Below, piece by piece: positions 1 through 64,000 of a stretch of 64,000 nucleotides of DNA. The notes below the pieces were generated by a model. The model searched no databases, was not told the DNA's origin, and saw only the letters and a list, made by a program, of their open reading frames with translations. The stretch is taken from contig JADZBD010000002.1 in NCBI GenBank assembly GCA_020852255.1, positions 1-64,000 on the forward strand, read 5' to 3'. Both the position numbers and the translations under genes were made by a program. Source of the stretch: Bacteroidia bacterium. Lineage in GTDB: Bacteria; Bacteroidota; Bacteroidia; JADZBD01. Each line of letters starts with the position of its first letter. Within the stretch, counting starts at the first letter, position 1.

Positions 1-314
1 ATTCGATGATTATTGTGATCACTGACGACTTCACTTTCTATGCGCCCAATGCCTTTACACCCAATGGTGACGGCTTTAACGAGGCCTGGGTACCCGAGGG
101 AATCGGAATAGACAGGGACAAGTTCCAGATGTGGATCTTTGACCGCTGGGGCAATCTGATCTGGCAGACCAACGTGTGGGGAAAGCCCTGGGACGGAACG
201 GCCAACGGAGGTTCCGAGATTGTGCAGGAAGACGTATATGTGTGGAAGGTTCAACTCCACGATGTATTCGGCCGCAAGCACCAGTTTGTGGGGCATGTGA
301 GCGTGATCAAGTAA
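1..314 (+). CDS. C-terminal end of a T9SS type B (gliding-motility-associated) secreted protein, partial
   Basis: The reading frame is open at the left edge of the window, so only the last ~100 residues are present; the apparent ATG at position 6 is internal. What is visible is one complete CHU_C/gliding-motility-associated C-terminal domain: the NAFTPNGDGFNE motif, then FDRWGN, the WDGTANGG turn and a final VGHVSVIK strand. In this family the domain is the type B signal that sends the protein across the outer membrane through the type IX system, usually for attachment to the surface or to a partner. The domain is very close in sequence to the end of the next gene (519-5696), including the shared IFDRWGN and QEDVYVWK stretches, so the two are probably tandem paralogues. 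A strong terminator follows at 341. What the missing N-terminal part does cannot be told. Confidence 0.9.
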   Translation, partial: SMIIVITDDFTFYAPNAFTPNGDGFNEAWVPEGIGIDRDKFQMWIFDRWGNLIWQTNVWGKPWDGTANGGSEIVQEDVYVWKVQLHDVFGRKHQFVGHVSVIK

Positions 315-340
315 ATAGTGAATATCTTGTTGAAAACTCA

Positions 341-367
341 AGGGGGCCAAAGCCCCCCTTTTTTTTT
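341..367 (+). terminator. Rho-independent terminator
   Basis: A G/C stem (AGGGGGC, loop CAAA, GCCCCCCT) is followed by nine T. It lies 27 bases after the stop codon of the partial gene and separates it from the 1725-residue adhesin gene. Confidence 0.85.
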
Positions 368-441
368 GCATCTCCGCTCATTCACCGAATAAAAATCCCA
401 CTTCATACTAAAGAAGAAGGGATTTGTCTAAAAAAGCAGGT

Positions 442-497
442 AGTTCACCCTAAAGTATCGATTCTATGACACTTTAAGTGAACTTTAGGTGTCATAG
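442..497. promoter_or_regulatory. Nested inverted repeats upstream of the SprB-like adhesin gene
   Basis: CTATGACAC (464-472) and GTGTCATAG (489-497) form a perfect 9-base inverted repeat with a 16-base spacer. The spacer itself holds two near copies of ACTTTA(A/G)GTG, and the sequence TTCACCCTAAAGT just upstream (444-456) is an imperfect complement of these. There is no T-run, so it is not a standard terminator. It sits 22 bases before the start codon of the next gene, where it could be an operator or a 5' UTR hairpin. No TANNTTTG element is evident here. The function is inferred from position only. Confidence 0.45.
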
Positions 498-518
498 TAG
501 TATCCTATAAGCCCCATC

Positions 519-3500
519 ATGACTCATAAGAGACCGTTCCTGACTGTTCTGATTGCATTTCTTGTTTTTGGACTTAGCCTTGCACAGAATACGACATCTA
601 ACAACACAAGCACACCGGATGAATTTCCCCCGCTGGGCACATGCAGTTTTACACCTGCACCCAATCAACATTATACACCTTCGCCGCAAAACGGAAATGG
701 ATCGCTGGGACAGATTTTTAATATGTCGAAATGCGGGTTGAATTACACGCAGGCAACGCAGCGATTGGGGAAAAGAGGATCACTGGCCGGTGTGAATCAA
801 CCGGCACCGTACACCATCACAGGAATTCCTGTGTGCAGAACCATTGAGCGGGCATATATTTGGGCCTCTATGTCAGGAACAGCGATGGCGTTCAACGTAA
901 CCATCGTTAATCCACTGGGGCAATCATTCACTTTTCCCGCTGTGAATGTGGGTACAGGTCCCGACAAATGCTGGGGATACGGAGGTACCTCATCCTATCG
1001 CGTTGATGTAACCACTGCCATCAGCGGAAATGGAGTTTACATGATCAGCGGCTTCCCAACAAATCCTCCCACCGCCCAGAAAGATACAGACGGCGCAACA
1101 CTCTTCATCATCTTCTCTGATCCTACTGCAAACTATCAGGGGCATATGGTTATCCACGACGGCTGTTTAGTCGGTATTGGAGGAAATACGGCACAAACAC
1201 TGACAGGAATAAATGCCTGTGCCAATTCGATCTATGCAAGAGCATTTTGCATGACGGGAGACTGGCAGCTGAACGGAATCACAGGAGTATGGAACGGCAG
1301 CGCAATTAACATCCCGTGGAACTGGTGGAACTACAATGAAGTGGCCACTACAGTAACTGCTGCGCAGGCCACCGCCGCATATTCTCACGCTGGTCTGAAT
1401 GATTGTTATAACTGGGTAGTGATGGGATTATATTACCGAACAAACACATGCACTACCTGTCCGCTCCCCAATAGTCTGACATTAACTACGACTACGATTC
1501 CTGCTACCTGTGCGAACTGTAACGGTCAGGCAACTGTTACGGCCACCGGAGGCAGTGCACCCTACACCTATCTCTGGACCCCCACCAATCAGACAACACA
1601 AACCGCAACAGGACTCTGCGCAGGGACCTACACCGTACAGGTTACAGATGCCACCGGATGTCTGAGTGCAACCACTACTGTCACGATCACTACAACCGGC
1701 GGAGGACTCACACTTACTCCAACCATCACAAACGCACTTTGCAACGGACAATGCAACGGGAGCATCTCCATGTCGGTTACCGGCGGCAATGCACCTTACA
1801 CTTATTTGTGGACCCCCGGTAATCAGACCGGACAAACAGCCACCGGACTATGTGCAGGAACCTACACTGTGCTGGTTACGGACGCAAGCGGTTGCACAAC
1901 AACAGGAACTTATACAATCACGCAACCTACGGTGGTCACACTTTCGCAATCACAAACCAATCCTGTTTGCAACGGACAATGCACCGGAACGGCCACGGTG
2001 ACGGCATCAGGAGGTACACCGGGTTATTCCTACACATGGTCACCTTCCGGTGGTAACGCGGCCACTGCAACAGGACTCTGTGCCGGAAATTACACCGTAA
2101 CAGTAACGGACGCCAACGGATGTACACGAACGGCTACGTATACCATCACTCAGCCTCCGGCGCTTTCTGCGTCTACCTCAACAACAATCAGCACCTGCGG
2201 ATTGCCCAATGGTTCTGCCACAGTAGTTGCGAGCGGCGGTACACCCGGGTACACCTACCTTTGGTCACCTTCCGGCGCAACCACAGCCACTGCCACGGGC
2301 TTGCTTGCCGGCTCTTATACCGTAACTATTACCGATGCGAACGGATGTACTGTTACTGCAGTGGCGGTGGTTACCGCAGCCGGTTCACCTACGATTATCA
2401 TCACCGGATCTACCAATGTAAGCTGTTTCGGCGGCAGCAATGGCTCGGCCAGTACAAGCACCAGCGGCGGAACAGCTCCCTACACTTATTCCTGGTCGCC
2501 AAGCGGTGGAAACTCCGCTAACGCCACCGGACTCTCTGCCAATACCTACACAGTAACAGTAACGGATGCCAACGGATGCTCATCCACGGCTACCGTTACT
2601 ATCACGCAGCCACCTCAACTGACAGTTTCGGCAACTATGACTCCTGTTCTTTGTAACGGCGGCAACACAGGAACTGCAACGGCAACGGCCAGCGGCGGAA
2701 CGCCGGGATACAGCTACGCATGGTCGCCTTCGGGAGGCAATGCGGCCACAGCTACCGGTTTGAATTCAAACACCTATACTGTTACAGTTACTGACGCTAA
2801 CGGATGTACAGCAACAGCCAGCATTACTATTACACAACCTACGGCTGTTACGGCTACACAAACTCAGGTGAATGTACTTTGTAACGGACAATGCACAGGC
2901 AGTGGAACTGTGACCGCGTCCGGTGGTACACCCGGCTATACCTATGCATGGGCACCCTCCGGTGGTAATGCGGCAACAGCTACAGGATTATGCGCTGGCA
3001 CCTATACTTGCACCATCACCGATGCCAATGCCTGTACATTCAATGTTCTCTTCACGATTACGCAACCTACCGCCATGTCGGCCACCACTTCCTTTGTTCA
3101 GGCTACCTGCGGACAATCCAATGGCTCTGCCACTGTAACCGTTACAGGAGGAACACCCGCATACACTTATACATGGGCACCTTCAGGAGGCAATGCAGCT
3201 ACGGCCACAGGTCTGTTTGCTAATACCTATACCGTCACCATTACCGATGCCAATGGATGTACTATGACAGCAACGGTGACAGTTCCCAACGCAGCCAGTC
3301 CAAATGTTTCAGTATCTACTTCCACCAATGTAAGTTGTTTTGGAGGCAATAATGGCTCAGCCACAGTGGTTGCAACCGGAGGTACTGCACCGTATACTTA
3401 TGCATGGTCACCATCAGGAGGAAACGCAGCCACCGCCACAGGATTAAACGCCAACACTTATACCTGTGTAGTTACAGATGCGAATGGTTGTACCACAAGC

Positions 3501-5696
3501 ACGGTAGTGACGATCACGGAACCTCCCCTTTTAACCATCACTGCAGCCAACACCGGTAACGTGTTGTGTAACGGAGGAAATACCGGCAGTGCCGCAAGTA
3601 CACCCTCCGGCGGAACGGCTCCCTATACTTACACATGGACACCTTCGGGTGGTAATTCCCAGAATGCAACGGGTCTGACAGCCGGTACGTACACGGTAAC
3701 AGTTACCGATGCCAACGGATGTACAGCAACCGCAACAATTGTGATCACAGAACCGCCCCTGCTGTCCGTTACATCTGCTGGTTTTGCTGCACTTTGTAAT
3801 GGAGCGTGTAACGGACAGGTAGTATGTATTCCTGCAGGTGGAACGCAGCCATTTGCCATTCTGTGGACACCGGGCAACGCGACCACGGCGTCCGTCAATG
3901 GCCTTTGTGCAGGAACCTACACCGTTCTGATTACCGATGCCAACGGCTGCACAGTTACAGATACCGCTATTGTTAGTCAGCCTGCTCCCATTACAGCCAC
4001 CACACTTGCAGACACATCGCATTGCAACCAGCCCGACGGCTCTGTGTGTGTGACACCTTCCGGCGGAACCGCACCCTATACTTACAATTGGAATACGGTT
4101 CCGGCACAAACCGGCTCCTGTGCCACTGGACTTACTCCCGGACAATACTGCGTAACAATTACCGATGCCAACGGATGTACACTAACTGTTTGTGACAACG
4201 TTCCTCTGGCACTCGGAGTGATCGGAAGTATTACCGCTTCTTCCAATGCCACATGTTTCGGAACCTGCGATGGTTCAGCTACAACAAATGCAAGCGGAGG
4301 TATCGGTCCATATACTTATCTGTGGTCACCTACAAACCAAACGACACCCACGGCAACGGGCCTCTGTGCAGGAATCCACATTTGCACAGTAACAGACGCA
4401 TCTGGCTGTACGGATACGGCCGTGGTCACCATCACAGAACCTTCCCAGCTGCTTGTAAGCACCACCACTCCATCACCGATCTGTATCGGACAATGTGTTA
4501 CACTAACAGCAACAATTACAGGCGGAACTCCTGCCTATACAACCACCTGGACACCTGCCGGACCCAACGTTTGTCCGACGGTAACTACAACTTATACGGT
4601 GAACGTAACCGATGCGAATGGCTGTACTACCACTGCACAAACGGTAACGGTAACCGTTAATCCTCCGCTCACAGTAAGCGCCCTGGTTAATCCTACTGCC
4701 ATCTGTATCGGAGCTACTGCCACGCTGACCGCGACCGGAAACGGTGGCAGCGGATCCGGTTATCAGTATGTTTGGAATCCAGGCAACCTGCAGGGCTCAA
4801 GCGTGAACGTTTCACCGGCCAGTACCACCACGTATACAGTAACACTTACAGATAACTGCGGAACACCTTCTGCAACGGCTACTGTTACCCTGACCGTAAA
4901 TCCCCTGCCGGTGCTGGCAGTTATTCCCCCGGATTCATCCTGTGCACCATTCTGTACAACTTTTACCGACCTTACGCCCAATGCCGCTTCCTGGAATTGG
5001 AGTTTCAGCGGAGGCACGCCCTCCTCGGCCACTACTTCACCAACGCCGCAGGTTTGCTGGACGTTTCCAGGCACTTACAGTGTAACGCTGACTGTAACAG
5101 ATAATAACGGCTGCAGCAATTCAGGACAAGTGAGTACCGTTGTGGTTCATCCCAACCCTACCGCAGCATTCACTGCCAGCCCCGATAGTGTTTCGGTTCT
5201 GAATCCACAGGTCTGCTTCACCAATCAGTCCATCCTTGCTTCTACTTACTGGTGGGATTTTGGAGATCCGCAGGATCAGAACAATAATTCCACCTTAACA
5301 GATCCGTGTCACCTCTACGGCGACACCGGCATCTATTGTATCCAGCTCACAGCTACTTCCCAATATGGTTGTGCAGACTCCACCACGCATTGTATCTATG
5401 TGATGCCTGACTTTACGCTTTACGTACCCAACGCATTCACTCCGGATGAAAACGGCATCAACGAATTATTCATGCCACTGGGAGAAGGAATTGATCCCGA
5501 CAAATTCGAGATGTGGATCTTCGACCGATGGGGAAATAATATCTGGTATACACAAATTTGGGGTAAAGGCTGGGACGGAAGAGCCAATGGCGGCAACGAA
5601 ATCGCGCAGGAAGACGTTTACGTGTGGAAGATTGTGGTGTACGATTATCTGGGAAAGAAGCATGCCTACGTAGGACATGTTAGTCTGATCAGGTAA
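519..5696 (+). CDS. Giant SprB-repeat, PKD-containing cell-surface adhesin with T9SS type B sorting domain
   Basis: 1725 residues. Residues 1-23 are a signal peptide ending SLAQ. Residues ~24-320 are a cysteine-containing N-terminal beta domain (DUF3344-like in appearance, not certain). From ~322 to ~1303 there are 13 tandem SprB-type repeats of about 76 residues, each with a C-N-G start, a GG(T/N)APYTY core, ATGL and a closing TVTVTDANGC strand, usually ending ITQP or ITEP. Two more divergent Ig-like units follow, then two PKD-like domains (~1470-1628, with YWWDFGD in the second), and a CHU_C type B sorting domain (~1630-1725). In Flavobacterium, SprB-repeat proteins are mobile surface adhesins moved by the gliding machinery, but similar proteins also occur in non-gliders. 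Paired cysteines recur in each repeat and may form disulphides. The start ATG gives the signal peptide directly. Recombination between the repeats could change length. Confidence 0.9.
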   Translation: MTHKRPFLTVLIAFLVFGLSLAQNTTSNNTSTPDEFPPLGTCSFTPAPNQHYTPSPQNGNGSLGQIFNMSKCGLNYTQATQRLGKRGSLAGVNQPAPYTITGIPVCRTIERAYIWASMSGTAMAFNVTIVNPLGQSFTFPAVNVGTGPDKCWGYGGTSSYRVDVTTAISGNGVYMISGFPTNPPTAQKDTDGATLFIIFSDPTANYQGHMVIHDGCLVGIGGNTAQTLTGINACANSIYARAFCMTGDWQLNGITGVWNGSAINIPWNWWNYNEVATTVTAAQATAAYSHAGLNDCYNWVVMGLYYRTNTCTTCPLPNSLTLTTTTIPATCANCNGQATVTATGGSAPYTYLWTPTNQTTQTATGLCAGTYTVQVTDATGCLSATTTVTITTTGGGLTLTPTITNALCNGQCNGSISMSVTGGNAPYTYLWTPGNQTGQTATGLCAGTYTVLVTDASGCTTTGTYTITQPTVVTLSQSQTNPVCNGQCTGTATVTASGGTPGYSYTWSPSGGNAATATGLCAGNYTVTVTDANGCTRTATYTITQPPALSASTSTTISTCGLPNGSATVVASGGTPGYTYLWSPSGATTATATGLLAGSYTVTITDANGCTVTAVAVVTAAGSPTIIITGSTNVSCFGGSNGSASTSTSGGTAPYTYSWSPSGGNSANATGLSANTYTVTVTDANGCSSTATVTITQPPQLTVSATMTPVLCNGGNTGTATATASGGTPGYSYAWSPSGGNAATATGLNSNTYTVTVTDANGCTATASITITQPTAVTATQTQVNVLCNGQCTGSGTVTASGGTPGYTYAWAPSGGNAATATGLCAGTYTCTITDANACTFNVLFTITQPTAMSATTSFVQATCGQSNGSATVTVTGGTPAYTYTWAPSGGNAATATGLFANTYTVTITDANGCTMTATVTVPNAASPNVSVSTSTNVSCFGGNNGSATVVATGGTAPYTYAWSPSGGNAATATGLNANTYTCVVTDANGCTTSTVVTITEPPLLTITAANTGNVLCNGGNTGSAASTPSGGTAPYTYTWTPSGGNSQNATGLTAGTYTVTVTDANGCTATATIVITEPPLLSVTSAGFAALCNGACNGQVVCIPAGGTQPFAILWTPGNATTASVNGLCAGTYTVLITDANGCTVTDTAIVSQPAPITATTLADTSHCNQPDGSVCVTPSGGTAPYTYNWNTVPAQTGSCATGLTPGQYCVTITDANGCTLTVCDNVPLALGVIGSITASSNATCFGTCDGSATTNASGGIGPYTYLWSPTNQTTPTATGLCAGIHICTVTDASGCTDTAVVTITEPSQLLVSTTTPSPICIGQCVTLTATITGGTPAYTTTWTPAGPNVCPTVTTTYTVNVTDANGCTTTAQTVTVTVNPPLTVSALVNPTAICIGATATLTATGNGGSGSGYQYVWNPGNLQGSSVNVSPASTTTYTVTLTDNCGTPSATATVTLTVNPLPVLAVIPPDSSCAPFCTTFTDLTPNAASWNWSFSGGTPSSATTSPTPQVCWTFPGTYSVTLTVTDNNGCSNSGQVSTVVVHPNPTAAFTASPDSVSVLNPQVCFTNQSILASTYWWDFGDPQDQNNNSTLTDPCHLYGDTGIYCIQLTATSQYGCADSTTHCIYVMPDFTLYVPNAFTPDENGINELFMPLGEGIDPDKFEMWIFDRWGNNIWYTQIWGKGWDGRANGGNEIAQEDVYVWKIVVYDYLGKKHAYVGHVSLIR
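1482..4440 (+). repeat. Thirteen in-frame ~228-bp coding repeats (SprB type)
   Basis: The codons for D-A-N/S/T-G-C recur at about 1651, 1884, 2112, 2335, 2564, 2794, 3022, 3247, 3478, 3709, 3937, 4166 and 4398, a spacing of 223-233 bp. The repeats are diverged at DNA level but share runs such as GATGCCAACGGATGTAC. They are protein-level repeats inside the adhesin gene, not a non-coding array. Confidence 0.9.
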
Positions 5697-5714
5697 ACTT
5701 AAATTGCAGAAAAA

Positions 5715-5742
5715 GAGAGCCTCCGGAAAGGGGGCTTTTTTT
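5715..5742. terminator. Bidirectional terminator between convergent genes
   Basis: AGCCTCC-GGAAA-GGGGGCT stem followed by TTTTTTT on the plus strand; on the minus strand the same stem is followed by CTCTCTTTTT. It serves the adhesin gene and the leftward gene whose stop codon is at 5741-5743. Confidence 0.8.
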
Positions 5743-7300
5743 ATCCAACAGGTTCTGCCTTCTGGCGATTGAAATTATCCTTAAGCTGGTCAACAAAGGG
5801 GGTGCCGATCTGCTTACTCTCCGCCCATGTGATAAGATCCATATCTTCCAGAATATACCTTGCTTTGAAGTCCTGCTCCCTTAGCTTCATCACCTCGACT
5901 TTGAATTTTTCGAACTCAGCAGCATCCGGTTTGTCCGGAGACTTTTTAAGAATCATATCGCCGAAAAATTTAAGGAAATACCGGAACAGCTTATTTTCAT
6001 CTTCCTTTTTGGCACTTACTCTCAGGGCAGATTTAACCAGACTCTCGGCGAGATCAAAATTACCCAACTCATAATGAATCAGGATATTCAGGATAACAGC
6101 AGACAAATCAATATCCTGCCGGATCTCTGCACTGAATTCAGGCGCATTCACAATTTTATTGATCCACGAAAGAGATTCTTTATAGTTTGCGGTGATAAAA
6201 TTAGCCGAACCCAGAGTGAAGATCAGGGATTTCTTGATTGGTGTACCCAGTAATTTAAAATGAGGCGATTCACTGATCTCCTGCGCCATCCGGATGGCAT
6301 CATCAAACAGGCAGGATGTACTCAGCGCCGCTACAACCGCAATCTGAATGGTCAGCAATCGCTCCTGAACAGCCCTCGTATTCAGTTTGGTGGGAAGAAT
6401 CTCCTCGAACGCCTTGGCTTTGTCCCATGTTTTGACCACTTCCGTAAAGTTCTTGAAGAATACACAGGTGAGTGCATAATTGTAGAGATGCGTCAGGTAC
6501 TGTGAAGCCATTTCATTCAGCTCCGGCTGTTGCTCATAGAGCTCAATAAACTTTTTCTGAAAGCTGTACGCAACTTCCCAGTTCCGCAACATTGCGTTGA
6601 GAAGGAAACACATTTTATGGTAATCCAACTCGGTATGCTTGTCTCTGAAAGCCGGTGGTGTTGAGGTAATGATCTGAAGCAGTTCCTCCAGCCTGCGGTG
6701 GTGTTCCTGATTGGCCTGGTACTCTCCTGTACTCAGGTGGTAGGTTACCTCCATCTCATACGTCTGGAACCGTAGCTGATCTCTGTACTTGTCCAGCAAT
6801 TCATCATAGATTGCGGGTCCGCTCCTGATCATTTCCTGCCATTTACCGACTTCTTCTTTCCTGCGATAAAGAAGTGACTCCATTGCCAATATCTCAAACA
6901 GGTGAGGATATAACTCATTTTCTGTTGCCAGTGATTTAGCCTCTGCCAGAATTCTTGTGGCAGGTCCCATCAGATTCTTGTCAGCCAGTATCCGTATCTG
7001 ATGCAGCTTCTTTGCCAGTCTGTTTTTAACACTATCCTCCTCATGGTAGTACTCCAGCGAAGTCATCACCACCCGGAAGAGATCCCGCTTAGCATATTTG
7101 ATGGTTTTCTCCAGATCACTGTCGCCAAGGTTTTTCAGGAGTTCCCGCTCATTATAAATATCCAGCTGATCCATCGCTTCGAACAGACGCACATGCTGAC
7201 TATCTTCCTTACGCCGGGAGGCGTACATTTTGAAGAAACGCTTTTCATGACGATCCAAAGCCTTGATCAGCTGAAACAATTCGTCTGAAGGTTGCTTCAT
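5741..7300 (-). CDS. Alpha-helical repeat (TPR-like solenoid) protein of unknown function
   Basis: 519 residues from the ATG at 7300 (MKQPSDELFQLIKALDRHEK). The frame stays open a further 40 codons upstream, but those codons read as low-quality sequence and run into the divergent promoter region, so I reject the longer start. There is no signal peptide or membrane segment, so it is probably cytoplasmic. The protein is almost entirely amphipathic helices with many Leu, Tyr, Lys and Glu, and pairs of helices of ~35-40 residues as in TPR or similar solenoids; no catalytic motif is visible. It is transcribed alone, divergently from the OmpA-family gene. Proteins of this general kind are common conserved hypotheticals in Bacteroidota. 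A scaffold role is a guess from the fold only. Confidence 0.75.
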   Translation of the reverse strand: MKQPSDELFQLIKALDRHEKRFFKMYASRRKEDSQHVRLFEAMDQLDIYNERELLKNLGDSDLEKTIKYAKRDLFRVVMTSLEYYHEEDSVKNRLAKKLHQIRILADKNLMGPATRILAEAKSLATENELYPHLFEILAMESLLYRRKEEVGKWQEMIRSGPAIYDELLDKYRDQLRFQTYEMEVTYHLSTGEYQANQEHHRRLEELLQIITSTPPAFRDKHTELDYHKMCFLLNAMLRNWEVAYSFQKKFIELYEQQPELNEMASQYLTHLYNYALTCVFFKNFTEVVKTWDKAKAFEEILPTKLNTRAVQERLLTIQIAVVAALSTSCLFDDAIRMAQEISESPHFKLLGTPIKKSLIFTLGSANFITANYKESLSWINKIVNAPEFSAEIRQDIDLSAVILNILIHYELGNFDLAESLVKSALRVSAKKEDENKLFRYFLKFFGDMILKKSPDKPDAAEFEKFKVEVMKLREQDFKARYILEDMDLITWAESKQIGTPFVDQLKDNFNRQKAEPVG

Positions 7301-7426
7301 AGTATCTAAAGGTAACCAATTCCTGTGATGGGTCAAAAAAGCACTGATCCTGAACCTTGTTGCGTGATGGATGTAGAATCCTGAATTTAAGGCACTTGCA
7401 GTTTTCTTTGTTTGTCGCAATCCTCG

Positions 7427-7434
7427 TATCTTTA
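7427..7434 (+). promoter_or_regulatory. Probable -7 element for the OmpA-family gene
   Basis: TATCTTTA matches the Bacteroidota TANNTTTG consensus with one mismatch (last base). It lies 20 bases before the ATG at 7454. TTTG at 7407-7410 lies 16 bases upstream, rather close for a -33 element. Confidence 0.45.
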
Positions 7435-7453
7435 CGCACCCTAATCACTTTCC

Positions 7454-9982
7454 ATGATTCGACCGATCTTTCTTCTTCTGGCGCTGAGCATTGCGGCATC
7501 TCCGCTTAAGGCACAGGATTTTACGAGCTATTTCAACAGCAACTACTCCGGTATTTTCGGAGTTCATCTCAATCCGGCGTCCATTGCCGACTCACGGCAC
7601 AGGTTCGATATGACACTGGTTGGCGCGAGCATCGGCTTTCAGAATAACTATATTGGCCTGAAGCGGGATGCACTGGACAACGGGGATCATGGTAAATTTT
7701 ATTTTGGGGAAGGCAGTTACCCTGCTTTCAGTGAAGATGAATTTCAGGATAAATACCTGTTCGAACGGCAGGATAATCTTCGCAAATCTGTTTTCTTCTA
7801 CAGCAATATCTATCTTCCCTCCTTCCAGATATCTTTCAAGGATCGCAGCGCTTTTGGTTTCAGCTGGAGAGAGCGTAATTACCTGAACATTGACGGTGTA
7901 GAACCCAACCTCGCCCACCAGATTTATCTTGCGCTTGAAGATTCCGTGCAATGGAACGAGGCTTATCACAACGAAAAATTCAGTGCCCAGTTTATGAGCT
8001 GGGCAGAATATAATTTCACTTATGCCAGAGTGCTCAAGGATGAAGATGCCAGTTTCATCAAGGCCGGAGCATCCCTCAAACTTTTACAGGGCTTGGGGGC
8101 GCTTTATATGTTTGTGAATGACCTCCATTACGAAGTAAATCACGAAGACACGATCACGCTGATCAACTCCCACATCCAGTACGGCCACTCCACTAATCTT
8201 GAATTCGACGCCAATAAACTCAAGTACAAATACATTTCCAATATCAACTTTGGCCTGGATCTCGGAGTGATTTACGAATACCGCCCCGAGCGTTCTAAAT
8301 TCCGCTACGAAATGGACGGCGAAAAAGATCTGGATATGCGCTACGCCAATAAATACAAATTCAAGGCGGGTTTCTCGATCATGGACATCGGAGGAATGCG
8401 GTTCAACAAAGGTTCCAAGAGCAGGAATTTTACAGCCAACGTGACCGACTGGTATATTGACACGCTTGATTTTCACGGGCAGATTATTGAGGGCGTGGAT
8501 ACTACTACCATGAATTTTTCCCTGTTCACGTTCGACGACACTTTGTTCAACCGGTTCCCTCAGGAACCGGAGGATAAATCCTTTTTTATGAATACACCCA
8601 CTGTAATCAATACAATGATTGATTACAACATCTGGAAGGATTTCTATGCATGTTTGAATATCTACTGGGCGCTTCAGATGAAAAAGAATCCCCATAAAGT
8701 ACATGAGATTTCTACATTTTCTCTTACACCGCGCTGGGACTGGAAGTGGCTTGGAGTTTACCTGCCGCTCTCTTACAATGCGTACAGGAATTTTAATACC
8801 GGAATTGATCTCAGGCTCGGTCCGCTGTTCATCGGCACCAACAGCCTTGCCGGGCTGTTCGGAAAGCGTGACGTTTACGGAGCTGACTTCCACTTCCTGC
8901 TGCGCGTACCCATCCTGTACAGGAAACCCAAGGACAAGGATCTTGACAAAGTTTCCGACAAGAAGGATAAATGTAAAGACGTTCCGGGGGTTTGGGAATT
9001 TGCCGGATGCCCCGACCGCGACGGCGACCATATTGAAGATGTGGTGGATGTATGTCCGGACGATCCGGGTCTTAAGGAATTCAACGGCTGTCCGGACCGC
9101 GATGGGGATAAGATAATTGACAAGGAAGATGCCTGTCCGGATGACAAAGGACTCGCGGAATACAGAGGTTGTCCGGACCGTGATGGAGACCGTATCATTG
9201 ACAAGGAGGATGATTGTCCGGATGAACCCGGCGTAGTAATGTTCCGCGGATGTCCGGATACGGATGGTGATTCTATAATGGACAAGCATGATAAATGTCC
9301 CACCAAAGCCGGACCACTGGAAAACCAGGGATGTCCGATTGACCGCCTCTTCCTGGTGGATCAGAATGGACGCGAGCTGGGTGTTTCAACCAAGAATGGA
9401 GAAGGAAATTTCCTGTTCCCTCAATTGCCCCCGGACGAAATTGCGATGTTCAAACTGGAAACGTATAATGAGCCACCGGAAATTTTGGAAGTCCGCGCGG
9501 GCACAGGAACCATAGTACGTGTTGCGAAGAAAGGAAAAGACGGCTACTTCCGATTTGAGGTGTTGAAACCTGACCCCACCAAACTCAACAAGCTCAATGA
9601 AAAAGACAAGGTAGTGGTGTTGACCAAGGAAGAAGAGGAGGTACTTAAAAAAGCGTTCGACAACCTTGAATTTGAATCCGGAAAAGATATCATCAAGCCG
9701 GAATCGTACGCCTCTCTTAACGAGCTGGCAGGTCTGATGAAAAAGAAAGGTACCTGGAAGCTGAAGGTAAGCGGACACACGGACAACGTGGGAGCACCGG
9801 CGAAGAACCTGGAACTTTCCAAGAAACGGGCCAATGCCGTGAAAAAGTATCTTGCAGCACAGGGTATTCAGGAGGAAAGGTTCATTGTGAAGTGGTACGG
9901 ACAAACCCAACCTGTGGCCAGCAATAAGACTCCTGAAGGACGGCAGAAGAACCGTCGTGTAGAAATGTTAATCATCGAGTGA
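7454..9982 (+). CDS. OmpA-family outer-membrane protein with DUF5723-like barrel and TSP3 repeats
   Basis: 842 residues. Signal peptide 1-20 (SPLKA then Q). Residues ~21-490 are rich in alternating aromatic/polar strands typical of an outer-membrane beta-barrel, with the N-terminal NPASIADS stretch seen in DUF5723-like proteins. Residues ~494-629 hold five thrombospondin type 3 calcium-binding repeats (D-x-D-G-D-x-I-x-D followed by CPD). Residues ~736-842 are an OmpA C-terminal peptidoglycan-binding domain (FESGKDIIKPES at the start, SGHTDNVG, LSKKRANAVKKYL, and RRVEMLI at the end). The family anchors the outer membrane to peptidoglycan through that last domain; the TSP3 linker is usually a stiff calcium-dependent spacer. 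Three bases separate it from the next lipoprotein gene, so the two are probably co-transcribed. Confidence 0.88.
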   Translation: MIRPIFLLLALSIAASPLKAQDFTSYFNSNYSGIFGVHLNPASIADSRHRFDMTLVGASIGFQNNYIGLKRDALDNGDHGKFYFGEGSYPAFSEDEFQDKYLFERQDNLRKSVFFYSNIYLPSFQISFKDRSAFGFSWRERNYLNIDGVEPNLAHQIYLALEDSVQWNEAYHNEKFSAQFMSWAEYNFTYARVLKDEDASFIKAGASLKLLQGLGALYMFVNDLHYEVNHEDTITLINSHIQYGHSTNLEFDANKLKYKYISNINFGLDLGVIYEYRPERSKFRYEMDGEKDLDMRYANKYKFKAGFSIMDIGGMRFNKGSKSRNFTANVTDWYIDTLDFHGQIIEGVDTTTMNFSLFTFDDTLFNRFPQEPEDKSFFMNTPTVINTMIDYNIWKDFYACLNIYWALQMKKNPHKVHEISTFSLTPRWDWKWLGVYLPLSYNAYRNFNTGIDLRLGPLFIGTNSLAGLFGKRDVYGADFHFLLRVPILYRKPKDKDLDKVSDKKDKCKDVPGVWEFAGCPDRDGDHIEDVVDVCPDDPGLKEFNGCPDRDGDKIIDKEDACPDDKGLAEYRGCPDRDGDRIIDKEDDCPDEPGVVMFRGCPDTDGDSIMDKHDKCPTKAGPLENQGCPIDRLFLVDQNGRELGVSTKNGEGNFLFPQLPPDEIAMFKLETYNEPPEILEVRAGTGTIVRVAKKGKDGYFRFEVLKPDPTKLNKLNEKDKVVVLTKEEEEVLKKAFDNLEFESGKDIIKPESYASLNELAGLMKKKGTWKLKVSGHTDNVGAPAKNLELSKKRANAVKKYLAAQGIQEERFIVKWYGQTQPVASNKTPEGRQKNRRVEMLIIE

Positions 9983-9985
9983 TCC

Positions 9986-10597
9986 GTGAAAAAAACTGTA
10001 CTGGTAGCAATCATCACCTTCGCATTCCTCCTTACGGGGTGCGAAGGTTCTTCCACTCAGCCGTCCGGAGATTCAGCTGCGGATACTCTTACACCGCAAA
10101 ACGCTGACAAGGGCGATGATTTTGGGCTTCGTTTCAATGAGATCCTTCATGCCCTGAAGAGTAAAAACAAAGCGGAACTGAGCAAATACATATCGCCGGA
10201 ATTCGGTTTGATGGTGATACGCGCCGATGGTGCACTCCCGGCCATCCTCATCGCAAAGAACGATCAGAAGGCCTATGATGCTTCGATGGAAGATCTCTTT
10301 ACCTCGGTACCTGATCGTGTAACACTTCGGGAAGAGCCTCTTCCAAAGGTTGACTGCGAACTACCCGACTTTTACAGCAAAACCGGCCATTTCAGAAGGG
10401 ACACGAACCTGCTTGCAGGCAGCGACATCTGGAAATTCGGAGGGCTGAGTGCTGAAGATCAGCATTTCACTGAGAAGGCTATTCAATCTACCACGCGTAC
10501 GGTGCTGCTCGCACCCGGTGTAACGTTCTTCTTTGGTCTGTCAGGAGAAAACTGGTACCTGGTTCTCGTGGATATGCGCAAGCCCTGCAAGGCTTAG
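9986..10597 (+). CDS. Lipoprotein of unknown function
   Basis: 203 residues, starting with GTG three bases after the stop of the OmpA-family gene. The N-terminus is a clear lipoprotein signal with lipobox LLTGC (Cys19), followed by a Ser/Thr/Asp-rich linker and then a ~150-residue globular part with no family I recognise. Translational coupling to the OmpA-like gene suggests an envelope role alongside it. Its stop codon overlaps by four bases the stop of the convergent threonine aldolase gene, and no terminator hairpin is visible between them. Confidence 0.75.
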
Positions 10598-11610
10598 CCA
10601 ATCTTCTTCATTTCTTTCAAGAAAGACTCCAGCATATCATCTGTAAAATCGAGATGGGTTACTAACCGGACGGCATTCTTCCCGAACGCCACAGCAAGAA
10701 TTCCTGCTCCATTCATTTTCCGGATCATATCATTTGCGGTACAGCTCTTATGTAAAGTAAAAATGACAATATTCGTTTCAACCGGAAGGACGCTCTCAAC
10801 CAGCGGATGTTCTTTCATAATCGTTCCGATCTCATTCGCTCTGCGATGATCCTCCTTCAAGCGGGCCACATGATTTTCCAGCGCCCAGGCACCCGCGGCC
10901 GCAATATACCCGGCTTGCCGCATCCCTCCGCCGAACACTTTTCGTACTCTCCGGGCCTTATTGATAAATGCTTTGGAACCCACCAGCAGGGAGCCTGCGG
11001 GGGCTCCGAGTCCCTTGGACAGGCAGACCGATATAGAGTCAAACTTTTCCCCGATCATCTCGGTGGAATCACCTGTTTCAACAATTGCGTTGAATATTCT
11101 CGCGCCATCCAGATGCAGCTTTAAATGATTCTTTCTGCAGGTTTCAGCTATTTCGTGCATTGTTCTGAATGGGTAAATACTTCCTCCGCCTTTATTGCAT
11201 GTATTTTCTACTGATACCAGACTGGTACGGGCGAGCCAGTCGAACACAGGATTGATACTTTCCTCCACCTGGGCTGCCGTGATTCTGCCCCGGTCGCCGT
11301 GTATCAGTTTTGCCTGAGCACCTGAATTCAGAGCCAATCCCCCGCTCTCATAATTGTAGATGTGAGAAGAGATATCGCAGATTACCTCGTCTCCAGGCTG
11401 TGTGTGTACCTTCATGGCAATCTGGTTGGTCATTGTGCCACTGGGACAGAACAAGGCTGCTTCATGCGAAAACATACGCGCCACTTTTTCCTCCAAGGCA
11501 TTCACAGTGGGATCTTCCCCGAAAACATCATCCCCTACTTTCGCCGACATCATCGCTTCCAGCATCCCCTTCACAGGTCGGGTCACTGTATCACTTCTTA
11601 AATCTATCAT
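10594..11610 (-). CDS. ltaE: Low-specificity L-threonine aldolase (PLP enzyme)
   Basis: About 338 residues from the ATG at 11610, which reads [12 protein letters not shown], the usual start of this family. A second in-frame ATG six codons upstream (11628) would overlap the previous gene more deeply; the 11610 start gives a 4-base ATGA overlap with the methyltransferase stop, typical of coupling. Fold-type I features: [19 protein letters not shown] (the Asp that contacts the PLP ring nitrogen) and [14 protein letters not shown], whose Lys forms the Schiff base. It cleaves threonine or allo-threonine to glycine and acetaldehyde in the cytoplasm. Length is normal for the family. Second gene of a two-gene operon with the O-methyltransferase. 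Confidence 0.9.
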
Positions 11611-12257
11611 TCGCTCTGTTTTTGGCATATCATTAATCCGTCCCGCACGGCAAGTAAAACCTGCTCTACCCTTGGATCCCCGCTCACTTTTTCCGCATAC
11701 TCCTTCAGTGCTTTTGTTTCCAGATCGGACGCTTTCAGCGGTTCAACCACTTTCCCGCTCCACAGCACATTATCAGCGATGATCCAGCCACCGGTATTCA
11801 GCATGGGAAATACACTATCGTAATAACGGGAATAATTCTCCTTATCCGCATCAATAAAAACTAAATCGAACTTTTTCTCTCCAAGGGTAGGAATGATCTC
11901 CAGGGCAGGGCCGAAATGAACGCGGATCTGTTCAGCCCGGGCGCACTGACCTAAATAACGATCCAATATGGGCTTCAGTTCATCGTTGATATCTATCGTG
12001 TGCAGTATGCCGTTTGACTTCAGACCCTCTGAAAGGCATAGAGCGGAGTAGCCAGTATAGGTTCCTATTTCAAGAATACGTTCAGGTTGAATCATCCGGG
12101 AGATCATGGAGAGTAGTCTTCCCTGCATATGACCGGAAAGCATCCGGGGCTTCATCATCCGGGCATGCGTTTCGCGGTTGAGCGCTGCAAGTAGAGCTGT
12201 TTCAGGACGGGTATGCGCGGCAGCGTAGGCTTCAATTTCCTGAGGGAGAAATTCCAT
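11607..12257 (-). CDS. SAM-dependent O-methyltransferase (class I, Methyltransf_3 family)
   Basis: 216 residues from the ATG at 12257 ([15 protein letters not shown]). The frame is open to 12308 (GTG) with another ATG at 12293, but a promoter-like element at 12280-12287 and the family's usual N-terminus favour 12257. Motifs: [13 protein letters not shown] (SAM-binding motif I), HTIDINDEL (acidic loop), [18 protein letters not shown] (motif IV with the metal-binding Asp) and [13 protein letters not shown]. This matches the caffeoyl-CoA/catechol O-methyltransferase-like family, usually Mg-dependent. The substrate is unknown. The stop overlaps the start of the threonine aldolase gene. Confidence 0.88.
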
Positions 12258-12279
12258 AAACAGGCGGGGTTGAGAGGCA

Positions 12280-12287
12280 TAAAAGTA
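12280..12287 (-). promoter_or_regulatory. Probable -7 element for the methyltransferase-aldolase operon
   Basis: Minus-strand TACTTTTA, one mismatch from TANNTTTG, 22 bases before the chosen ATG at 12257. Confidence 0.4.
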
Positions 12288-12350
12288 CGCCATCCTCCTA
12301 AAAATCACAATATTGGAGGGTGGTTTTCAACCCGGCCCTGTTTAAAACTG

Positions 12351-12372
12351 CTGTTCACAACCTGTTCACAAC
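12351..12372. repeat. 11-bp tandem direct repeat upstream of the TPR-PD40 gene
   Basis: CTGTTCACAAC is repeated twice without a gap (12351-12361 and 12362-12372), 32 bases before the ATG at 12404. The period is close to one helical turn. No good TANNTTTG match lies between the repeat and the gene, so it could be an activator site for a weak promoter; this is only a positional inference. Confidence 0.45.
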
Positions 12373-12403
12373 CAAGGTAATTGCCTGAATTTAGCCACGA
12401 GGC

Positions 12404-15196
12404 ATGAAAGCGACTTTGCGGTTGGCCTTAGTGGCAAGTTTTGTTCTCAATTTGGGAATGGGCTTCCTGTCCGCCCAAAAGAAGGATGATAAGCTCTCGA
12501 AAGAGCAGCTGGAATTGCTATCGAAGGCCGAGTATTTCTTCGAGGAGAAGAACTACCTCAGGGCCTTGCCGTTATTCAACAAGCTGAGGGCCGAAAAACC
12601 TGCTTATGCCTATTTTCACTACCGTGCAGGGATATGTTACCTGTATAAGAGCGATGAGAAGGAAGGCGCCATTCCGGCACTTCTAACTGCCGACAGCCTG
12701 GATAACTCACTGGAAGACATCAAATATTATCTCGGCCGGGCCTACCATTTGAATTACAAATTTGACGATGCCATTTCCCTTCTTAATGATTTCCTGAAAA
12801 AGAACCCAAAGAGCAAGCTTGCGCCAACGGCTTCGCGCTACGTTGAACATAGCAATAACGGAAAGATACTGGTGAACGAGGACCTGGAGGTAGAGGTTGA
12901 AATCAGCAACATTGGTTCCATCATCAATACAGGCGCCGGAGAGTACGTTCCCGTGATCTCCGCAGATCAATCCGTGATGATTTTTACCTACCGCGGCGAA
13001 AAAAGCACCGGAGGTCTTCAGGATTTGAAATTCCGTCCGGATCCGGAAGGTGAATACTACGAGGATGTATTCATCAGTCAGGTTGTAAAAGAAAAATGGA
13101 CCACACCGGCTCCGATCGGTCCCAGCATCAACACAACTATGCACGATGCCGCCATTGCATTATCGCCGGACGGTCAAAAACTTTTCATTTTCAAGAGCAC
13201 AGCAAAAGACAGGGGTGACATTTTCATGAGTTCGCTCAATGGTTCCGTATGGGGTGCGCCGGTGAGGCTGGGAAGCACCATCAACACGAAATATTGGGAA
13301 GGAAGCGTTTCCATTTCTGCCGACGGAAACCTGCTTTACTTTGCCAGCGAGCGGCCGGGTGGATTCGGCGGACGGGATCTGTATCGTTCGAAAAAAATGG
13401 CAGATGGCAACTGGGGGCCGGCTGAAAACCTCGGTCCGGGCATTAATACTCCGTACAATGATGATGCGCCGTTTATTCACCCGGACGGGATCACACTTTT
13501 TTTCAGCTCCCAGGGGCATAATAGTATCGGCGGATACGATGTAATGTATTCTGTGCTGAAGGATAACAGCTGGACTACTCCCACCAACCTGGGTTACCCG
13601 ATCAATACTACCGAGGACGACATCTACTATGTTCTCTCCGCCGATGGCGAAACGGGATATTATGCTTCGAACCGCAAGGGAGGCTTCGGGCAACAGGATA
13701 TCTATACCATTCAACCCGGTTTCCTGGGTGAGAAGCCGGTGCTCGCCCTTGTTTTTGGTGTGGTTTCCAGCATAGATAATAAGCCTGTGAATGCCACTAT
13801 TTCTGTCAGCAATAACCAAACAGGCGAAAATGTGGGCACCTATGAATCCAACTCCTCCACGGGAAAATATCTCGTGGCGCTCACACCGGGCAGCGAGTAT
13901 AAGGTTGCCTTTGAATTTGAAGGTATGCAGCCGCATATAGAGTATGTAGATGTAAAGAAACTGGACACTTATATTCAGGTGGAACACGACATTAAAATGA
14001 AACCCGTTGGTGATCTCTCGGTTCAGGATTCCACCAATACCCTCCAGAAGAAAATGGAGAACCAGATTGATAAATATTATCTGGAGGCAAAATCTGAATT
14101 CTGCTATGAAAAGGTATTCAACCGCCTGCTTGAAAAATACGGCACCCTGGTTTCACCGGATGTTGGCTATCACGTGGAAATGGGAACATTTGAAAACTCG
14201 AGCGATTTTCGCTCGGAGAAGATCCGCGACCTGGGAACAATCAAGAGTGAAAAGGATCCCTTTAACAATACAACATTTTTCTTCGGACCCGTTTCCACCC
14301 TTATTGATGCAAACGCTCTTGTTAAGGAGATAAGAAAACGTGACACCACCTACAAGGCCCTCCAGATCACGGTGCGGCACAAGGCAGACCGAAGGGTACT
14401 CTACGATTTCTTCAACGACGAATACAAGAAAGGGGGGTGTGCGCCACCTATTCCCATCCCTGTGATCGCACAAGGACTTATACAGGGCCTGGATGATAAA
14501 AATTATCAGAACCTGGTAAAGGACAACGGTGACAAGCAGATTGAGGGGCTGCATTTTAAGGTGGAGATTGCATCCGTTACAGATACGAACGATTTTAAAC
14601 TGCAGCATTGGGAAAAGTACGGTAAGATCGAGAAAAAGTTATTTCCCGATGGTAAGTACCGTTATTCATTTGGCCCTTTCAAAACGCTGCAGGATGCTGA
14701 AGAATTCAAAAAAGTTCTTATCAGCAAAGAACCCGATTCGGAAAAATCCATCATCACCGTATTCGTATTCGGAGAACGGAAAACGCTGGATGAATGGCAG
14801 GATCTACCCTGTAAGTCGGATTTTATTGACTTCGCCTGGTTCGTAGGAAAGGACCTCAACGATGTAACCGTTTATAAGAAGCTGATAGAAACCGGAGGGA
14901 ATTTCTGCACCGACGGGCTTGTGTTCAAAGTTCAGATCGGTGCATACCGTTTCCCTCAGAATTTCAAATACCCAACGGTAGAGGAATTCGGTCCGGCTGA
15001 GATCATCGCTTATCCGGACGGAATAACACGCTTCACCATGAAGCAGTTCACCAACCTGAAAGATGCTGAAAAATTCAGGCAGATCGTGATAAAGCGGGGT
15101 ATCACCGACGCATGGATCACTGCCGTATATAAAGGTGAACGCGTGCTTCTGACCGATCTTATCAAGGTCAACTTCTACGGAAAAGCCGTCAACTGA
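12404..15196 (+). CDS. PorE-like envelope protein: TPR + PD40 propeller + carboxypeptidase-regulatory-like + SPOR-like repeats
   Basis: 930 residues. Signal peptide ending FLSAQ (~25). Residues ~30-160 are TPR-like helices; ~190-440 form a PD40/WD40-like beta-propeller (repeats such as ALSPDGQKLF, SISADGNLLYFASERPGGFGGRDLY, YASNRKGGFGQQDIY); ~448-540 is a carboxypeptidase-regulatory-like Ig domain. After that, instead of the OmpA domain found in PorE and most TPR-PD40 proteins, there are three SPOR-like units (~586-670, ~714-800, ~837-925), each with a hydrophobic V-x-(I/M)-(G/A) strand, a FGP-like turn and a DAxxF helix. SPOR domains bind glycan strands at division sites or peptidoglycan in general. 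The layout suggests an outer-membrane/periplasm protein, possibly a T9SS accessory factor anchoring to cell wall. That role is inferred. Confidence 0.8.
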   Translation: MKATLRLALVASFVLNLGMGFLSAQKKDDKLSKEQLELLSKAEYFFEEKNYLRALPLFNKLRAEKPAYAYFHYRAGICYLYKSDEKEGAIPALLTADSLDNSLEDIKYYLGRAYHLNYKFDDAISLLNDFLKKNPKSKLAPTASRYVEHSNNGKILVNEDLEVEVEISNIGSIINTGAGEYVPVISADQSVMIFTYRGEKSTGGLQDLKFRPDPEGEYYEDVFISQVVKEKWTTPAPIGPSINTTMHDAAIALSPDGQKLFIFKSTAKDRGDIFMSSLNGSVWGAPVRLGSTINTKYWEGSVSISADGNLLYFASERPGGFGGRDLYRSKKMADGNWGPAENLGPGINTPYNDDAPFIHPDGITLFFSSQGHNSIGGYDVMYSVLKDNSWTTPTNLGYPINTTEDDIYYVLSADGETGYYASNRKGGFGQQDIYTIQPGFLGEKPVLALVFGVVSSIDNKPVNATISVSNNQTGENVGTYESNSSTGKYLVALTPGSEYKVAFEFEGMQPHIEYVDVKKLDTYIQVEHDIKMKPVGDLSVQDSTNTLQKKMENQIDKYYLEAKSEFCYEKVFNRLLEKYGTLVSPDVGYHVEMGTFENSSDFRSEKIRDLGTIKSEKDPFNNTTFFFGPVSTLIDANALVKEIRKRDTTYKALQITVRHKADRRVLYDFFNDEYKKGGCAPPIPIPVIAQGLIQGLDDKNYQNLVKDNGDKQIEGLHFKVEIASVTDTNDFKLQHWEKYGKIEKKLFPDGKYRYSFGPFKTLQDAEEFKKVLISKEPDSEKSIITVFVFGERKTLDEWQDLPCKSDFIDFAWFVGKDLNDVTVYKKLIETGGNFCTDGLVFKVQIGAYRFPQNFKYPTVEEFGPAEIIAYPDGITRFTMKQFTNLKDAEKFRQIVIKRGITDAWITAVYKGERVLLTDLIKVNFYGKAVN

Positions 15197-16834
15197 TCAA
15201 CGAACCGGTATCCCGATGGGTATTCCTGTGCAACCTGTTGGAAAGTTCATATTCATCCAAATGCTTATCGTTGGGGCGATATCCGTAATATGACAGAGCA
15301 CACTGCTCTCTCCCTTTGGAATCTTCCATCCATACCATATCAGCGGCACACGCGTGTCATAACTCCAGGGTGAACCGTGCGTTGTTCCGGTGGTTTCATA
15401 TTCTATCCAGCCGGGACTGAGATTATACAGCACATTCCCACTCCGGCGAGGATGATATCCTGCCTGCATTGTTGCATACGGACGCTGCACGAATGAAGTA
15501 GAACGGAGCTGATGACCTGTGACGCTTTCCGTAACCCCCTTAAACCGTAGAATCCATTCTGCAAATTGTTCCTCTACCTGCACGAGCGACAGTCCTTTTG
15601 CCAGAATCTTCTTCTCATCAAGAAAAATCTGGAAATTTGAATGATTCCGCATCAATGTGTCTCCGTACTTTTTAAAACTCCACTTTTTCAGCGAATCCGT
15701 GGCGCCCTTCTCATCGTAATATCCTCCAGGCATTTTCCTGGTCATAACGTACGACGGCACCTCGGCTGCTGCATGATCAGCGGTGAGAAATACCAGCACT
15801 TGTCCCTTCCCCAGCCATGTATCCAGAAAACTCAGAAGATCGGCCAGATCTTTGTCAAGCCGGAGGTAGGTATCTTCCAACTCTACCGACTGTGGGCCGA
15901 ACTGATGCCCAATATAATCCGGGGAAGAAAAACTGATGGCGACAATATCGGTCACTTTCCCCTTCCCCAGTTGTTCATTACGAATCAGTTCAATGGCAAA
16001 ATCCTTCAGAAGAGTGTTTCCAAAAGGAGTGGCTTTGATCAGGCCCTTGCCTGATTTTTGTGATATCTCCTTTAGCTTGTGTGGGAAAACAGGTGCCGTT
16101 TCTCCTGCGTATAATCCTTCATGCGGATTATTATCCGGAGCGCTTTCCGTGTACTTAGCGATCGGAAGCAGCGTGTTCCAGTCAGATGATAAATAAAGTC
16201 CGACTTTATCCTTCTTGTTCTCCTCCTGCACCCACTTCGGAAGCTCCTTCATGTAATGAGAACTGCTGATCCAGTGACCGCTTTTAGATTCAAGCCAGAA
16301 GGCTCCGTTCGCGCTGTGACCTGCCGGAAGGATGGCAGCCCTGTCCTTCAGTGAAACGCCATACACCCGTGCGCCGAAATTGGTAAACAGCTTCCACTCA
16401 TCACAAAAAGTTGTAGAGAGCATATTCACAGGACTCATCATACCCTCCCGCTCCACTGTGCCTGTTCCGGTGGTTTGCGGATCTTCCGAGCAGTACATCA
16501 TTTTACTCTTCTCAGCGGAATACCATGAATTCGAAATGATTCCGTGTACGGAAGGAGTAGTCCCTGTATAAATAGACGCATGCCCAGGTCCGGTGTAGGT
16601 AGGCATGTAGTTAAACTGTGTATTCCTGCAAATGAAACCTTCCCCAATGAGGCGCTTGAACCCTCCGGAACCGTATTTTTCCCAGTACTTGTATAAATAA
16701 TCATACCGCATCTGATCCACCACTATACCAACAATCAGCTTCGGTCTGTTCGGTCCGGAGGAGGAAGGCGCAGGAGGTTGTGCCGAATGTGACAAGACTG
16801 AAGAAAGCAAAATAATCAGGAGGAACGTTCTCAT
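15197..16834 (-). CDS. PafA-like alkaline phosphatase/phosphodiesterase (alkaline phosphatase superfamily)
   Basis: 545 residues with a signal peptide (1-18, LSHSA). VGIVVDQMRYDYL supplies the first metal-binding Asp (D40). YTGPGHASIYTGTTPSVHG contains the probable nucleophile Thr81, as in PafA of Elizabethkingia, which uses Thr where E. coli PhoA uses Ser. SSPDYIGHQFGP and FLTADHAA carry the second-site Asp/His ligands. It should release phosphate from monoesters in the periplasm. It is the last gene of the hpt-adk-obg-PAP2-crcB operon and overlaps crcB by four bases. Its stop codon abuts that of the convergent TPR-PD40 gene, with no room for a terminator between them. Confidence 0.88.
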   Translation of the reverse strand: MRTFLLIILLSSVLSHSAQPPAPSSSGPNRPKLIVGIVVDQMRYDYLYKYWEKYGSGGFKRLIGEGFICRNTQFNYMPTYTGPGHASIYTGTTPSVHGIISNSWYSAEKSKMMYCSEDPQTTGTGTVEREGMMSPVNMLSTTFCDEWKLFTNFGARVYGVSLKDRAAILPAGHSANGAFWLESKSGHWISSSHYMKELPKWVQEENKKDKVGLYLSSDWNTLLPIAKYTESAPDNNPHEGLYAGETAPVFPHKLKEISQKSGKGLIKATPFGNTLLKDFAIELIRNEQLGKGKVTDIVAISFSSPDYIGHQFGPQSVELEDTYLRLDKDLADLLSFLDTWLGKGQVLVFLTADHAAAEVPSYVMTRKMPGGYYDEKGATDSLKKWSFKKYGDTLMRNHSNFQIFLDEKKILAKGLSLVQVEEQFAEWILRFKGVTESVTGHQLRSTSFVQRPYATMQAGYHPRRSGNVLYNLSPGWIEYETTGTTHGSPWSYDTRVPLIWYGWKIPKGESSVLCHITDIAPTISIWMNMNFPTGCTGIPIGIPVR

Positions 16835-17193
16835 GGATTAGTTGTTCTTGTAAGTTGATACAGTAAAAGAAAACAGGCAAGGGTGCTGATCAGGATATTT
16901 GCCCCTGCCATCAGCCAATGACCACCCCTTGCCAATTCAACATTCTCCAGGGAGAAAGAAGAAAATGTGCTGAAGCCGCCACAGATTCCCGCCAGCACAA
17001 ATGCTTTCAGTGAATCACTCGCGGGTGGTGCGGCATAGCGGATGGTTAACCCCATAATCAGGCAACTCAGCACATTTGAGAGCAGCGTGCCTGCTGGAAA
17101 AGTAGTCAGGAAAAACTGCTTAGAGGCCAATGTAATACCATATCTTAAAAGACTACCAATACCGCCCCCGGCAAAAACCAGTAACCAATTCAT
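16831..17193 (-). CDS. crcB: Fluoride channel CrcB/Fluc
   Basis: 120 residues, four hydrophobic segments, full family length. Diagnostic motifs are GGGIGSLLRY near the N-terminus, FPAGTLLSN (the conserved Asn of helix 2) and GGFSTFSSFSLE in helix 3 (Na-binding break and the phenylalanine box). It forms an antiparallel dimer in the inner membrane and lets fluoride out. It overlaps both neighbours by four bases, so it is translationally coupled inside the operon. No fluoride riboswitch is visible upstream, consistent with its internal position. Confidence 0.93.
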   Translation of the reverse strand: MNWLLVFAGGGIGSLLRYGITLASKQFFLTTFPAGTLLSNVLSCLIMGLTIRYAAPPASDSLKAFVLAGICGGFSTFSSFSLENVELARGGHWLMAGANILISTLACFLLLYQLTRTTNP

Positions 17194-17759
17194 GTTTTAA
17201 AGATTTTGAGTTCAAGTTTTTTTGTCAGACGATAACACAACACTCCCATCAGGATGCCAATTAAAGCGCCTCCCAGGATATCGGCCGGATAATGAACACC
17301 GTTGTATATCCGGGAATAGGAAACCAGTGCGGCCCACAACAGGATCAATACCCATGCAAACGCAGACTTGAACCTCAGAAGCAACAGCAGAAAGGCGGCC
17401 ATTCCGAAGGTATTGGATGCGTGTGATGAAACGAATCCGAACTTTCCGCCGCATTCTCCATTAAGATGAATCACTTCCTTCAATTCGTAATTATGACAAG
17501 GACGGTACCGCTGAACGAGCTTATTTTTAAAGAGATTGGCGCTTTGATCAGTACACACTACGAGTCCTGCGGCAAGCAACAGAATGAGTCCCGTTCTTCT
17601 TCTGAATTGTATATAGACGATAATAAAGAGAACAACATAAAAAGGCATCCACACCCATTTATTGCTGGCCCAGAACATGACCACATCCCAGAACGAATTG
17701 TGCGCTCCATTGAGTGCAAGAAAGATTGAGCGGTCTAAATTTTCCAGCGCTTCTATCAT
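17190..17759 (-). CDS. PAP2-family membrane phosphatase
   Basis: 189 residues with about five hydrophobic helices. The three PAP2 signature motifs are in order: [10 protein letters not shown] (KX6RP), SSHASN (PSGH-type, catalytic His) and [13 protein letters not shown] (SRX5HX3D, nucleophile His). Family members dephosphorylate undecaprenyl-pyrophosphate, phosphatidate or lipid A at the outer face of the inner membrane; which one applies here is not decidable from sequence. It overlaps obg upstream and crcB downstream by four bases each. Confidence 0.9.
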
Positions 17760-18763
17760 TTATTCATGATTTTCCAGACCTGATCTTTTAACTCAGTCAG
17801 TCCTTTCCCGCTGTGTGAGGAGAAAAACACCACCGGTACGCCTTTGTCCTTAAATCGCTTTTTCAGATCCTTGGTCACCATGTCCATGAGTTCTTCATCC
17901 AGCAGGTCGGATTTTGAAATGCCGAGTATCCTGTCCTTGTCCAGCAATTCCGGATTGAATTCCCTGAGCTCATTGCGCAGGATCTTATATTCTTTATAAA
18001 TGTCTGCTGAATCCGCCGGAACCAGAAAAAGAAGTATTGAATTACGCTCAATATGGCGGAGGAAGCGAAGTCCCAAGCCTTTTCCCTCATGAGCGCCTTC
18101 AATGATTCCCGGGATATCAGCCATAATAAATGATTTATAATCGCGGTATTTCACAATGCCCAGGTTCGGAACCAGTGTAGTGAAGGGATAATTCGCGATC
18201 TCAGGCTTGGCAGCAGAGACCTTTGAAAGCAGCGTGGATTTTCCGGCATTGGGAAATCCTACGAGTCCCACATCGGCCAGTACTTTAAGCTCGAGTATCT
18301 TCCATATTTCCTGACCGGACTCTCCGGGTTGAGAATAATGCGGGGCCTGGCGGGTGGAGGTCTTAAAGAATGCATTTCCCTTACCGCCTCTGCCGCCCGG
18401 TAGTAATATGCGCTCTTCTCCGTCCTCGGTAATTTCGAATTCCACCTCTCCGGATTCGAAATCACGGGCAACAGTACCCAGGGGAACTTCCAGTATCTCA
18501 TCTTTCCCGTAGGCCCCTGTCATCAGCTGAGCTCCTCCCTTCTCTCCATCCTCCGCCATCACGTGCTTTCTGTATTTCAGATGCAGCAGGGTCCAAAGCT
18601 GCCTGTTCCCACGAACAATTACATGTCCTCCTCTTCCACCATCGCCCCCGTCGGGGCCTCCTTTGGCGGTTTTTTTACTTCGGTGAAAGTGCAGCGATCC
18701 GGCTCCGCCGTTTCCGGAACGACAGCAGATCTTCACATAATCAACGAAGTTAGAATCGGCCAT
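17756..18763 (-). CDS. obg: GTPase Obg (ribosome 50S assembly/stress GTPase)
   Basis: 335 residues. Residues 1-~158 are the Obg fold, with the Gly-rich loops [12 protein letters not shown] and [11 protein letters not shown]. The G domain follows: [10 protein letters not shown]-loop (~166-174), PFTT switch I, DIPG switch II, and SKSD as the G4 motif in place of NKxD, as often seen in Bacteroidota Obg. There is no C-terminal OCT domain, so this is the short form. It binds the large ribosomal subunit in the cytoplasm. Its start overlaps the adk stop as TAATG, so the two are coupled. Confidence 0.96.
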
Positions 18764-19608
18764 TACCTTTTCTTCCGGCGGACAGTTTTACCAGTCCGGA
18801 CTGCCTTCCTCCTGACAGCCTTTTTCTTTGCCGCCTTGCGCTTTGCTGCAGGTGCGGCCTTACGCACTTTCCTGACCGGTTTGATTTTTTTTGCTTTCTT
18901 TCCCGATTTCTTTCCCGCAACCTTCTTCTTTACAGAGCGCACTTTCGGTTTTTGTGGTGATGATTTCCTCGGCGATTTGTTCTTCGGTGGTTGCCTGAAA
19001 GCCTGCCGGATAGCATCTTTCACTTCCCTTTCCGCTATCACATGTTCAACCGCATTAACCAGTGCTTCAAAAATATCTTCTATGCTTCCAATCCCATTTA
19101 CCGAATGCAATTTTCCCTGAGCTTTGTAGAACTGCTTAAGAGGCAATGTTTTATTGTTATACTCATTCACCCGGTTGCGTACTGTTTCAGGATCCTGATC
19201 ATCGGCACGGCCAGACGACTTTCCTCTTGAAAGGATGCGTCGTGTCAGCTCCTCTTCATTTACTTCCAATGCCAGTGTCACCGAAACAGGTGTGCCCTTG
19301 GTGTGAAGCAAAGCATCCAGCGCTTCCGCCTGCGCCGTTGTTCTGGGAAATCCGTCGAAGATAAAACCGGAAGCATCCGGATGTTTGGCCAGTTCGCTTT
19401 CCAGCATTCGGATCGTTACTTCGTCCGGAACCAACTGGCCCTGGTCCATAAAGCTCTTTGCCAAAAGTCCGAGTTCAGTACCGTACCGGATATTCGCCCG
19501 GAATATGTCACCGGTGGACAAGTGAATAAGTCTGAATTTCTCTACAAGTTTAACGGCCTGTGTACCCTTTCCCGCTCCGGGCGGACCAAATAATACAATG
19601 TTCAGCAT
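18763..19608 (-). CDS. adk: Adenylate kinase with a long Lys/Arg-rich C-terminal tail
   Basis: 281 residues. The core (1-~193) is a short-LID adenylate kinase: [10 protein letters not shown]-loop (8-16), STGDIFR, DGFPRT, RADD in the lid region and no zinc cysteines. It interconverts 2 ADP with ATP and AMP. Bacteroidota enzymes normally stop at about 190 residues. Here a further 76-residue tail (206-281) contains 26 Lys and 11 Arg with no Asp or Glu, together with Pro, Ala, Val and Ser, much like histone H1 or AlgP tails. The reading frame is continuous and the stop codon forms the TAATG overlap with obg, so a frameshift error is unlikely. The tail probably binds nucleic acid, ribosome or membrane; that is inference. 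The gene lies 5 bases after hpt. Confidence 0.93.
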
Positions 19609-19613
19609 CGCTT

Positions 19614-20177
19614 TTATTTTGCATTTTCGTTTAGAACGTAAATATCCTGAAGGTTTCGTCCCAGCTGATTGTAATCCAGTCCGTAACCTACAATAAATTC
19701 ATTACCCACTTCCATTCCGGTATAATGAATCTTGTAATCTTCCTTATATGCCTGCGGTTTGAAGAACAGGGTGGCTATAAATGTTTCCTTCGCTCCCTTT
19801 TCCTCCACAAGTTTTAGCAAATGACAAATGGTTTTCCCCGAGTCAACGATATCTTCCAGCAATACAACACTCTTCCCGCTCAGGTCACCGTCAAGCCCCA
19901 GTACCGTTTTCACCTTCCCGCTGCTTGCCGTGCCCTCATACGATTTAACCCGGATAAACTGGACTGAACAAGGAATGCGGATGCGCTTCATCAGATCCGC
20001 AGTAAATAAAAAAGCACCGTTGAGCACGCAAACAAAAACCAGATCCTTTCCGTCGAGATCCTTGTTCATTTTTTCCGCCATTCCGTCAATTACCTCCTGA
20101 ATGTGCGCTGAGGCAATGTAAGGGCTGAAAAGCTTGTCGTGCAATCGAATAACAGGGCTTCCGTATGAATGAGACAT
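19614..20177 (-). CDS. hpt: Hypoxanthine phosphoribosyltransferase
   Basis: 187 residues, normal length. The PRPP-binding motif VVLLEDIVDSGKT, the pyrophosphate-loop region VLNGAFLF, the SYEGTASSG flexible loop and the purine-contacting VGYGLDY are all present. It makes IMP (and usually GMP) from hypoxanthine or guanine and PRPP in the cytoplasm. It is the first gene of the six-gene leftward operon hpt-adk-obg-PAP2-crcB-phosphatase. A one-mismatch -7 element (minus-strand TAAATTCG, 20185-20192) lies 8 bases before the ATG. Confidence 0.95.
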   Translation of the reverse strand: MSHSYGSPVIRLHDKLFSPYIASAHIQEVIDGMAEKMNKDLDGKDLVFVCVLNGAFLFTADLMKRIRIPCSVQFIRVKSYEGTASSGKVKTVLGLDGDLSGKSVVLLEDIVDSGKTICHLLKLVEEKGAKETFIATLFFKPQAYKEDYKIHYTGMEVGNEFIVGYGLDYNQLGRNLQDIYVLNENAK

Positions 20178-20294
20178 AGGGTTACGAATTTACGCAAAAA
20201 GGGGGGATGCGTATCCTTTATAAACACCTATTATTCAAGTAATTAGGATAACTCCATGTTGAGAAGTTGTGGATTCTGCTCCTTGAAAAACCCC

Positions 20295-20302
20295 TACTTT
20301 TG
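20295..20302 (+). promoter_or_regulatory. -7 promoter element for purE
   Basis: TACTTTTG, a perfect TANNTTTG match, 19 bases before the chosen purE ATG at 20321. A TTG at 20267-20269 is 25 bases upstream, a little far for a -33 element. The element supports the shorter purE start. Confidence 0.65.
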
Positions 20303-20320
20303 TATCCCAAACAAAAGCGA

Positions 20321-20833
20321 ATGAAAGCAGAGGTAAGTATTATTATGGGATCCACCTCAGATATGCCGGTGATGCAGGAAGCGGCAGTGATCCTGGATCA
20401 GTTCAATATTCCTTTTGAGATCAATGCACTATCAGCGCACCGGGTTCCCGAGCAAGTGATGGAATTTGCCAGGAACGCATCCGGGAGAGGAATAAAAGTG
20501 ATTATTGCAGGTGCAGGAGGCGCCGCCCATTTGCCGGGAGTAGTGGCTGCATTGACGCCTTGTCCTGTCATCGGAGTACCCTGCCGGTCCTCCATTTCCA
20601 TTGACGGGTGGGATTCGCTTCTTTCCATTGTGCAGATGCCTCCGGGAATTCCAGTGGCTACGGTAGGACTTGACGGGGCTCAGAATGCAGGCATCCTGGC
20701 CGTGCAGATGCTGGCCACGGGCAGGGATGACCTGCGTGCGGAGATTAAAAAATTCAAGGAAACACTCAAGGGCAAGATTCTGAAGGCCAATGAAGAATTA
20801 AAATCGCACACCTTCAGAAACCGGGTGGGCTGA
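20321..20833 (+). CDS. purE: N5-carboxyaminoimidazole ribonucleotide mutase (class I PurE)
   Basis: 170 residues from the ATG at 20321 (MKAEVSIIMGSTSDMP); an in-frame TTG upstream at 20267 would include the promoter and is rejected. Motifs GSTSDMPVM, SAHRVPE (catalytic His) and GAGGAAHLPGVVA are those of class I PurE, which converts N5-CAIR to CAIR in purine synthesis. No purK is present in the window. It is the first of four rightward genes; the next begins 18 bases after its stop. Confidence 0.95.
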   Translation: MKAEVSIIMGSTSDMPVMQEAAVILDQFNIPFEINALSAHRVPEQVMEFARNASGRGIKVIIAGAGGAAHLPGVVAALTPCPVIGVPCRSSISIDGWDSLLSIVQMPPGIPVATVGLDGAQNAGILAVQMLATGRDDLRAEIKKFKETLKGKILKANEELKSHTFRNRVG

Positions 20834-20851
20834 ACCGCAATTGCGGAGCAT

Positions 20852-21664
20852 ATGCGCATTAATGCCCTCATTCTTTCACTTCTAATCTCCTGTGCTGTTT
20901 ATCCGGGCGGAGATCTTCATACAGGAGGCGGCCGGTCTGCTGCCATAGGCGGCGCGGGCGTAGCTCTCAGTGATCTGTGGAGTTCAGAACATAACCAGGG
21001 AGCATTGGGTCTGCTCACCAAAGGAGGATTCGGCATTCGCTATACCAATTACTTTCTGCTCAAAGAAACAGCAACCTATGGGTTTTGCGGCGTTCTGCCC
21101 GTGAAACAAGGTGTATTCGCGCTGAATATTTCACGCATTGGATACACTTTATACGGCGAACTAACAGGTGGTCTGAGTTATGCAAAGTCGTTCGGCAAAA
21201 AATTTTCTGCCGGTATGCGGCTCAACTATCTGCAGATTACTCAAGGTGAAAATTATGGGATAAGGCATCAGGTTACCGGTGAGGTGGGTGTATTAGCTAT
21301 CTTGAATGAGCATTTTATTTTCGGAGCACACCTGGCCAATCCTACAAGGGCCTCCCTTCACACATGGCAAAACGAAAAAATACCCTCCGTTCTTTCCGTA
21401 GGTCTCACCTACAGAATGTCTGATAAAGCACTGGCCACGGCGGAAGTGGAGAAGAACTCCTACCATCCCGCCGATGTGCGGTTCGGTCTGGAATATAAAC
21501 CGATGAAAGAAATAGCGCTTCGTGCCGGTTTTTCCACCTACCCTTACCATGTTACTTTCGGTACAGGCATTCATCTTTCGTCGTTTTCTGTTGATGCCGG
21601 GGGAGCCTGGCATCCGGTGCTGGGTTTTACACCTCATCTTTCCATGCAATATCATTTCCGGTGA
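20852..21664 (+). CDS. PorV/PorQ-family outer-membrane beta-barrel protein
   Basis: 270 residues with a signal peptide (~1-19). The opening GGGRSAAIGGAGVALSDLWSSEHNQGAL resembles the N-terminal hatch of the PorV/PorQ/UPF0164 (FadL-like) family, which carries a conserved G-A-G-x-A region followed by an N-Q/P-A motif. The remainder is a regular series of amphipathic strands ending in MQYHFR with a terminal aromatic, as expected for Bam-inserted barrels. PorV and PorQ shuttle or dock T9SS cargo at the outer membrane. It is shorter than typical PorQ, so I assign it only to the family. The end overlaps the next gene's GTG by four bases (GTGA). Confidence 0.6.
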   Translation: MRINALILSLLISCAVYPGGDLHTGGGRSAAIGGAGVALSDLWSSEHNQGALGLLTKGGFGIRYTNYFLLKETATYGFCGVLPVKQGVFALNISRIGYTLYGELTGGLSYAKSFGKKFSAGMRLNYLQITQGENYGIRHQVTGEVGVLAILNEHFIFGAHLANPTRASLHTWQNEKIPSVLSVGLTYRMSDKALATAEVEKNSYHPADVRFGLEYKPMKEIALRAGFSTYPYHVTFGTGIHLSSFSVDAGGAWHPVLGFTPHLSMQYHFR

Positions 21665-23775
21665 GAACCTGCTTGCTGTTTCTCTTTCTTCTTCCTGCAG
21701 TACTTTCACCGGCGCAGGATACCATCCCGCAACGGATTGAATTTCTTCTGGAACTACTCAGCGAACAGAATGGGAATGAAGAAGAAGATTATTCCTCACT
21801 TATCCAGTTGCTCACAGGTTACCAGACGGAACCCCTGGATCTGAATTATGCCACCGACGAGGAACTGGAAGATCTGCAACTGATCAATTCCCTGCAGATC
21901 CAGATGCTTCGTGCCCATATTGCTAAACACGGACGATTATTATCTGTCTATGAGTTGCAATCCATAGACGGGTGGGATGAAATGACCATTCATGCCCTGC
22001 TGCCTTTCATTACTACAGGGGAGAATATAAACCGCCCTTCATACACCCCCCGGGCGGTGCTATACGATGGCAAACACGAGTTCATCCTACGGGGAAGCCG
22101 GGTACTTGAAAAACAGAAAGGATTCTCGCCGGTCGATTCACTGGATCTTGCCGGCTCCCTGAATTCCCGTTACGCGGGCGATCCGTACAAACTATATGCA
22201 CGGTACCGTTTTACATTTTCGAACCGGGTGAGTGCGGGTATCACAGGTGAAAAAGACCCGGGCGAAGTTTTCCTTCCCGGTTACGGACCGGATTATGCCT
22301 TCTACCGCGACAGTCTGAAGCATTTTTCTCACCGCGGTTTCGATTTTTACTCCGCGCATTTCTTCTTCAGAACTTCCGGCTGGTTGCGGGCACTGGCTGC
22401 AGGAGATTTTCAGGCAGGATTTGGACAGGGGCTGGTAGCATGGTCCGGAATGGCGTATGGTAAAAACCCTGACGGCATCAGCGTACGTCGCAACGCCGCC
22501 GGCCTGAAGCCCCACACGGGAACTGACGAAAATCTGTTTCTCAGAGGTGCAGGGGTCACACTGGGACACGGTCCCCTGGAGCTGACCACTTTCATTTCCT
22601 CCAAAAAGGTTGACGCGAATATTGTTGCGGATACAAGTATGTCGGCAGATAATTTTTCTTTCTCTTCCCTCCAGACAAGTGGTTACCACAGTACATTATC
22701 GGAACTATCGGACCGGAAGGTACTTCGCCAGACAGTTTTCGGAGGAAATCTCCGGTATTCAGGAAAGAAGCTTAAAACAGGTATCACAGGGGTCAGTACC
22801 TCCTATGATCTCCCTTCCGGCCGGGAACTTGCACTGTATAATCAGTACACTTTTAACGGCTCACAAACCTGGAGTGCCGGGGCAGATTATTCCTGGGTGC
22901 ACCGCAATATGAATTTCTTCGGAGAGATGGCAACAAACGAGAGCGGCGGGTTTGCCATGGTCCACGGGATGCTTGCCGTTGCCGATCCGCGTTTTTCCTT
23001 TTCAGCAGTTTACCGGCATTATTCCCGCGGATATCATTCTGTTTTTTCAAATCCTGTGTCGGAGAGCAGTACAGCGGCCAACGAATCCGGTGTTTATCTG
23101 GGGGTGAACATTCGTTTACGAAAAGATCTGAGTCTGAGTGGTTACTACGACCAATTCCGTTTCCCTTGGCTAAAATACCAGGTGAGTGCCCCGTCCGCCG
23201 GTTATGAAATCACCGCGCAATTCAGCTGGCAACCCATAAAAAAGACAGAATTATATATTCGTTTCCGCCACAGGGAAACGGAGAAGGACGAATCATCGGG
23301 AACGCTGGACGCCCCGGAACGACATCAACAAGAGAATATCCGTATGAATCTTGTTCACATGCTGAGCCGCTCGCTGAGCATTAAAACACGTATTGAATTC
23401 ATACGGCTGCTGTCCGCATCCCGGGCCTTATCAGAGAACGGATTTGTGATCGCGCAGGATGTTTTATGGAAGCCCATTGGAAGCAGGTGGTCGGTTGCCG
23501 CCCGATACGCCCTTTTTGATACGGACAGTTACGACACCCGCGTATATATCTATGAAAATGACCTTCCCGGATCATTCTCCATTCCTGCCTTGTATGGAAA
23601 CGGAAGCCGCACGTACCTGAATATTTCCTGCGATCTGAGCCGTTACATTGAAATCCTCGGACGTTTTTCCCAGACCTGGTATTCGGACCGGGAGATAATC
23701 AGTGAAGGAAGTCTGACCCAAATCAGCGGTAACACGAAATCTGAAGCGCGACTGATGCTCCGGGTGAAATGGTAA
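21661..23775 (+). CDS. Helix-hairpin-helix (ComEA-like) protein fused to a probable outer-membrane barrel
   Basis: 704 residues, starting with GTG in a GTGA overlap with the preceding barrel gene. Signal peptide ~1-19. Residues ~50-120 form a ComEA-type helix-hairpin-helix region (LDLNYATDEELEDLQLI, then VYELQSIDGWDEMTI), which in other proteins binds DNA or acts as a docking module. The rest (~130-704) is rich in aromatic amphipathic strands and ends MLRVKW, consistent with a beta-barrel. The architecture recurs in Bacteroidota but has no assigned role that I know. Coupling to the PorV/PorQ-like gene suggests both act in the outer membrane. Confidence 0.7.
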   Translation: MRTCLLFLFLLPAVLSPAQDTIPQRIEFLLELLSEQNGNEEEDYSSLIQLLTGYQTEPLDLNYATDEELEDLQLINSLQIQMLRAHIAKHGRLLSVYELQSIDGWDEMTIHALLPFITTGENINRPSYTPRAVLYDGKHEFILRGSRVLEKQKGFSPVDSLDLAGSLNSRYAGDPYKLYARYRFTFSNRVSAGITGEKDPGEVFLPGYGPDYAFYRDSLKHFSHRGFDFYSAHFFFRTSGWLRALAAGDFQAGFGQGLVAWSGMAYGKNPDGISVRRNAAGLKPHTGTDENLFLRGAGVTLGHGPLELTTFISSKKVDANIVADTSMSADNFSFSSLQTSGYHSTLSELSDRKVLRQTVFGGNLRYSGKKLKTGITGVSTSYDLPSGRELALYNQYTFNGSQTWSAGADYSWVHRNMNFFGEMATNESGGFAMVHGMLAVADPRFSFSAVYRHYSRGYHSVFSNPVSESSTAANESGVYLGVNIRLRKDLSLSGYYDQFRFPWLKYQVSAPSAGYEITAQFSWQPIKKTELYIRFRHRETEKDESSGTLDAPERHQQENIRMNLVHMLSRSLSIKTRIEFIRLLSASRALSENGFVIAQDVLWKPIGSRWSVAARYALFDTDSYDTRVYIYENDLPGSFSIPALYGNGSRTYLNISCDLSRYIEILGRFSQTWYSDREIISEGSLTQISGNTKSEARLMLRVKW

Positions 23776-23787
23776 GCAGGAGAGTTT

Positions 23788-25122
23788 ATGAACATCACTT
23801 CTCATATACGTGAAACCGTAAAAATTGCCGTTCCGATCTGCATCAGCAACTTCGGACATATGGCCGTTTCCGTTGCCGACACTGCTTTCGTAGGAAGGAT
23901 CGGAAGTACAGAACAGGCAGCTATTTTGCTGGCGAACACTCCGTATATTCTGGCATTGGTATTCGGTATTGGCGTTTCCTACGGAATTACACCGCTGGCA
24001 GGAGAGGCGCATGTTAAACAAGATCACGCGCTCAATGCCTCACTGCTCAAAAACGGCATTATTCAGAATCTTCTGCTGGGGTGCTTGTTATTCGGCCTGC
24101 TGCTGGCTGCCTCACCACTCCTTCGTTACATGAACCAGCCGCCGGAGGTGGTAGACAAGGCGATTCCATTTCTCAATGTGCTGATGCTTTCACTCATTCC
24201 GTTGAGTGTGTTCTCCGCATGTAAGCAGTTTGCGGAAGGCCTCAGCGATACACGTATGGCCATGGTTATTACCGTTGTATCCAACCTTTTGAATATCGCA
24301 TTGAATTATATTTTCATTTTCGGAAAACTCGGCATGCCCGCAATGGGAATGATGGGCTCAGCATGGGCAACCTTTACCTCGAGGGTGATCATGGCCGCAT
24401 GGATGTACCTGTATGTTTACTATCACCCCTCGTACAGCATTTACGGGAAAGGGGGTCTATTCTCTCTTTCGCTTTCCTTAAAAATCTTCCGCCTGGGCGC
24501 AGGCACCGGCCTTCAGTGGCTTTTTGAGGTGGGCGCATTCAGCCTTGCCGCGGTAATGGTAGGATGGATCGGCGTAAAAGAGATGGCGGCGCACCAGATT
24601 GCACTTTCATGGGCGGCCATCTCGTATATGATCGCAAGCGGACTCAGCGCAGCGGCTTCCGTTCGGGTGGCCAACGGAGTAGGACTGAATGACACGCTCT
24701 TCAGCCGGCGCGCCGCATTTACTGCCTGGTATCTTGGCGTAGCGCTGATGGGTTGCGCCGCTCTTCTGTTCTTATTGGGCGGAAAAATGCTTGCTGCCAT
24801 TCTCTCCCCTGACCCGGCCGTTACAGATCTGGCTGCTTCCCTCCTGGTGATCGCTGCTGTTTTCCAACTCTCCGACGGAAGTCAGGTCATTGGACTTGGC
24901 GCACTGCGTGCCGTGAAAGATGTTACAGTACCTACCGTAATCACACTGGTAGCATACTGGCTGATCGGTATTCCCTGCAGCTGGTGGATGGGAATTAAGT
25001 TGGGATGGGGCATCCACGGTATCTGGTACGGATTATCCATCGGGCTTACCCTGGCGGCCATTCTGCTGTTCTGGCGTTTTCACCATCTGACCGAAGGCGG
25101 AAAAGCGCAGCGGAACCAATAG
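23788..25122 (+). CDS. MATE-family multidrug/cation exporter
   Basis: 444 residues, about twelve hydrophobic helices in two similar halves, and no signal peptide. The start ICISNFGHMAVSVADTAFVGRIG is characteristic of MATE helix 1, and GxGxxxG patterns occur in both halves. MATE proteins use the Na or H gradient to export drugs, metabolites or cell-wall precursors; no substrate can be read from sequence. It lies 12 bases after the HhH-barrel gene as the last gene of the rightward run and is convergent with hisIE, seven bases away; no hairpin terminator is visible in this short gap. Confidence 0.9.
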   Translation: MNITSHIRETVKIAVPICISNFGHMAVSVADTAFVGRIGSTEQAAILLANTPYILALVFGIGVSYGITPLAGEAHVKQDHALNASLLKNGIIQNLLLGCLLFGLLLAASPLLRYMNQPPEVVDKAIPFLNVLMLSLIPLSVFSACKQFAEGLSDTRMAMVITVVSNLLNIALNYIFIFGKLGMPAMGMMGSAWATFTSRVIMAAWMYLYVYYHPSYSIYGKGGLFSLSLSLKIFRLGAGTGLQWLFEVGAFSLAAVMVGWIGVKEMAAHQIALSWAAISYMIASGLSAAASVRVANGVGLNDTLFSRRAAFTAWYLGVALMGCAALLFLLGGKMLAAILSPDPAVTDLAASLLVIAAVFQLSDGSQVIGLGALRAVKDVTVPTVITLVAYWLIGIPCSWWMGIKLGWGIHGIWYGLSIGLTLAAILLFWRFHHLTEGGKAQRNQ

Positions 25123-25129
25123 GCAAAAC

Positions 25130-25717
25130 TTATTTCTTCTGTCGTACTTTCAGCACCTGAATTACATCGTCCAGTCTCTTCCCTTTCGCCTGAAGTAAAA
25201 TCAGGTAATGAAAAAGCAAGTCAGCTGCTTCATTCAAAAACAGCGCATCGTTGTTGTCCTTCGCTTCAATCACCAGCTCCGTTGCTTCCTCTCCTACCTT
25301 CTGGGCGATCTTGTTGATCCCCTTCGAGAAAAGGGATGCGGTATAGGAAGTGCTGTCAGTGCCGCTGCGCCGTGAAGCAATAACAGCTTCGAGCTGGAGT
25401 AGAAAATCAGGGGAAGTATTTACTTCCCGGAAGCAGGTGTCAGTACCGGTATGACAAACAGGACCCTGCGGTCTTACCTTTATCAGCAACGTATCCTGGT
25501 CGCAATCTTCGGTTAAGGATACCAGCTCCAGAAAATTTCCGCTTTCTTCCCCTTTCGTCCACAAGCGTTTTTTAGATCGAGAGTAGAAAGTTACCCGCTT
25601 GTCTGCTTTTGTCTTTTCCAGCGCTTCCTCATTCATGTAGCCCAGCATAAGAACCTTTCCGGTGCCGGCGTCCTGAATAATGGCCGGAATTAAGCCCCCT
25701 GTTTTTAAGAAGTCCAT
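25130..25717 (-). CDS. hisIE: Bifunctional phosphoribosyl-AMP cyclohydrolase / phosphoribosyl-ATP pyrophosphatase
   Basis: 195 residues. The N-terminal half (1-~110) is HisI: MLGYMNEEAL, FYSRSKKRLWTKGE, and the metal-binding DCDQDTLL plus CHTGTDTCF cysteines. The C-terminal half (~115-195) is HisE with VGEEATELVIEAK and NEAADLLFHYL, the acidic Mg-binding helices. It performs steps 2 and 3 of histidine synthesis. It is the last gene of the his operon, 10 bases after hisF. Confidence 0.96.
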   Translation of the reverse strand: MDFLKTGGLIPAIIQDAGTGKVLMLGYMNEEALEKTKADKRVTFYSRSKKRLWTKGEESGNFLELVSLTEDCDQDTLLIKVRPQGPVCHTGTDTCFREVNTSPDFLLQLEAVIASRRSGTDSTSYTASLFSKGINKIAQKVGEEATELVIEAKDNNDALFLNEAADLLFHYLILLQAKGKRLDDVIQVLKVRQKK

Positions 25718-25727
25718 AGTGTGTAAT

Positions 25728-26486
25728 TTAAACCGGACGAACCGGGATGTTCACGTCTGTTAAATATTTCTTGAGTTCAGCAATCTCTACTTCCCTGAAA
25801 TGAAAAATACTGGCCGCAAGCGCAGCATCTGCACAACCTTCCCTGAAAACATTTTCAAAATCCCTGATCGTACCAGCCCCCCCGGACGCAATAACCGGAA
25901 CAGGAACGGAATGGGAAACCATAGAGGTTAACGCCAGGTCAAAACCTTTTCTGGTTCCGTCTGCATCCATTGACGTAAGAAGTATTTCTCCCGCACCCCG
26001 GTTGCAGACTTCCCTCACCCAATCTCTTACACGGAGATCCGTACGCATGCGTCCTCCGTTCAGATAAACATACCAGTCATTCTCCTCCTTTTTTGCATCC
26101 ACTGCCAGAACAACACATTGAGATCCGAACCGGGAAGCCAGCTCCGTCAGGAGCTCAGGGCGGCGCACGGCAGCGCTGTTCACAGATATTTTATCGGCAC
26201 CACAAGCCAGCAGCGCGTGAACGTCATCAACCGATGTTACACCCCCACCCACTGTAAAAGGAATATTAACCACCTCCGCCACCCGCGAGACCAGTTCCGT
26301 CAGTGTTCTTCTCTTTTCGTTTGTTGCTGTGATATCCAGAAATATCAGTTCATCGGCACCTTCCTTCACATAACGGGCTCCCAACTCCACAGCGTCTCCC
26401 GCTTCCCGTAAATTCTCAAAGCTGACACCTTTGACGGTTTTACCGTCTTTGACATCCAGGCAGGGTATGATTCTTTTCGTTAACAT
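25728..26486 (-). CDS. hisF: Imidazole glycerol phosphate synthase cyclase subunit
   Basis: 252 residues, (beta/alpha)8 barrel. The start [17 protein letters not shown] holds the catalytic Asp of strand 1; VDAKKEE carries the second catalytic Asp; VIASGGAGT is the phosphate-binding loop. With HisH it converts PRFAR and ammonia into IGP and AICAR. It lies 14 bases downstream of hisA. Confidence 0.96.
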
Positions 26487-26500
26487 GGTGCTTACTATTT

Positions 26501-27226
26501 TCAGCTATTTCCTTCACGTTTGAGTTGGCCTGTTGAAATCTTTCCTTCATACAACGCTTTCCCGATAATCACACCTGTACATCCGGCTTCCTCCAGTGTC
26601 CTGATATCTTCCAGGTCACGCACTCCCCCGCTGGCAATCAGTTTCATTTCCGGAAAGCGTTTCAGCAGGCTTCTGTAAAGGTCCAGAGAGGGTCCCTGCA
26701 TCATCCCGTCTGCCGTAACATCCGTGCAGAAAAAACTAAGCACTCCGCTTTCCATGTACATTTCAATAAACGAATATACATCCAATGATGTATCCTCTGT
26801 CCATCCTTTCACCGCGATCCTGCCATTTTTCACATCTGCCCCAAACAGAAATTTCTCCTTCCCGAATCGAAGCAGCCAGTCTTTTACCTTTTTGGGGTCG
26901 CGAATAGCGAGAGAACCTATCCCCGCCCATGCCGCTCCCGCATCAAACACTTGCTTCAGAATACTGTCATCCGAAATACCACCGCTAAAATCAATTTTCA
27001 ATCCGGTGCCGGAAGCTAATCGGCGCAGGACATCCAGATTCTTTACACTCCCGCTGCGGGCTCCGTCCAGATCAACCAGGTGAAGACGTTTTACTCCGGC
27101 TTTCTCAAACCGCAAGGCGATCTCCAGCGGGTCAGATGCGTAGACCTTTTTTCTCAAAAAATCTCCCTGCGTCAGGCGCACACACTCTCCGTTAATTATA
27201 TCAATGGCCGGAATAAGATCTATCAT
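26501..27226 (-). CDS. hisA: ProFAR isomerase
   Basis: 241 residues. LIPAIDIINGECVRLTQGD with the catalytic Asp, DFSGGISDD and IASGGVRDLEDI phosphate loops, and FFCTDVTADGM with the second catalytic Asp (T-D in place of the usual position in strand 5). A half-barrel duplication shared with HisF is evident. It carries out the Amadori isomerisation of ProFAR. It overlaps hisH by four bases. Confidence 0.96.
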   Translation of the reverse strand: MIDLIPAIDIINGECVRLTQGDFLRKKVYASDPLEIALRFEKAGVKRLHLVDLDGARSGSVKNLDVLRRLASGTGLKIDFSGGISDDSILKQVFDAGAAWAGIGSLAIRDPKKVKDWLLRFGKEKFLFGADVKNGRIAVKGWTEDTSLDVYSFIEMYMESGVLSFFCTDVTADGMMQGPSLDLYRSLLKRFPEMKLIASGGVRDLEDIRTLEEAGCTGVIIGKALYEGKISTGQLKREGNS

Positions 27227-27810
27227 AGCGCGAGAAAATTTTTCAGGATCAGTTCTCCGGCCCGCCCCGACCGCTCCGGGTGGAACTGAACTGCAAAAAA
27301 ATTAGTACTGTGTACTGCAGAGGAATAGTTTATACCATACATTGTGGTTGCATCGGTGTGGCCGCACAATTCCATATAATATCCGTGCACGAAATAATAA
27401 TATGCCATATCCGGAACGCCGGAGAACAGCGGACTTTTTCCGGGAACTTTTTGTGCTCTATTCCAACCGACCTGCGGCACCTTCAGATCACCCGAAAATT
27501 TAATCACCCGGGCCGGAATAATACCCAGACAGGCCGTATGGCCCTCTTCCGAAAATGTTCCCATCAGTTGCATACCCAGACAAATTCCCAGCACCGGTTG
27601 CCGTAGAGAAACAATCACTTTGTCCAGTCCCCGGGTCCTGAGATACTGCATCGCACCTGACGCTTCACCTACCCCCGGAAAAATTACTTTATCCGCACCA
27701 CGGATCACGTCCGGGTCATCCGAAAGAACTGCTTCAGCGCCCAATCGCTTTAATGCGAACTGTACAGACTGTACATTTCCGGCATTGTATTTAATAATCA
27801 CCGTCTTCAT
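27223..27810 (-). CDS. hisH: Imidazole glycerol phosphate synthase glutaminase subunit
   Basis: 195 residues, class I glutamine amidotransferase. GICLGMQLMG contains the nucleophile Cys; VQFHPERSG supplies the His and Glu of the triad. It releases ammonia from glutamine and channels it to HisF. The start codon overlaps the hisB stop (TAATG) and the end overlaps hisA by four bases, so the order hisB-hisH-hisA is translationally coupled. Confidence 0.96.
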   Translation of the reverse strand: MKTVIIKYNAGNVQSVQFALKRLGAEAVLSDDPDVIRGADKVIFPGVGEASGAMQYLRTRGLDKVIVSLRQPVLGICLGMQLMGTFSEEGHTACLGIIPARVIKFSGDLKVPQVGWNRAQKVPGKSPLFSGVPDMAYYYFVHGYYMELCGHTDATTMYGINYSSAVHSTNFFAVQFHPERSGRAGELILKNFLAL

Positions 27811-28916
27811 TATATCATTCCTTTCGTAGTAGGCAGTATTCCCCGGGTGTCGCGGGTAACCGCCATCTTTATTGCTTTTGCAAACGCTTTGAATATGGAC
27901 TCTATCTTGTGATGCTCGTTGTCTCCTTCCGCTTTGATATTAAGATTGCACCGTGCCGCATCCGAAAATGATTTAAAGAAGTGATAGAACATTTCGGCAG
28001 GCATATCGCCCACCTTCTCCCGTTTGAATTCAGCCGACCATTCTATCCATGCTCTGCCTCCAAAGTCGATTGCCACCGAGGAGAGGCAATCATCCATCGG
28101 GAGATAAAACCCGTAGCGTTCTATTCCCCGTTTGTTACCCAATGCCTGCGCAAAGGCTTCACCCAGCGCGATGCCGGTATCTTCAATCGTGTGATGTTCA
28201 TCAATGTGCAAATCACCTTTTGCGGTAATACTGAGATCCAGTCCTCCATGACGGGCCAGCTGATCCAGCATGTGGTCAAAGAAATTCAAGCCGGTATCGA
28301 TAGCTGAAATGCCCGACCCCGATAGATTAAGTGCAACACGGATTTTTGTTTCGTTCGTATTTCTCTCGTGTACAACCGTACGGCACACCCGCACCAGGTA
28401 ATGATAAATCTCCTGCCAGTTACCTGCCACAAGATCAATCTTACTTTCCCATCCCGACGGATCATCATAATTGCGGATCAGCACGGCACGACTGCCCAGG
28501 TTCACCGCCAGTTTAACATCCGTGATCCGGTCGCCGATCACTACAGAAGATGCAAGATCATAATCGCCGGATAAATATTTTTTCAGCATTCCGGTGTTGG
28601 GTTTCCGGGTGGGAAGATTCTCCTTCTCAAAGGATTTGTCCACACAAACTTCAGAAAAACGGATACCCTCTCTTTCCAGTGCTCTCATCATTTTCCCCTG
28701 CACAAGGTCAAACGCTTCCTGCGGATAAGCGGCGGTTCCGAGGCCATCCTGATTGGTCACCATGACCAGTTCGAAATCGAGTTCGCGGCATATCTTTCCC
28801 AGCCAGGTGAAAACTCCCGGAATAAATTCCAGCTTATCCAGGCTGTCAATCTGAAAGTTATCCGGAGGTTCCCATATCAGTGTTCCATCGCGGTCAATAA
28901 ATAAAATCTTTTTCAT
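27810..28916 (-). CDS. hisB: Bifunctional histidinol-phosphatase / imidazole glycerol phosphate dehydratase
   Basis: 368 residues from the ATG at 28916 (MKKILFIDRDGTL). A longer frame begins at 29000 inside hisC but its extra 28 residues are not family-like. Residues 1-~165 are a HAD phosphatase with the DRDGT nucleophile motif; residues ~175-368 are IGPD with HHTIED and EHHKIE, the two Mn-binding histidine motifs. It catalyses steps 7 and 9 of the pathway. The fused form is known from enterobacteria and many Bacteroidota. Two bases separate it from the hisC stop. Confidence 0.96.
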   Translation of the reverse strand: MKKILFIDRDGTLIWEPPDNFQIDSLDKLEFIPGVFTWLGKICRELDFELVMVTNQDGLGTAAYPQEAFDLVQGKMMRALEREGIRFSEVCVDKSFEKENLPTRKPNTGMLKKYLSGDYDLASSVVIGDRITDVKLAVNLGSRAVLIRNYDDPSGWESKIDLVAGNWQEIYHYLVRVCRTVVHERNTNETKIRVALNLSGSGISAIDTGLNFFDHMLDQLARHGGLDLSITAKGDLHIDEHHTIEDTGIALGEAFAQALGNKRGIERYGFYLPMDDCLSSVAIDFGGRAWIEWSAEFKREKVGDMPAEMFYHFFKSFSDAARCNLNIKAEGDNEHHKIESIFKAFAKAIKMAVTRDTRGILPTTKGMI

Positions 28917-28918
28917 CG

Positions 28919-29974
28919 TTATGTTGTAAGCGTTAATGTGTTGAGTAAGTTCAGCAGGATGGTGTTTTGCTCCATCGTTCCTATTGTTATTCTGAGGCAT
29001 CCCTCACATAATGGCACATCCGACCTGTCACGCACCACCACACCAGCCCGGAGAAGCGAAGCGTATATTTTTTTTGGATCCCTCACCTTCACCAGTAGAA
29101 AGTTCGCATCCGAGGGGTAAACTTTTTCCACGAGCTTGCATTGTTCAAGAGCTGCCGCCAGTAATTTCCTGTTGGTGATGATGATCCTGACCGCATTGTC
29201 CGTCCATGTTTCATTTGCAAGTGCATTCAGTGCCGCTTTCTGGGTAAGGGTACTGATGTTGTAGGGAGGTTTAACTGCGTTGAAATACCTGATCACCTGC
29301 CTGCTGGCAACAGCAATACCTAAGCGAATTCCGGCCATACCCATCGCTTTAGAGAATGTTTGCAGTACAACCAAATTAGGGTACTTCTCAATGAGTCCGG
29401 TCAGCGACGGCTGGCCGGAAAAGTGAACATATGCCTCATCCACCACCACTATACCCGGAAAAGTGTCAAGCACACGCAGAATCTGTTCAGCCGGAAAACA
29501 GTTTCCGCTGGGATTATTCGGAGAACAAATGAATACGAGTTTCAATTGCCTCTGATCCTTCATACGGGAAAAGTCTTTTTCCGGAAACGTAAAATCAGGA
29601 CCCAAGGGCAGATTTACAATTTCCACACCATTAATGGAAGCTGCTACGGCATACATCCCATACGTTGGCGGAAAAAGCAGCACTTTATCCGTACCCGGAT
29701 CACAGAAAATGCGAAAAAGAAGATCAATGGCTTCATCTGACCCATTTCCCAGGAAGAGCTGAGAAGGGCTAACGTTCAGCCGTTTTGCGAGCGCGTTTTT
29801 AAGTTTCCGCTGAAACGGGTCGGGATAACGGTTCATCCCTTTTTCTTCAGGGTCACCGAGGCAGTTTTCATTGGCATCCAGGAAAACCGAAGCCTCACCG
29901 TTAAACTCATCCCTTGCGGAAGAATACGGCCTGAGTTGCCTTATGTTTTCCCGAACCAGCAGGTCTATATTCAT
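28919..29974 (-). CDS. hisC: Histidinol-phosphate aminotransferase
   Basis: 351 residues, PLP fold type I. GNGSDEAIDLL binds cofactor phosphate, SPNNPSGN and VVDEAYVHF contact the ring, LQTFSKAMGMAG holds the Schiff-base Lys, and LRITIG includes the substrate carboxylate Arg. It transfers the amino group from glutamate to imidazole acetol phosphate. The start overlaps the end of hisD by four bases. Confidence 0.96.
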   Translation of the reverse strand: MNIDLLVRENIRQLRPYSSARDEFNGEASVFLDANENCLGDPEEKGMNRYPDPFQRKLKNALAKRLNVSPSQLFLGNGSDEAIDLLFRIFCDPGTDKVLLFPPTYGMYAVAASINGVEIVNLPLGPDFTFPEKDFSRMKDQRQLKLVFICSPNNPSGNCFPAEQILRVLDTFPGIVVVDEAYVHFSGQPSLTGLIEKYPNLVVLQTFSKAMGMAGIRLGIAVASRQVIRYFNAVKPPYNISTLTQKAALNALANETWTDNAVRIIITNRKLLAAALEQCKLVEKVYPSDANFLLVKVRDPKKIYASLLRAGVVVRDRSDVPLCEGCLRITIGTMEQNTILLNLLNTLTLTT

Positions 29975-31269
29975 TTCATTTCCTTTTTGCTTCCTTTTAG
30001 CCGGATTCGTACGGCCTCCGCATGCGCTTCAAGTCCTTCCGCCCGTGCCATAGTGATAACGGAAGGACCCAGGCGAACGAGGCCGGCCTGACTCACTTCC
30101 TGAAAAGTAATCTTCTTCACAAAACTGTCTACCGACACCCCTGACCATGCCCGGGCGTATCCGTTCGTGGGAAGAGTATGATTCGGACCCGTTGCATAAT
30201 CGCCAAGACTTTCACAGGAATAATTTCCAATAAATACAGAGCCGGCATTACAAACTCCGGAAGCATACATCTTTGCTTTCCTGCATGCCAGTATCAGGTG
30301 CTCCGGAGCATAATCATTTATCCAGTTCATTCCCTCCCGCATACTCCGGACCAGGATGGCCCTGCTTTCGGCTAGTGAGCGACGCGCAGTGGATGCTCTC
30401 GGTAAATTCTTCAACTGAGCTTCCAGTTCCCTGTTAACCTGTTCGGCAAAACGACGATTATCCGTAACCAATATTACCTGTGAATCAGGACCATGTTCGG
30501 CCTGTGACAAAAGATCTGCTGCTACAAAAGAAGCATTCGCGGAAGTATCTGCCAACACTGCCACTTCCGAAGGACCAGCGGGCATATCAACAGCTATCCC
30601 TTCCGAGAGCACCCTCTGCTTTGCAAGCGTTACATAGCGGTTCCCCGGCCCGAATATTTTGTCGCAGGGGCGAATGGTCTCGGTTCCATAGGCCATAGCC
30701 GCCACTGCCTGAGCGCCACCGCAGCGGACAATTTTTCTTACACCAGCCTTCGCCGCAGCGTACAGAATGGCCGGGTGTATACTTCCATCTTTACCCGGAG
30801 GAGTGAATATCACCACCTCCCGGCAACCCGCAAGCCGTGCAGGAATTCCCAGCATGAGTACCGTTGAGAACAAAGGAGCAGTTCCCCCGGGAATGTATAA
30901 ACCGACTCTTGTTACAGGAACCGATTTCCTCCATGCTTTTACGCCGGGCATAATCATTACCGCTTTTTCCTTTTCACACTGCGACTTGTGAAAACGGCTA
31001 ATATTTTTTGCTGCAAGATCGATCGCTTTTTTCAAATCCGGATCAAGTTTCACTGTACCCGCTCCCGGTACCCGTATTTCCAGCTCATGGGGAAAATATC
31101 CGTCCAGTTCCAACGTGAGCTCACGCAACGCCTTATCACCCTCCGCTCTCACCCGGCGCAGAATTTCGTTAACGCTTTCACGCACCGGTTCCGCGCCCAA
31201 AGAAGGTCGTAAAAGCGAAGCGCGCTTTTCCTCCCTGCTCATACTATTCCACTCGAATGTTCTTAGCAT
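29971..31269 (-). CDS. hisD: Histidinol dehydrogenase
   Basis: 432 residues, full length. VGLYIPGGTAPLFSTVLM, MPAGPSEVAVLAD, DLLSQAEHGPDSQV (zinc ligands) and NHTLPTNGYARAWSGVSVDSF (substrate and zinc contact) are all present. It performs the last two oxidations from histidinol to histidine with NAD and Zn. It lies 25 bases after the hisG stop. Confidence 0.97.
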   Translation of the reverse strand: MLRTFEWNSMSREEKRASLLRPSLGAEPVRESVNEILRRVRAEGDKALRELTLELDGYFPHELEIRVPGAGTVKLDPDLKKAIDLAAKNISRFHKSQCEKEKAVMIMPGVKAWRKSVPVTRVGLYIPGGTAPLFSTVLMLGIPARLAGCREVVIFTPPGKDGSIHPAILYAAAKAGVRKIVRCGGAQAVAAMAYGTETIRPCDKIFGPGNRYVTLAKQRVLSEGIAVDMPAGPSEVAVLADTSANASFVAADLLSQAEHGPDSQVILVTDNRRFAEQVNRELEAQLKNLPRASTARRSLAESRAILVRSMREGMNWINDYAPEHLILACRKAKMYASGVCNAGSVFIGNYSCESLGDYATGPNHTLPTNGYARAWSGVSVDSFVKKITFQEVSQAGLVRLGPSVITMARAEGLEAHAEAVRIRLKGSKKEMK

Positions 31270-31294
31270 TTTCCTTTGTTTTCAGGTAGTGATT

Positions 31295-32152
31295 TCATAT
31301 GATCATTTTCTCTATAGGAACAACGAGGATACCCTGTGCGCCATTTTTCTTCAGCAGTTCAATGATTTCCCAAAAATCATCCTCCTTAACCACACTGTGC
31401 ACAGAGCTCCAGCCCTTCCGGTGCAACGGAAGAATCGTAGGGCTTTTCATGCCGGGAAGAATCGAGCAGATTTTATCCAGCTTTTTATCCGGCACATTCA
31501 GCAGAATATACTTGTTGTTCCCGGCCTGGCGGAGTGCATTGATCCGGAACAGGAGGCGGGAAAGCAGTACCCTTTTCTCCTTTCCCAGTGATTTACCCGC
31601 CACCAGCATCGCCTGTGACTTCATTACCGTTTCCACCTCCTTCAGGCCGTTTGAAAAAAGCGTACTGCCTGAACTTACAAGATCACAGATCGCATCCGAT
31701 AATCCGATCCCGGGAGCAATCTCCACAGATCCGCTGATTGTATGAATGTCTGCCCGCACTCTTTTTCGTTTCAAAAAATCGCTCAGCAGATCCGGATAAC
31801 TGGTTGCAATCCTTTTGCCGTTAATACTCTGTATTCCTTTCCAGTCCATTTCCTTCGGTACCGCAAGCGAGAGGCGGCATCTGCCGAATCCCAGAGGAAG
31901 TACGTTTTCCACCCGCCTTTTCTTCTCTTCCAGCACATTTTCGCCGACGATTCCAATATCGGCCACCCCGTCCTGCACATACTGAGGGATATCATCGTCG
32001 CGGAAGAAGTACACTTCCAAAGGGAAGTTATGAGCCTCTGCCTTTAGTTTATTCATTCCATTATTGATCACGATGCCACATTCACGGAGCATCCGGAGGG
32101 AGTCGTCGAATAAACGACCTGATTTCTGTACTGCGATCTTAAGTTTTGTCAT
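31295..32152 (-). CDS. hisG: ATP phosphoribosyltransferase, long form
   Basis: 285 residues, the long form that carries its own C-terminal ACT-like regulatory domain (~210-285) and so needs no HisZ. IAVQKSGRL at the start, DIGIVGEN, and EIAPGIGLSDAICDLVSSGSTL (PRPP loop) are typical. It makes PR-ATP from ATP and PRPP and in this family is feedback-inhibited by histidine. The ATG lies 12 bases after the T-run of the leader terminator, so transcription of the structural genes depends on read-through of that attenuator. Confidence 0.97.
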   Translation of the reverse strand: MTKLKIAVQKSGRLFDDSLRMLRECGIVINNGMNKLKAEAHNFPLEVYFFRDDDIPQYVQDGVADIGIVGENVLEEKKRRVENVLPLGFGRCRLSLAVPKEMDWKGIQSINGKRIATSYPDLLSDFLKRKRVRADIHTISGSVEIAPGIGLSDAICDLVSSGSTLFSNGLKEVETVMKSQAMLVAGKSLGKEKRVLLSRLLFRINALRQAGNNKYILLNVPDKKLDKICSILPGMKSPTILPLHRKGWSSVHSVVKEDDFWEIIELLKKNGAQGILVVPIEKMII

Positions 32153-32164
32153 ACGAACAAGTGT

Positions 32165-32197
32165 TAAATAAAAAAGGGCTTACCACTGGTAAGCCCT
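32165..32197 (-). terminator. Attenuator terminator of the his operon
   Basis: On the minus strand AGGGCTTACC (32197-32188), loop AGT, GGTAAGCCCT (32184-32175) makes a perfect 10-bp stem followed by TTTTTATTT. It lies between the leader peptide gene and hisG. The segment GGTAGGCC (32229-32222), which overlaps the leader stop codon, can pair over eight bases (one G-U) with GGCTTACC of the terminator's 5' arm, giving a mutually exclusive antiterminator. Confidence 0.9.
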
Positions 32198-32224
32198 GTA
32201 TCATTTTGCACAATACCCTGCGGC

Positions 32225-32275
32225 CTACCCTTTCGGATAAGAAGCGTGATGGTGATTGTGGAATTGGTTATTCAT
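32225..32275 (-). CDS. hisL: Histidine operon leader peptide
   Basis: A 16-codon ORF, MNNQFHNHHHASYPKG followed by TAG, too short for ordinary gene calling. Four of its 16 codons are His (positions 6, 8, 9, 10), it lies 72 bases upstream of hisG, and it is followed by the attenuator hairpin. By analogy with enterobacterial hisL, a shortage of charged tRNA-His would stall the ribosome at codons 6-10. That leaves GGTAGGCC, 17 bases beyond the last His codon, free to pair with the terminator and let transcription continue; with histidine plentiful the ribosome reaches the stop codon and covers that segment. A -7 element ends 8 bases before the ATG, so the mRNA may have almost no 5' leader. Confidence 0.88.
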   Translation of the reverse strand: MNNQFHNHHHASYPKG

Positions 32276-32282
32276 CCGGCGG

Positions 32283-32290
32283 CAAATATA
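32283..32290 (-). promoter_or_regulatory. -7 promoter element of the his operon
   Basis: Minus-strand TATATTTG, a perfect TANNTTTG match. No TTG is found at the expected distance upstream. It places the transcription start within a few bases of the leader ATG at 32275. Confidence 0.6.
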
Positions 32291-32311
32291 TGAATATTTT
32301 TAAATACACGG

Positions 32312-32319
32312 TATCTTTG
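32312..32319 (+). promoter_or_regulatory. -7 promoter element for the ChaN-like gene
   Basis: TATCTTTG, a perfect match, 15 bases before the ATG at 32335. It is back to back with the his promoter, 21 bases away. Confidence 0.65.
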
Positions 32320-32334
32320 CCAAAATCATAAAAA

Positions 32335-33189
32335 ATGAAAAAATCGCTCTATGTCATTCTGGCTGCTATTGGCCTGGGATTCACCGGAAGTAAGGAAGCC
32401 TATAAATTCTTTGATCAGGCGGGTAAGGAAAGTAAATATGAGGCGGTGCTGAAAGCGGCAGCAGAAGCTGACATCGTTTTTTTCGGGGAGCTGCATGATA
32501 ACCCCATCCATCACTGGTTGCAATATGAGCTGGCAAAAGATCTCCACGAACTAAAGAAAACGAATCTGCTGATGGGTGCGGAAATGCTTGAATCGGACGA
32601 TCAGCTGGTAGTGAATGAGTACCTGACCGGAAAGATTTCCGAAAAAACCTTTAAAGATGAATGCAAATTATGGCCGAACCACAAAACAGATTACAAACCC
32701 CTTTTGGATTTTGCAAAAACATATAAACTACAATTCATCGCAACCAATATTCCCAGAAGGTATGCCAACCTGGTATACACCAAAGGACTCTCCGCGTTAG
32801 ACAGCCTGGAACCCGGAGCGAAGCAGTGGATGGTGCCGCTTCCAATGAAATACAACGGCGATCTCAAATGCTATAAAGACATTGTGGCGAACGCAGGCGG
32901 GCATGGAGGAGATAACCTTCCCAAATCACAAGCGATCAAAGATGCCACCATGGCCCATTTCATTCTGAAAAACTGGTCAAAGGGAAAACTTTTCCTTCAC
33001 TTCAACGGCAGCTATCATTCCAACTACCATGAAAGCATCTGCTGGTACCTGAAGCAGGAAAAGCCCGACCTTAAGATCGTGGTAATATCATCGGCAATGC
33101 AGAAGTCTCTCGCCGTTCTGGAGAAGGAAAATGAGAAACTGGGCGATTTTGTTCTGGTGACGCCTGAAAACATGACCCGTACCCATTGA
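32335..33189 (+). CDS. ChaN-like (Cofac_haem_bdg_2) probable haem-binding protein
   Basis: 284 residues. The N-terminus MKKSLYVILAAIGLGFTG is hydrophobic and probably a signal peptide, without a lipobox Cys. FFGELHDNPIHHWLQ, LLMGAEMLESDDQ and the later HFILKNWSKGKLFLHFNGSYHS match the ChaN/PF04187 family, in which a conserved GE-x-H motif and downstream residues bind haem or a related cofactor. Family members are periplasmic or outer-membrane and linked to iron uptake; here no iron gene is adjacent and no Fur box was recognised. Two bases separate it from tag. Confidence 0.8.
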   Translation: MKKSLYVILAAIGLGFTGSKEAYKFFDQAGKESKYEAVLKAAAEADIVFFGELHDNPIHHWLQYELAKDLHELKKTNLLMGAEMLESDDQLVVNEYLTGKISEKTFKDECKLWPNHKTDYKPLLDFAKTYKLQFIATNIPRRYANLVYTKGLSALDSLEPGAKQWMVPLPMKYNGDLKCYKDIVANAGGHGGDNLPKSQAIKDATMAHFILKNWSKGKLFLHFNGSYHSNYHESICWYLKQEKPDLKIVVISSAMQKSLAVLEKENEKLGDFVLVTPENMTRTH

Positions 33190-33190
33190 A

Positions 33191-33757
33191 ATGAAAAAAG
33201 AAAAAAACCGTTGCGCCTGGTGTCTCAGGGATCCGCTTTACATGGAGTACCATGATAAAGAATGGGGTCGTCCGGTGCATGACGACCGTATACTGTTTGA
33301 ATTCCTGGTTTTGGAAAGCTTTCAGGCCGGACTAAGCTGGCTCACGGTTCTGAAGAAGCGGGAAAATTTCAGAAAAGCCTTCAGCGGCTTTGATCCGAAG
33401 AAAGTAGCCAGATATGATGCGAAGAAAAAAACAAGGCTCCTGCAGGATGCAGGCATTATCCGGAACCGGCTCAAAATAGAGGCAGCGGTGAACAATGCTG
33501 CCCGTTTCCTTGAAGTGCAGAAGGAATTCGGGAGCTTTGATAAATACATATGGCAATTCACGGGAGGAAAAACACAGAAGAATCACTTCCGTAAACTCAG
33601 TGAGATTCCCGCCTCCACCACCCTATCTGATGCAATGAGTAAGGACATGGGAAGGCGGGGTTTTAAGTTCCGCGGCAGCACCATTTGCTATGCATTTATG
33701 CAGGCCGTAGGAATTGTTGATGACCATCTGCTGAGCTGCTATCGCAGAAATCGCTGA
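33191..33757 (+). CDS. tag: DNA-3-methyladenine glycosylase I
   Basis: 188 residues. RCAWCLRDPLYMEYHDKEWG at the start and VDDHLLSC at the end supply the zinc site: Cys8, His21, His179 and Cys183, with the same spacings as E. coli Tag (4/17/175/179). FEFLVLESFQAGLSW holds the catalytic Glu and HhH-superfamily residues. It removes 3-methyladenine from alkylated DNA as the first step of base excision repair. It starts right after the ChaN-like gene and probably shares its transcript. Confidence 0.95.
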   Translation: MKKEKNRCAWCLRDPLYMEYHDKEWGRPVHDDRILFEFLVLESFQAGLSWLTVLKKRENFRKAFSGFDPKKVARYDAKKKTRLLQDAGIIRNRLKIEAAVNNAARFLEVQKEFGSFDKYIWQFTGGKTQKNHFRKLSEIPASTTLSDAMSKDMGRRGFKFRGSTICYAFMQAVGIVDDHLLSCYRRNR

Positions 33758-33807
33758 TTTCCTGTATTTTAAGGTTTCAACAATCTTCTTATTCTGTAGA
33801 AAACCAA

Positions 33808-33838
33808 TTGTGGGAGGCAGGGAGTTGACCTATCTTTG
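33808..33838 (+). promoter_or_regulatory. Full Bacteroidota promoter for the secreted PKD protein
   Basis: TTG at 33808-33810, a 20-base spacer, then TATCTTTG at 33831-33838: both consensus elements at the ideal distance. The ATG at 33872 follows 33 bases later. It argues against the longer start at 33836, which would overlap the -7 element. Confidence 0.8.
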
Positions 33839-33871
33839 TGCCCGCAAAAAAAACTAATCAAAAACCATCCA

Positions 33872-35614
33872 ATGAAACATTTCTTTACACTTATGTTCTT
33901 GACCGCCGGACTGTTTGTTGCAGCTCAGGATGCACGACAAAATCCGGTATCCGTTCCTGCAGGCCAGGTGACCAGCAAAAACGCTTCCACGCTGGCGAAA
34001 TTCAATCCGGCACACGTTCCCACCGCAGCTACCTGCGATACCCTGAACTGGCCGATTGCCCCCAGCTGGCTCCCGCCGGTGAATTATTATACCGGCAACT
34101 TTGCGGATGGGTGGATCAACGGACCCAACCTGTATGCCGATAAAGAAAAGGCGCAACTGTTCAATGCTTCCACCAGCACGTTTACCAAACTGCACGGGTT
34201 CTTCCTTCAGTTCGGAAGAGCATGGTCAGCCAACCCTTCCAAAATTGTTACTTTCCGCGTTTACGACGGAACAGGAAGTGTGGTAGGTGCTCAGATAGCT
34301 ACAGCTACACGCACAATGGGTCAAATCATGTATGATGTACAGAACAACTACTACACGGAGGTGGAATTTCAGACCGCTGTGAATCTTCCCGCATCAAAAA
34401 TGTTTTTTATCAGTGTAGATCTGACAGGACTCACCTGGTCTTCACTTCCCAAGGACACTCTTTCCATTGTAAGTAACAGCACGCCCAATACCTCACCTTC
34501 CATGGTGTGGGAAAAGCAGAGCGACAATTCCTGGTACAGGTATAACACACCGAATAGCTGGGCACTGGACATTTCACTCTTTATATTCCCATACATTACC
34601 AGTCAGCAAACCCTGGTGGGCTTCACTCCCAATCCCATTCCAAACACCTGCACGGGGTCGTATGTGAACTATGATGCTGCACCTTCCCTGCCCTATTCCC
34701 AGCTTCTATGGAACTTTCAGGGCGGAACTCCAACCAGCGCCACCACACAAACCGCCAGTATTCAGTACAATACGGCAGGAACTTATACCACAAAATTGTA
34801 TGTACTTGGAGGCGGATGTCCTACACTGGATTCCATGCAGGCCAGTATTCTGGTACAACAAACCCCAACCATCACCATTAATCCTCCAACTACTACGATT
34901 TGTATTAACACCACCACCCAACTTACAGCAGGAGGAGGAAACAGTTATGCCTGGGCTCCTGCCAGTTCACTCAGCGCCACAACCGGGCTTTCGGTAAATG
35001 CCAGCCCGACTATTACCACTACTTATACAGTAACAGGAACCAGTTCGAACGGATGCACGGCAACAGGAACCTCTCTGGTGAATGTAACACCCCTGCCCGT
35101 GGCTTCTGTTACCACAACCACAACAACAATCTGCGACGGAGGGTCGGTTACTTTCAATGCCAGCGGCAGTATGAACGTAACTACTTACGCCTGGACATTC
35201 ACCGGCGGAAGTCCTTCGAGCTCAACGCAGCAGGTACCTACTATCACCTACCCCACGCCCGGAACATATACTGCTACACTAAGTGCTTCAAATTCCTGCG
35301 GAACAGATAATTCATTTTCTGTGGTCATTAACGTTCAGAACTGTACCAACGTGGAGGAGATGCTTTCGGAAGAGGCCGGCATTCACTATGATGTAAATAC
35401 CGGTAACATTCTTCTGAATAACGGAACGAACGGATTTGAAGGAAGGATCACTTTGCTTTTCATGAATGCTTCCGGACAAGTTGTTTTCAATGGAGTATTC
35501 GACATCACTCCCGGAGCTCAAATCACCATTCCGGCCTCTCACCTGGCGAATGGAGTTTACTTTACCGAGATTCGTGCAGAAAGCACTTCTGTGTTCAAGA
35601 AGTTTGTGAAATAA
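33872..35614 (+). CDS. Secreted PKD-domain protein with T9SS type A sorting domain
   Basis: 580 residues from the ATG at 33872, chosen because a full promoter lies just upstream and MKHFFTLMFLTAGLFVAAQ is a clean signal peptide. Residues ~20-260 are a beta-rich domain of no recognised family. A PKD-like domain (~266-330, LLWNFQGGTPTS), an Ig-like repeat (~330-406) and a second PKD (~410-488, YAWTFTGGSPSS) follow, and the last ~85 residues (GNILLNNGTNGFEGRITLLFMNASGQVV to FVK) form a type A sorting domain, normally removed when the protein is attached to surface lipopolysaccharide or released. No catalytic motif is visible; a binding or adhesin role is likely. Confidence 0.82.
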   Translation: MKHFFTLMFLTAGLFVAAQDARQNPVSVPAGQVTSKNASTLAKFNPAHVPTAATCDTLNWPIAPSWLPPVNYYTGNFADGWINGPNLYADKEKAQLFNASTSTFTKLHGFFLQFGRAWSANPSKIVTFRVYDGTGSVVGAQIATATRTMGQIMYDVQNNYYTEVEFQTAVNLPASKMFFISVDLTGLTWSSLPKDTLSIVSNSTPNTSPSMVWEKQSDNSWYRYNTPNSWALDISLFIFPYITSQQTLVGFTPNPIPNTCTGSYVNYDAAPSLPYSQLLWNFQGGTPTSATTQTASIQYNTAGTYTTKLYVLGGGCPTLDSMQASILVQQTPTITINPPTTTICINTTTQLTAGGGNSYAWAPASSLSATTGLSVNASPTITTTYTVTGTSSNGCTATGTSLVNVTPLPVASVTTTTTTICDGGSVTFNASGSMNVTTYAWTFTGGSPSSSTQQVPTITYPTPGTYTATLSASNSCGTDNSFSVVINVQNCTNVEEMLSEEAGIHYDVNTGNILLNNGTNGFEGRITLLFMNASGQVVFNGVFDITPGAQITIPASHLANGVYFTEIRAESTSVFKKFVK

Positions 35615-35630
35615 ACTGGGAACAGTCAAT

Positions 35631-35663
35631 AAAAAAACCTCTCCCGGCCGGAGAGGTTTTTTT
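35631..35663. terminator. Bidirectional terminator between convergent genes
   Basis: AAAACCTCTCC, loop CGGCC, GGAGAGGTTTT: an 11-bp perfect stem with T-runs on both strands (TTTTTTTA rightwards, TTTTTTTATT leftwards). It ends both the PKD gene and the ABC-F gene. Confidence 0.92.
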
Positions 35664-37575
35664 ATTGCTCTATCCTACGGGAAATATCTTCCCATTCCTC
35701 CATGAGTTGACTGACCTTGCTCTTAGTCTGCTCGTAGCGGGCATACATCTCCTTATTCTCCATCACTTCCTGATACGTTGAGGCATCGGAAAGCTTTTGC
35801 TCAGTATCCCGGATAAATGCCTCGGACTGCGCTATTTCCTCCTCCAGTTTCTTTAATCTGGATTTCAATTGTTTCTCTTCCTTTTCATTGCCGGTTTCCG
35901 CCACTTCCTTTTTGGGTGCCGGAGCTTTCCGGATCACTGACTGCTGCAATTCCAGATCTTTTAATGACTGGATTTTCCGGGATGAAATGTACTCATTTAC
36001 ATCACCGATGTATTGCTGAACACGTCCGCCTTTGAATTCAAATACCTTATTCGTGAGGCCTGTCAGAAAATCCCGGTCATGAGAAACAACAATCAGTGTT
36101 CCATCATAGTTCATCAGTGCATTCTTCAGTACTTCCTTTGAACGCATATCCAGGTGGTTGGTAGGTTCGTCGAGCACTAAACAGGAATAAGGCTCAAGTA
36201 AAAGTTTACACATAGCTAAGCGGCCCTTTTCCCCGCCCGAGAGCACCTTGACCTTTTTATCAATGTCATCTCCCCCAAACAAGAAGGAGCCAAGCAGATT
36301 ACGTACACCTCTGCGGGCATCGCCTACGGCCACTTCATCAATGGTGTCGAAGACCGTCTTATTTTCATCCAGAATTTCCGCTGCATTCTGTGCATAGTAC
36401 CCGATGTTCACGCTGGAACCAATATTCAACTGTCCTTCTCCCCTATCCACCCCTGCGATCATTTTCACCATGGTCGATTTTCCTTCTCCGTTCCGTCCCA
36501 CAAACGCTACCCGATCTCCTCTTTCAATCATAAAGTCCACCTTATCAAAAATAACGCGCGTTCCAAACGCTTTACGTGCACTGATCGCCTCTACCACATT
36601 CCGGCCGGAGCGGGGAGCCGGGGGAAACCGAAAGCGAATAGCAGTACTATCGTCAGTATCTATTTCAATTTCCTCGAGTTTGTCGAGCTTCTTGATCAGC
36701 GACTGAGCAAAAGATGCCTTATTGGCTTTCGCCCGGTATTTGTCGATCAGCGCCTCGGTTTTCTCGATGTATTTTTGTTGATTTTTAAAAGCGGATTCCT
36801 GCGTAGCCCTGCGCTCTTTTCTCAAAACAAGGTATTTGGAATAATTCGCCTTATAATCATGGATCTTTCCAAGCGAGATTTCAATGGTCCGGTTGGTCAG
36901 ATTATCCAGAAACGCCTTATCGTGAGAAACCATGACTACGGCCCCGTAATAATCGCGTAGAAAATCCTCCAGCCATTGAATCGACTCGATGTCCAGATGG
37001 TTTGTAGGTTCATCCAGGAGTAAAAGATTCGGGCGCTGCAAAAGGAGTTTAGCAATCTCCACCCGCATTCTCCATCCGCCGCTGAACTCATCGGTGAGCC
37101 TGGTGAAATCCTCCCGTTCAAATCCAAGCCCGAGTAAGGTTTTTTCCACTTCCGCATCTTTAGAGTAAGCCCCGGCAATATTCAGACGCTCAGTGATCTC
37201 ATGCAGTTCAGTGATGAGCGCCATGTAGGCATCCGATTCATAATCGGTTCGGGTGGTCAGCTGTTCATTGATATATTTTTCCCGCTCCTCCATCTCTTGT
37301 ATTTCCCTGAAAGCCGACATCGCCTCGTCGAACACCGTTTTGCCCAGATTGTGCTTCATATCCTGGGGAAGGTACCCGAAGGTGAATCCATTGGGCTTGG
37401 CTACTTCGCCGGAATCCGGTTTTTGGAGTCCGCAGAGGATCTTGAGCATGGTTGACTTTCCAGCTCCGTTTTTTCCCGCCAGACCAATGCGGTCGCGCTC
37501 ATTAATGAGGAATGAAATATCCTCATACAATGGCACACCGCCGAACAGAACCGATACGTTGTTTACCGAAACCAT
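35662..37575 (-). CDS. ABC-F family ATPase (ribosome-associated)
   Basis: 637 residues with two ABC cassettes and no membrane segments. First cassette: GKNGAGKST Walker A (~34-42), FSGGWRMR signature, LLLLDEPTNHLD Walker B. Second cassette: GRNGEGKST, LSGGEKGR, LVLDEPTNHLD. The linker between them is the charged, helical P-site tRNA interaction region, and the last ~100 residues are a Lys/Glu-rich coiled coil as in Uup. ABC-F proteins bind the ribosomal E site to relieve stalling or, in some cases, give antibiotic resistance. The Uup/YdiF-like architecture favours a housekeeping role. A -7 element lies 12 bases upstream. Confidence 0.93.
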   Translation of the reverse strand: MVSVNNVSVLFGGVPLYEDISFLINERDRIGLAGKNGAGKSTMLKILCGLQKPDSGEVAKPNGFTFGYLPQDMKHNLGKTVFDEAMSAFREIQEMEEREKYINEQLTTRTDYESDAYMALITELHEITERLNIAGAYSKDAEVEKTLLGLGFEREDFTRLTDEFSGGWRMRVEIAKLLLQRPNLLLLDEPTNHLDIESIQWLEDFLRDYYGAVVMVSHDKAFLDNLTNRTIEISLGKIHDYKANYSKYLVLRKERRATQESAFKNQQKYIEKTEALIDKYRAKANKASFAQSLIKKLDKLEEIEIDTDDSTAIRFRFPPAPRSGRNVVEAISARKAFGTRVIFDKVDFMIERGDRVAFVGRNGEGKSTMVKMIAGVDRGEGQLNIGSSVNIGYYAQNAAEILDENKTVFDTIDEVAVGDARRGVRNLLGSFLFGGDDIDKKVKVLSGGEKGRLAMCKLLLEPYSCLVLDEPTNHLDMRSKEVLKNALMNYDGTLIVVSHDRDFLTGLTNKVFEFKGGRVQQYIGDVNEYISSRKIQSLKDLELQQSVIRKAPAPKKEVAETGNEKEEKQLKSRLKKLEEEIAQSEAFIRDTEQKLSDASTYQEVMENKEMYARYEQTKSKVSQLMEEWEDISRRIEQ

Positions 37576-37586
37576 AAAAACGGGGG

Positions 37587-37594
37587 CAAAAATA
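37587..37594 (-). promoter_or_regulatory. -7 promoter element for the ABC-F gene
   Basis: Minus-strand TATTTTTG, a perfect TANNTTTG match, ending 12 bases before the ATG at 37575. No clear -33 TTG. Confidence 0.5.
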
Positions 37595-37596
37595 CG

Positions 37597-38607
37597 CTAT
37601 TTACCTTTAATTCGGTTCAGAATGGTAGCGATGCCCGCCATCCGGTCCGAACGCCAGTCGTTTTTCCGTATCTCCACGCTACCATCCGGCCGTGGAATTA
37701 CTTTCATAGAGAACACAAAAGGAGCTCCGGGATCTGCCCAGCCGGACGTTTGTCCGAACCGGAGATCCGAAACCAGCAGTGTATCCGCAATGGTATCTAC
37801 CTGATACCATCCCTTTGTAAACCGGATCAGTTTACTCACCTGCGGATCCCTGGTCCACGGATCCAGAAGTTGTGCCCGGGATGGGTGGAAGCAAAACTCC
37901 ATTGGAAGATCGCTGTCAAACATAGACCGGTAGCCGACATAATAGCCCGAATCAGTACGCGCGAGCACACCATAGAGCAGCGAATTGAAGGGTGTGGTAA
38001 AAGCTTTTGTTTCTGAATATTTAATACCCTGTTGCTTCAGTTCCTCTCCTGCTCTGCGAAGTATCCATTGCTGGTGGATAAAGGTAAAAATCAGGTATGC
38101 AGTACTTAATATCAACCCCCTGCGGTTCCATTTTTCTCTTTGCTTTTCTTCTCTGTTGGACCACATCACCATGATGAGGCAGAATAAGAACGGCAAGGTG
38201 TACAGAGGATCAATAATGAATACACAATTCACATCCACTCTGTACTCGTGAAAGGGTAAGAACAAGGAGGTACCATACCCTGTAAGGGCATCCAGTAGCG
38301 GGTGGGTGAACACGGAAAGGAAAAATAACATGGTCCAGGATCGCCAGGAAATTTCCAACCGGCGATGCAGCCTGCCAACGAGCCCTCCCATTACCGGTGC
38401 AACCAGAAAGGCGAACAGAAGACTATGGGAGAAGCCCCTGTGCACGAACAAAGCATCCACCGGGTGAAAAAAGGGGTTCAGAAAAACATCCAGGTCCGGG
38501 ATAGTGCCTCCGATAGCTCCCCACAAAAGAGCCTTATTGCCTGCTTTTCTTCCCAGCACCGCCTCTCCGCAGGCGGCACCCAGCACAATCTGTGTAAGAG
38601 AATCCAC
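37597..38607 (-). CDS. YdjM/DUF457-type membrane-bound metal-dependent hydrolase
   Basis: 336 residues, starting with GTG at 38607 (reads MDSLTQIVLGAACGEA, the standard family start). About five hydrophobic helices fill the first ~180 residues. The conserved pattern is GGTIPDLDV, HRGFSHSLLF and FTHPLLDALTGYGTS, giving the Asp/His metal ligands of the LexA-regulated YdjM family. The C-terminal ~150 residues are soluble. The reaction is unknown for the family. A consensus -7 element ends six bases before the start codon, so the message may be leaderless. Confidence 0.85.
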   Translation of the reverse strand: MDSLTQIVLGAACGEAVLGRKAGNKALLWGAIGGTIPDLDVFLNPFFHPVDALFVHRGFSHSLLFAFLVAPVMGGLVGRLHRRLEISWRSWTMLFFLSVFTHPLLDALTGYGTSLFLPFHEYRVDVNCVFIIDPLYTLPFLFCLIMVMWSNREEKQREKWNRRGLILSTAYLIFTFIHQQWILRRAGEELKQQGIKYSETKAFTTPFNSLLYGVLARTDSGYYVGYRSMFDSDLPMEFCFHPSRAQLLDPWTRDPQVSKLIRFTKGWYQVDTIADTLLVSDLRFGQTSGWADPGAPFVFSMKVIPRPDGSVEIRKNDWRSDRMAGIATILNRIKGK

Positions 38608-38612
38608 AGATG

Positions 38613-38620
38613 CAAAGGTA
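38613..38620 (-). promoter_or_regulatory. -7 promoter element very close to the YdjM-like start codon
   Basis: Minus-strand TACCTTTG, a perfect match; its last base is six bases before the GTG at 38607. Confidence 0.6.
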
Positions 38621-38622
38621 CA

Positions 38623-39471
38623 TCAGTACTGCCACATATCGTGCTCGAATTCGAACAACATCTGCCGGATTCGCTCGGCCTCCAGAACGGCGTCCATTCC
38701 CTTCATGTATTCCACAATAAAACGATCTGCTACGTTACTTTCCTTATGTATGTACGATGAAAATATTCGCTTGTGAAAGACCTCATCCAGACTGGGCATT
38801 CTTCCCGCGTTTCCGCGGTGAAAATACACCGGTTTTGTAGAGAATAATTCTCTGCATTCCGGAAACCATACCCAGAAAAGAGGCTGATAAGAACGGAATT
38901 CGCCTGTCTCCGGATCCTTTTTCTCGGCCAGCGGACATAATGCGATGATCCGGACATCCATCACACCTCGCTGCTTATCAAAAAACCATTCCTCTTTGAT
39001 CCAGTACCTGGTTACGTCTGCCGAGGTAATACTTCTGAGCACGGGAACAGTATCCCATCCTGAGCCGTCCAAGCGAGGCGTGATCACAGAATCCAATTCG
39101 TCAACCAAAGCATTGAATTCAACTATGGTCAATGGGTACTGAAACTCATCGTCAATGGCCGGGCGGCCATAAGCAATGATCCGGCCGCTGCGGATTCCTT
39201 CTTTCAGCACGTCGAACAAACTCATCCGGCACTGCGAGGGTTCCAAGGGGTAGTAGAGCGGCTGGTTAATCTTTTCCCTTAGATCAATGGTTCTCCAGAT
39301 TCTCTTCGACCACATTATATCGGCTTCACGCACAAACGCATATGGAATTGGAGGTTTGTAAGTTATATCCGCCGGCGGGCAGGGATCCGGCAGGATGATC
39401 GTGGGATTTTGCGCGGTAACGGCAGATCCCAGCAAGCAACTAAGCAACATCAGTTCATTCCTCATGCTCAT
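38623..39471 (-). CDS. gldN: Gliding motility / type IX secretion protein GldN
   Basis: About 282 residues from the ATG at 39471 (or 280 from 39465); the longer frame to 39564 adds sequence that does not look like a signal peptide. Signal peptide MRNELMLLSCLLGSAVTAQ. The family pattern is clear: PYAFVREADIMWSKRIWRTIDLREKINQPLYYPLEPSQCRMSL region with key residues V-R-E-A-D, W-S-K, I-D-L-R and L-Y-Y-P-L, then IKEEWFFDKQRGVMDVRI and FWVWFPECR. GldN (PorN) forms the periplasmic ring of the T9SS with lipoprotein GldK. Here it stands apart from gldK, gldL and gldM, at least within this window, so it may be a second copy like F. johnsoniae GldO. Confidence 0.88.
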   Translation of the reverse strand: MSMRNELMLLSCLLGSAVTAQNPTIILPDPCPPADITYKPPIPYAFVREADIMWSKRIWRTIDLREKINQPLYYPLEPSQCRMSLFDVLKEGIRSGRIIAYGRPAIDDEFQYPLTIVEFNALVDELDSVITPRLDGSGWDTVPVLRSITSADVTRYWIKEEWFFDKQRGVMDVRIIALCPLAEKKDPETGEFRSYQPLFWVWFPECRELFSTKPVYFHRGNAGRMPSLDEVFHKRIFSSYIHKESNVADRFIVEYMKGMDAVLEAERIRQMLFEFEHDMWQY

Positions 39472-39585
39472 CTGTTTGAAATGCAGATACCGCTGTGTAA
39501 CGAAAAGTCTGGAAAAAGGTTTCCCTGCACGAGCGGGGAGTGTCACGCTCATCAATGACAGCACCTCCGTCCGGCAGGGAATTTC

Positions 39586-39960
39586 TCAGTTATACCAGAT
39601 GTAGGGTTTTCCTATAGAATCAAAGAATACCGAACATGCTTTATCGGATCCCAATTGAATCCGGCCGATCTTCTCAATCATAATATCGTGCAGACTCCCT
39701 TCCTTCTCATACACCACCCAGTAGTCATGAATTTCTTTTATGACCGCCCGCCTTATTTCACTGCCGTCCGTTTCAATGATGGTACATATTCCCAGCTGCC
39801 ATAAGGGCCACTTCTTCTGTGAATTCCTGATGGCGATTGAGTCTGTTTGCACATGACTGGTCTTGCTCACCCTTTTAGGGGCGGCTGACAGATTGCTTTT
39901 TGTGATCGGTATCACGAGCATTACCGCCACAAGGAGGATTAAATATACGATCGCGTTCAT
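39586..39960 (-). CDS. Small membrane-anchored or secreted protein, unknown function
   Basis: 124 residues. The first ~20 residues (MNAIVYLILLVAVMLVIPIT) are a signal anchor or signal peptide; the remaining ~100 are a small soluble domain with strands such as GICTIIETDGSEIRRAVIKEIHDYWVVY, resembling an SH3-like or RNA-chaperone-like barrel in pattern only. It lies between gldN and the CsgG/TolB-N-like gene on the same strand (115 and 45 bases away), which hints at co-expression. I do not recognise the family. Confidence 0.6.
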   Translation of the reverse strand: MNAIVYLILLVAVMLVIPITKSNLSAAPKRVSKTSHVQTDSIAIRNSQKKWPLWQLGICTIIETDGSEIRRAVIKEIHDYWVVYEKEGSLHDIMIEKIGRIQLGSDKACSVFFDSIGKPYIWYN

Positions 39961-40005
39961 AGGAATGGTTTATAGAATGATTCAGCGGATTACTGCATTG
40001 AAGGA

Positions 40006-41175
40006 TCAATATTGGATTTTCTGTTTTTTCGCAATATTGAATCCAAAAGAAAATCCAACTATACTTCCTTCCTTACGCGGACTCACATATACGTTTACCG
40101 GAATATTCAGGTAACCGGAACGGATGGTTTTACCCACTGCCACAATGAGCCCGGTGGATACCTGATAATCACCTCTGCTGTCGAGACGGTTGATCACGGT
40201 ATAGGGGTTTTGTATTGGAGCAATAATGCCGGTACTATCGGTTCCGGCGAGAGCGGAATAATCCTGCTCGAGATACCAGAGTCCGGGCTCTCCGAAATAA
40301 CCTTTTTCATCATAGAACCCTTTTGCTTTCTGAACCACACGAAAAGAAGGTCCGATGGCGAATTCCCATCCGGATTTAGCATCACGGAATCCGTTCAGCA
40401 AAGTAAGCGAGGGAATCATTTTTCCATTCTCCAGTCCGCCTATCATCCATACGGTTTCAATAAGCCCCTGGAAATTTCCTGCACTCATATACTGAAACTC
40501 CTGCTGCCATCCGAACTGCGACGAAACGGGGAACATATCGAAGCCGCCGGTAGTAATAGATTCGGTCATCCGGGATCCATTATCTCCAAATGTGTAAGAA
40601 GCACCCATGCGCGGACCATTCAGACGAAGGCTGGTTTTAGGGCTGGTTACCGGCTGCTCATAATCAACCAAAAGGTTCACGATATTCTGATCTGGTGTTA
40701 GACCTAAGAGGCGTTTAACAGAGATCTCAATCATTTTCTGCATCTCCGGCTGGAGATTCAGGTATTCGGTTGCGTTGGTTTTTTCCACCCCTTCCGTGGC
40801 TATATCAATTACACGCAGCGTAATCACAATTTTCTCTGCGAACCGCTCCACTGATCCGGTGATCACCTTATCTGCTTTGAGCGCCTTTCCTGCACCTACC
40901 AGGCAGGTCTTACCCATACAGGTTTTAGGATCAATATTGTTTCTGCTCAGGATATCGTTCATGTCATACTTATCCATTGTTGCATAGATACCCGTTTTCT
41001 CTACCTCCAGTCGCACCATATACGAAAGCGCGGTGCCGTCGTGGATTACACCCTTCGCATCAATACCAAGAATGGCAGCGATGGGTTTTCCGGAGGCTTG
41101 AGCGTTGGCCAGCCCTCCGAAGAAAATGGAAGCGGCGATGAGCGCTCCGGAGATGATCTGTCTGATTGTTTTCAT
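40006..41175 (-). CDS. CsgG/TolB-N-like secreted protein
   Basis: 389 residues from the ATG at 41175, which gives a good signal peptide (GALIAASIFFGGLANAQA). A longer frame starts at 41217 but with Lys/Thr-rich sequence. Residues ~25-160 resemble the CsgG/FlgO/TolB N-terminal alpha/beta domain: AAILGIDAKGV, a LE...YATMDKYDMNDIL stretch, TCMGKTCLVGAGKALKADKVITGSV (small-residue loop with two Cys, then a GS strand), and IVITLRVIDIATEGV. The rest (~190-389) is a series of amphipathic strands that may form a barrel or a large beta domain. A perfect -7 element lies 46 bases upstream, with two identical-arm palindromes further up. The role is unknown; CsgG relatives are secretion or assembly lipoproteins. 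Confidence 0.7.
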   Translation of the reverse strand: MKTIRQIISGALIAASIFFGGLANAQASGKPIAAILGIDAKGVIHDGTALSYMVRLEVEKTGIYATMDKYDMNDILSRNNIDPKTCMGKTCLVGAGKALKADKVITGSVERFAEKIVITLRVIDIATEGVEKTNATEYLNLQPEMQKMIEISVKRLLGLTPDQNIVNLLVDYEQPVTSPKTSLRLNGPRMGASYTFGDNGSRMTESITTGGFDMFPVSSQFGWQQEFQYMSAGNFQGLIETVWMIGGLENGKMIPSLTLLNGFRDAKSGWEFAIGPSFRVVQKAKGFYDEKGYFGEPGLWYLEQDYSALAGTDSTGIIAPIQNPYTVINRLDSRGDYQVSTGLIVAVGKTIRSGYLNIPVNVYVSPRKEGSIVGFSFGFNIAKKQKIQY

Positions 41176-41221
41176 TGTTTTAGTTGTTGGTTTGATTGTT
41201 TTTTTGGTTGAAATCACACCA

Positions 41222-41229
41222 CAAACTTA
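41222..41229 (-). promoter_or_regulatory. -7 promoter element for the CsgG/TolB-N-like gene
   Basis: Minus-strand TAAGTTTG, a perfect match, 46 bases before the ATG at 41175. Confidence 0.6.
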
Positions 41230-41281
41230 TCCCTGAACTGTGGGAGATAAAAACGGATTACCGCGTGATGCGAACCGGCAG

Positions 41282-41347
41282 TTGCAAAAAATGCAAATGG
41301 GGAGTTGGGTGGGAAGGCGCTCCGTCCGTTTATTGCAAAATTTGCAA
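41282..41347. promoter_or_regulatory. Two copies of the palindrome TTGCA-N5-TGCAA
   Basis: TTGCA-AAAAA-TGCAA at 41282-41296 and TTGCA-AAATT-TGCAA at 41333-41347. Arms and spacer length are identical, and the centres are 51 bp apart, about five helical turns. They lie 53 and 104 bases upstream of the -7 element of the leftward gene, where a dimeric regulator binding two sites on one face of DNA would fit. A half-site TTGCA is at 41416-41420. Confidence 0.45.
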
Positions 41348-41421
41348 CAAAGGATTCGGATGTAGAAAAAAGCAGGGAATCCTGAATGGGCAAACAAGAA
41401 TTCCACCAAAGAAAATTGCAT

Positions 41422-41457
41422 AAAAAAACCCTGCTTTCATTCAGAAAGCAGGGTTTT
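41422..41457 (-). terminator. Rho-independent terminator after the lipocalin-like lipoprotein gene
   Basis: A perfect 14-bp stem, AAAACCCTGCTTTC / GAAAGCAGGGTTTT with loop ATTCA, followed on the minus strand by more T. It lies 18 bases after the stop codon of the gene at 41475. Confidence 0.93.
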
Positions 41458-41474
41458 CAGTTCATTGAAGTTCC

Positions 41475-42041
41475 TTATTTAGGCTCCCAGGTAATGGTTT
41501 CCTCGTAAGTAGAACTTTGTCCGGAAGAATTCACGGAAGTTACCTTATAGTACCATACCATCTTTTTGCTTCTCAGTTCGAGCAGATCCACGGCACGGTC
41601 AACGTAATTTCCAGTCCAGGTAGATGTACCCCCAGCATTCGTGCTGGAAGTTTCGTAGGTAGTAAGCTGGGACTTTCTCTTCAGCTCACCGATGCCGGAA
41701 GTGAAGTTCCACATACCTTTTCCTGATTCAGAGTTTCCGTCTTCGACAGAACTGTAGGTGTAGGTACCGTCTTTATCAAAGGCGTATTCCCATGAAATCG
41801 TTCCGCTCATGTTACCGAAGGGGCTGGTCACGGTATAGGTACTTCCATTCGAAGTAACGGTAGTTGTACCGCTTGCATCAGTATCGGTAGCCTTGTAATC
41901 AGTCATTTTCCATTCACCAACCACGCGGGCCTTTCTGGAGCGCAGTGAAAGGAAGGGATCATTCTCACCCTTTTTTGTACAGCTATTGAACGTTACCGCA
42001 GAAGCAATAGCGAGCATAACCAGGAAAAAATTCTTTTTCAT
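41475..42041 (-). CDS. Lipocalin-like small lipoprotein
   Basis: 188 residues. Signal with lipobox FNSC (Cys21), then SRKARVVGEWKMTDYK, the start typical of Bacteroidota lipocalin-like/DUF lipoproteins (a G-x-W motif after a short helix), and a set of antiparallel strands (TWTGNYVDRAVDLLELRSKKMVWYY). Many Thr and Ser. It probably folds as a small beta-barrel at the cell envelope; the ligand is unknown. It has its own promoter and a strong terminator, so it is monocistronic. Confidence 0.72.
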   Translation of the reverse strand: MKKNFFLVMLAIASAVTFNSCTKKGENDPFLSLRSRKARVVGEWKMTDYKATDTDASGTTTVTSNGSTYTVTSPFGNMSGTISWEYAFDKDGTYTYSSVEDGNSESGKGMWNFTSGIGELKRKSQLTTYETSSTNAGGTSTWTGNYVDRAVDLLELRSKKMVWYYKVTSVNSSGQSSTYEETITWEPK

Positions 42042-42068
42042 TTAATAAGGTTTTAAGTGTTAGCGCCG

Positions 42069-42076
42069 CAAAGGTA
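42069..42076 (-). promoter_or_regulatory. -7 promoter element for the lipocalin-like gene
   Basis: Minus-strand TACCTTTG, a perfect match, 27 bases before the ATG at 42041. Confidence 0.6.
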
Positions 42077-42127
42077 CTACAAGGGCTGTTTATAGAAAAA
42101 TGATGCTGGTCTTATTTATTCACTGTT

Positions 42128-42168
42128 CAAAAAAAAACTCTCTGAGAAGTTTTCAGTCTCAAAGAGTT
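42128..42168 (-). terminator. Terminator of the tRNA-Asp transcript
   Basis: On the minus strand AACTCTTTGAGA pairs with TCTCAGAGAGTT (one G-U) and is followed by nine T, 15 bases after the tRNA 3' end. Confidence 0.85.
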
Positions 42169-42182
42169 ATCTGCAGTGTAAG

Positions 42183-42256
42183 CGGACCGGACGGGACTCG
42201 AACCCGCGACCTCCGCCGTGACAGGGCGGCATTCTAACCAGCTGAACTACCGGTCC
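42183..42256 (-). tRNA. tRNA-Asp (anticodon GTC)
   Basis: 74 bases on the minus strand. The acceptor stem GGACCGG/CCGGTCC with discriminator G, the D-loop TAGTTCAGCTGGTTAGAAT, anticodon stem-loop CCGCC-CTGTCAC-GGCGG with anticodon GTC, and T-arm GCGGGTTCGAGTCCCGT are all visible. CCA is not encoded. A -7 element (TATTTTTG) lies 20 bases upstream and a strong terminator follows, so it is a single-gene unit. Confidence 0.97.
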
Positions 42257-42276
42257 GTTATTCCCGTAAAGGGATG

Positions 42277-42284
42277 CAAAAATA
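42277..42284 (-). promoter_or_regulatory. -7 promoter element for tRNA-Asp
   Basis: Minus-strand TATTTTTG, a perfect TANNTTTG match, 20 bases before the tRNA 5' end. Confidence 0.55.
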
Positions 42285-42411
42285 GGAAAAATTCAATAGC
42301 CTGAATTTCAGGGAAGAGGCATTCTGCCTCCCTAATTTTCAGGAAATGTTGAAAAGTTGTTATAAATTAGCAGAAGGATACTACGCATTAGATCGTAACT
42401 AATTCATTTAC

Positions 42412-42627
42412 ATGAATTTAAGATTTTACCTGATTTTCACAATTCCCCTGAGCCTGCTCCTTCTGTCATCCTGCCGGGAGGAGATATGCCTCTGCGAAAA
42501 ACGCGGAAAAAGGGAATATAAAAAGGTTGAGATCAAATATAAGCGCAATCGTAACGGAGGGTATAAAAGAAAATCCTACCGCAAGTTGAGTGTTCGCTAT
42601 AATGAAAAAGCCCCGGTCAGAAAATAA
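42412..42627 (+). CDS. Very small basic lipoprotein, unknown function
   Basis: 71 residues. MNLRFYLIFTIPLSLLLLSSC is a convincing lipoprotein signal (Cys21), followed by REEICLCEK with two more Cys, and a 40-residue Lys/Arg/Tyr-rich tail. The mature part is strongly basic. It is isolated between tRNA-Asp and the convergent glycine-rich protein gene, and a hairpin overlaps its end. I do not recognise a family; the lipobox makes it likely to be a real gene. Confidence 0.6.
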   Translation: MNLRFYLIFTIPLSLLLLSSCREEICLCEKRGKREYKKVEIKYKRNRNGGYKRKSYRKLSVRYNEKAPVRK

Positions 42628-42644
42628 CCAGGGCTCTTTCTTTT
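42608..42644 (+). terminator. Probable terminator of the small basic lipoprotein gene
   Basis: AGCCCCGGT and ACCAGGGCT form a stem with one C-A mismatch, followed by CTTTCTTTT. It overlaps the last codons of the gene. Confidence 0.6.
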
Positions 42645-42657
42645 ACAATCATTCTCA

Positions 42658-43824
42658 TTATTGCTTCAGGAACTTGCGCGTAACCGATCCGTAGGTTGTA
42701 TTGAACTCTACACTGTAAAGACCGCTGCTAAATTCCACGGTACTGATTTCGATCTGTGTTGTTCCTTTGTTGAGTTGGTAGGATCCGAGAATATTTCCCA
42801 GCACATCACGAACGATCACCGTTCCATCAATCTGCAATCCGGTGATACTTACATTGATTGAAGCACCGGCCGGATTGGGATAGGCATGCAGGGAGATTTG
42901 ACTCATGATCTCATCCACTCCCTGAGCACAGGGATTGAAATAGCGTATGATCACTATGCCATTTCCGTTCCGCTGACCTTGAGTGGTGCCAGCATTGCTC
43001 AGTGTTCCGGTGAAAGATGATCCACCGCCACCGCCGCCCCCGGGAGTAGTGTCTGAACCCTGTCCTCCTGATCCTCCTCCATAATATCCGCCGCCGCCGC
43101 CGCCGCCGCCGCCAGAACCATTGTGGAAGGATGTTGAACCCGCTCCGCCATCGCCAAGAACTCCGGGGTTACCAATAGTCCAGCTGCTTCTCAGGCATGC
43201 TGTACTACCAGCGTAGGCACCTGCAGCTCCTCCGGCAGTCGGGGTTCCTGCCTGGCCTAAAGCTCCGCCTCCTCCACCGCAGTTACAGGGCGTTCCAACT
43301 CCGTCTGTTCCGATACCACCTGTTGTACCTCCGCCGGCACCTCCATTTCCACCCGGACCTGAAGTCTGACAGGCCGGCCAAACACCATTATGTCCGGCAC
43401 CGCCGCCACCGCCTGCAACAATCACACGGTCCGGTAATGCCACGCCGTTGATGCGTACATCCGAAGCACCGCCGCCACAACCTGCTGAATCGCCCTGAGG
43501 GGGCATGCTGAATGCATTATTGCCATTGAGACCGGCGCGGCCTCCACCATTATATCCGTTCTGCCCGCCTACACGTACATAAACTACATCGCCGGGATTC
43601 ACTGTTTTATCTCCGAAGGCATAGCCACCGAGTCCGCCCGTGCCGCCGATCAGTGCGTTCTGACCTTGTGCACCCCAGGCGCTTATATATAAAGTGTCCA
43701 CACAGGCCGGCACAGTAAACTGCTCCGGAGATCCTGTGAAATAAAAGGTGTCAACCACCATCACTTGCCCGCGGGAGAACATCATCCCCATCACAAATGC
43801 AAGAACCAGTAAAGATCGCTTCAT
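42658..43824 (-). CDS. ALK/LTK-type glycine-rich secreted protein with T9SS type A sorting domain
   Basis: 388 residues. Signal peptide ending FSRGQ (~20). Residues ~25-300 begin DTFYFTGSPEQFTVPACVDTLYISAWGAQG and continue with GGLGGYAFGDKTVNPGDVVYVRVGG, then many poly-Gly turns (runs of 7 to 9 Gly), ending GIVIIRY. This is the pattern of the glycine-rich domain first known from animal ALK/LTK receptors and also found in bacterial surface proteins. Residues ~305-388 (SLHAYPNPAGASINVSI to RKFLKQ) are the sorting domain. Paired Cys near the N-terminus and in the Gly-rich part may be disulphides. The product is probably a surface or released structural protein. One-mismatch -7 element TACCTTTA at 43849-43856. 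Confidence 0.82.
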   Translation of the reverse strand: MKRSLLVLAFVMGMMFSRGQVMVVDTFYFTGSPEQFTVPACVDTLYISAWGAQGQNALIGGTGGLGGYAFGDKTVNPGDVVYVRVGGQNGYNGGGRAGLNGNNAFSMPPQGDSAGCGGGASDVRINGVALPDRVIVAGGGGGAGHNGVWPACQTSGPGGNGGAGGGTTGGIGTDGVGTPCNCGGGGGALGQAGTPTAGGAAGAYAGSTACLRSSWTIGNPGVLGDGGAGSTSFHNGSGGGGGGGGGYYGGGSGGQGSDTTPGGGGGGGSSFTGTLSNAGTTQGQRNGNGIVIIRYFNPCAQGVDEIMSQISLHAYPNPAGASINVSITGLQIDGTVIVRDVLGNILGSYQLNKGTTQIEISTVEFSSGLYSVEFNTTYGSVTRKFLKQ

Positions 43825-43873
43825 GTTTTTTAAAGTTTAAAGTTTCCGTAAAGGTACCAGTAAAAACAGGATG

Positions 43874-43905
43874 AAAAAAAAAGGGTCCCGAAATTTTCGG
43901 GACCC
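43874..43905 (-). terminator. Terminator after the subtilase gene
   Basis: GGGTCCCGAA / TTCGGGACCC, a perfect 10-bp stem, followed on the minus strand by nine T. It lies 21 bases after the subtilase stop codon and just upstream of the next leftward gene. Confidence 0.93.
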
Positions 43906-43926
43906 GGCTGTTAATAACTACTGCGT

Positions 43927-46900
43927 TCAAATCTTTGTCAGCTTCAGGTATTGATAGGTCTCTCCTTTCCTGATACGCAGGTAATAGATTCCGGAGGATT
44001 CGCTTGAAAGATCCAGCACTTCTTTCACATTACCGCTCACTGTTCCTAAATCATGGGAAAGAATCACCCTTCCGGTTATATCCACCAACTCCCATGAAAG
44101 CTTTTCGTCTGAAAGTCCCTGAATGATCATCTCAAACACCCCCTGGCCGGGATTGGGGAACAGGATAACATCATCAGCAAAAATGGGAGAATTAACGCTG
44201 CTGGTCAGATTGGAAATGCTTACGGCATCCAGTGCCATATCCGAGGCGAAGTTGGCACCTGTGGTTCCCCTCCAGCGAATGTTGATCACCTGTCCGATGT
44301 ACGCATTCAGGTTTACATAGGCTACATTCCACTGATTACCTAACTGTCCGCTGGCGGTAAAGGCTCCGTTATTCCACATATTGTTTCCGAACACATCTAC
44401 CGTGAGCGTACCCATATCTGCTCCGTACATGTGATATGCGAAGGTGAGCCAGGGGTTCGTGGCATTCGTAAGGTCTATGCAGGGTGATAACAGATAGGCG
44501 GTCTGACTGAAACAGGCCGAGGCCTCCGTGTAAAGATAATTGCCGGTAGCTGTACCCGGATTATAATCTGTTGCAGGGCCGGTGCCAGAAGAAGGTGTGT
44601 CGTTTTCATCCGTCCTCCAATCCATATTGTCAATCAATGAGCTGCTTTCATTGATAAATCCGTTCATCAGATTACAAACAGTTGTTCCGCAGTCAGACGC
44701 GGTTCCGCACAAGGTGAATGTCTCAAAATTTTCATTGAACGGAATGCTCTGCGTGGTGCCGTTCGCCACCACCACCGTACTATAGGCTGTATCATTGAGA
44801 ATATTGCCGTCGGACGGATAGGTTGCCCACGCGGCAATGTTATAGTTACCCGGTGTTCCGAGATTGGCGGTTGTTACAAAAGAAAAATTCATGGACGCGA
44901 ACGATGCGATGGTCCCATTCGCAGTTTCATTCACCGCCGGTCCATTATTGATACTATAATGAACAGGGACGTTCGTAAGTGGAGAGGTGCCGGGATTATA
45001 AATGGTGATATTCACCACCGTGGTGCCCGGATTCTGGCATGTGGGAAGTGTACCGTTGGGTGAATTGATCATATTAACAGACGCATCAACCGCAATAGGA
45101 CAGTTGAAGGTTCCGGGGGTCTTTTCAATAGCCCAGGCCCTTCGTCCTACCGCATTCTGAGGTCCCCGCGCTCTTACACTGAACCAATGGGTCTGATTGG
45201 CCGGCACATTCGTGAGCACTTTGTTTGTGGTGGTGCTTGTTCCCACACTGTCCATATACATGGTTCCCAACTTAAATACATCGTAGGAAGTTGCACCTGT
45301 AACCGGATTCCAGGTAAGCATTACACTATCCGGACAAGCCCATGAAACCTGAATGTTTGTGGGTACATTAATGATCGAGAAATTGGCATCACTCAGGTCA
45401 CTGGCTGAATTGCGCGTTACCCGCACCTTACATTCTCCGCTCAGCGCGGATGGTACTACCCAGTTGAAGTATCGCTGAGCTGCCGGAACAGAATTGTTAA
45501 TGGTATTCCAGGTGTTTCCGTTATCTGTTGTGTATTCTACATTAAAGGTACCTGTGTTACCAAAAGCATCCCAGCGGACAGTTTCTGTTTCGCCGGGCAC
45601 AAATCCTTCGCCTCCTATAGGGTAAGTAACCACCGGAGCGTCTGTTTCAAAAAACCAGGTTACATAATAAGTCTGGGGGCCCTGCGGTACCACCGCTCCG
45701 TTCACACGAAGTGAGTAGGTACCGGCCGCCGGATTATCCAATGTGATTTGCTCATGATTGTTGCGTATGTCTGTTCCCCGTACCGCCAATGCATTCAGGT
45801 TTGTTGCATTAGGAGTATAATCCAACACCCACGGATTCCATACCGCGCTGGAGGGATCGGTGAGGCTGGTGTTAAGATTATTTACCAGCGCTACGCTGGC
45901 ATTAACTGCGGCCTGGTAATCGTGCCAATAAACCATAACCTTAATCTGCCGTACGTTCGACGGAACAGTAATGGTATGTGTGTTGGTGTTGCCCTGAGAA
46001 ACCGAGCCGCTTACATAATAGTTACTTTCCAGCGTCTGGGCTGCCTTAAGACCATTGATTCGTCCGTAACCGAATTTATAATCCGGTCCTGCGTTTCCCA
46101 GATCATCGGCAGTGTTCATCACGATGGCTTTAATAAGTCCGCTGGGAGGATTCTGATTTCCGTTTAATGTTTTATAAGCATGATAGAGTTCTGCGAATGT
46201 TCCCGAAACTGCCGGACAACTCATCGAGGTTCCTGTCTTCAATCCGTAGCCATTCGCCGGAGGATTGATTGTTGAATTCACATTCGTTCCTTGTGCACAT
46301 ACCTCGGGCTTCATGCGCCCGTCGTGAACCGGACCGCGCGAGGAGGAACTTGCGAGCTGATCTATGTAATCAAGATTCCCCACCGCGATGCTGTTCTTGC
46401 TGTGTTTATGTCCGCCCGTGACATTGCCCCAGCCTGCACCCGCACCGTACCCGCAGTCTGCCGTACCATTGTTACCGGCAGAAAAAACATGGATCAGGTT
46501 GGGCATAGTATAAATTTGCTGATCCAGCTGCTGGGCGAGCGTTGTGTAACCGGCATTACAACCATCCGAATAAGAGGTGGATGTAATCACAATGCCGTAG
46601 GAATTATAATGAATATTGATACTATCGAATCCCTGGTAATTCGGTGCCGCCTCATAAACATATAACTGCGCTCCCCATCCCATTCCGCGAGTCAGAGGGT
46701 CGCGGTTTCCGCCGCCCATGATGATTCCGGCACAATGGTCGCCGTGATCGCCGTTATTAAATGTGATAAACTGCGCGTTGAGTCGTCCTGTATAATCTAC
46801 ATGCGGACCAATCACCCCGTCGTCCTGCAGACATACACGCACATTGGAACCATTGTACTTTCGTCCGCCGGAATAGTCGGTTGCCAGATAATTGTCGCGG

Positions 46901-47562
46901 TGAAGTGTACGACCTACATTGTTATCCGGCACGGGAAGATCATCCTTAAGCTCTGCTGCACAAACAAAGGGCATTCCCACAAACGAGGTAATTTCACCTT
47001 TATCCAACCACACTGTAATCCGGTTGGAGAAAAAATTCTGATAGGTTACTTCCATCTTCGCGTTCTGAAGCCAGGTCATCACGGCCGCATGTGTGAGATC
47101 GGAATAGTAGGTAAACGTTACTCCTATTTTTCCGTTTGCTCCCACCGCGAATCCGGGAAACTGACCCGTTCGTACTCCGGCAGCCAGTTCCTCCAGCATC
47201 TTATATTCGGGCAAAACCTGGTACAGTCCCCGCACACCACAACTCCGGAGCACCTGCAGATCGGCATCTTTACGGATCGCCGCCATAAATGTATAGTTGG
47301 GAAGATAGAGCAGCAGGCTGATCCCGGATGCTTTCAGCTTTTCCCGTGTGGCATTGTCAGGGATATCCTGAAATTGAATGTACCGGTAATAATTCCCTCC
47401 GAAAATTTCATCTCCGGCCGGCGCCATATATAAAGCCATTTCGAGATTGGGCGCCGTACGTACCGTGCCACTGGATAAAAGAAGATCATACTTAGCCTCC
47501 GACGCAAAAGTAAATGCGCAGAGAAGCATCATCAGCGAAGAAAAAGAAGTTTTCAGCTTCAT
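43927..47562 (-). CDS. Secreted subtilisin-like serine protease (S8) with T9SS type A sorting domain
   Basis: 1211 residues. Signal peptide ~1-23. A propeptide-like region runs to ~220. The S8 catalytic domain (~222-520) has VRVCLQDDGVIGPH (Asp247), NGDHGDHCAG (His273), the oxyanion SAGNNG (Asn364) and GTSMSCPAVSG (Ser446); all triad residues are intact. A jelly-roll-like domain follows (~530-640), then a fibronectin type III-like stretch, a CARDB-like segment (~850-930), a MAM-like/laminin G-like beta domain (~960-1100) and the sorting domain (VILFPNPGQGVFEMII to YLKLTKI). It should be exported by the T9SS as a surface or extracellular protease. One-mismatch -7 element TACCTTTC at 47592-47599. 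Confidence 0.9.
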   Translation of the reverse strand: MKLKTSFSSLMMLLCAFTFASEAKYDLLLSSGTVRTAPNLEMALYMAPAGDEIFGGNYYRYIQFQDIPDNATREKLKASGISLLLYLPNYTFMAAIRKDADLQVLRSCGVRGLYQVLPEYKMLEELAAGVRTGQFPGFAVGANGKIGVTFTYYSDLTHAAVMTWLQNAKMEVTYQNFFSNRITVWLDKGEITSFVGMPFVCAAELKDDLPVPDNNVGRTLHRDNYLATDYSGGRKYNGSNVRVCLQDDGVIGPHVDYTGRLNAQFITFNNGDHGDHCAGIIMGGGNRDPLTRGMGWGAQLYVYEAAPNYQGFDSINIHYNSYGIVITSTSYSDGCNAGYTTLAQQLDQQIYTMPNLIHVFSAGNNGTADCGYGAGAGWGNVTGGHKHSKNSIAVGNLDYIDQLASSSSRGPVHDGRMKPEVCAQGTNVNSTINPPANGYGLKTGTSMSCPAVSGTFAELYHAYKTLNGNQNPPSGLIKAIVMNTADDLGNAGPDYKFGYGRINGLKAAQTLESNYYVSGSVSQGNTNTHTITVPSNVRQIKVMVYWHDYQAAVNASVALVNNLNTSLTDPSSAVWNPWVLDYTPNATNLNALAVRGTDIRNNHEQITLDNPAAGTYSLRVNGAVVPQGPQTYYVTWFFETDAPVVTYPIGGEGFVPGETETVRWDAFGNTGTFNVEYTTDNGNTWNTINNSVPAAQRYFNWVVPSALSGECKVRVTRNSASDLSDANFSIINVPTNIQVSWACPDSVMLTWNPVTGATSYDVFKLGTMYMDSVGTSTTTNKVLTNVPANQTHWFSVRARGPQNAVGRRAWAIEKTPGTFNCPIAVDASVNMINSPNGTLPTCQNPGTTVVNITIYNPGTSPLTNVPVHYSINNGPAVNETANGTIASFASMNFSFVTTANLGTPGNYNIAAWATYPSDGNILNDTAYSTVVVANGTTQSIPFNENFETFTLCGTASDCGTTVCNLMNGFINESSSLIDNMDWRTDENDTPSSGTGPATDYNPGTATGNYLYTEASACFSQTAYLLSPCIDLTNATNPWLTFAYHMYGADMGTLTVDVFGNNMWNNGAFTASGQLGNQWNVAYVNLNAYIGQVINIRWRGTTGANFASDMALDAVSISNLTSSVNSPIFADDVILFPNPGQGVFEMIIQGLSDEKLSWELVDITGRVILSHDLGTVSGNVKEVLDLSSESSGIYYLRIRKGETYQYLKLTKI

Positions 47563-47601
47563 ATGGTGTAGGGTTAGTCTTGTTTGAAGTGGAAAGGTAA
47601 A

Positions 47602-47629
47602 AATAAAAAGGGGCGAATAAAAGCCCCTT
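47602..47629 (-). terminator. Terminator after the cyclophilin gene
   Basis: AAGGGGC / GCCCCTT stem with an 8-base loop, followed on the minus strand by TTTTTATTTTTA. It lies 27 bases after the cyclophilin stop codon and abuts the promoter of the subtilase gene. Confidence 0.85.
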
Positions 47630-47655
47630 CTTTCAACAAGCCTAAATCAATTTAA

Positions 47656-48270
47656 CTATTTGTCTTTGAGCTCATTAAATACAACAGCTGCTTTGAATTT
47701 TTTTGCCTTCTTTCCTTTGCGGATAATTTTTACCGACAGGATCTGGTCTCCCTGAGCAATGGTATTCACCACATCCTGTCCCTCCACAACGTGTCCGAAC
47801 ACGGTATGCTTCCCGTCGAGCCAGGGCGTAGCTACATGGGTGATAAAGAACTGAGAGCCATTGGTGGCTGGCCCGGCATTGGCCATGGAAAGTATACCGG
47901 GGCCGGTATGTTTCAGGTCCGGATGAATTTCGTCCTTGAATTTATAACCCGGGCCGCCGGTTCCATTACCCGACGGATCTCCTCCCTGGATCATAAAATT
48001 AGCAATGACGCGATGGAATTTAAGCCCGTCATAATAAGGAATTCCATCGCCCTTGGCGGTGTTTTTGATTTTTCCTTCCGCCAGTCCCACGAAATTTGCC
48101 ACTGTAACCGGTGTTTTCTCGAACTCGAGCCAGAGCAGGATGGTTCCCTTGCTGGTGATCATTTCGGCATAGAGTCCGGGTTCAAGTTTCTTCTTCTTTT
48201 CCTTTAAGGAGAAAGAATATCCTGCTGTAAGAACAAGCAGGAGCAGGGCGATACGGATGACTCGTTTCAT
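47656..48270 (-). CDS. Cyclophilin-type peptidyl-prolyl cis-trans isomerase, exported
   Basis: 204 residues from the ATG at 48270 ([21 protein letters not shown], a signal peptide). A longer frame to 48351 would overlap gatB and the divergent promoters and is rejected. [51 protein letters not shown] and [14 protein letters not shown] are the core cyclophilin motifs with the catalytic Arg (FHRV), Phe and Gln residues. It should assist folding in the periplasm. A perfect -7 element lies 18 bases upstream. Confidence 0.93.
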
Positions 48271-48287
48271 AATTACTTGGTTTTCCT

Positions 48288-48295
48288 CAAAATTA
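48288..48295 (-). promoter_or_regulatory. -7 promoter element for the cyclophilin gene
   Basis: Minus-strand TAATTTTG, a perfect match, 18 bases before the ATG at 48270; back to back with the gatB promoter. Confidence 0.6.
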
Positions 48296-48311
48296 CAGCT
48301 TTCCCTTTTGC

Positions 48312-48319
48312 TAACTTTG
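48312..48319 (+). promoter_or_regulatory. -7 promoter element for gatB and its operon
   Basis: TAACTTTG, a perfect match, 13 bases before the gatB ATG at 48333. Confidence 0.65.
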
Positions 48320-48332
48320 CCTTTTCGTACAC

Positions 48333-49787
48333 ATGTCTGTTTATGACGCATATGAACCGGTCATCGGCCTGGAGGTGCACATTCAGCTCCTGACCCGGAC
48401 CAAGGCTTATTCTGCTGATGCCAACGATTTCGGGGCCTTGCCAAATTCCAATGTAAGCCCCGTTTCACTCGGTCTTCCGGGAACGCTGCCGGTGGTGAAC
48501 CGGCGCCAGGTGGAATTTGCCGTAAAGCTCGGTCTGGCGGTGGGATCTGACATTACACTATTCAACCATTTTGCCCGGAAGAACTATTTCTACGCTGACC
48601 TTCCGAAGGGCTACCAGATTACGCAGGACAAAACACCCATCTGCACAGGAGGCAAGATCACCCTCCGAAGGGAAGACGGAACTGAAAAGCACATACGCAT
48701 CCACCGGATACATATGGAAGAAGATGCCGGAAAATCCATTCATGATCAGGACCCAACCGACACACTCATTGACCTGAACCGGGCAGGTGTTCCGTTGCTT
48801 GAGATGGTGAGCGAAGCCGATCTGCGCAGCAGCGAGGAAGCCTATGCCTATTTAACAGAAGTGCGTAAACTGGTCCGGTACCTGGATATCTGCGATGGCA
48901 ACATGGAAGAAGGCTCCATGCGTTGTGACGCAAACATCTCCGTCCGGAAAAAGGGTACAGAAGCATTCGGCAGGAAAGTAGAAGTGAAGAATATGAATTC
49001 CATCCGGAATGTGCAGCGTGCAATCGAATACGAAGTAACGCGCCAGATAGATCTTCTGGAGAAGGGCGGAACCATCGTGCAGGAAACGCGGAGCTTTGAT
49101 GCCGCTGACGGAACTACTTTTTCACTGAGAACGAAAGAAGACGCCAATGACTACCGATATTTTCCCGAGCCAGACCTTCAACCGGTGGTCATTACTCCGG
49201 AGCTTATAGAAAAGATACGGTCTGAACTCCCTCCCCTGCCTCATGAATTATTTTTAAAATATACCGGCGCGTTCGGACTCTCTTCTTACGACGCCGGAGT
49301 ATTGACGGATCAGAAAGGAATTGCATTGTTTTTTGAAGATCTGCTCCGTTTTACCCCACACACAAAACAAGCAGCCAACTGGATTATGGGCCCGGTAAAA
49401 TCCTGGATGAACGAAACAACACTCGAGATTAACAACTTTCCCATAGCTCCCGAAAAACTTGCATCTCTGATCGGACTGGTGGAAAAGGGAACCATTAGTC
49501 ATTCAGCAGCAACACAAAAACTGTTTCCCGCCCTGCTCAAACAACCGGCTAAAAATCCTGACGCTCTCGCCGTGGAGCTGAACCTGATCCAGCAGAGTGA
49601 TCAGCTCGAGTTGCGGTCGATCGCAGAACAGGCGATCGCCAAGTATCCGGAAAAAGTGCAGGAATATAAGAGTGGGAAAACCGGCCTGGTGGGATTGTTC
49701 ATGGGTGAACTGATGAAATTAAGCAAGGGCAAGGCAGATCCCAAACTTGCCAATAAAATCCTAACTGAATTACTGAACTCAAAATGA
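48333..49787 (+). CDS. gatB: Aspartyl/glutamyl-tRNA amidotransferase subunit B
   Basis: 484 residues, full length. [67 protein letters not shown] and DANISVR are family signatures of the kinase-like domain; the C-terminal YqeY-like tail domain runs from ~340 on. GatB activates misacylated Glu-tRNA-Gln/Asp-tRNA-Asn for amidation by GatA. gatA and gatC are not in the window. It overlaps the next gene by four bases, forming a rightward operon with the thioredoxin lipoprotein, M1 peptidase and phosphoesterase genes. Confidence 0.97.
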
Positions 49788-50962
49788 AAACAACCTCACT
49801 TCTCTCCCTGCCCGTTTCTCTCTTGTTGCTCTCCTGCGGGTCTTCGGAAAACAATGTTCCGGATGCATACACCATGGTCAGCGGAGGCCTCACCAACCGC
49901 GGTTCGGATTCTATCTTTCTTTTTGATGTCAACTCTCAGCAGGCCGTAAAAGTTGCAGCTTCGTTTGTAGATCAGGATGGGAAATTTTCCATGGGTATTA
50001 ATGTAACCGAGCCCGGATTTTACCGGCTGGGGTCCGATGAGCGTAACTTTGCTATGCTGGTGATCAGTCCGGGTGAAAAGATTTCCGTCACCGGTGACGC
50101 TCAAAATCTCGGATATACCTACACCATAGAGGGATCTCCCGAATCCGGTTTGTTCAGGGAGATCAACGGATATTCCATGGAACTCTCCAAAAGGAAATCA
50201 GCGATTGCCACTAAAAAAGACTCCATTATCCAGACCTACCAATACCTCGTTGGAAAGAACAATAACCAGAAATACATTGATTCACTGGATAAAGCCATGG
50301 AGCCTGAATTCAACCGGCTCGATTCTGCGCTGACACCCCTGATCGCTGAAGGAATTGACAAAGCCAAATCTTTTATTGAATCTCACCCTGCCTCCTTCGC
50401 CAACCTTGTTGCCATCGGTTTGCTGAATCAGGAGTCTGATTTTCCGGAGTTTTTAAAAGTGTATGATCAGCTGAAGGCCAAATATCCTGACAATAAAAAC
50501 CTCTCCGGTTTTTACACATGGATCGAAAGCAAGAAAAAGCTGGCGGTGGGATCGGAGGCTCCGGATTTCACACTGGCCGATCCGGATGGCAATCCTATCC
50601 TTCTCTCTCAGTTCCGTGGTAAAGTAACACTGGTGGACTTCTGGGCCAGCTGGTGCGGTCCGTGCCGCAAGGAAAATCCAAATGTGGTGAAAGTGTATCA
50701 GAAATATAAAGACAAAGGGTTCGAGATATTCGGCGTATCGCTGGACGACAATAAAGAGAAGTGGCTTGCCGCCATCGCTGCAGACGGGCTCGCCTGGAAG
50801 CACGGCAGTGAACTCCGCGGATGGAATTCCGCCGTTTGCCAGATGTACAATGTGCAGTCCATTCCCTTTACGCTGCTGCTGGACAAAGAAGGAAAAATCA
50901 TTGCCTCTAATCTGAGGGGAGAAGCTCTTGAACAAATGATCGCGAAAACGCTGAATCCATGA
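49784..50962 (+). CDS. TlpA/ResA-like thioredoxin lipoprotein with DUF4369 N-terminal domain
   Basis: 392 residues. Lipobox LLSC (Cys18). Residues ~28-120 are a DUF4369-like beta domain, ~125-245 a helical linker, and ~250-392 a thioredoxin fold: GSEAPDFTLADPDGNPILLSQFRGK start, the WCGPC redox motif (~290) and the cis-Pro loop IPFTLLLD. In Bacteroidota such proteins act as membrane-tethered periplasmic thiol reductants. Overlaps with gatB and with the M1 peptidase, four bases each, indicate translational coupling. Confidence 0.92.
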   Translation: MKTTSLLSLPVSLLLLSCGSSENNVPDAYTMVSGGLTNRGSDSIFLFDVNSQQAVKVAASFVDQDGKFSMGINVTEPGFYRLGSDERNFAMLVISPGEKISVTGDAQNLGYTYTIEGSPESGLFREINGYSMELSKRKSAIATKKDSIIQTYQYLVGKNNNQKYIDSLDKAMEPEFNRLDSALTPLIAEGIDKAKSFIESHPASFANLVAIGLLNQESDFPEFLKVYDQLKAKYPDNKNLSGFYTWIESKKKLAVGSEAPDFTLADPDGNPILLSQFRGKVTLVDFWASWCGPCRKENPNVVKVYQKYKDKGFEIFGVSLDDNKEKWLAAIAADGLAWKHGSELRGWNSAVCQMYNVQSIPFTLLLDKEGKIIASNLRGEALEQMIAKTLNP

Positions 50963-53900
50963 AAAAAAATATTCTGTTTCTGCTGCTGATTCTGACCTTT
51001 TCCCTTCGCTCCCAGAAATCCTATTTTCAGCAGGAGGTAAATTATACGATCCAGGTTAAACTGGATGATGTGAACCATGAGCTGGACGGGAACATTTCCA
51101 TTGTTTACACCAATAATTCTCCCGATAAACTGAATTTCATCTGGATGCACTTGTGGCCGAATGCCTACAAGAACAATCAGACGGCCCTCGGAAAGCAATT
51201 GCTTGAAAACGGCAGTACGCGTTTTCAGAGTGCGCGCGATGATGAAAGAGGATGTATAGATAAACTTCAGTTCAAAGTGAACGGACAGGATGTGGAAGTG
51301 GTTCAGCATCCGGACTGGATCGATGTCTGCCAGATTTTCCTGACCCGGCCGATGGAACCCGGAGAAAAAATTATCATCACCACCCCCTTTCATGTGAAAA
51401 TTCCGATCGGTGTTTTTTCCCGAATGGGGCATATCGGGCAGCAATACCAGATCACACAATGGTATCCAAAGCCGGCCGTGTACGATAAACATGGATGGCA
51501 TCCGATGCCTTATCTTGACCAGGGAGAATTTTATTCCGAGTACGGAAGTTTTGATGTCTCCATCACCCTGCCTGAAAATTATGTCATCAAAGCCACCGGC
51601 GATCTCGTGGACGGTGAAAAAGAGTACGAGTGGTGGAGAAAAAAGGATGAGGAAACCCGCAAGAAAAATTTTGAAGAAAACACCACACTGCCGAACGGAA
51701 AAGAGACTCCACTATATAACGATGAGTTCCCGGAATCGTCAGCTAATTTTAAAACACTCCGGTTCCGGCAGCAGAATGTGCACGATTTTGCCTGGTTCGC
51801 TGATAAGCGGTACAATATGCTGCGCGGAGAGGTGGAATTGCCACACAGTAAGAGAAAAGTGGAAACCTGGCTGATCTTCACCAACGGCGAATCAAAACTT
51901 TGGAAAGATGCCGTACCGTACATCAACGATGCCATCTATTACTATTCACTGTGGAACGGCGATTACCCTTACGCCCACGCTACCGCCGTTGATGGAGCGC
52001 TAAGCGCGGGCGGAGGAATGGAATATCCCAACATTACGGTCATCGGTCAGATGAGTAATCCATTTTTACTGGAAACGGTGATCATGCACGAGGTGGGACA
52101 CAACTGGTTTTACGGAATTCTCGGATCAAACGAACGACAGCATCCCTGGATGGATGAAGGCATCAACTCATTCAACGAGAACAGGTATATTGAAACAAAA
52201 TATCCAAAAGCCGGCATTTTGGGAGAATCGGATCCTGCATGGTATACACGTCTGGTGGACCTTGACAATGTGCTTCATAAAGAGCAGTACTATTACAGCT
52301 ACCTGATCGGCTGCAAGGTGCGAAAAGATCAGCCCATAGAAGAACAGTCGGCAAAATATACTCCTTTCAATTACGGGGGCATCGTATATTCCAAAACCGC
52401 TATCATGTTCGATTATCTGATGGCCTGGCTGGGAGAACAAACCATGGACAAAGCCATGCAACTCTATTTTGACACCTGGAAGTTTAAACATCCTTACCCG
52501 GAAGATCTCCGTTTCGTCATGGAAAAAGTTTCCGGAAAAGATCTCGGCTGGTTCTTCGATGAAATCATCGGTACCACGCGACGGATTGATTTTAAGATTA
52601 CAGGCGTTGAAGAACGTGACGGCAAGTACACCGTTACGGTTAAAAATACAGGGGAAATAACTGCGCCTGTTAACCTCTATGCATTCCTTTCGGCAGATTC
52701 AACCGGCACGTCTCTGGGATGGTCGGAACCACTTGCGCCGGGAAAATCATTCTCCTTCACCACCGATGCAAAAGAAGTGCGTTATTTCAGGATTGATCCC
52801 CGGCTCGACATTCCGGAGTACAACCGGAATAATAACATTATGCGCAGCCGGGGAATTCTGAAAAAAACAGAACCCCTGCAATTTAAATTCATCGGCAGCC
52901 TGGATTCCCCTGAGCGTACGTCTCTTTATTGGGTTCCTGCCGGCGGATGGAATTATTACGATGGGGCCTTCGCCGGCCTGGTCATGTACAATAACCTTAT
53001 TCCGCAAAAACACTTCGAATTTACCGTAGCGCCGATGTTCGGCCTCTACAGCCGGAAACCCATCGGGATCGCCGATGCTTCCCTGCATTTTCATCCCCAA
53101 TCGCTCTTCAGTGACATCACCTTCTCGGGTCGCGTGAAAAAATTCTCCTATCACGATTTCCCTTCCAGCCGGGAATTCATGGCTTTTCGACACAGCGCTC
53201 ACTTCGTTTTCCGAAACAAAAATCCCAGAGATAATAAATCTCATTCTGTTACATTAAGTGATCACCGGATCTTCGCGGAAAATTTTGCCGTGCGCATGGA
53301 GGGAGCGGGTGTAACATTCGATCCCGTTACGGATGAAACTGTTGTTCAGCAGTTCACCTACCAGCTTCGTGTTCCGCATGCGATTCACGGCTGGAACACA
53401 GGAGTGATCGCTGAATATTCCAAAGATCATATGAAACTGATGTGGAAAGGAAATTTCCAGTATCATTTCGTCCGCCTGAAACGCAGCGCCGAACTCCGCC
53501 TTTCCGGGGGAATGTTTTTGCAGGACAACGGTGCCGCCGCCGATAAATATTCCTTCCGCCTGAACAATGCCACCGGCGCCCAGGATTATCTCTATGAAGA
53601 TGCCTTCCTCGCACGCAATATGACCGACGGTCTTCTCTCCCGGCAAATCGGACCGGAGAACAGTAACTTTACCTATGATTCGCCCGTGGGCGTTAATAAA
53701 AAATGGATGGCGTCGGCGCATCTGCGAATTGGTATACCGCGTGTGCCCCTGCTGAAACTGTACGGCAGCTTCGCTTTCATTCCTGAAGACAGTGCCGCTT
53801 ATCAACCGACACAGTTCGAGGCCGGCGTATTCCTCGGAATCCTCAACGAAACCATTACGGTTTACATTCCTCTGGTATTTTCGGAAGACCTCGCGAATGA

Positions 53901-54000
53901 TATAGCTCTTTACGGATGGAAACGATGGGAGCTGATCCGCTTTTCCCTCGACCTGAACCGCGTGAATCCCCTGAACATGATCCGCAATCTTGACCTCTGA
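50959..54000 (+). CDS. M1-family zinc metallopeptidase with a C-terminal probable beta-barrel
   Basis: 1013 residues. Signal peptide (~1-18). Residues ~25-560 are an M1 aminopeptidase-like module: the GGGMEYP substrate-binding loop, HEVGHNW with His377 and His381 as zinc ligands, and Glu400 after the usual 18-residue spacing (WMDEGIN). Residues ~565-630 are a small Ig-like domain. The last ~370 residues are strings of amphipathic strands with aromatic girdles, ending LNRVNPLNMIRNLDL, as expected of an outer-membrane barrel or large beta-sheet. It probably hydrolyses peptides at the periplasmic or outer surface. The barrel is an inference. It overlaps the genes on both sides (4 and 11 bases). 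Confidence 0.88.
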   Translation: MKKNILFLLLILTFSLRSQKSYFQQEVNYTIQVKLDDVNHELDGNISIVYTNNSPDKLNFIWMHLWPNAYKNNQTALGKQLLENGSTRFQSARDDERGCIDKLQFKVNGQDVEVVQHPDWIDVCQIFLTRPMEPGEKIIITTPFHVKIPIGVFSRMGHIGQQYQITQWYPKPAVYDKHGWHPMPYLDQGEFYSEYGSFDVSITLPENYVIKATGDLVDGEKEYEWWRKKDEETRKKNFEENTTLPNGKETPLYNDEFPESSANFKTLRFRQQNVHDFAWFADKRYNMLRGEVELPHSKRKVETWLIFTNGESKLWKDAVPYINDAIYYYSLWNGDYPYAHATAVDGALSAGGGMEYPNITVIGQMSNPFLLETVIMHEVGHNWFYGILGSNERQHPWMDEGINSFNENRYIETKYPKAGILGESDPAWYTRLVDLDNVLHKEQYYYSYLIGCKVRKDQPIEEQSAKYTPFNYGGIVYSKTAIMFDYLMAWLGEQTMDKAMQLYFDTWKFKHPYPEDLRFVMEKVSGKDLGWFFDEIIGTTRRIDFKITGVEERDGKYTVTVKNTGEITAPVNLYAFLSADSTGTSLGWSEPLAPGKSFSFTTDAKEVRYFRIDPRLDIPEYNRNNNIMRSRGILKKTEPLQFKFIGSLDSPERTSLYWVPAGGWNYYDGAFAGLVMYNNLIPQKHFEFTVAPMFGLYSRKPIGIADASLHFHPQSLFSDITFSGRVKKFSYHDFPSSREFMAFRHSAHFVFRNKNPRDNKSHSVTLSDHRIFAENFAVRMEGAGVTFDPVTDETVVQQFTYQLRVPHAIHGWNTGVIAEYSKDHMKLMWKGNFQYHFVRLKRSAELRLSGGMFLQDNGAAADKYSFRLNNATGAQDYLYEDAFLARNMTDGLLSRQIGPENSNFTYDSPVGVNKKWMASAHLRIGIPRVPLLKLYGSFAFIPEDSAAYQPTQFEAGVFLGILNETITVYIPLVFSEDLANDIALYGWKRWELIRFSLDLNRVNPLNMIRNLDL

Positions 54001-54742
54001 TAAAAAAATATACTTCGCCTCCGATTTCCACCTCGGGGTACCCGACCGCACCTCCAGCCTGGAACGGGAAAAAAAGATCGTCCGCTGGCTGGAAGAAATA
54101 CGAAAAGATGCGGCTGAACTTTATCTCATGGGGGATGTATTCGACTTCTGGTTCGAGTACGGAAGCGCGGTGCCCAACGGGTACGTGCGGCTGCTGGGAA
54201 AACTCGCGGAACTTTCAGACGCGGGAGTGAAAATCCACTGGTTCACCGGAAACCACGACATGTGGATCTTCCGGTATATCCCTTCGGAAATCGGTTGTAC
54301 CATATACAGGAAACCGGTACAAAGAGAACTAAATGGTAAAAAGTTCTTTCTCGGCCATGGGGATGGTCTCGGACCGGGAGATCAGGGATATAAATTCATA
54401 AAGAAAGTGTTCGCCAGCAAGGTATGTCAATGGCTCTTCGCCCGCCTGCACCCGAATTGCGGACTCCGGCTTGGAAATTATTTGTCGCGGCGAAGCCGCA
54501 TATCCACCGCCGGAGCAGATGAGAAATACCTTGGCGACGAAAAGGAGTTTCTTGTTCGTTTCTGCAAAGACACCTTGCAGCGGGAACATTTTGACTACTT
54601 CATTTTCGGACACCGTCACCTGCCTCTCGACAAGGAAATTGGAGCTACCTCCAGGTACATCAACCTGGGTGAATGGGTGAATTACTCAACCTACGCTGTT
54701 TTTGACGGAGAACGATGCGAACTGAAGAAATTCGACAAGTAG
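53990..54742 (+). CDS. UDP-2,3-diacylglucosamine diphosphatase-like metallophosphoesterase (LpxH-type)
   Basis: 250 residues. The frame starts with TTG at 53990, overlapping the peptidase gene by 11 bases; no ATG is available near the N-terminal IYFASDFHLG strand, so TTG is the best start. Metal motifs run in order: SDFHLG, GDVFDFWFEY, GNHDMW, GHGDG and GHRHLP, matching LpxH, which cleaves UDP-diacylglucosamine to lipid X in lipid A synthesis. Family LpxH enzymes have a helical cap insert around residues 125-190, which is present here. Last gene of the gatB operon. Confidence 0.82.
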   Translation: MTSDKKIYFASDFHLGVPDRTSSLEREKKIVRWLEEIRKDAAELYLMGDVFDFWFEYGSAVPNGYVRLLGKLAELSDAGVKIHWFTGNHDMWIFRYIPSEIGCTIYRKPVQRELNGKKFFLGHGDGLGPGDQGYKFIKKVFASKVCQWLFARLHPNCGLRLGNYLSRRSRISTAGADEKYLGDEKEFLVRFCKDTLQREHFDYFIFGHRHLPLDKEIGATSRYINLGEWVNYSTYAVFDGERCELKKFDK

Positions 54743-54991
54743 TTGGAATTCAACGTGCTTTTCAATAGGAATCCTTATTAATTCATAGGAAATCCACCCC
54801 GGTTTACCCTCCCTGCAGACCTGTTGGTCGAATTTTCCCCTTAATCGTTGCAGGTACCGGGCGCTGAACCTATCTTGTAGCCTGAAAATGAACCCTTTCC
54901 ATAAGAATACTGCCGTAAGCAACCCACAGGGTACTATTCATGTCTATCCTTTGAGTCACAATATGTTGTAACAGACACCTATTCATCTTCT
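54743..54991. other. 249-bp intergenic stretch before the large adhesin-like gene
   Basis: No ORF worth calling and no strong hairpin. It contains TATCCTTTG at 54945-54953, which resembles TANNTTTG with one extra base, and ACAATATGTTGT at 54959-54970 (imperfect palindrome). Either could relate to expression of the next gene; neither is firm. Confidence 0.4.
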
Positions 54992-57900
54992 ATGAAAAAA
55001 TCAGTACTGATTTTCATTCCGGCTCTTTTGTTCAGTCTCGCAGTTTCCGCCCAAAGCGTGGCCAACTACACTGCGGTTCGCACAACAGGAATCACTTACA
55101 GTTCTATTGCAGCATTCGGAACCATCGTACCTTCCTGGCGCGGGCAGTTTGTTAACCAGAACGATGATAACAGAAGTAATCCTGTTGCTCTCGGATTTGA
55201 CTTCTGGTATTGCGGAACACGATACACCCATTGCAATATCTCCATCAATGGATTTATTGATTTCTCGAGTACCCCATATAACGGCAATGCGCCTGTGAGT
55301 GGTGACCCGAATACCACCGGTTCCTGTCTGTGCGGGGGATTTTATTCTTACCGTGAGCAGGGCTCTACCCTTTGGCAATCTCCAACTTGTGGAACAGGAA
55401 GCCCTCCCACCTCCTATGAAGGTACTTATTGGGCATTGGCAGCCATGTACTGCGATTTGTGGCCGGCCAACGGAAACCAGGCGCTGGCATACAGCATCCG
55501 CTATGCCACCACCGGAGCAGCGCCCTACCGTTGCTTCACTGTAGAATATGCCAATATGGATGATTGGTCCAGCCCTCTGCTTTCAGATTATAATTTTCAG
55601 ATTAAAGTGTACGAAACCACCGGCGTAATTGAATATGTATATGGTACCATGACGCCCGCAGTTGGTTCTCCTACCCCTTATTCCTGTGGGATCAACCAGA
55701 GGATATTTACCAATCCTCCCGCTGCATCCGAGTTACTGGCGCAGCAAGGAACCAATTCCAATACTTTTAATAACACGATTCCTGCATTAAGTACCGCTGT
55801 TCCCACCCCGAACAGTCAGATCACCTTTACCCCCGTTTGTCCCCTGAACCCCGGATCGGTACTTACATTTTCCGCCATTGGAAATACCACCATGACCCTG
55901 AACTGGACAGACTGGGCAGCTAATGAAATCGGTTATGCAATCTATTATTCCACCGATGGTGTAAATTATTACTTTATGTCACAAACCGCGGCAAACGCCA
56001 CTTCTTACGTTGCCACGAACCTCACCTCCCCTACCTATTGGTGGAAAGTGTACGCTGTTACAGAAGGCTGCATCAGCACACCCATCACCGGAACACAAGC
56101 CACCGTGGCCGGAGGTGTTTTCTTCACCGTTGCTTCCGGAAACTGGACTAATCCTGCCATCTGGAATGCCATGGCCGTACCCACAACAGGAGATAACGCA
56201 ACTATCTCAAACGGTCATACGGTAACCATTGACGCCAACAACCAGGGCTGTTTTGATCTTACTGTTAACACAGGTGGCGCAGCCTCTCTGCTGATCCTGG
56301 GAAATGCTGCCTCCAATTACACTTTTAATATTCTCGGAAACTTAACGGTGAACACCAATGGTACCTTCCGTCCGAATAATACCGTGAACGCCACGCATAC
56401 CATCAACCTCACGGGCAATATTGTGAATAACGGAAGCATTACCATGCGGCCGGTTGCCAACCGCATAGCGAATTTTGTTTTCAGCAGAAACGGGAACCAG
56501 ACCATCAGTGGCACGGCGGGGGCCGGACTTAACGATTACAACCTTATCACTCTCAATATGGGAGCCTCTGTAAGTAACACTTGTGAAGTCACATCTTCAA
56601 ACTTCTCAGCACCCTCCAACTTCCTGGCACTAAGCAACGGAACCTTTAAATATTCCGTTCCTGTAAACGTACAGAACATTGACATTTTTACATCCATCGC
56701 TACAATTCCTTACACCGCCGGTCTTTGGATGAATGCACCTAATTCTACCATGTACGCACATTCCACGCTGAACTTCCAGGGAGCTATTACCTGCAGCGCG
56801 GGAATTTTACACGTGGGAGATGCGGCGGATGAGATGCTGCAATCCGATGGAGCGCTGCTAACCGTTTCAGGGGGCATAGTTACAGTTGCTGGCCGGCTTG
56901 ATCGCCCCAGTTACGTTGCCGTTACCCACGTTTCTGTTACAGGGGGAGAGTTGGTACTGGCCCGCTTCAGTTCAACATCTACTACCAAGCATCCATTCCA
57001 TGTGGATGTGATCGGGTCTTCCTTAAATTGGACAGGAGGCATTATTAGGTTAACAAGGGAGGGCGGTACAGGAGCCCAAGACCTAGGATATAAAAATTCA
57101 GGTTGTCTTCTCAATTATAATATCACAGGGGGGATTTTACGAATTGGAGATGGTGCATCTCCCGCCGGTCAAACTATGGAGATCAATTCAAATATTCCCA
57201 TATTTAACCTTTTAGTTAACAGTACCAACAGCCCAACTGCCAAAATTGACACCTTTAACCTGGTTGTTAAAGGGAACATTACAATCAACACCGGAGGAAC
57301 GCTCAACACCAACAACAAGGATATTTATGTAGCCGGGAACTGGACGAACGATGGCACCTTCCAGCAGCAATTACGGCGTGTGTTTTTCAATGGAACCTCT
57401 GCAACAACACAGAGCCTGGGCGGTACAACCGTTACCACTTTCCATGACCTGCATATCAATAACACCGGAACCGGAGGAGTAACGCTGAATGTTTCACCTA
57501 CGGTTCAGGATAGTCTGGCAATGACAAACGGCAAGCTGCTTCTGAATGGCCAAACAATAAATGTAACCAGCGACAACCTGAGTTCCATCACCCGCACCAA
57601 CGGATGGATTGTGTCGGAGAATACAGGAAACCTCAGTAAAGTGGCATGGACCATCAACGGAATACTGGGAAGCCGCACGATTCCTTATGGTACCACGGGA
57701 GGTGTGTATATACCCTTTACCTTTAACATGACGGCCGGAAGCGGCGGAATTCTCACCACCTCCACCTATGGCACTCCCGCCACTAACCTGCCCTGGCCCA
57801 CTGCTCCCACCGCCGTTCTTAACCTGAACAGCACCACCGGCCTCCTGCCCGATAACCGCGACGCCACCGTGAACCGCTTTTGGCAGATTGACCACACCGG

Positions 57901-58684
57901 AGTTACTCCCACAGCTACCCTTACATTCAGCTACGACCCTGCAACTGAGTTACCCATTGCTCCTTACAACCTGCCCGCCGATCAGCGCGCGCAGCGGTAC
58001 GAGTCCTCCACCAACAAGTGGCAGCCTGCACTGGGCGGACAAACTACAACAGCCAACTCCGTAACGGTTCCCGGCGTAACCACTTTTTCACCCTGGGCGC
58101 TGGCCAGTAACCTTTCGCCGCTGCCCATCGAGCTCACACACTTTAACGCTACCTGCGTAAACGGCGCCATGCTCATTGAATGGGTAACGGGCTCCGAGAC
58201 CAACAACGACTTCTACACCCTGGAACGTACTTCCGACGGGGTGAACTTCGAAATTGTAGCCATTATTGACGGAGCCGGAACTACTTCCCAGATGTCGTTC
58301 TATCATTTCACCGACGAAACTCCGCTTCCGGGCATCTCTTACTATCGTCTGAAACAAACCGACGAGAACCAGACTGAAACGTGGTCTGACCTGATTGCCG
58401 CCAACTGCGAAAGCAGCGGGGACCTCGGCATCACGGTACTGCCCAACCCTTCTACAGGTACCAACCTGGTTATCCAGGTACGCACCGAATCCGAAACTCC
58501 TGTTATTGTTTCCATCGTTAATAATCTCGGACAGAAGATCCTTTCCGAACAGGTGGTAACGGATAAAAACGGAGTGGTGTTCCTGAATGTAGAACTCCCG
58601 GAGGAAACCAGTGCCGGTGTTTATTTGGTGAACGCGGTATCCGCCACGCACCAGTACAGTTCCAAACTGGTTATCCGGAAATAG
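54992..58684 (+). CDS. Large secreted adhesin-like protein with FN3, G8-like and T9SS type A sorting domains
   Basis: 1230 residues. Signal peptide MKKSVLIFIPALLFSLAVSAQ. Residues ~25-280 form a beta domain with NGFIDFSS and paired Cys, like the N-terminal domain of other Bacteroidota surface proteins. A fibronectin type III domain (~286-372) is followed by SGNWTNPAIWNAMAVPTTGDNATISNGHTVTI (~375-410), which matches the G8-like pattern W-x-P-x-x-W and G-D-N-x-x-I-x-x-G-H-T-V. Next comes a long region of short Asn/Thr/Gly-rich strands that looks like a parallel beta-helix (~410-940). The C-terminal part has IELTHFNATCVNGAMLIEW, a common pre-sorting module, and the final ~85 residues are the type A sorting domain (ITVLPNPSTGTNLVIQV to KLVIRK). 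Adhesion or carbohydrate binding is likely. Confidence 0.85.
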   Translation: MKKSVLIFIPALLFSLAVSAQSVANYTAVRTTGITYSSIAAFGTIVPSWRGQFVNQNDDNRSNPVALGFDFWYCGTRYTHCNISINGFIDFSSTPYNGNAPVSGDPNTTGSCLCGGFYSYREQGSTLWQSPTCGTGSPPTSYEGTYWALAAMYCDLWPANGNQALAYSIRYATTGAAPYRCFTVEYANMDDWSSPLLSDYNFQIKVYETTGVIEYVYGTMTPAVGSPTPYSCGINQRIFTNPPAASELLAQQGTNSNTFNNTIPALSTAVPTPNSQITFTPVCPLNPGSVLTFSAIGNTTMTLNWTDWAANEIGYAIYYSTDGVNYYFMSQTAANATSYVATNLTSPTYWWKVYAVTEGCISTPITGTQATVAGGVFFTVASGNWTNPAIWNAMAVPTTGDNATISNGHTVTIDANNQGCFDLTVNTGGAASLLILGNAASNYTFNILGNLTVNTNGTFRPNNTVNATHTINLTGNIVNNGSITMRPVANRIANFVFSRNGNQTISGTAGAGLNDYNLITLNMGASVSNTCEVTSSNFSAPSNFLALSNGTFKYSVPVNVQNIDIFTSIATIPYTAGLWMNAPNSTMYAHSTLNFQGAITCSAGILHVGDAADEMLQSDGALLTVSGGIVTVAGRLDRPSYVAVTHVSVTGGELVLARFSSTSTTKHPFHVDVIGSSLNWTGGIIRLTREGGTGAQDLGYKNSGCLLNYNITGGILRIGDGASPAGQTMEINSNIPIFNLLVNSTNSPTAKIDTFNLVVKGNITINTGGTLNTNNKDIYVAGNWTNDGTFQQQLRRVFFNGTSATTQSLGGTTVTTFHDLHINNTGTGGVTLNVSPTVQDSLAMTNGKLLLNGQTINVTSDNLSSITRTNGWIVSENTGNLSKVAWTINGILGSRTIPYGTTGGVYIPFTFNMTAGSGGILTTSTYGTPATNLPWPTAPTAVLNLNSTTGLLPDNRDATVNRFWQIDHTGVTPTATLTFSYDPATELPIAPYNLPADQRAQRYESSTNKWQPALGGQTTTANSVTVPGVTTFSPWALASNLSPLPIELTHFNATCVNGAMLIEWVTGSETNNDFYTLERTSDGVNFEIVAIIDGAGTTSQMSFYHFTDETPLPGISYYRLKQTDENQTETWSDLIAANCESSGDLGITVLPNPSTGTNLVIQVRTESETPVIVSIVNNLGQKILSEQVVTDKNGVVFLNVELPEETSAGVYLVNAVSATHQYSSKLVIRK

Positions 58685-58690
58685 AAGGAA

Positions 58691-59689
58691 TCAGATGGCC
58701 GCTTTAGCGATGAGCTCCACCAGGCGGTGCGAGTAACCGGCCTCGTTGTCGTACCAGCCTATCACCTTCACCAGGTTACCAACCACGGAAGTAAACTCTG
58801 CATCGAAGATCACCGAGTGCGGGTTGCCGATAATATCCACCGAAACAATAGGATCTTCCGTATACTGCATGATTCCCTTCAGGTAACCTTCCGCTGCCGA
58901 TTTGAATGCCGCGTTGATTTCCGCCCGCTGCACAGGCTTAGTGAGCACGCAGGTAATATCGGTGAGCGACCCGTTGGGGACGGGCACACGCATTCCGCAG
59001 CCCCCTAATTTACCCTCCAGGTGGGGGAAAATCCTGGTAATGGCTTTGGCAGCCCCTGTACTTGTAGGAATAATGCTCATTGCTGCCGCCCTTGCCCTGC
59101 GCAGGTCCTTGTGGGGGGCATCGTGCAGGCGCTGATCTCCGGTGTAGGAATGAACCGTAGTGATGTATCCATCCTCCACGCCCCACTGCTTATCAAGCAC
59201 ATGAATCATGGGTGCGGCACAATTGGTGGTACAGGAAGCGTTGGAGAGAATAGTATCTCCGGAGAAGAAGGTATTATCATTTACTCCCAGCACAAGTGTT
59301 TTAACCGTATTATCCTTCGCCGGGGCCGACAGGATCACCTTTTTTGCTCCCGCTTGCAAATGGCCGGATGCTCCGGGTGTATCAAGAAATTTACCAGTGC
59401 TCTCCAAAACAAGATCAGCTCCTAAAGCCTTCCATGGAATGCCGGAAGGATCCTTCACTGCCGTTACGGGAATCTTCTGTCCGTTCACGAGTAACGCGTC
59501 CTTTTCGCAGGAAATCTCCCCCTCCGTAATTCCGTGTACAGAATCATATTTGTAGAGATGTGCCAGCGTGCCGGCATCGGTAAGGTCATTGATGCCTGCG
59601 ATCCGGAAACGGGGATCTTTCATCATGATCTTCATGGCCATGCGGCCTATACGGCCGAAGCCGTTTATCCCGACAGAGATCTTCTTCAT
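58691..59689 (-). CDS. gap: Glyceraldehyde-3-phosphate dehydrogenase, type I
   Basis: 332 residues, full length. GINGFGRIGR nucleotide loop, Asp35 in GINDLTD (NAD preference), SNASCTTNCAAP with catalytic Cys153, and TTVHSYTGDQ with the catalytic His. It oxidises glyceraldehyde-3-phosphate in glycolysis. Its start codon lies only five bases after a perfect -7 element (minus-strand TACCTTTG, 59694-59701), suggesting a leaderless message. It is convergent with the preceding adhesin gene (6 bases apart) with no visible terminator between them. Confidence 0.97.
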   Translation of the reverse strand: MKKISVGINGFGRIGRMAMKIMMKDPRFRIAGINDLTDAGTLAHLYKYDSVHGITEGEISCEKDALLVNGQKIPVTAVKDPSGIPWKALGADLVLESTGKFLDTPGASGHLQAGAKKVILSAPAKDNTVKTLVLGVNDNTFFSGDTILSNASCTTNCAAPMIHVLDKQWGVEDGYITTVHSYTGDQRLHDAPHKDLRRARAAAMSIIPTSTGAAKAITRIFPHLEGKLGGCGMRVPVPNGSLTDITCVLTKPVQRAEINAAFKSAAEGYLKGIMQYTEDPIVSVDIIGNPHSVIFDAEFTSVVGNLVKVIGWYDNEAGYSHRLVELIAKAAI

Positions 59690-59693
59690 TTCA

Positions 59694-59701
59694 CAAAGGT
59701 A
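59694..59701 (-). promoter_or_regulatory. -7 promoter element directly in front of gap
   Basis: Minus-strand TACCTTTG, a perfect match, whose last base is five bases before the gap ATG. Its -33 region would fall in the terminator of the upstream gene. Confidence 0.65.
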
Positions 59702-59702
59702 T

Positions 59703-59738
59703 ATAAATAAAAAGGCCTCCGCTTTTGGGCGGAGGCCT
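59703..59738 (-). terminator. Terminator after the BNR propeller gene
   Basis: AGGCCTCCGC / GCGGAGGCCT, a perfect 10-bp stem with a 6-base loop, followed on the minus strand by TTTTTATTTATA. It lies between the BNR protein gene and gap. Confidence 0.93.
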
Positions 59739-59757
59739 GAGAATGAATTCAGCGGGA

Positions 59758-62700
59758 TCAGTTCGCCTTCACAAATTTAGCTACGGCCTTTTGTCCGTTT
59801 GCAACCACTGCCACAAAGTAGGTTCCGCGGGCAAGATCACTCACGTCCAGATCCTGGATATATGATCCGGCAGACATCTTTCCGAGCTCTATCAGTTTCA
59901 CACGTTTACCGCTCAGGTTATAAACTTCTATGTGCGCTTCACCGCTTCCCGGCATAAAGAAGCTCACCTGACCCTGTTCACTCATAGGATTAGGGAATAC
60001 TTTCACGCTGGACTTAAACACATTAACCGCATTGCCGCCGAAGGGAGAAGGCTCCACACTCATGGGCTGAAGAAGGGTATTGCTGGAATAAATTCCACGA
60101 CCATGTGTACCCACCCATAATTGTCCGGTATTGCTGACAACCCAGTTACGGGCCGTTTGCTGACGGATCATGAGCGTAGGCACATTAGCCATGCCGTTGA
60201 TCTCCTTGGTCCAGGTGGGAGAAGAAGCAGAAATATTATTAGTGGTCCAGGTGCCGAATTCTGTAGCAATAATGGCTGCATTGGCGTTAACCATATCCAC
60301 TACCACATCATAAACCGGCATTGCGGGCAGGTTGCCCTGGCGCGAAGCAAATTTGGTAGGATTGCTGCTGCCGGTACTGATCACCGCAATGCGTGCCGTG
60401 TCGCAGATATAAACGTGAGTTCCGCCGGTATAACCCCCGGTGGTAACAACCAGGCGATCATTATTATTGGGATCTACCCCAAGTCCGGTGATAGCGGTAT
60501 TGGAGAAGTGTCCGAGGCGGGTTGTTCGTACAATGCAATCGGTATTGCCTCCGGAAGCGGAGTCCACATCGGCATTGCCGGCAGAGTCAACCACCGTATT
60601 CAGGTTATCAATTCGATAAACATGTCCGCTGGAGGTTCCCACATAAAGATGATCTCCGGTGTTGCTCCAGCACATGGTCTGGATTTCGCCTCCAAATGCC
60701 GGACTCAGGATATTTCCCTGCAGTGTACGGCTCTGCCCACCCCCGATTTTAATCCATTCAGGGCTGGTTGCAAAGTTCAGCGGATGACGGATCAGATAAC
60801 ATGCTCCGGTAAAACCAACCGCGAGTTTGGAGACCACAGGATCAAGGATTCTAAGTGTATCACCCGGATTAATAGTTCCGGACACAATATGGTTAACAGG
60901 GAAATTAGCAGAGTTGGAATTCAGCACCAGGAGATCTCCATTCGTATAACGCAGGGAGTAATCCACATTAATTACTGCATTGGCCGAAGGTACGCTGGCA
61001 AAAGTTACGGTGCATGCGCCCGTAATATAATTGATGGTATTCACCCCGGAAGTATTGATGCTTCCCACCAGTCCGCCGGATCCGTTATCGGTCACTGTCT
61101 GGCTGCCAACCGTGATGGTTACAGAATTAGGAACGATTTCCGCAGAAGCCTGCGGGAAAGGAAGGGTGGTATTATACTGGGCATTGATTCCGTCGGCTGA
61201 ACCTACAACAAAAGACATTGGTGCGTTCACGAAAGTGATGGAATCAACCGCATTGGGATCATTAAGGTTTTCATAAAGTACGAAAGGAGTAACAAAGGAT
61301 GCGAAAGGCGGAGTGCCAAGGGCTGCATTACCTCCCACACGTGCGTTATAAAATGTTCCCATGGACTGGCCGTAGTTCGATGAACGATACACGGCTCCGT
61401 AATACGAACCGGAGAACATGGCTGCAGGATTAACAAAGGAGATTTCGGAATAGGCTCCGTCGCCCCCTGAAACTTCATCAGCGGAGAAATAGTTATTTCC
61501 CGTGTGATCTACATACTGCGTTCCGTTGTCCTGCGTTCCGCCCATGTATTCATTTCCGGATTTAGACATTGCCACGGAATAGAACTGGGTAACATTGTAA
61601 CCGTTGTTCATGGGCTGGAAAGTCAGTCCTCCGTCCATCGTACGGAAAACACCACCGTCGCATCCTATGTAGAAAATATTTCCATTGCCCGGCCGGAATA
61701 CAATCTCATGCTTGTCGGCGTGAACGTACCAGGGGTTAAAAGGACTCTCGATCTGGCTATCGGCCAGATTCCATTGTCCGCCATAGGGAGGATTCGAAAG
61801 CGTTTCTTCGTAGGTCCAAAGTTCAACACCACCAAGAACGATCTTATTCTTATTGCCCGGGTAAACCGCAATAGCGCAGTCGTATCGTCCCTGGCTGCCG
61901 CCGAAAGGCTGGAAGGTAGATGAACTGCCGCCCGGACCGATCAGGTACCATGTAGTTCCTGCATCTTTGGAAACATACACACCGTGCAATAAGCCTGAGG
62001 TTTTAACCACACAGGCATACACGTAATTAGGATCATCCGGCGAATAAGCCAGTGTAGTTCTGGAGTGGGTTACACTTGGAAGCTGATTCCCTCCGGTAGA
62101 AATACTGGTAAAGGTTCCGGGATCTCCATTGGGAGAAAGGTAGACCTTGCCGGCATAGGACACAATCACCTGTCCGCTTGTAGAAACCGCCACATCCGTT
62201 ACTTCTCCATTGGCGGGAGAGGTGATCCCGGCTGTCCAGGTAGCTCCACCATCACTGGTGATCATCAGTCCCTCCGAAGTTCCCGCATAAATGCGGTCGG
62301 CCAGGGTGGGGGAGGCAGCCATATCATTGACCGCTGCCCAAACGATGTTGGGGTTATTAGGAGTAGTGGCAGACACGATTCTGTTGAAAGTAGCTCCGTT
62401 GTCGGTAGACTTCCATACACCTGATCCGACCATTCCACCCGCTCCGGTTCCCATGAGATAATAAAGACCCTCACCGGTACCAAAGTAGATATCGCCGTCG
62501 GCTCCTTGTGTGATAGAAGACACGCACATGTTCACCATCGTATCCTTGTAGATGGCCCAGTTGGTACCACCGTTTTCAGATATCCAGAGTCCGCCGGCAA
62601 CTCCCCCGGCGTAGATCTTTGCCGGATTGTTCCGGTCAATCAGAAGCGCACGCGTACGGCCACCCACGTTGCTGGGTCCCATTTCAGACCACTGAAGATT

Positions 62701-62988
62701 CAGCGGCGCTGTGAAAATGGAATTACCTGCCGGCCGGTTGGCATCTATAGATGCCTGTACCATATTGGCATAGTTCAGTGTATTCGTATTCGCATCCTTC
62801 CTCAGGTTGAAGAACCATTGAACACTGCCCTGATAGGATTGGTCGTAGGCTGCCTGATTGAGGCCATCAGCACCGCTCCGCGGAGCAAAACGTGCAGACT
62901 GATCCATAAGAGCCGAGGACACTACCAATGCCGCAGAACCGGCGATTGCAAGGCCTAGCACAGAGAAAAGAATACCTTTCGTTCTCAT
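59758..62988 (-). CDS. Secreted BNR/sortilin-like beta-propeller protein with T9SS type A sorting domain
   Basis: 1076 residues. Hydrophobic N-terminus 1-~28 as signal peptide. From ~95 on, the protein carries repeated Asp-box (BNR) motifs of the form S-x-D/N-x-G-x-T-W/F: SENGGTNW, STDNGATF, TSDGGATW, SKDAGTTW, TMDGGLTF, together with recurring IYAG/VYAC strands. This is the two-ring propeller typical of sortilin-type and xyloglucanase-like proteins (VPS10/BNR). A different ~150-residue beta insert lies near 600-720. The final ~85 residues (VKVFPNPMSEQGQVSFF to AKFVKAN) are the sorting domain. No glycosidase catalytic pair is evident, so binding is as likely as catalysis. A full promoter lies 75-105 bases upstream. 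Confidence 0.85.
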   Translation of the reverse strand: MRTKGILFSVLGLAIAGSAALVVSSALMDQSARFAPRSGADGLNQAAYDQSYQGSVQWFFNLRKDANTNTLNYANMVQASIDANRPAGNSIFTAPLNLQWSEMGPSNVGGRTRALLIDRNNPAKIYAGGVAGGLWISENGGTNWAIYKDTMVNMCVSSITQGADGDIYFGTGEGLYYLMGTGAGGMVGSGVWKSTDNGATFNRIVSATTPNNPNIVWAAVNDMAASPTLADRIYAGTSEGLMITSDGGATWTAGITSPANGEVTDVAVSTSGQVIVSYAGKVYLSPNGDPGTFTSISTGGNQLPSVTHSRTTLAYSPDDPNYVYACVVKTSGLLHGVYVSKDAGTTWYLIGPGGSSSTFQPFGGSQGRYDCAIAVYPGNKNKIVLGGVELWTYEETLSNPPYGGQWNLADSQIESPFNPWYVHADKHEIVFRPGNGNIFYIGCDGGVFRTMDGGLTFQPMNNGYNVTQFYSVAMSKSGNEYMGGTQDNGTQYVDHTGNNYFSADEVSGGDGAYSEISFVNPAAMFSGSYYGAVYRSSNYGQSMGTFYNARVGGNAALGTPPFASFVTPFVLYENLNDPNAVDSITFVNAPMSFVVGSADGINAQYNTTLPFPQASAEIVPNSVTITVGSQTVTDNGSGGLVGSINTSGVNTINYITGACTVTFASVPSANAVINVDYSLRYTNGDLLVLNSNSANFPVNHIVSGTINPGDTLRILDPVVSKLAVGFTGACYLIRHPLNFATSPEWIKIGGGQSRTLQGNILSPAFGGEIQTMCWSNTGDHLYVGTSSGHVYRIDNLNTVVDSAGNADVDSASGGNTDCIVRTTRLGHFSNTAITGLGVDPNNNDRLVVTTGGYTGGTHVYICDTARIAVISTGSSNPTKFASRQGNLPAMPVYDVVVDMVNANAAIIATEFGTWTTNNISASSPTWTKEINGMANVPTLMIRQQTARNWVVSNTGQLWVGTHGRGIYSSNTLLQPMSVEPSPFGGNAVNVFKSSVKVFPNPMSEQGQVSFFMPGSGEAHIEVYNLSGKRVKLIELGKMSAGSYIQDLDVSDLARGTYFVAVVANGQKAVAKFVKAN

Positions 62989-63061
62989 GACGTATTTATT
63001 TAAAGTTAAGGGGACGCTTACCGAAATTCATAATCCGGCAAATATAACCGGCCGGGCCATA

Positions 63062-63093
63062 CAAAGATAATATTCAAAACCCTTTTTTTCAAA
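63062..63093 (-). promoter_or_regulatory. Full Bacteroidota promoter for the BNR propeller gene
   Basis: On the minus strand TTTG (63093-63090), a 20-base spacer, TATCTTTG (63069-63062): both consensus elements at ideal spacing. A second -7 match TATATTTG at 63046-63039 lies closer to the ATG but without a -33 partner. Confidence 0.75.
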
Positions 63094-63118
63094 AAAAATG
63101 AGGCAGGATTCCGGCAAA

Positions 63119-63997
63119 TCAAACTACGTGCTTTTCAGCATGATAGGAAGACCGGACAAGCGGGCCGGATTCCACGTGGCGGAACCCTTTTTCGAGAGCC
63201 ACCCGGCGAAATAATGCAAACTGCTCAGGCTTAATGAATTCCCTGACCGGCAGGTGCTTGGAGGAAGGGGAAAGGTATTGCCCCAGGGTGAGCACATCAC
63301 ATTCCACCGACCGGAGATCATCCATTGTTTCATAAACCTCTTCAGTGGTTTCACCCAATCCCAACATGATTCCGGATTTGGTTTTGAGACCTGCTGCTTT
63401 AGCCTTTGCCAGGACTTCCAGGCTGCGGTCAAATTTCGCCTGAATTCTCACCTGCCTGGTGAGTCTTCGGACTGTTTCCAGATTATGAGAAAGGAGGTCT
63501 GGACCCGCGTTTAGTACAAAGGCGAGGTTATCCCATTTCCCGGCAAAGTCGGGAATAAGAGTTTCAAATTTTGTCTCCGGACTTTCCTGCCGGATGGCCT
63601 CAATTGTTTTAACCCAGATGGCCGCTCCGCCGTCGGGCAGATCATCCCTGTCAACGGAAGTGATCACACAGTGCCGGATATTCATAATTCTGACGGAGGC
63701 TGCTACCCGAGCGGGTTCCTGTTCGTCCACCGGAAAAGGGCGCCCGGTGGCTACAGCACAAAAACCGCAGGAGCGCGTACAAACATTACCCAGGATCATA
63801 AAGGTGGCCGTGCCTGCGCCCCAGCATTCGCCCATATTCGGACAGTTCCCGCTTTCACAAATCGTGTGCAGCTTGTGCTTATCTACCAGGGATCGAACCT
63901 TCAGATATTGAGGACCGGTGGGCAACTTTACTTTCAGCCATTCCGGTTTGGAAATACCTTGTTGCCTAAGCTGCTCAGGGGTTACACTATCGCTCAT
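63119..63997 (-). CDS. lipA: Lipoyl synthase
   Basis: 292 residues from the ATG at 63997, three bases from the right edge; the length and the N-terminal sequence fit a complete gene, though a start just outside cannot be excluded. The auxiliary cluster motif [12 protein letters not shown] (Cys47, 52, 58), the radical-SAM motif CTRSCGFC (Cys73, 77, 80) and the C-terminal RSSYHA with the serine ligand are all present. It inserts two sulphurs into octanoyl groups on lipoyl domains. No terminator is obvious after the gene, and the promoter is outside the window. Confidence 0.96.
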
Positions 63998-64000
63998 GAG

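Follow-up and report, generated by a model that had tools for sequence, protein, structure and literature searches.

A predicted ribosome-mediated attenuator ahead of the histidine operon of a Bacteroidia bacterium, with counterparts across the class

The histidine operon on the minus strand of the window, by which is meant here the whole 64-kb stretch of DNA that was analysed, is preceded by a leader region that very probably works as a transcription attenuator of the classical, ribosome-mediated kind known from trp and his operons, as judged from its sequence and that of its relatives. The parts of such an attenuator are present, its antiterminator and terminator exclude each other, the pairings are conserved among relatives with compensating changes, and the spacing along the leader has the corresponding geometry. 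An earlier reading of this DNA made from the letters alone (the sequence-only reading) had proposed a his attenuator that combines a His-rich leader peptide with a mutually exclusive antiterminator and terminator, and both parts of that proposal are supported by a comparison across the class Bacteroidia.

The locus and its leader

The window holds a complete hisGDCBHAF(IE) operon on the minus strand with hisG leading (Table 1). Read along that strand, the -7 element TATATTTG is followed by the leader ORF MNNQFHNHHHASYPKG, then by a 10-bp hairpin with its T-tract (32197-32166) and finally by hisG, the ATG of which lies at 32152. On the far side of the promoter a plus-strand ORF begins at 32335 and is divergent to the his promoter, and because this gene is divergent the hairpin cannot belong to the 3' end of a gene upstream. 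The divergent ORF (284 aa, 32335-33189) is without an NCBIfam match; a second perfect -7 box, TATCTTTG, lies ahead of it on the plus strand, within 32305-32320, and a 60-bp intergenic region is common to both promoters.

The leader consists of 16 codons (ATG AAT AAC CAA TTC CAC AAT CAC CAT CAC GCT TCT TAT CCG AAA GGG TAG, the last being the stop) with four His in five positions, and the locus therefore carries a short ORF rich in the amino acid that the operon produces. The chance controls for a His-rich small ORF covered the whole 64-kb window as well as shuffled sequences, and no other ORF of 8-40 aa that starts with ATG in the window has four or more His in six residues. A genome-wide pattern count of His triplets gave hundreds of sites and was uninformative.

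Table 1. Positions of the features of the his leader region and operon within the window
Feature	Position	Strand	Basis or remark
-7 element TATATTTG (Bacteroidota consensus TAnnTTTG)	32283..32290	-	perfect match, read directly
his leader ORF MNNQFHNHHHASYPKG, stop TAG included	32225..32275	-	read directly; counterparts in relatives
Regulatory His codons CAC AAT CAC CAT CAC	32246..32260	-	outer 1:2 stem takes in their 5' part, paired with 32217-32209
Segment 1, CTTATCC, inside the Ser-Tyr-Pro codons	32235..32241	-	pairs with 32230-32224, GAAA loop, -7.3 kcal/mol
Segment 2, GGGTAGGCC, across the leader stop codon	32222..32230	-	pairs with segment 1 as protector or with segment 3 as antiterminator
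Spacer	32198..32217	-	RNA folds: 32217-32209 and the His codons close the outer 1:2 stem
Segment 3, GGCTTACC	32188..32195	-	terminator 5' arm; partner of segment 2
Intrinsic terminator hairpin (segments 3:4)	32175..32197	-	10 bp, 3-nt loop AGT, -16.0 kcal/mol
hisG, first gene of the operon	31295..32152	-	NCBIfam TIGR00070 and TIGR03455 above cut-off
hisD, hisC, hisB (bifunctional), hisH, hisA, hisF, hisIE	25130..31269	-	NCBIfam equivalog models, each above cut-off

Competing structures in the leader RNA

The RNA of the leader region folds better than its shuffled counterparts (z = -4.3, with 0 of 200 shuffles as good), and three helices, 1:2, 2:3 and 3:4, compete within it. The T-tract that follows the 3:4 hairpin runs to about 32166, and the terminator is strong by consensus; the 10-bp hairpin and the T-run before hisG had been seen correctly in the sequence-only reading, but the gap from T-tract to ATG is about 13 bases and not the 12 it gave. 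The antiterminator is formed by GGTAGGCC (32229-32222) and GGCTTACC (32195-32188), which pair over 8 bp with one G-U, and the helix has a free energy of -16.9 kcal/mol when a small hairpin in its loop, an alternative fold of the spacer (32216-32210/32204-32198), is included. The same reading had noted this eight-base pairing with the 5' arm of the terminator, although it placed the beginning of GGTAGGCC one base before the TAG (32227-32225), where two is correct. The protector is the hairpin CTTATCC-GAAA-GGGTAGG (-7.3 kcal/mol), which is extended to 18 bp and -18.1 kcal/mol when the His-codon region CACAATCAC pairs with the spacer GGTATTGTG as an outer stem. There is thus a terminator between leader and hisG, an antiterminator that excludes it and a protector 1:2 over the regulatory codons. 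The single-locus p for the segment 1:2 pairing in the window is a modest 0.17, and for this reason the 1:2 hairpin of the window rests on its fold and on the pooled relatives considered below.

When folding began at the edge of a ribosome stalled at the His codons and ran through segment 3, the RNA preferred the 2:3 helix, and when the ribosome edge lay past segment 2, with the ribosome at the stop codon, 2:3 was lost and 3:4 formed; these are equilibrium folds of fragments, which illustrate the logic and are no proof of kinetics.

Comparison across the Bacteroidia

The family and order to which the window belongs yielded two genomes only, and the class Bacteroidia was sampled instead, giving 201 hisG upstream regions, 197 of them full-length; a few loci found in both collections are near-duplicates. 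Short ORFs in which three or more of eight residues are His occurred in 177 of the 197 full-length regions, as against 10-17 when these were shuffled, and for four or more of eight the corresponding figures were 153 and 0-2. Between the leader stop and hisG a terminator hairpin was found at 155 of the 178 loci with a called leader, 150 of these terminators being strong enough for the pairing tests. The search of related genomes for a His-run ORF before hisG and a covarying pairing, which the sequence-only reading had put forward as a check, therefore found both across the Bacteroidia. A His-rich ORF was missing in about 20 of the 197 full-length regions. No His-rich leader was found upstream of hisG in L033, L035, L036, L040, L045 and L047-L049, which are mostly Bacteroidales, suggesting that attenuation may have been lost in some lineages.

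Segments 2 and 3 co-vary between families, the pairs being GGTAAGCC/GGCTTACC, CTCAGGCG/CGTCTGAG and CGGTAGGCT/GGCTTGCCG, and segments tested with their own partners had a mean 2:3 score of 18.0, whereas none of 10,000 random re-pairings exceeded 15.4. Of 396 genomes searched for the exact 2-3-4 segment pattern, 14 contain it, and in each the coordinates put it immediately before the hisG match; the reversed pattern, used as a control, had no matches. An unregulated leaky terminator that sets basal his expression, beside which the His-rich ORF would be incidental, would account for a hairpin that is strong by consensus, but there is no same-strand upstream gene that needs a terminator, the neighbour at 32335 being divergent, and the His-rich ORF, the terminator and the covarying antiterminator recur jointly across the class, which makes such a terminator extremely unlikely as the whole explanation.

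For segments 1 and 2 the single-locus test was significant at only 18 of 150 loci; it has low power with segments this short, and it missed the Flavobacteriaceae, in which the partner of segment 1 overlaps segment 2. The test being weak, pooled tests were used. Among relatives the pooled z was 7.4 for the segment 1:2 pairing (54 relatives), 10.6 for the pairing of the His region with the spacer and -25 for the whole pre-terminator fold, values that ignore the kinship of the relatives and so overstate significance, yet all the tests point in the same direction. Loci whose segments are of the CTCAGGCG type likewise have a hairpin at the 1:2 site (-5.7 kcal/mol, where -3.1 kcal/mol was expected). 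It had been supposed that the element has no separate pause hairpin and is simpler than its enterobacterial equivalent, and this has to be abandoned in view of the 18-bp 1:2 hairpin and its support in relatives. Since that hairpin is present, takes in the His codons and has comparative support, the layout is the textbook four-segment one of 1:2, 2:3 and 3:4.

In the window segment 2 overlaps the leader stop codon, a point on which the sequence-only reading had also laid weight. Of the 117 relatives in which segment 2 is well supported, 44 show this overlap, which is thus frequent without being the rule. It is common among segments of the GGTARGCC type, whose motif contains the stop codon TAA or TAG.

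Ribosome position and the proposed mechanism

Ribosome positions were modelled by assuming that coverage extends 12 nt past the first base of the A site. When the A site holds the last His codon, segment 2 begins a median of 3 nt past the ribosome edge; when it holds the stop codon, the edge has moved past segment 2 in 93% of loci. For the window itself, a ribosome halted at His codons 8 to 10 would extend over part or all of segment 1, with segment 2 still free. Modelled in this way, stalling exposes segment 2 and arrival at the stop codon hides it, a geometry that fits classical attenuation.

The sequence of events envisaged is as follows. RNA polymerase would start a few bases ahead of the leader ATG, and a ribosome would translate the leader. 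With scarce His-tRNA the ribosome would stall on the His codons and cover segment 1, so that segment 2 would be free to pair with segment 3, the terminator would be blocked and hisG and the genes after it would be transcribed. With ample His-tRNA the ribosome would reach the TAG within segment 2 and mask that segment, allowing the 3:4 terminator to form. If the leader were untranslated, 1:2 would form and the terminator would be expected to form too.

Promoter and transcription start

The -7 box of Flavobacterium psychrophilum occupies positions -12 to -5 relative to mapped transcription starts in the published transcriptome of that organism (PMC9723704), and application of this spacing here places the predicted start near 32278, so that the leader ATG would be preceded by a 5' UTR of only about 3 nt. 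A perfect -7 box close to the ATG had been pointed out before, but the gap between them is 7 bases and not 8. No convincing -33 element was seen at the his promoter. It is plausible that the his leader of the window is nearly leaderless, and leaders of this kind are likely to be over-represented among the sampled relatives, because a perfect box lies 4-12 nt ahead of the leader ATG at 44 of 150 loci, compared with 20 of 1082 other ATGs, while 5' UTRs of less than 10 nt make up about 3.7% in Bacteroides thetaiotaomicron (PMC7366714) and leaderless mRNAs 5.5% in the F. psychrophilum account (PMC9723704). The distance from box to leader ATG in relatives was in no case below 4 nt, the smallest gap that would still let transcription start at the ATG.

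Relation to known attenuators

No relevant Rfam family turned up at the site, whether the gathering or a permissive threshold was applied; the RF00514 His_leader covariance model had no match even at E <= 10, and the T-box model RF00230 had no match at the site. These searches bear on the suggestion that histidine or His-tRNA is sensed by the RNA alone, as in a T-box or riboswitch, or by a protein, the leader ORF being secondary. The 5' region is indeed structured and new riboswitches are possible in principle, but at the site no Rfam family reached its gathering score and none did better than chance, and what is conserved is a His-codon run of variable length together with short complementary segments, with no aptamer-like core, so that sensing of this kind is scarcely credible and the least probable of the explanations weighed here.

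Classical attenuation by a translating ribosome has close parallels elsewhere. The element resembles enterobacterial hisL (RF00514) in its run of His codons, its exclusive antiterminator and terminator and its position before hisG. The enterobacterial his leader peptide is about 16 codons long, as is the one here. The enterobacterial attenuator differs in having an extra hairpin between the pause hairpin and the terminator (PMC1183508), whereas one protector hairpin was identified here before the terminator and the transcript is predicted to start nearly leaderless. The four-segment logic (1:2 / 2:3 / 3:4), with one protector hairpin that includes regulatory codons, is that of the Escherichia coli trp attenuator, from which the window differs in that it is predicted to sense His and not Trp and has its stop codon inside segment 2.

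Attenuators in Bacteroidetes/Chlorobi were reportedly listed by Vitreschak and colleagues in 2004 (FEMS Microbiol Lett). The F. psychrophilum transcriptome study describes clues to leader-peptide attenuation before amino-acid operons, and also a structured 5' element of hisG that is conserved in the Flavobacteriaceae and is without an Rfam hit; it concerns the same gene and the same class as the element described here but covers one family, and its main text is without a segment-level model (PMC9723704). A leader ORF at the very 5' end of the mRNA also has counterparts, as Sinorhizobium trpL mRNA begins at its ATG (PMC7298713) and the Corynebacterium ilvB leader has been discussed in terms of leaderless initiation (PMC11857589). 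By analogy with these a nearly leaderless attenuator leader would not be unprecedented, although they belong to other phyla and concern other amino acids, and the start is only predicted here.

Judged from sequence, then, the attenuation mechanism is classical and the element is found in nearly all the sampled Bacteroidia with a recognisable hisG, and classical ribosome-mediated attenuation is likely to be the standard control of histidine synthesis in the class. The Bacteroidia are largely without Shine-Dalgarno sequences and the element is without an Rfam entry; many of the leader genes have been missed by annotation, and they form a natural set for the study of attenuation with nearly leaderless leaders.

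Leaders without a terminator

Some loci have a leader but no terminator, and the output step is therefore not universal. This subset bears on the proposal that the leader acts in some other way, for instance by coupling its translation to that of hisG, by termination that depends on Rho or by a trans-acting peptide, with the intrinsic terminator as one output only. Sinorhizobium has an attenuator peptide, peTrpL, that does act in trans (PMC7298713). However, a strong terminator with a T-tract lies between leader and hisG in the window and in about 150 regions in all, and for the window this proposal is very unlikely to replace attenuation at the intrinsic terminator.

There are 13 aligned loci (L030, L094, L103, L115, L118, L126, L129, L131, L133, L144, L157, L169 and L176) in which the leader ends in HHxHHSS or similar and a hairpin, TTCCTC-(stop)-GAGGAA, lies across the leader stop codon. 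Most of them have no confident intrinsic terminator before hisG, and they possibly use Rho-dependent or translational attenuation. It is conceivable, though rather doubtful, that the class has a design of its own, in which leaders are leaderless or nearly so, segment 2 often lies over the stop codon and a Rho-dependent or translational output has replaced the terminator in the HHxHHSS sub-lineage. In four further loci, from Marinoscillum and relatives (L007, L011, L019 and L023), no terminator hairpin was found before hisG; a leader with many His codons lies about 75-140 nt before the gene, and in two of the four it has eight His in a row (MNYVVKHHHHHHHHC).
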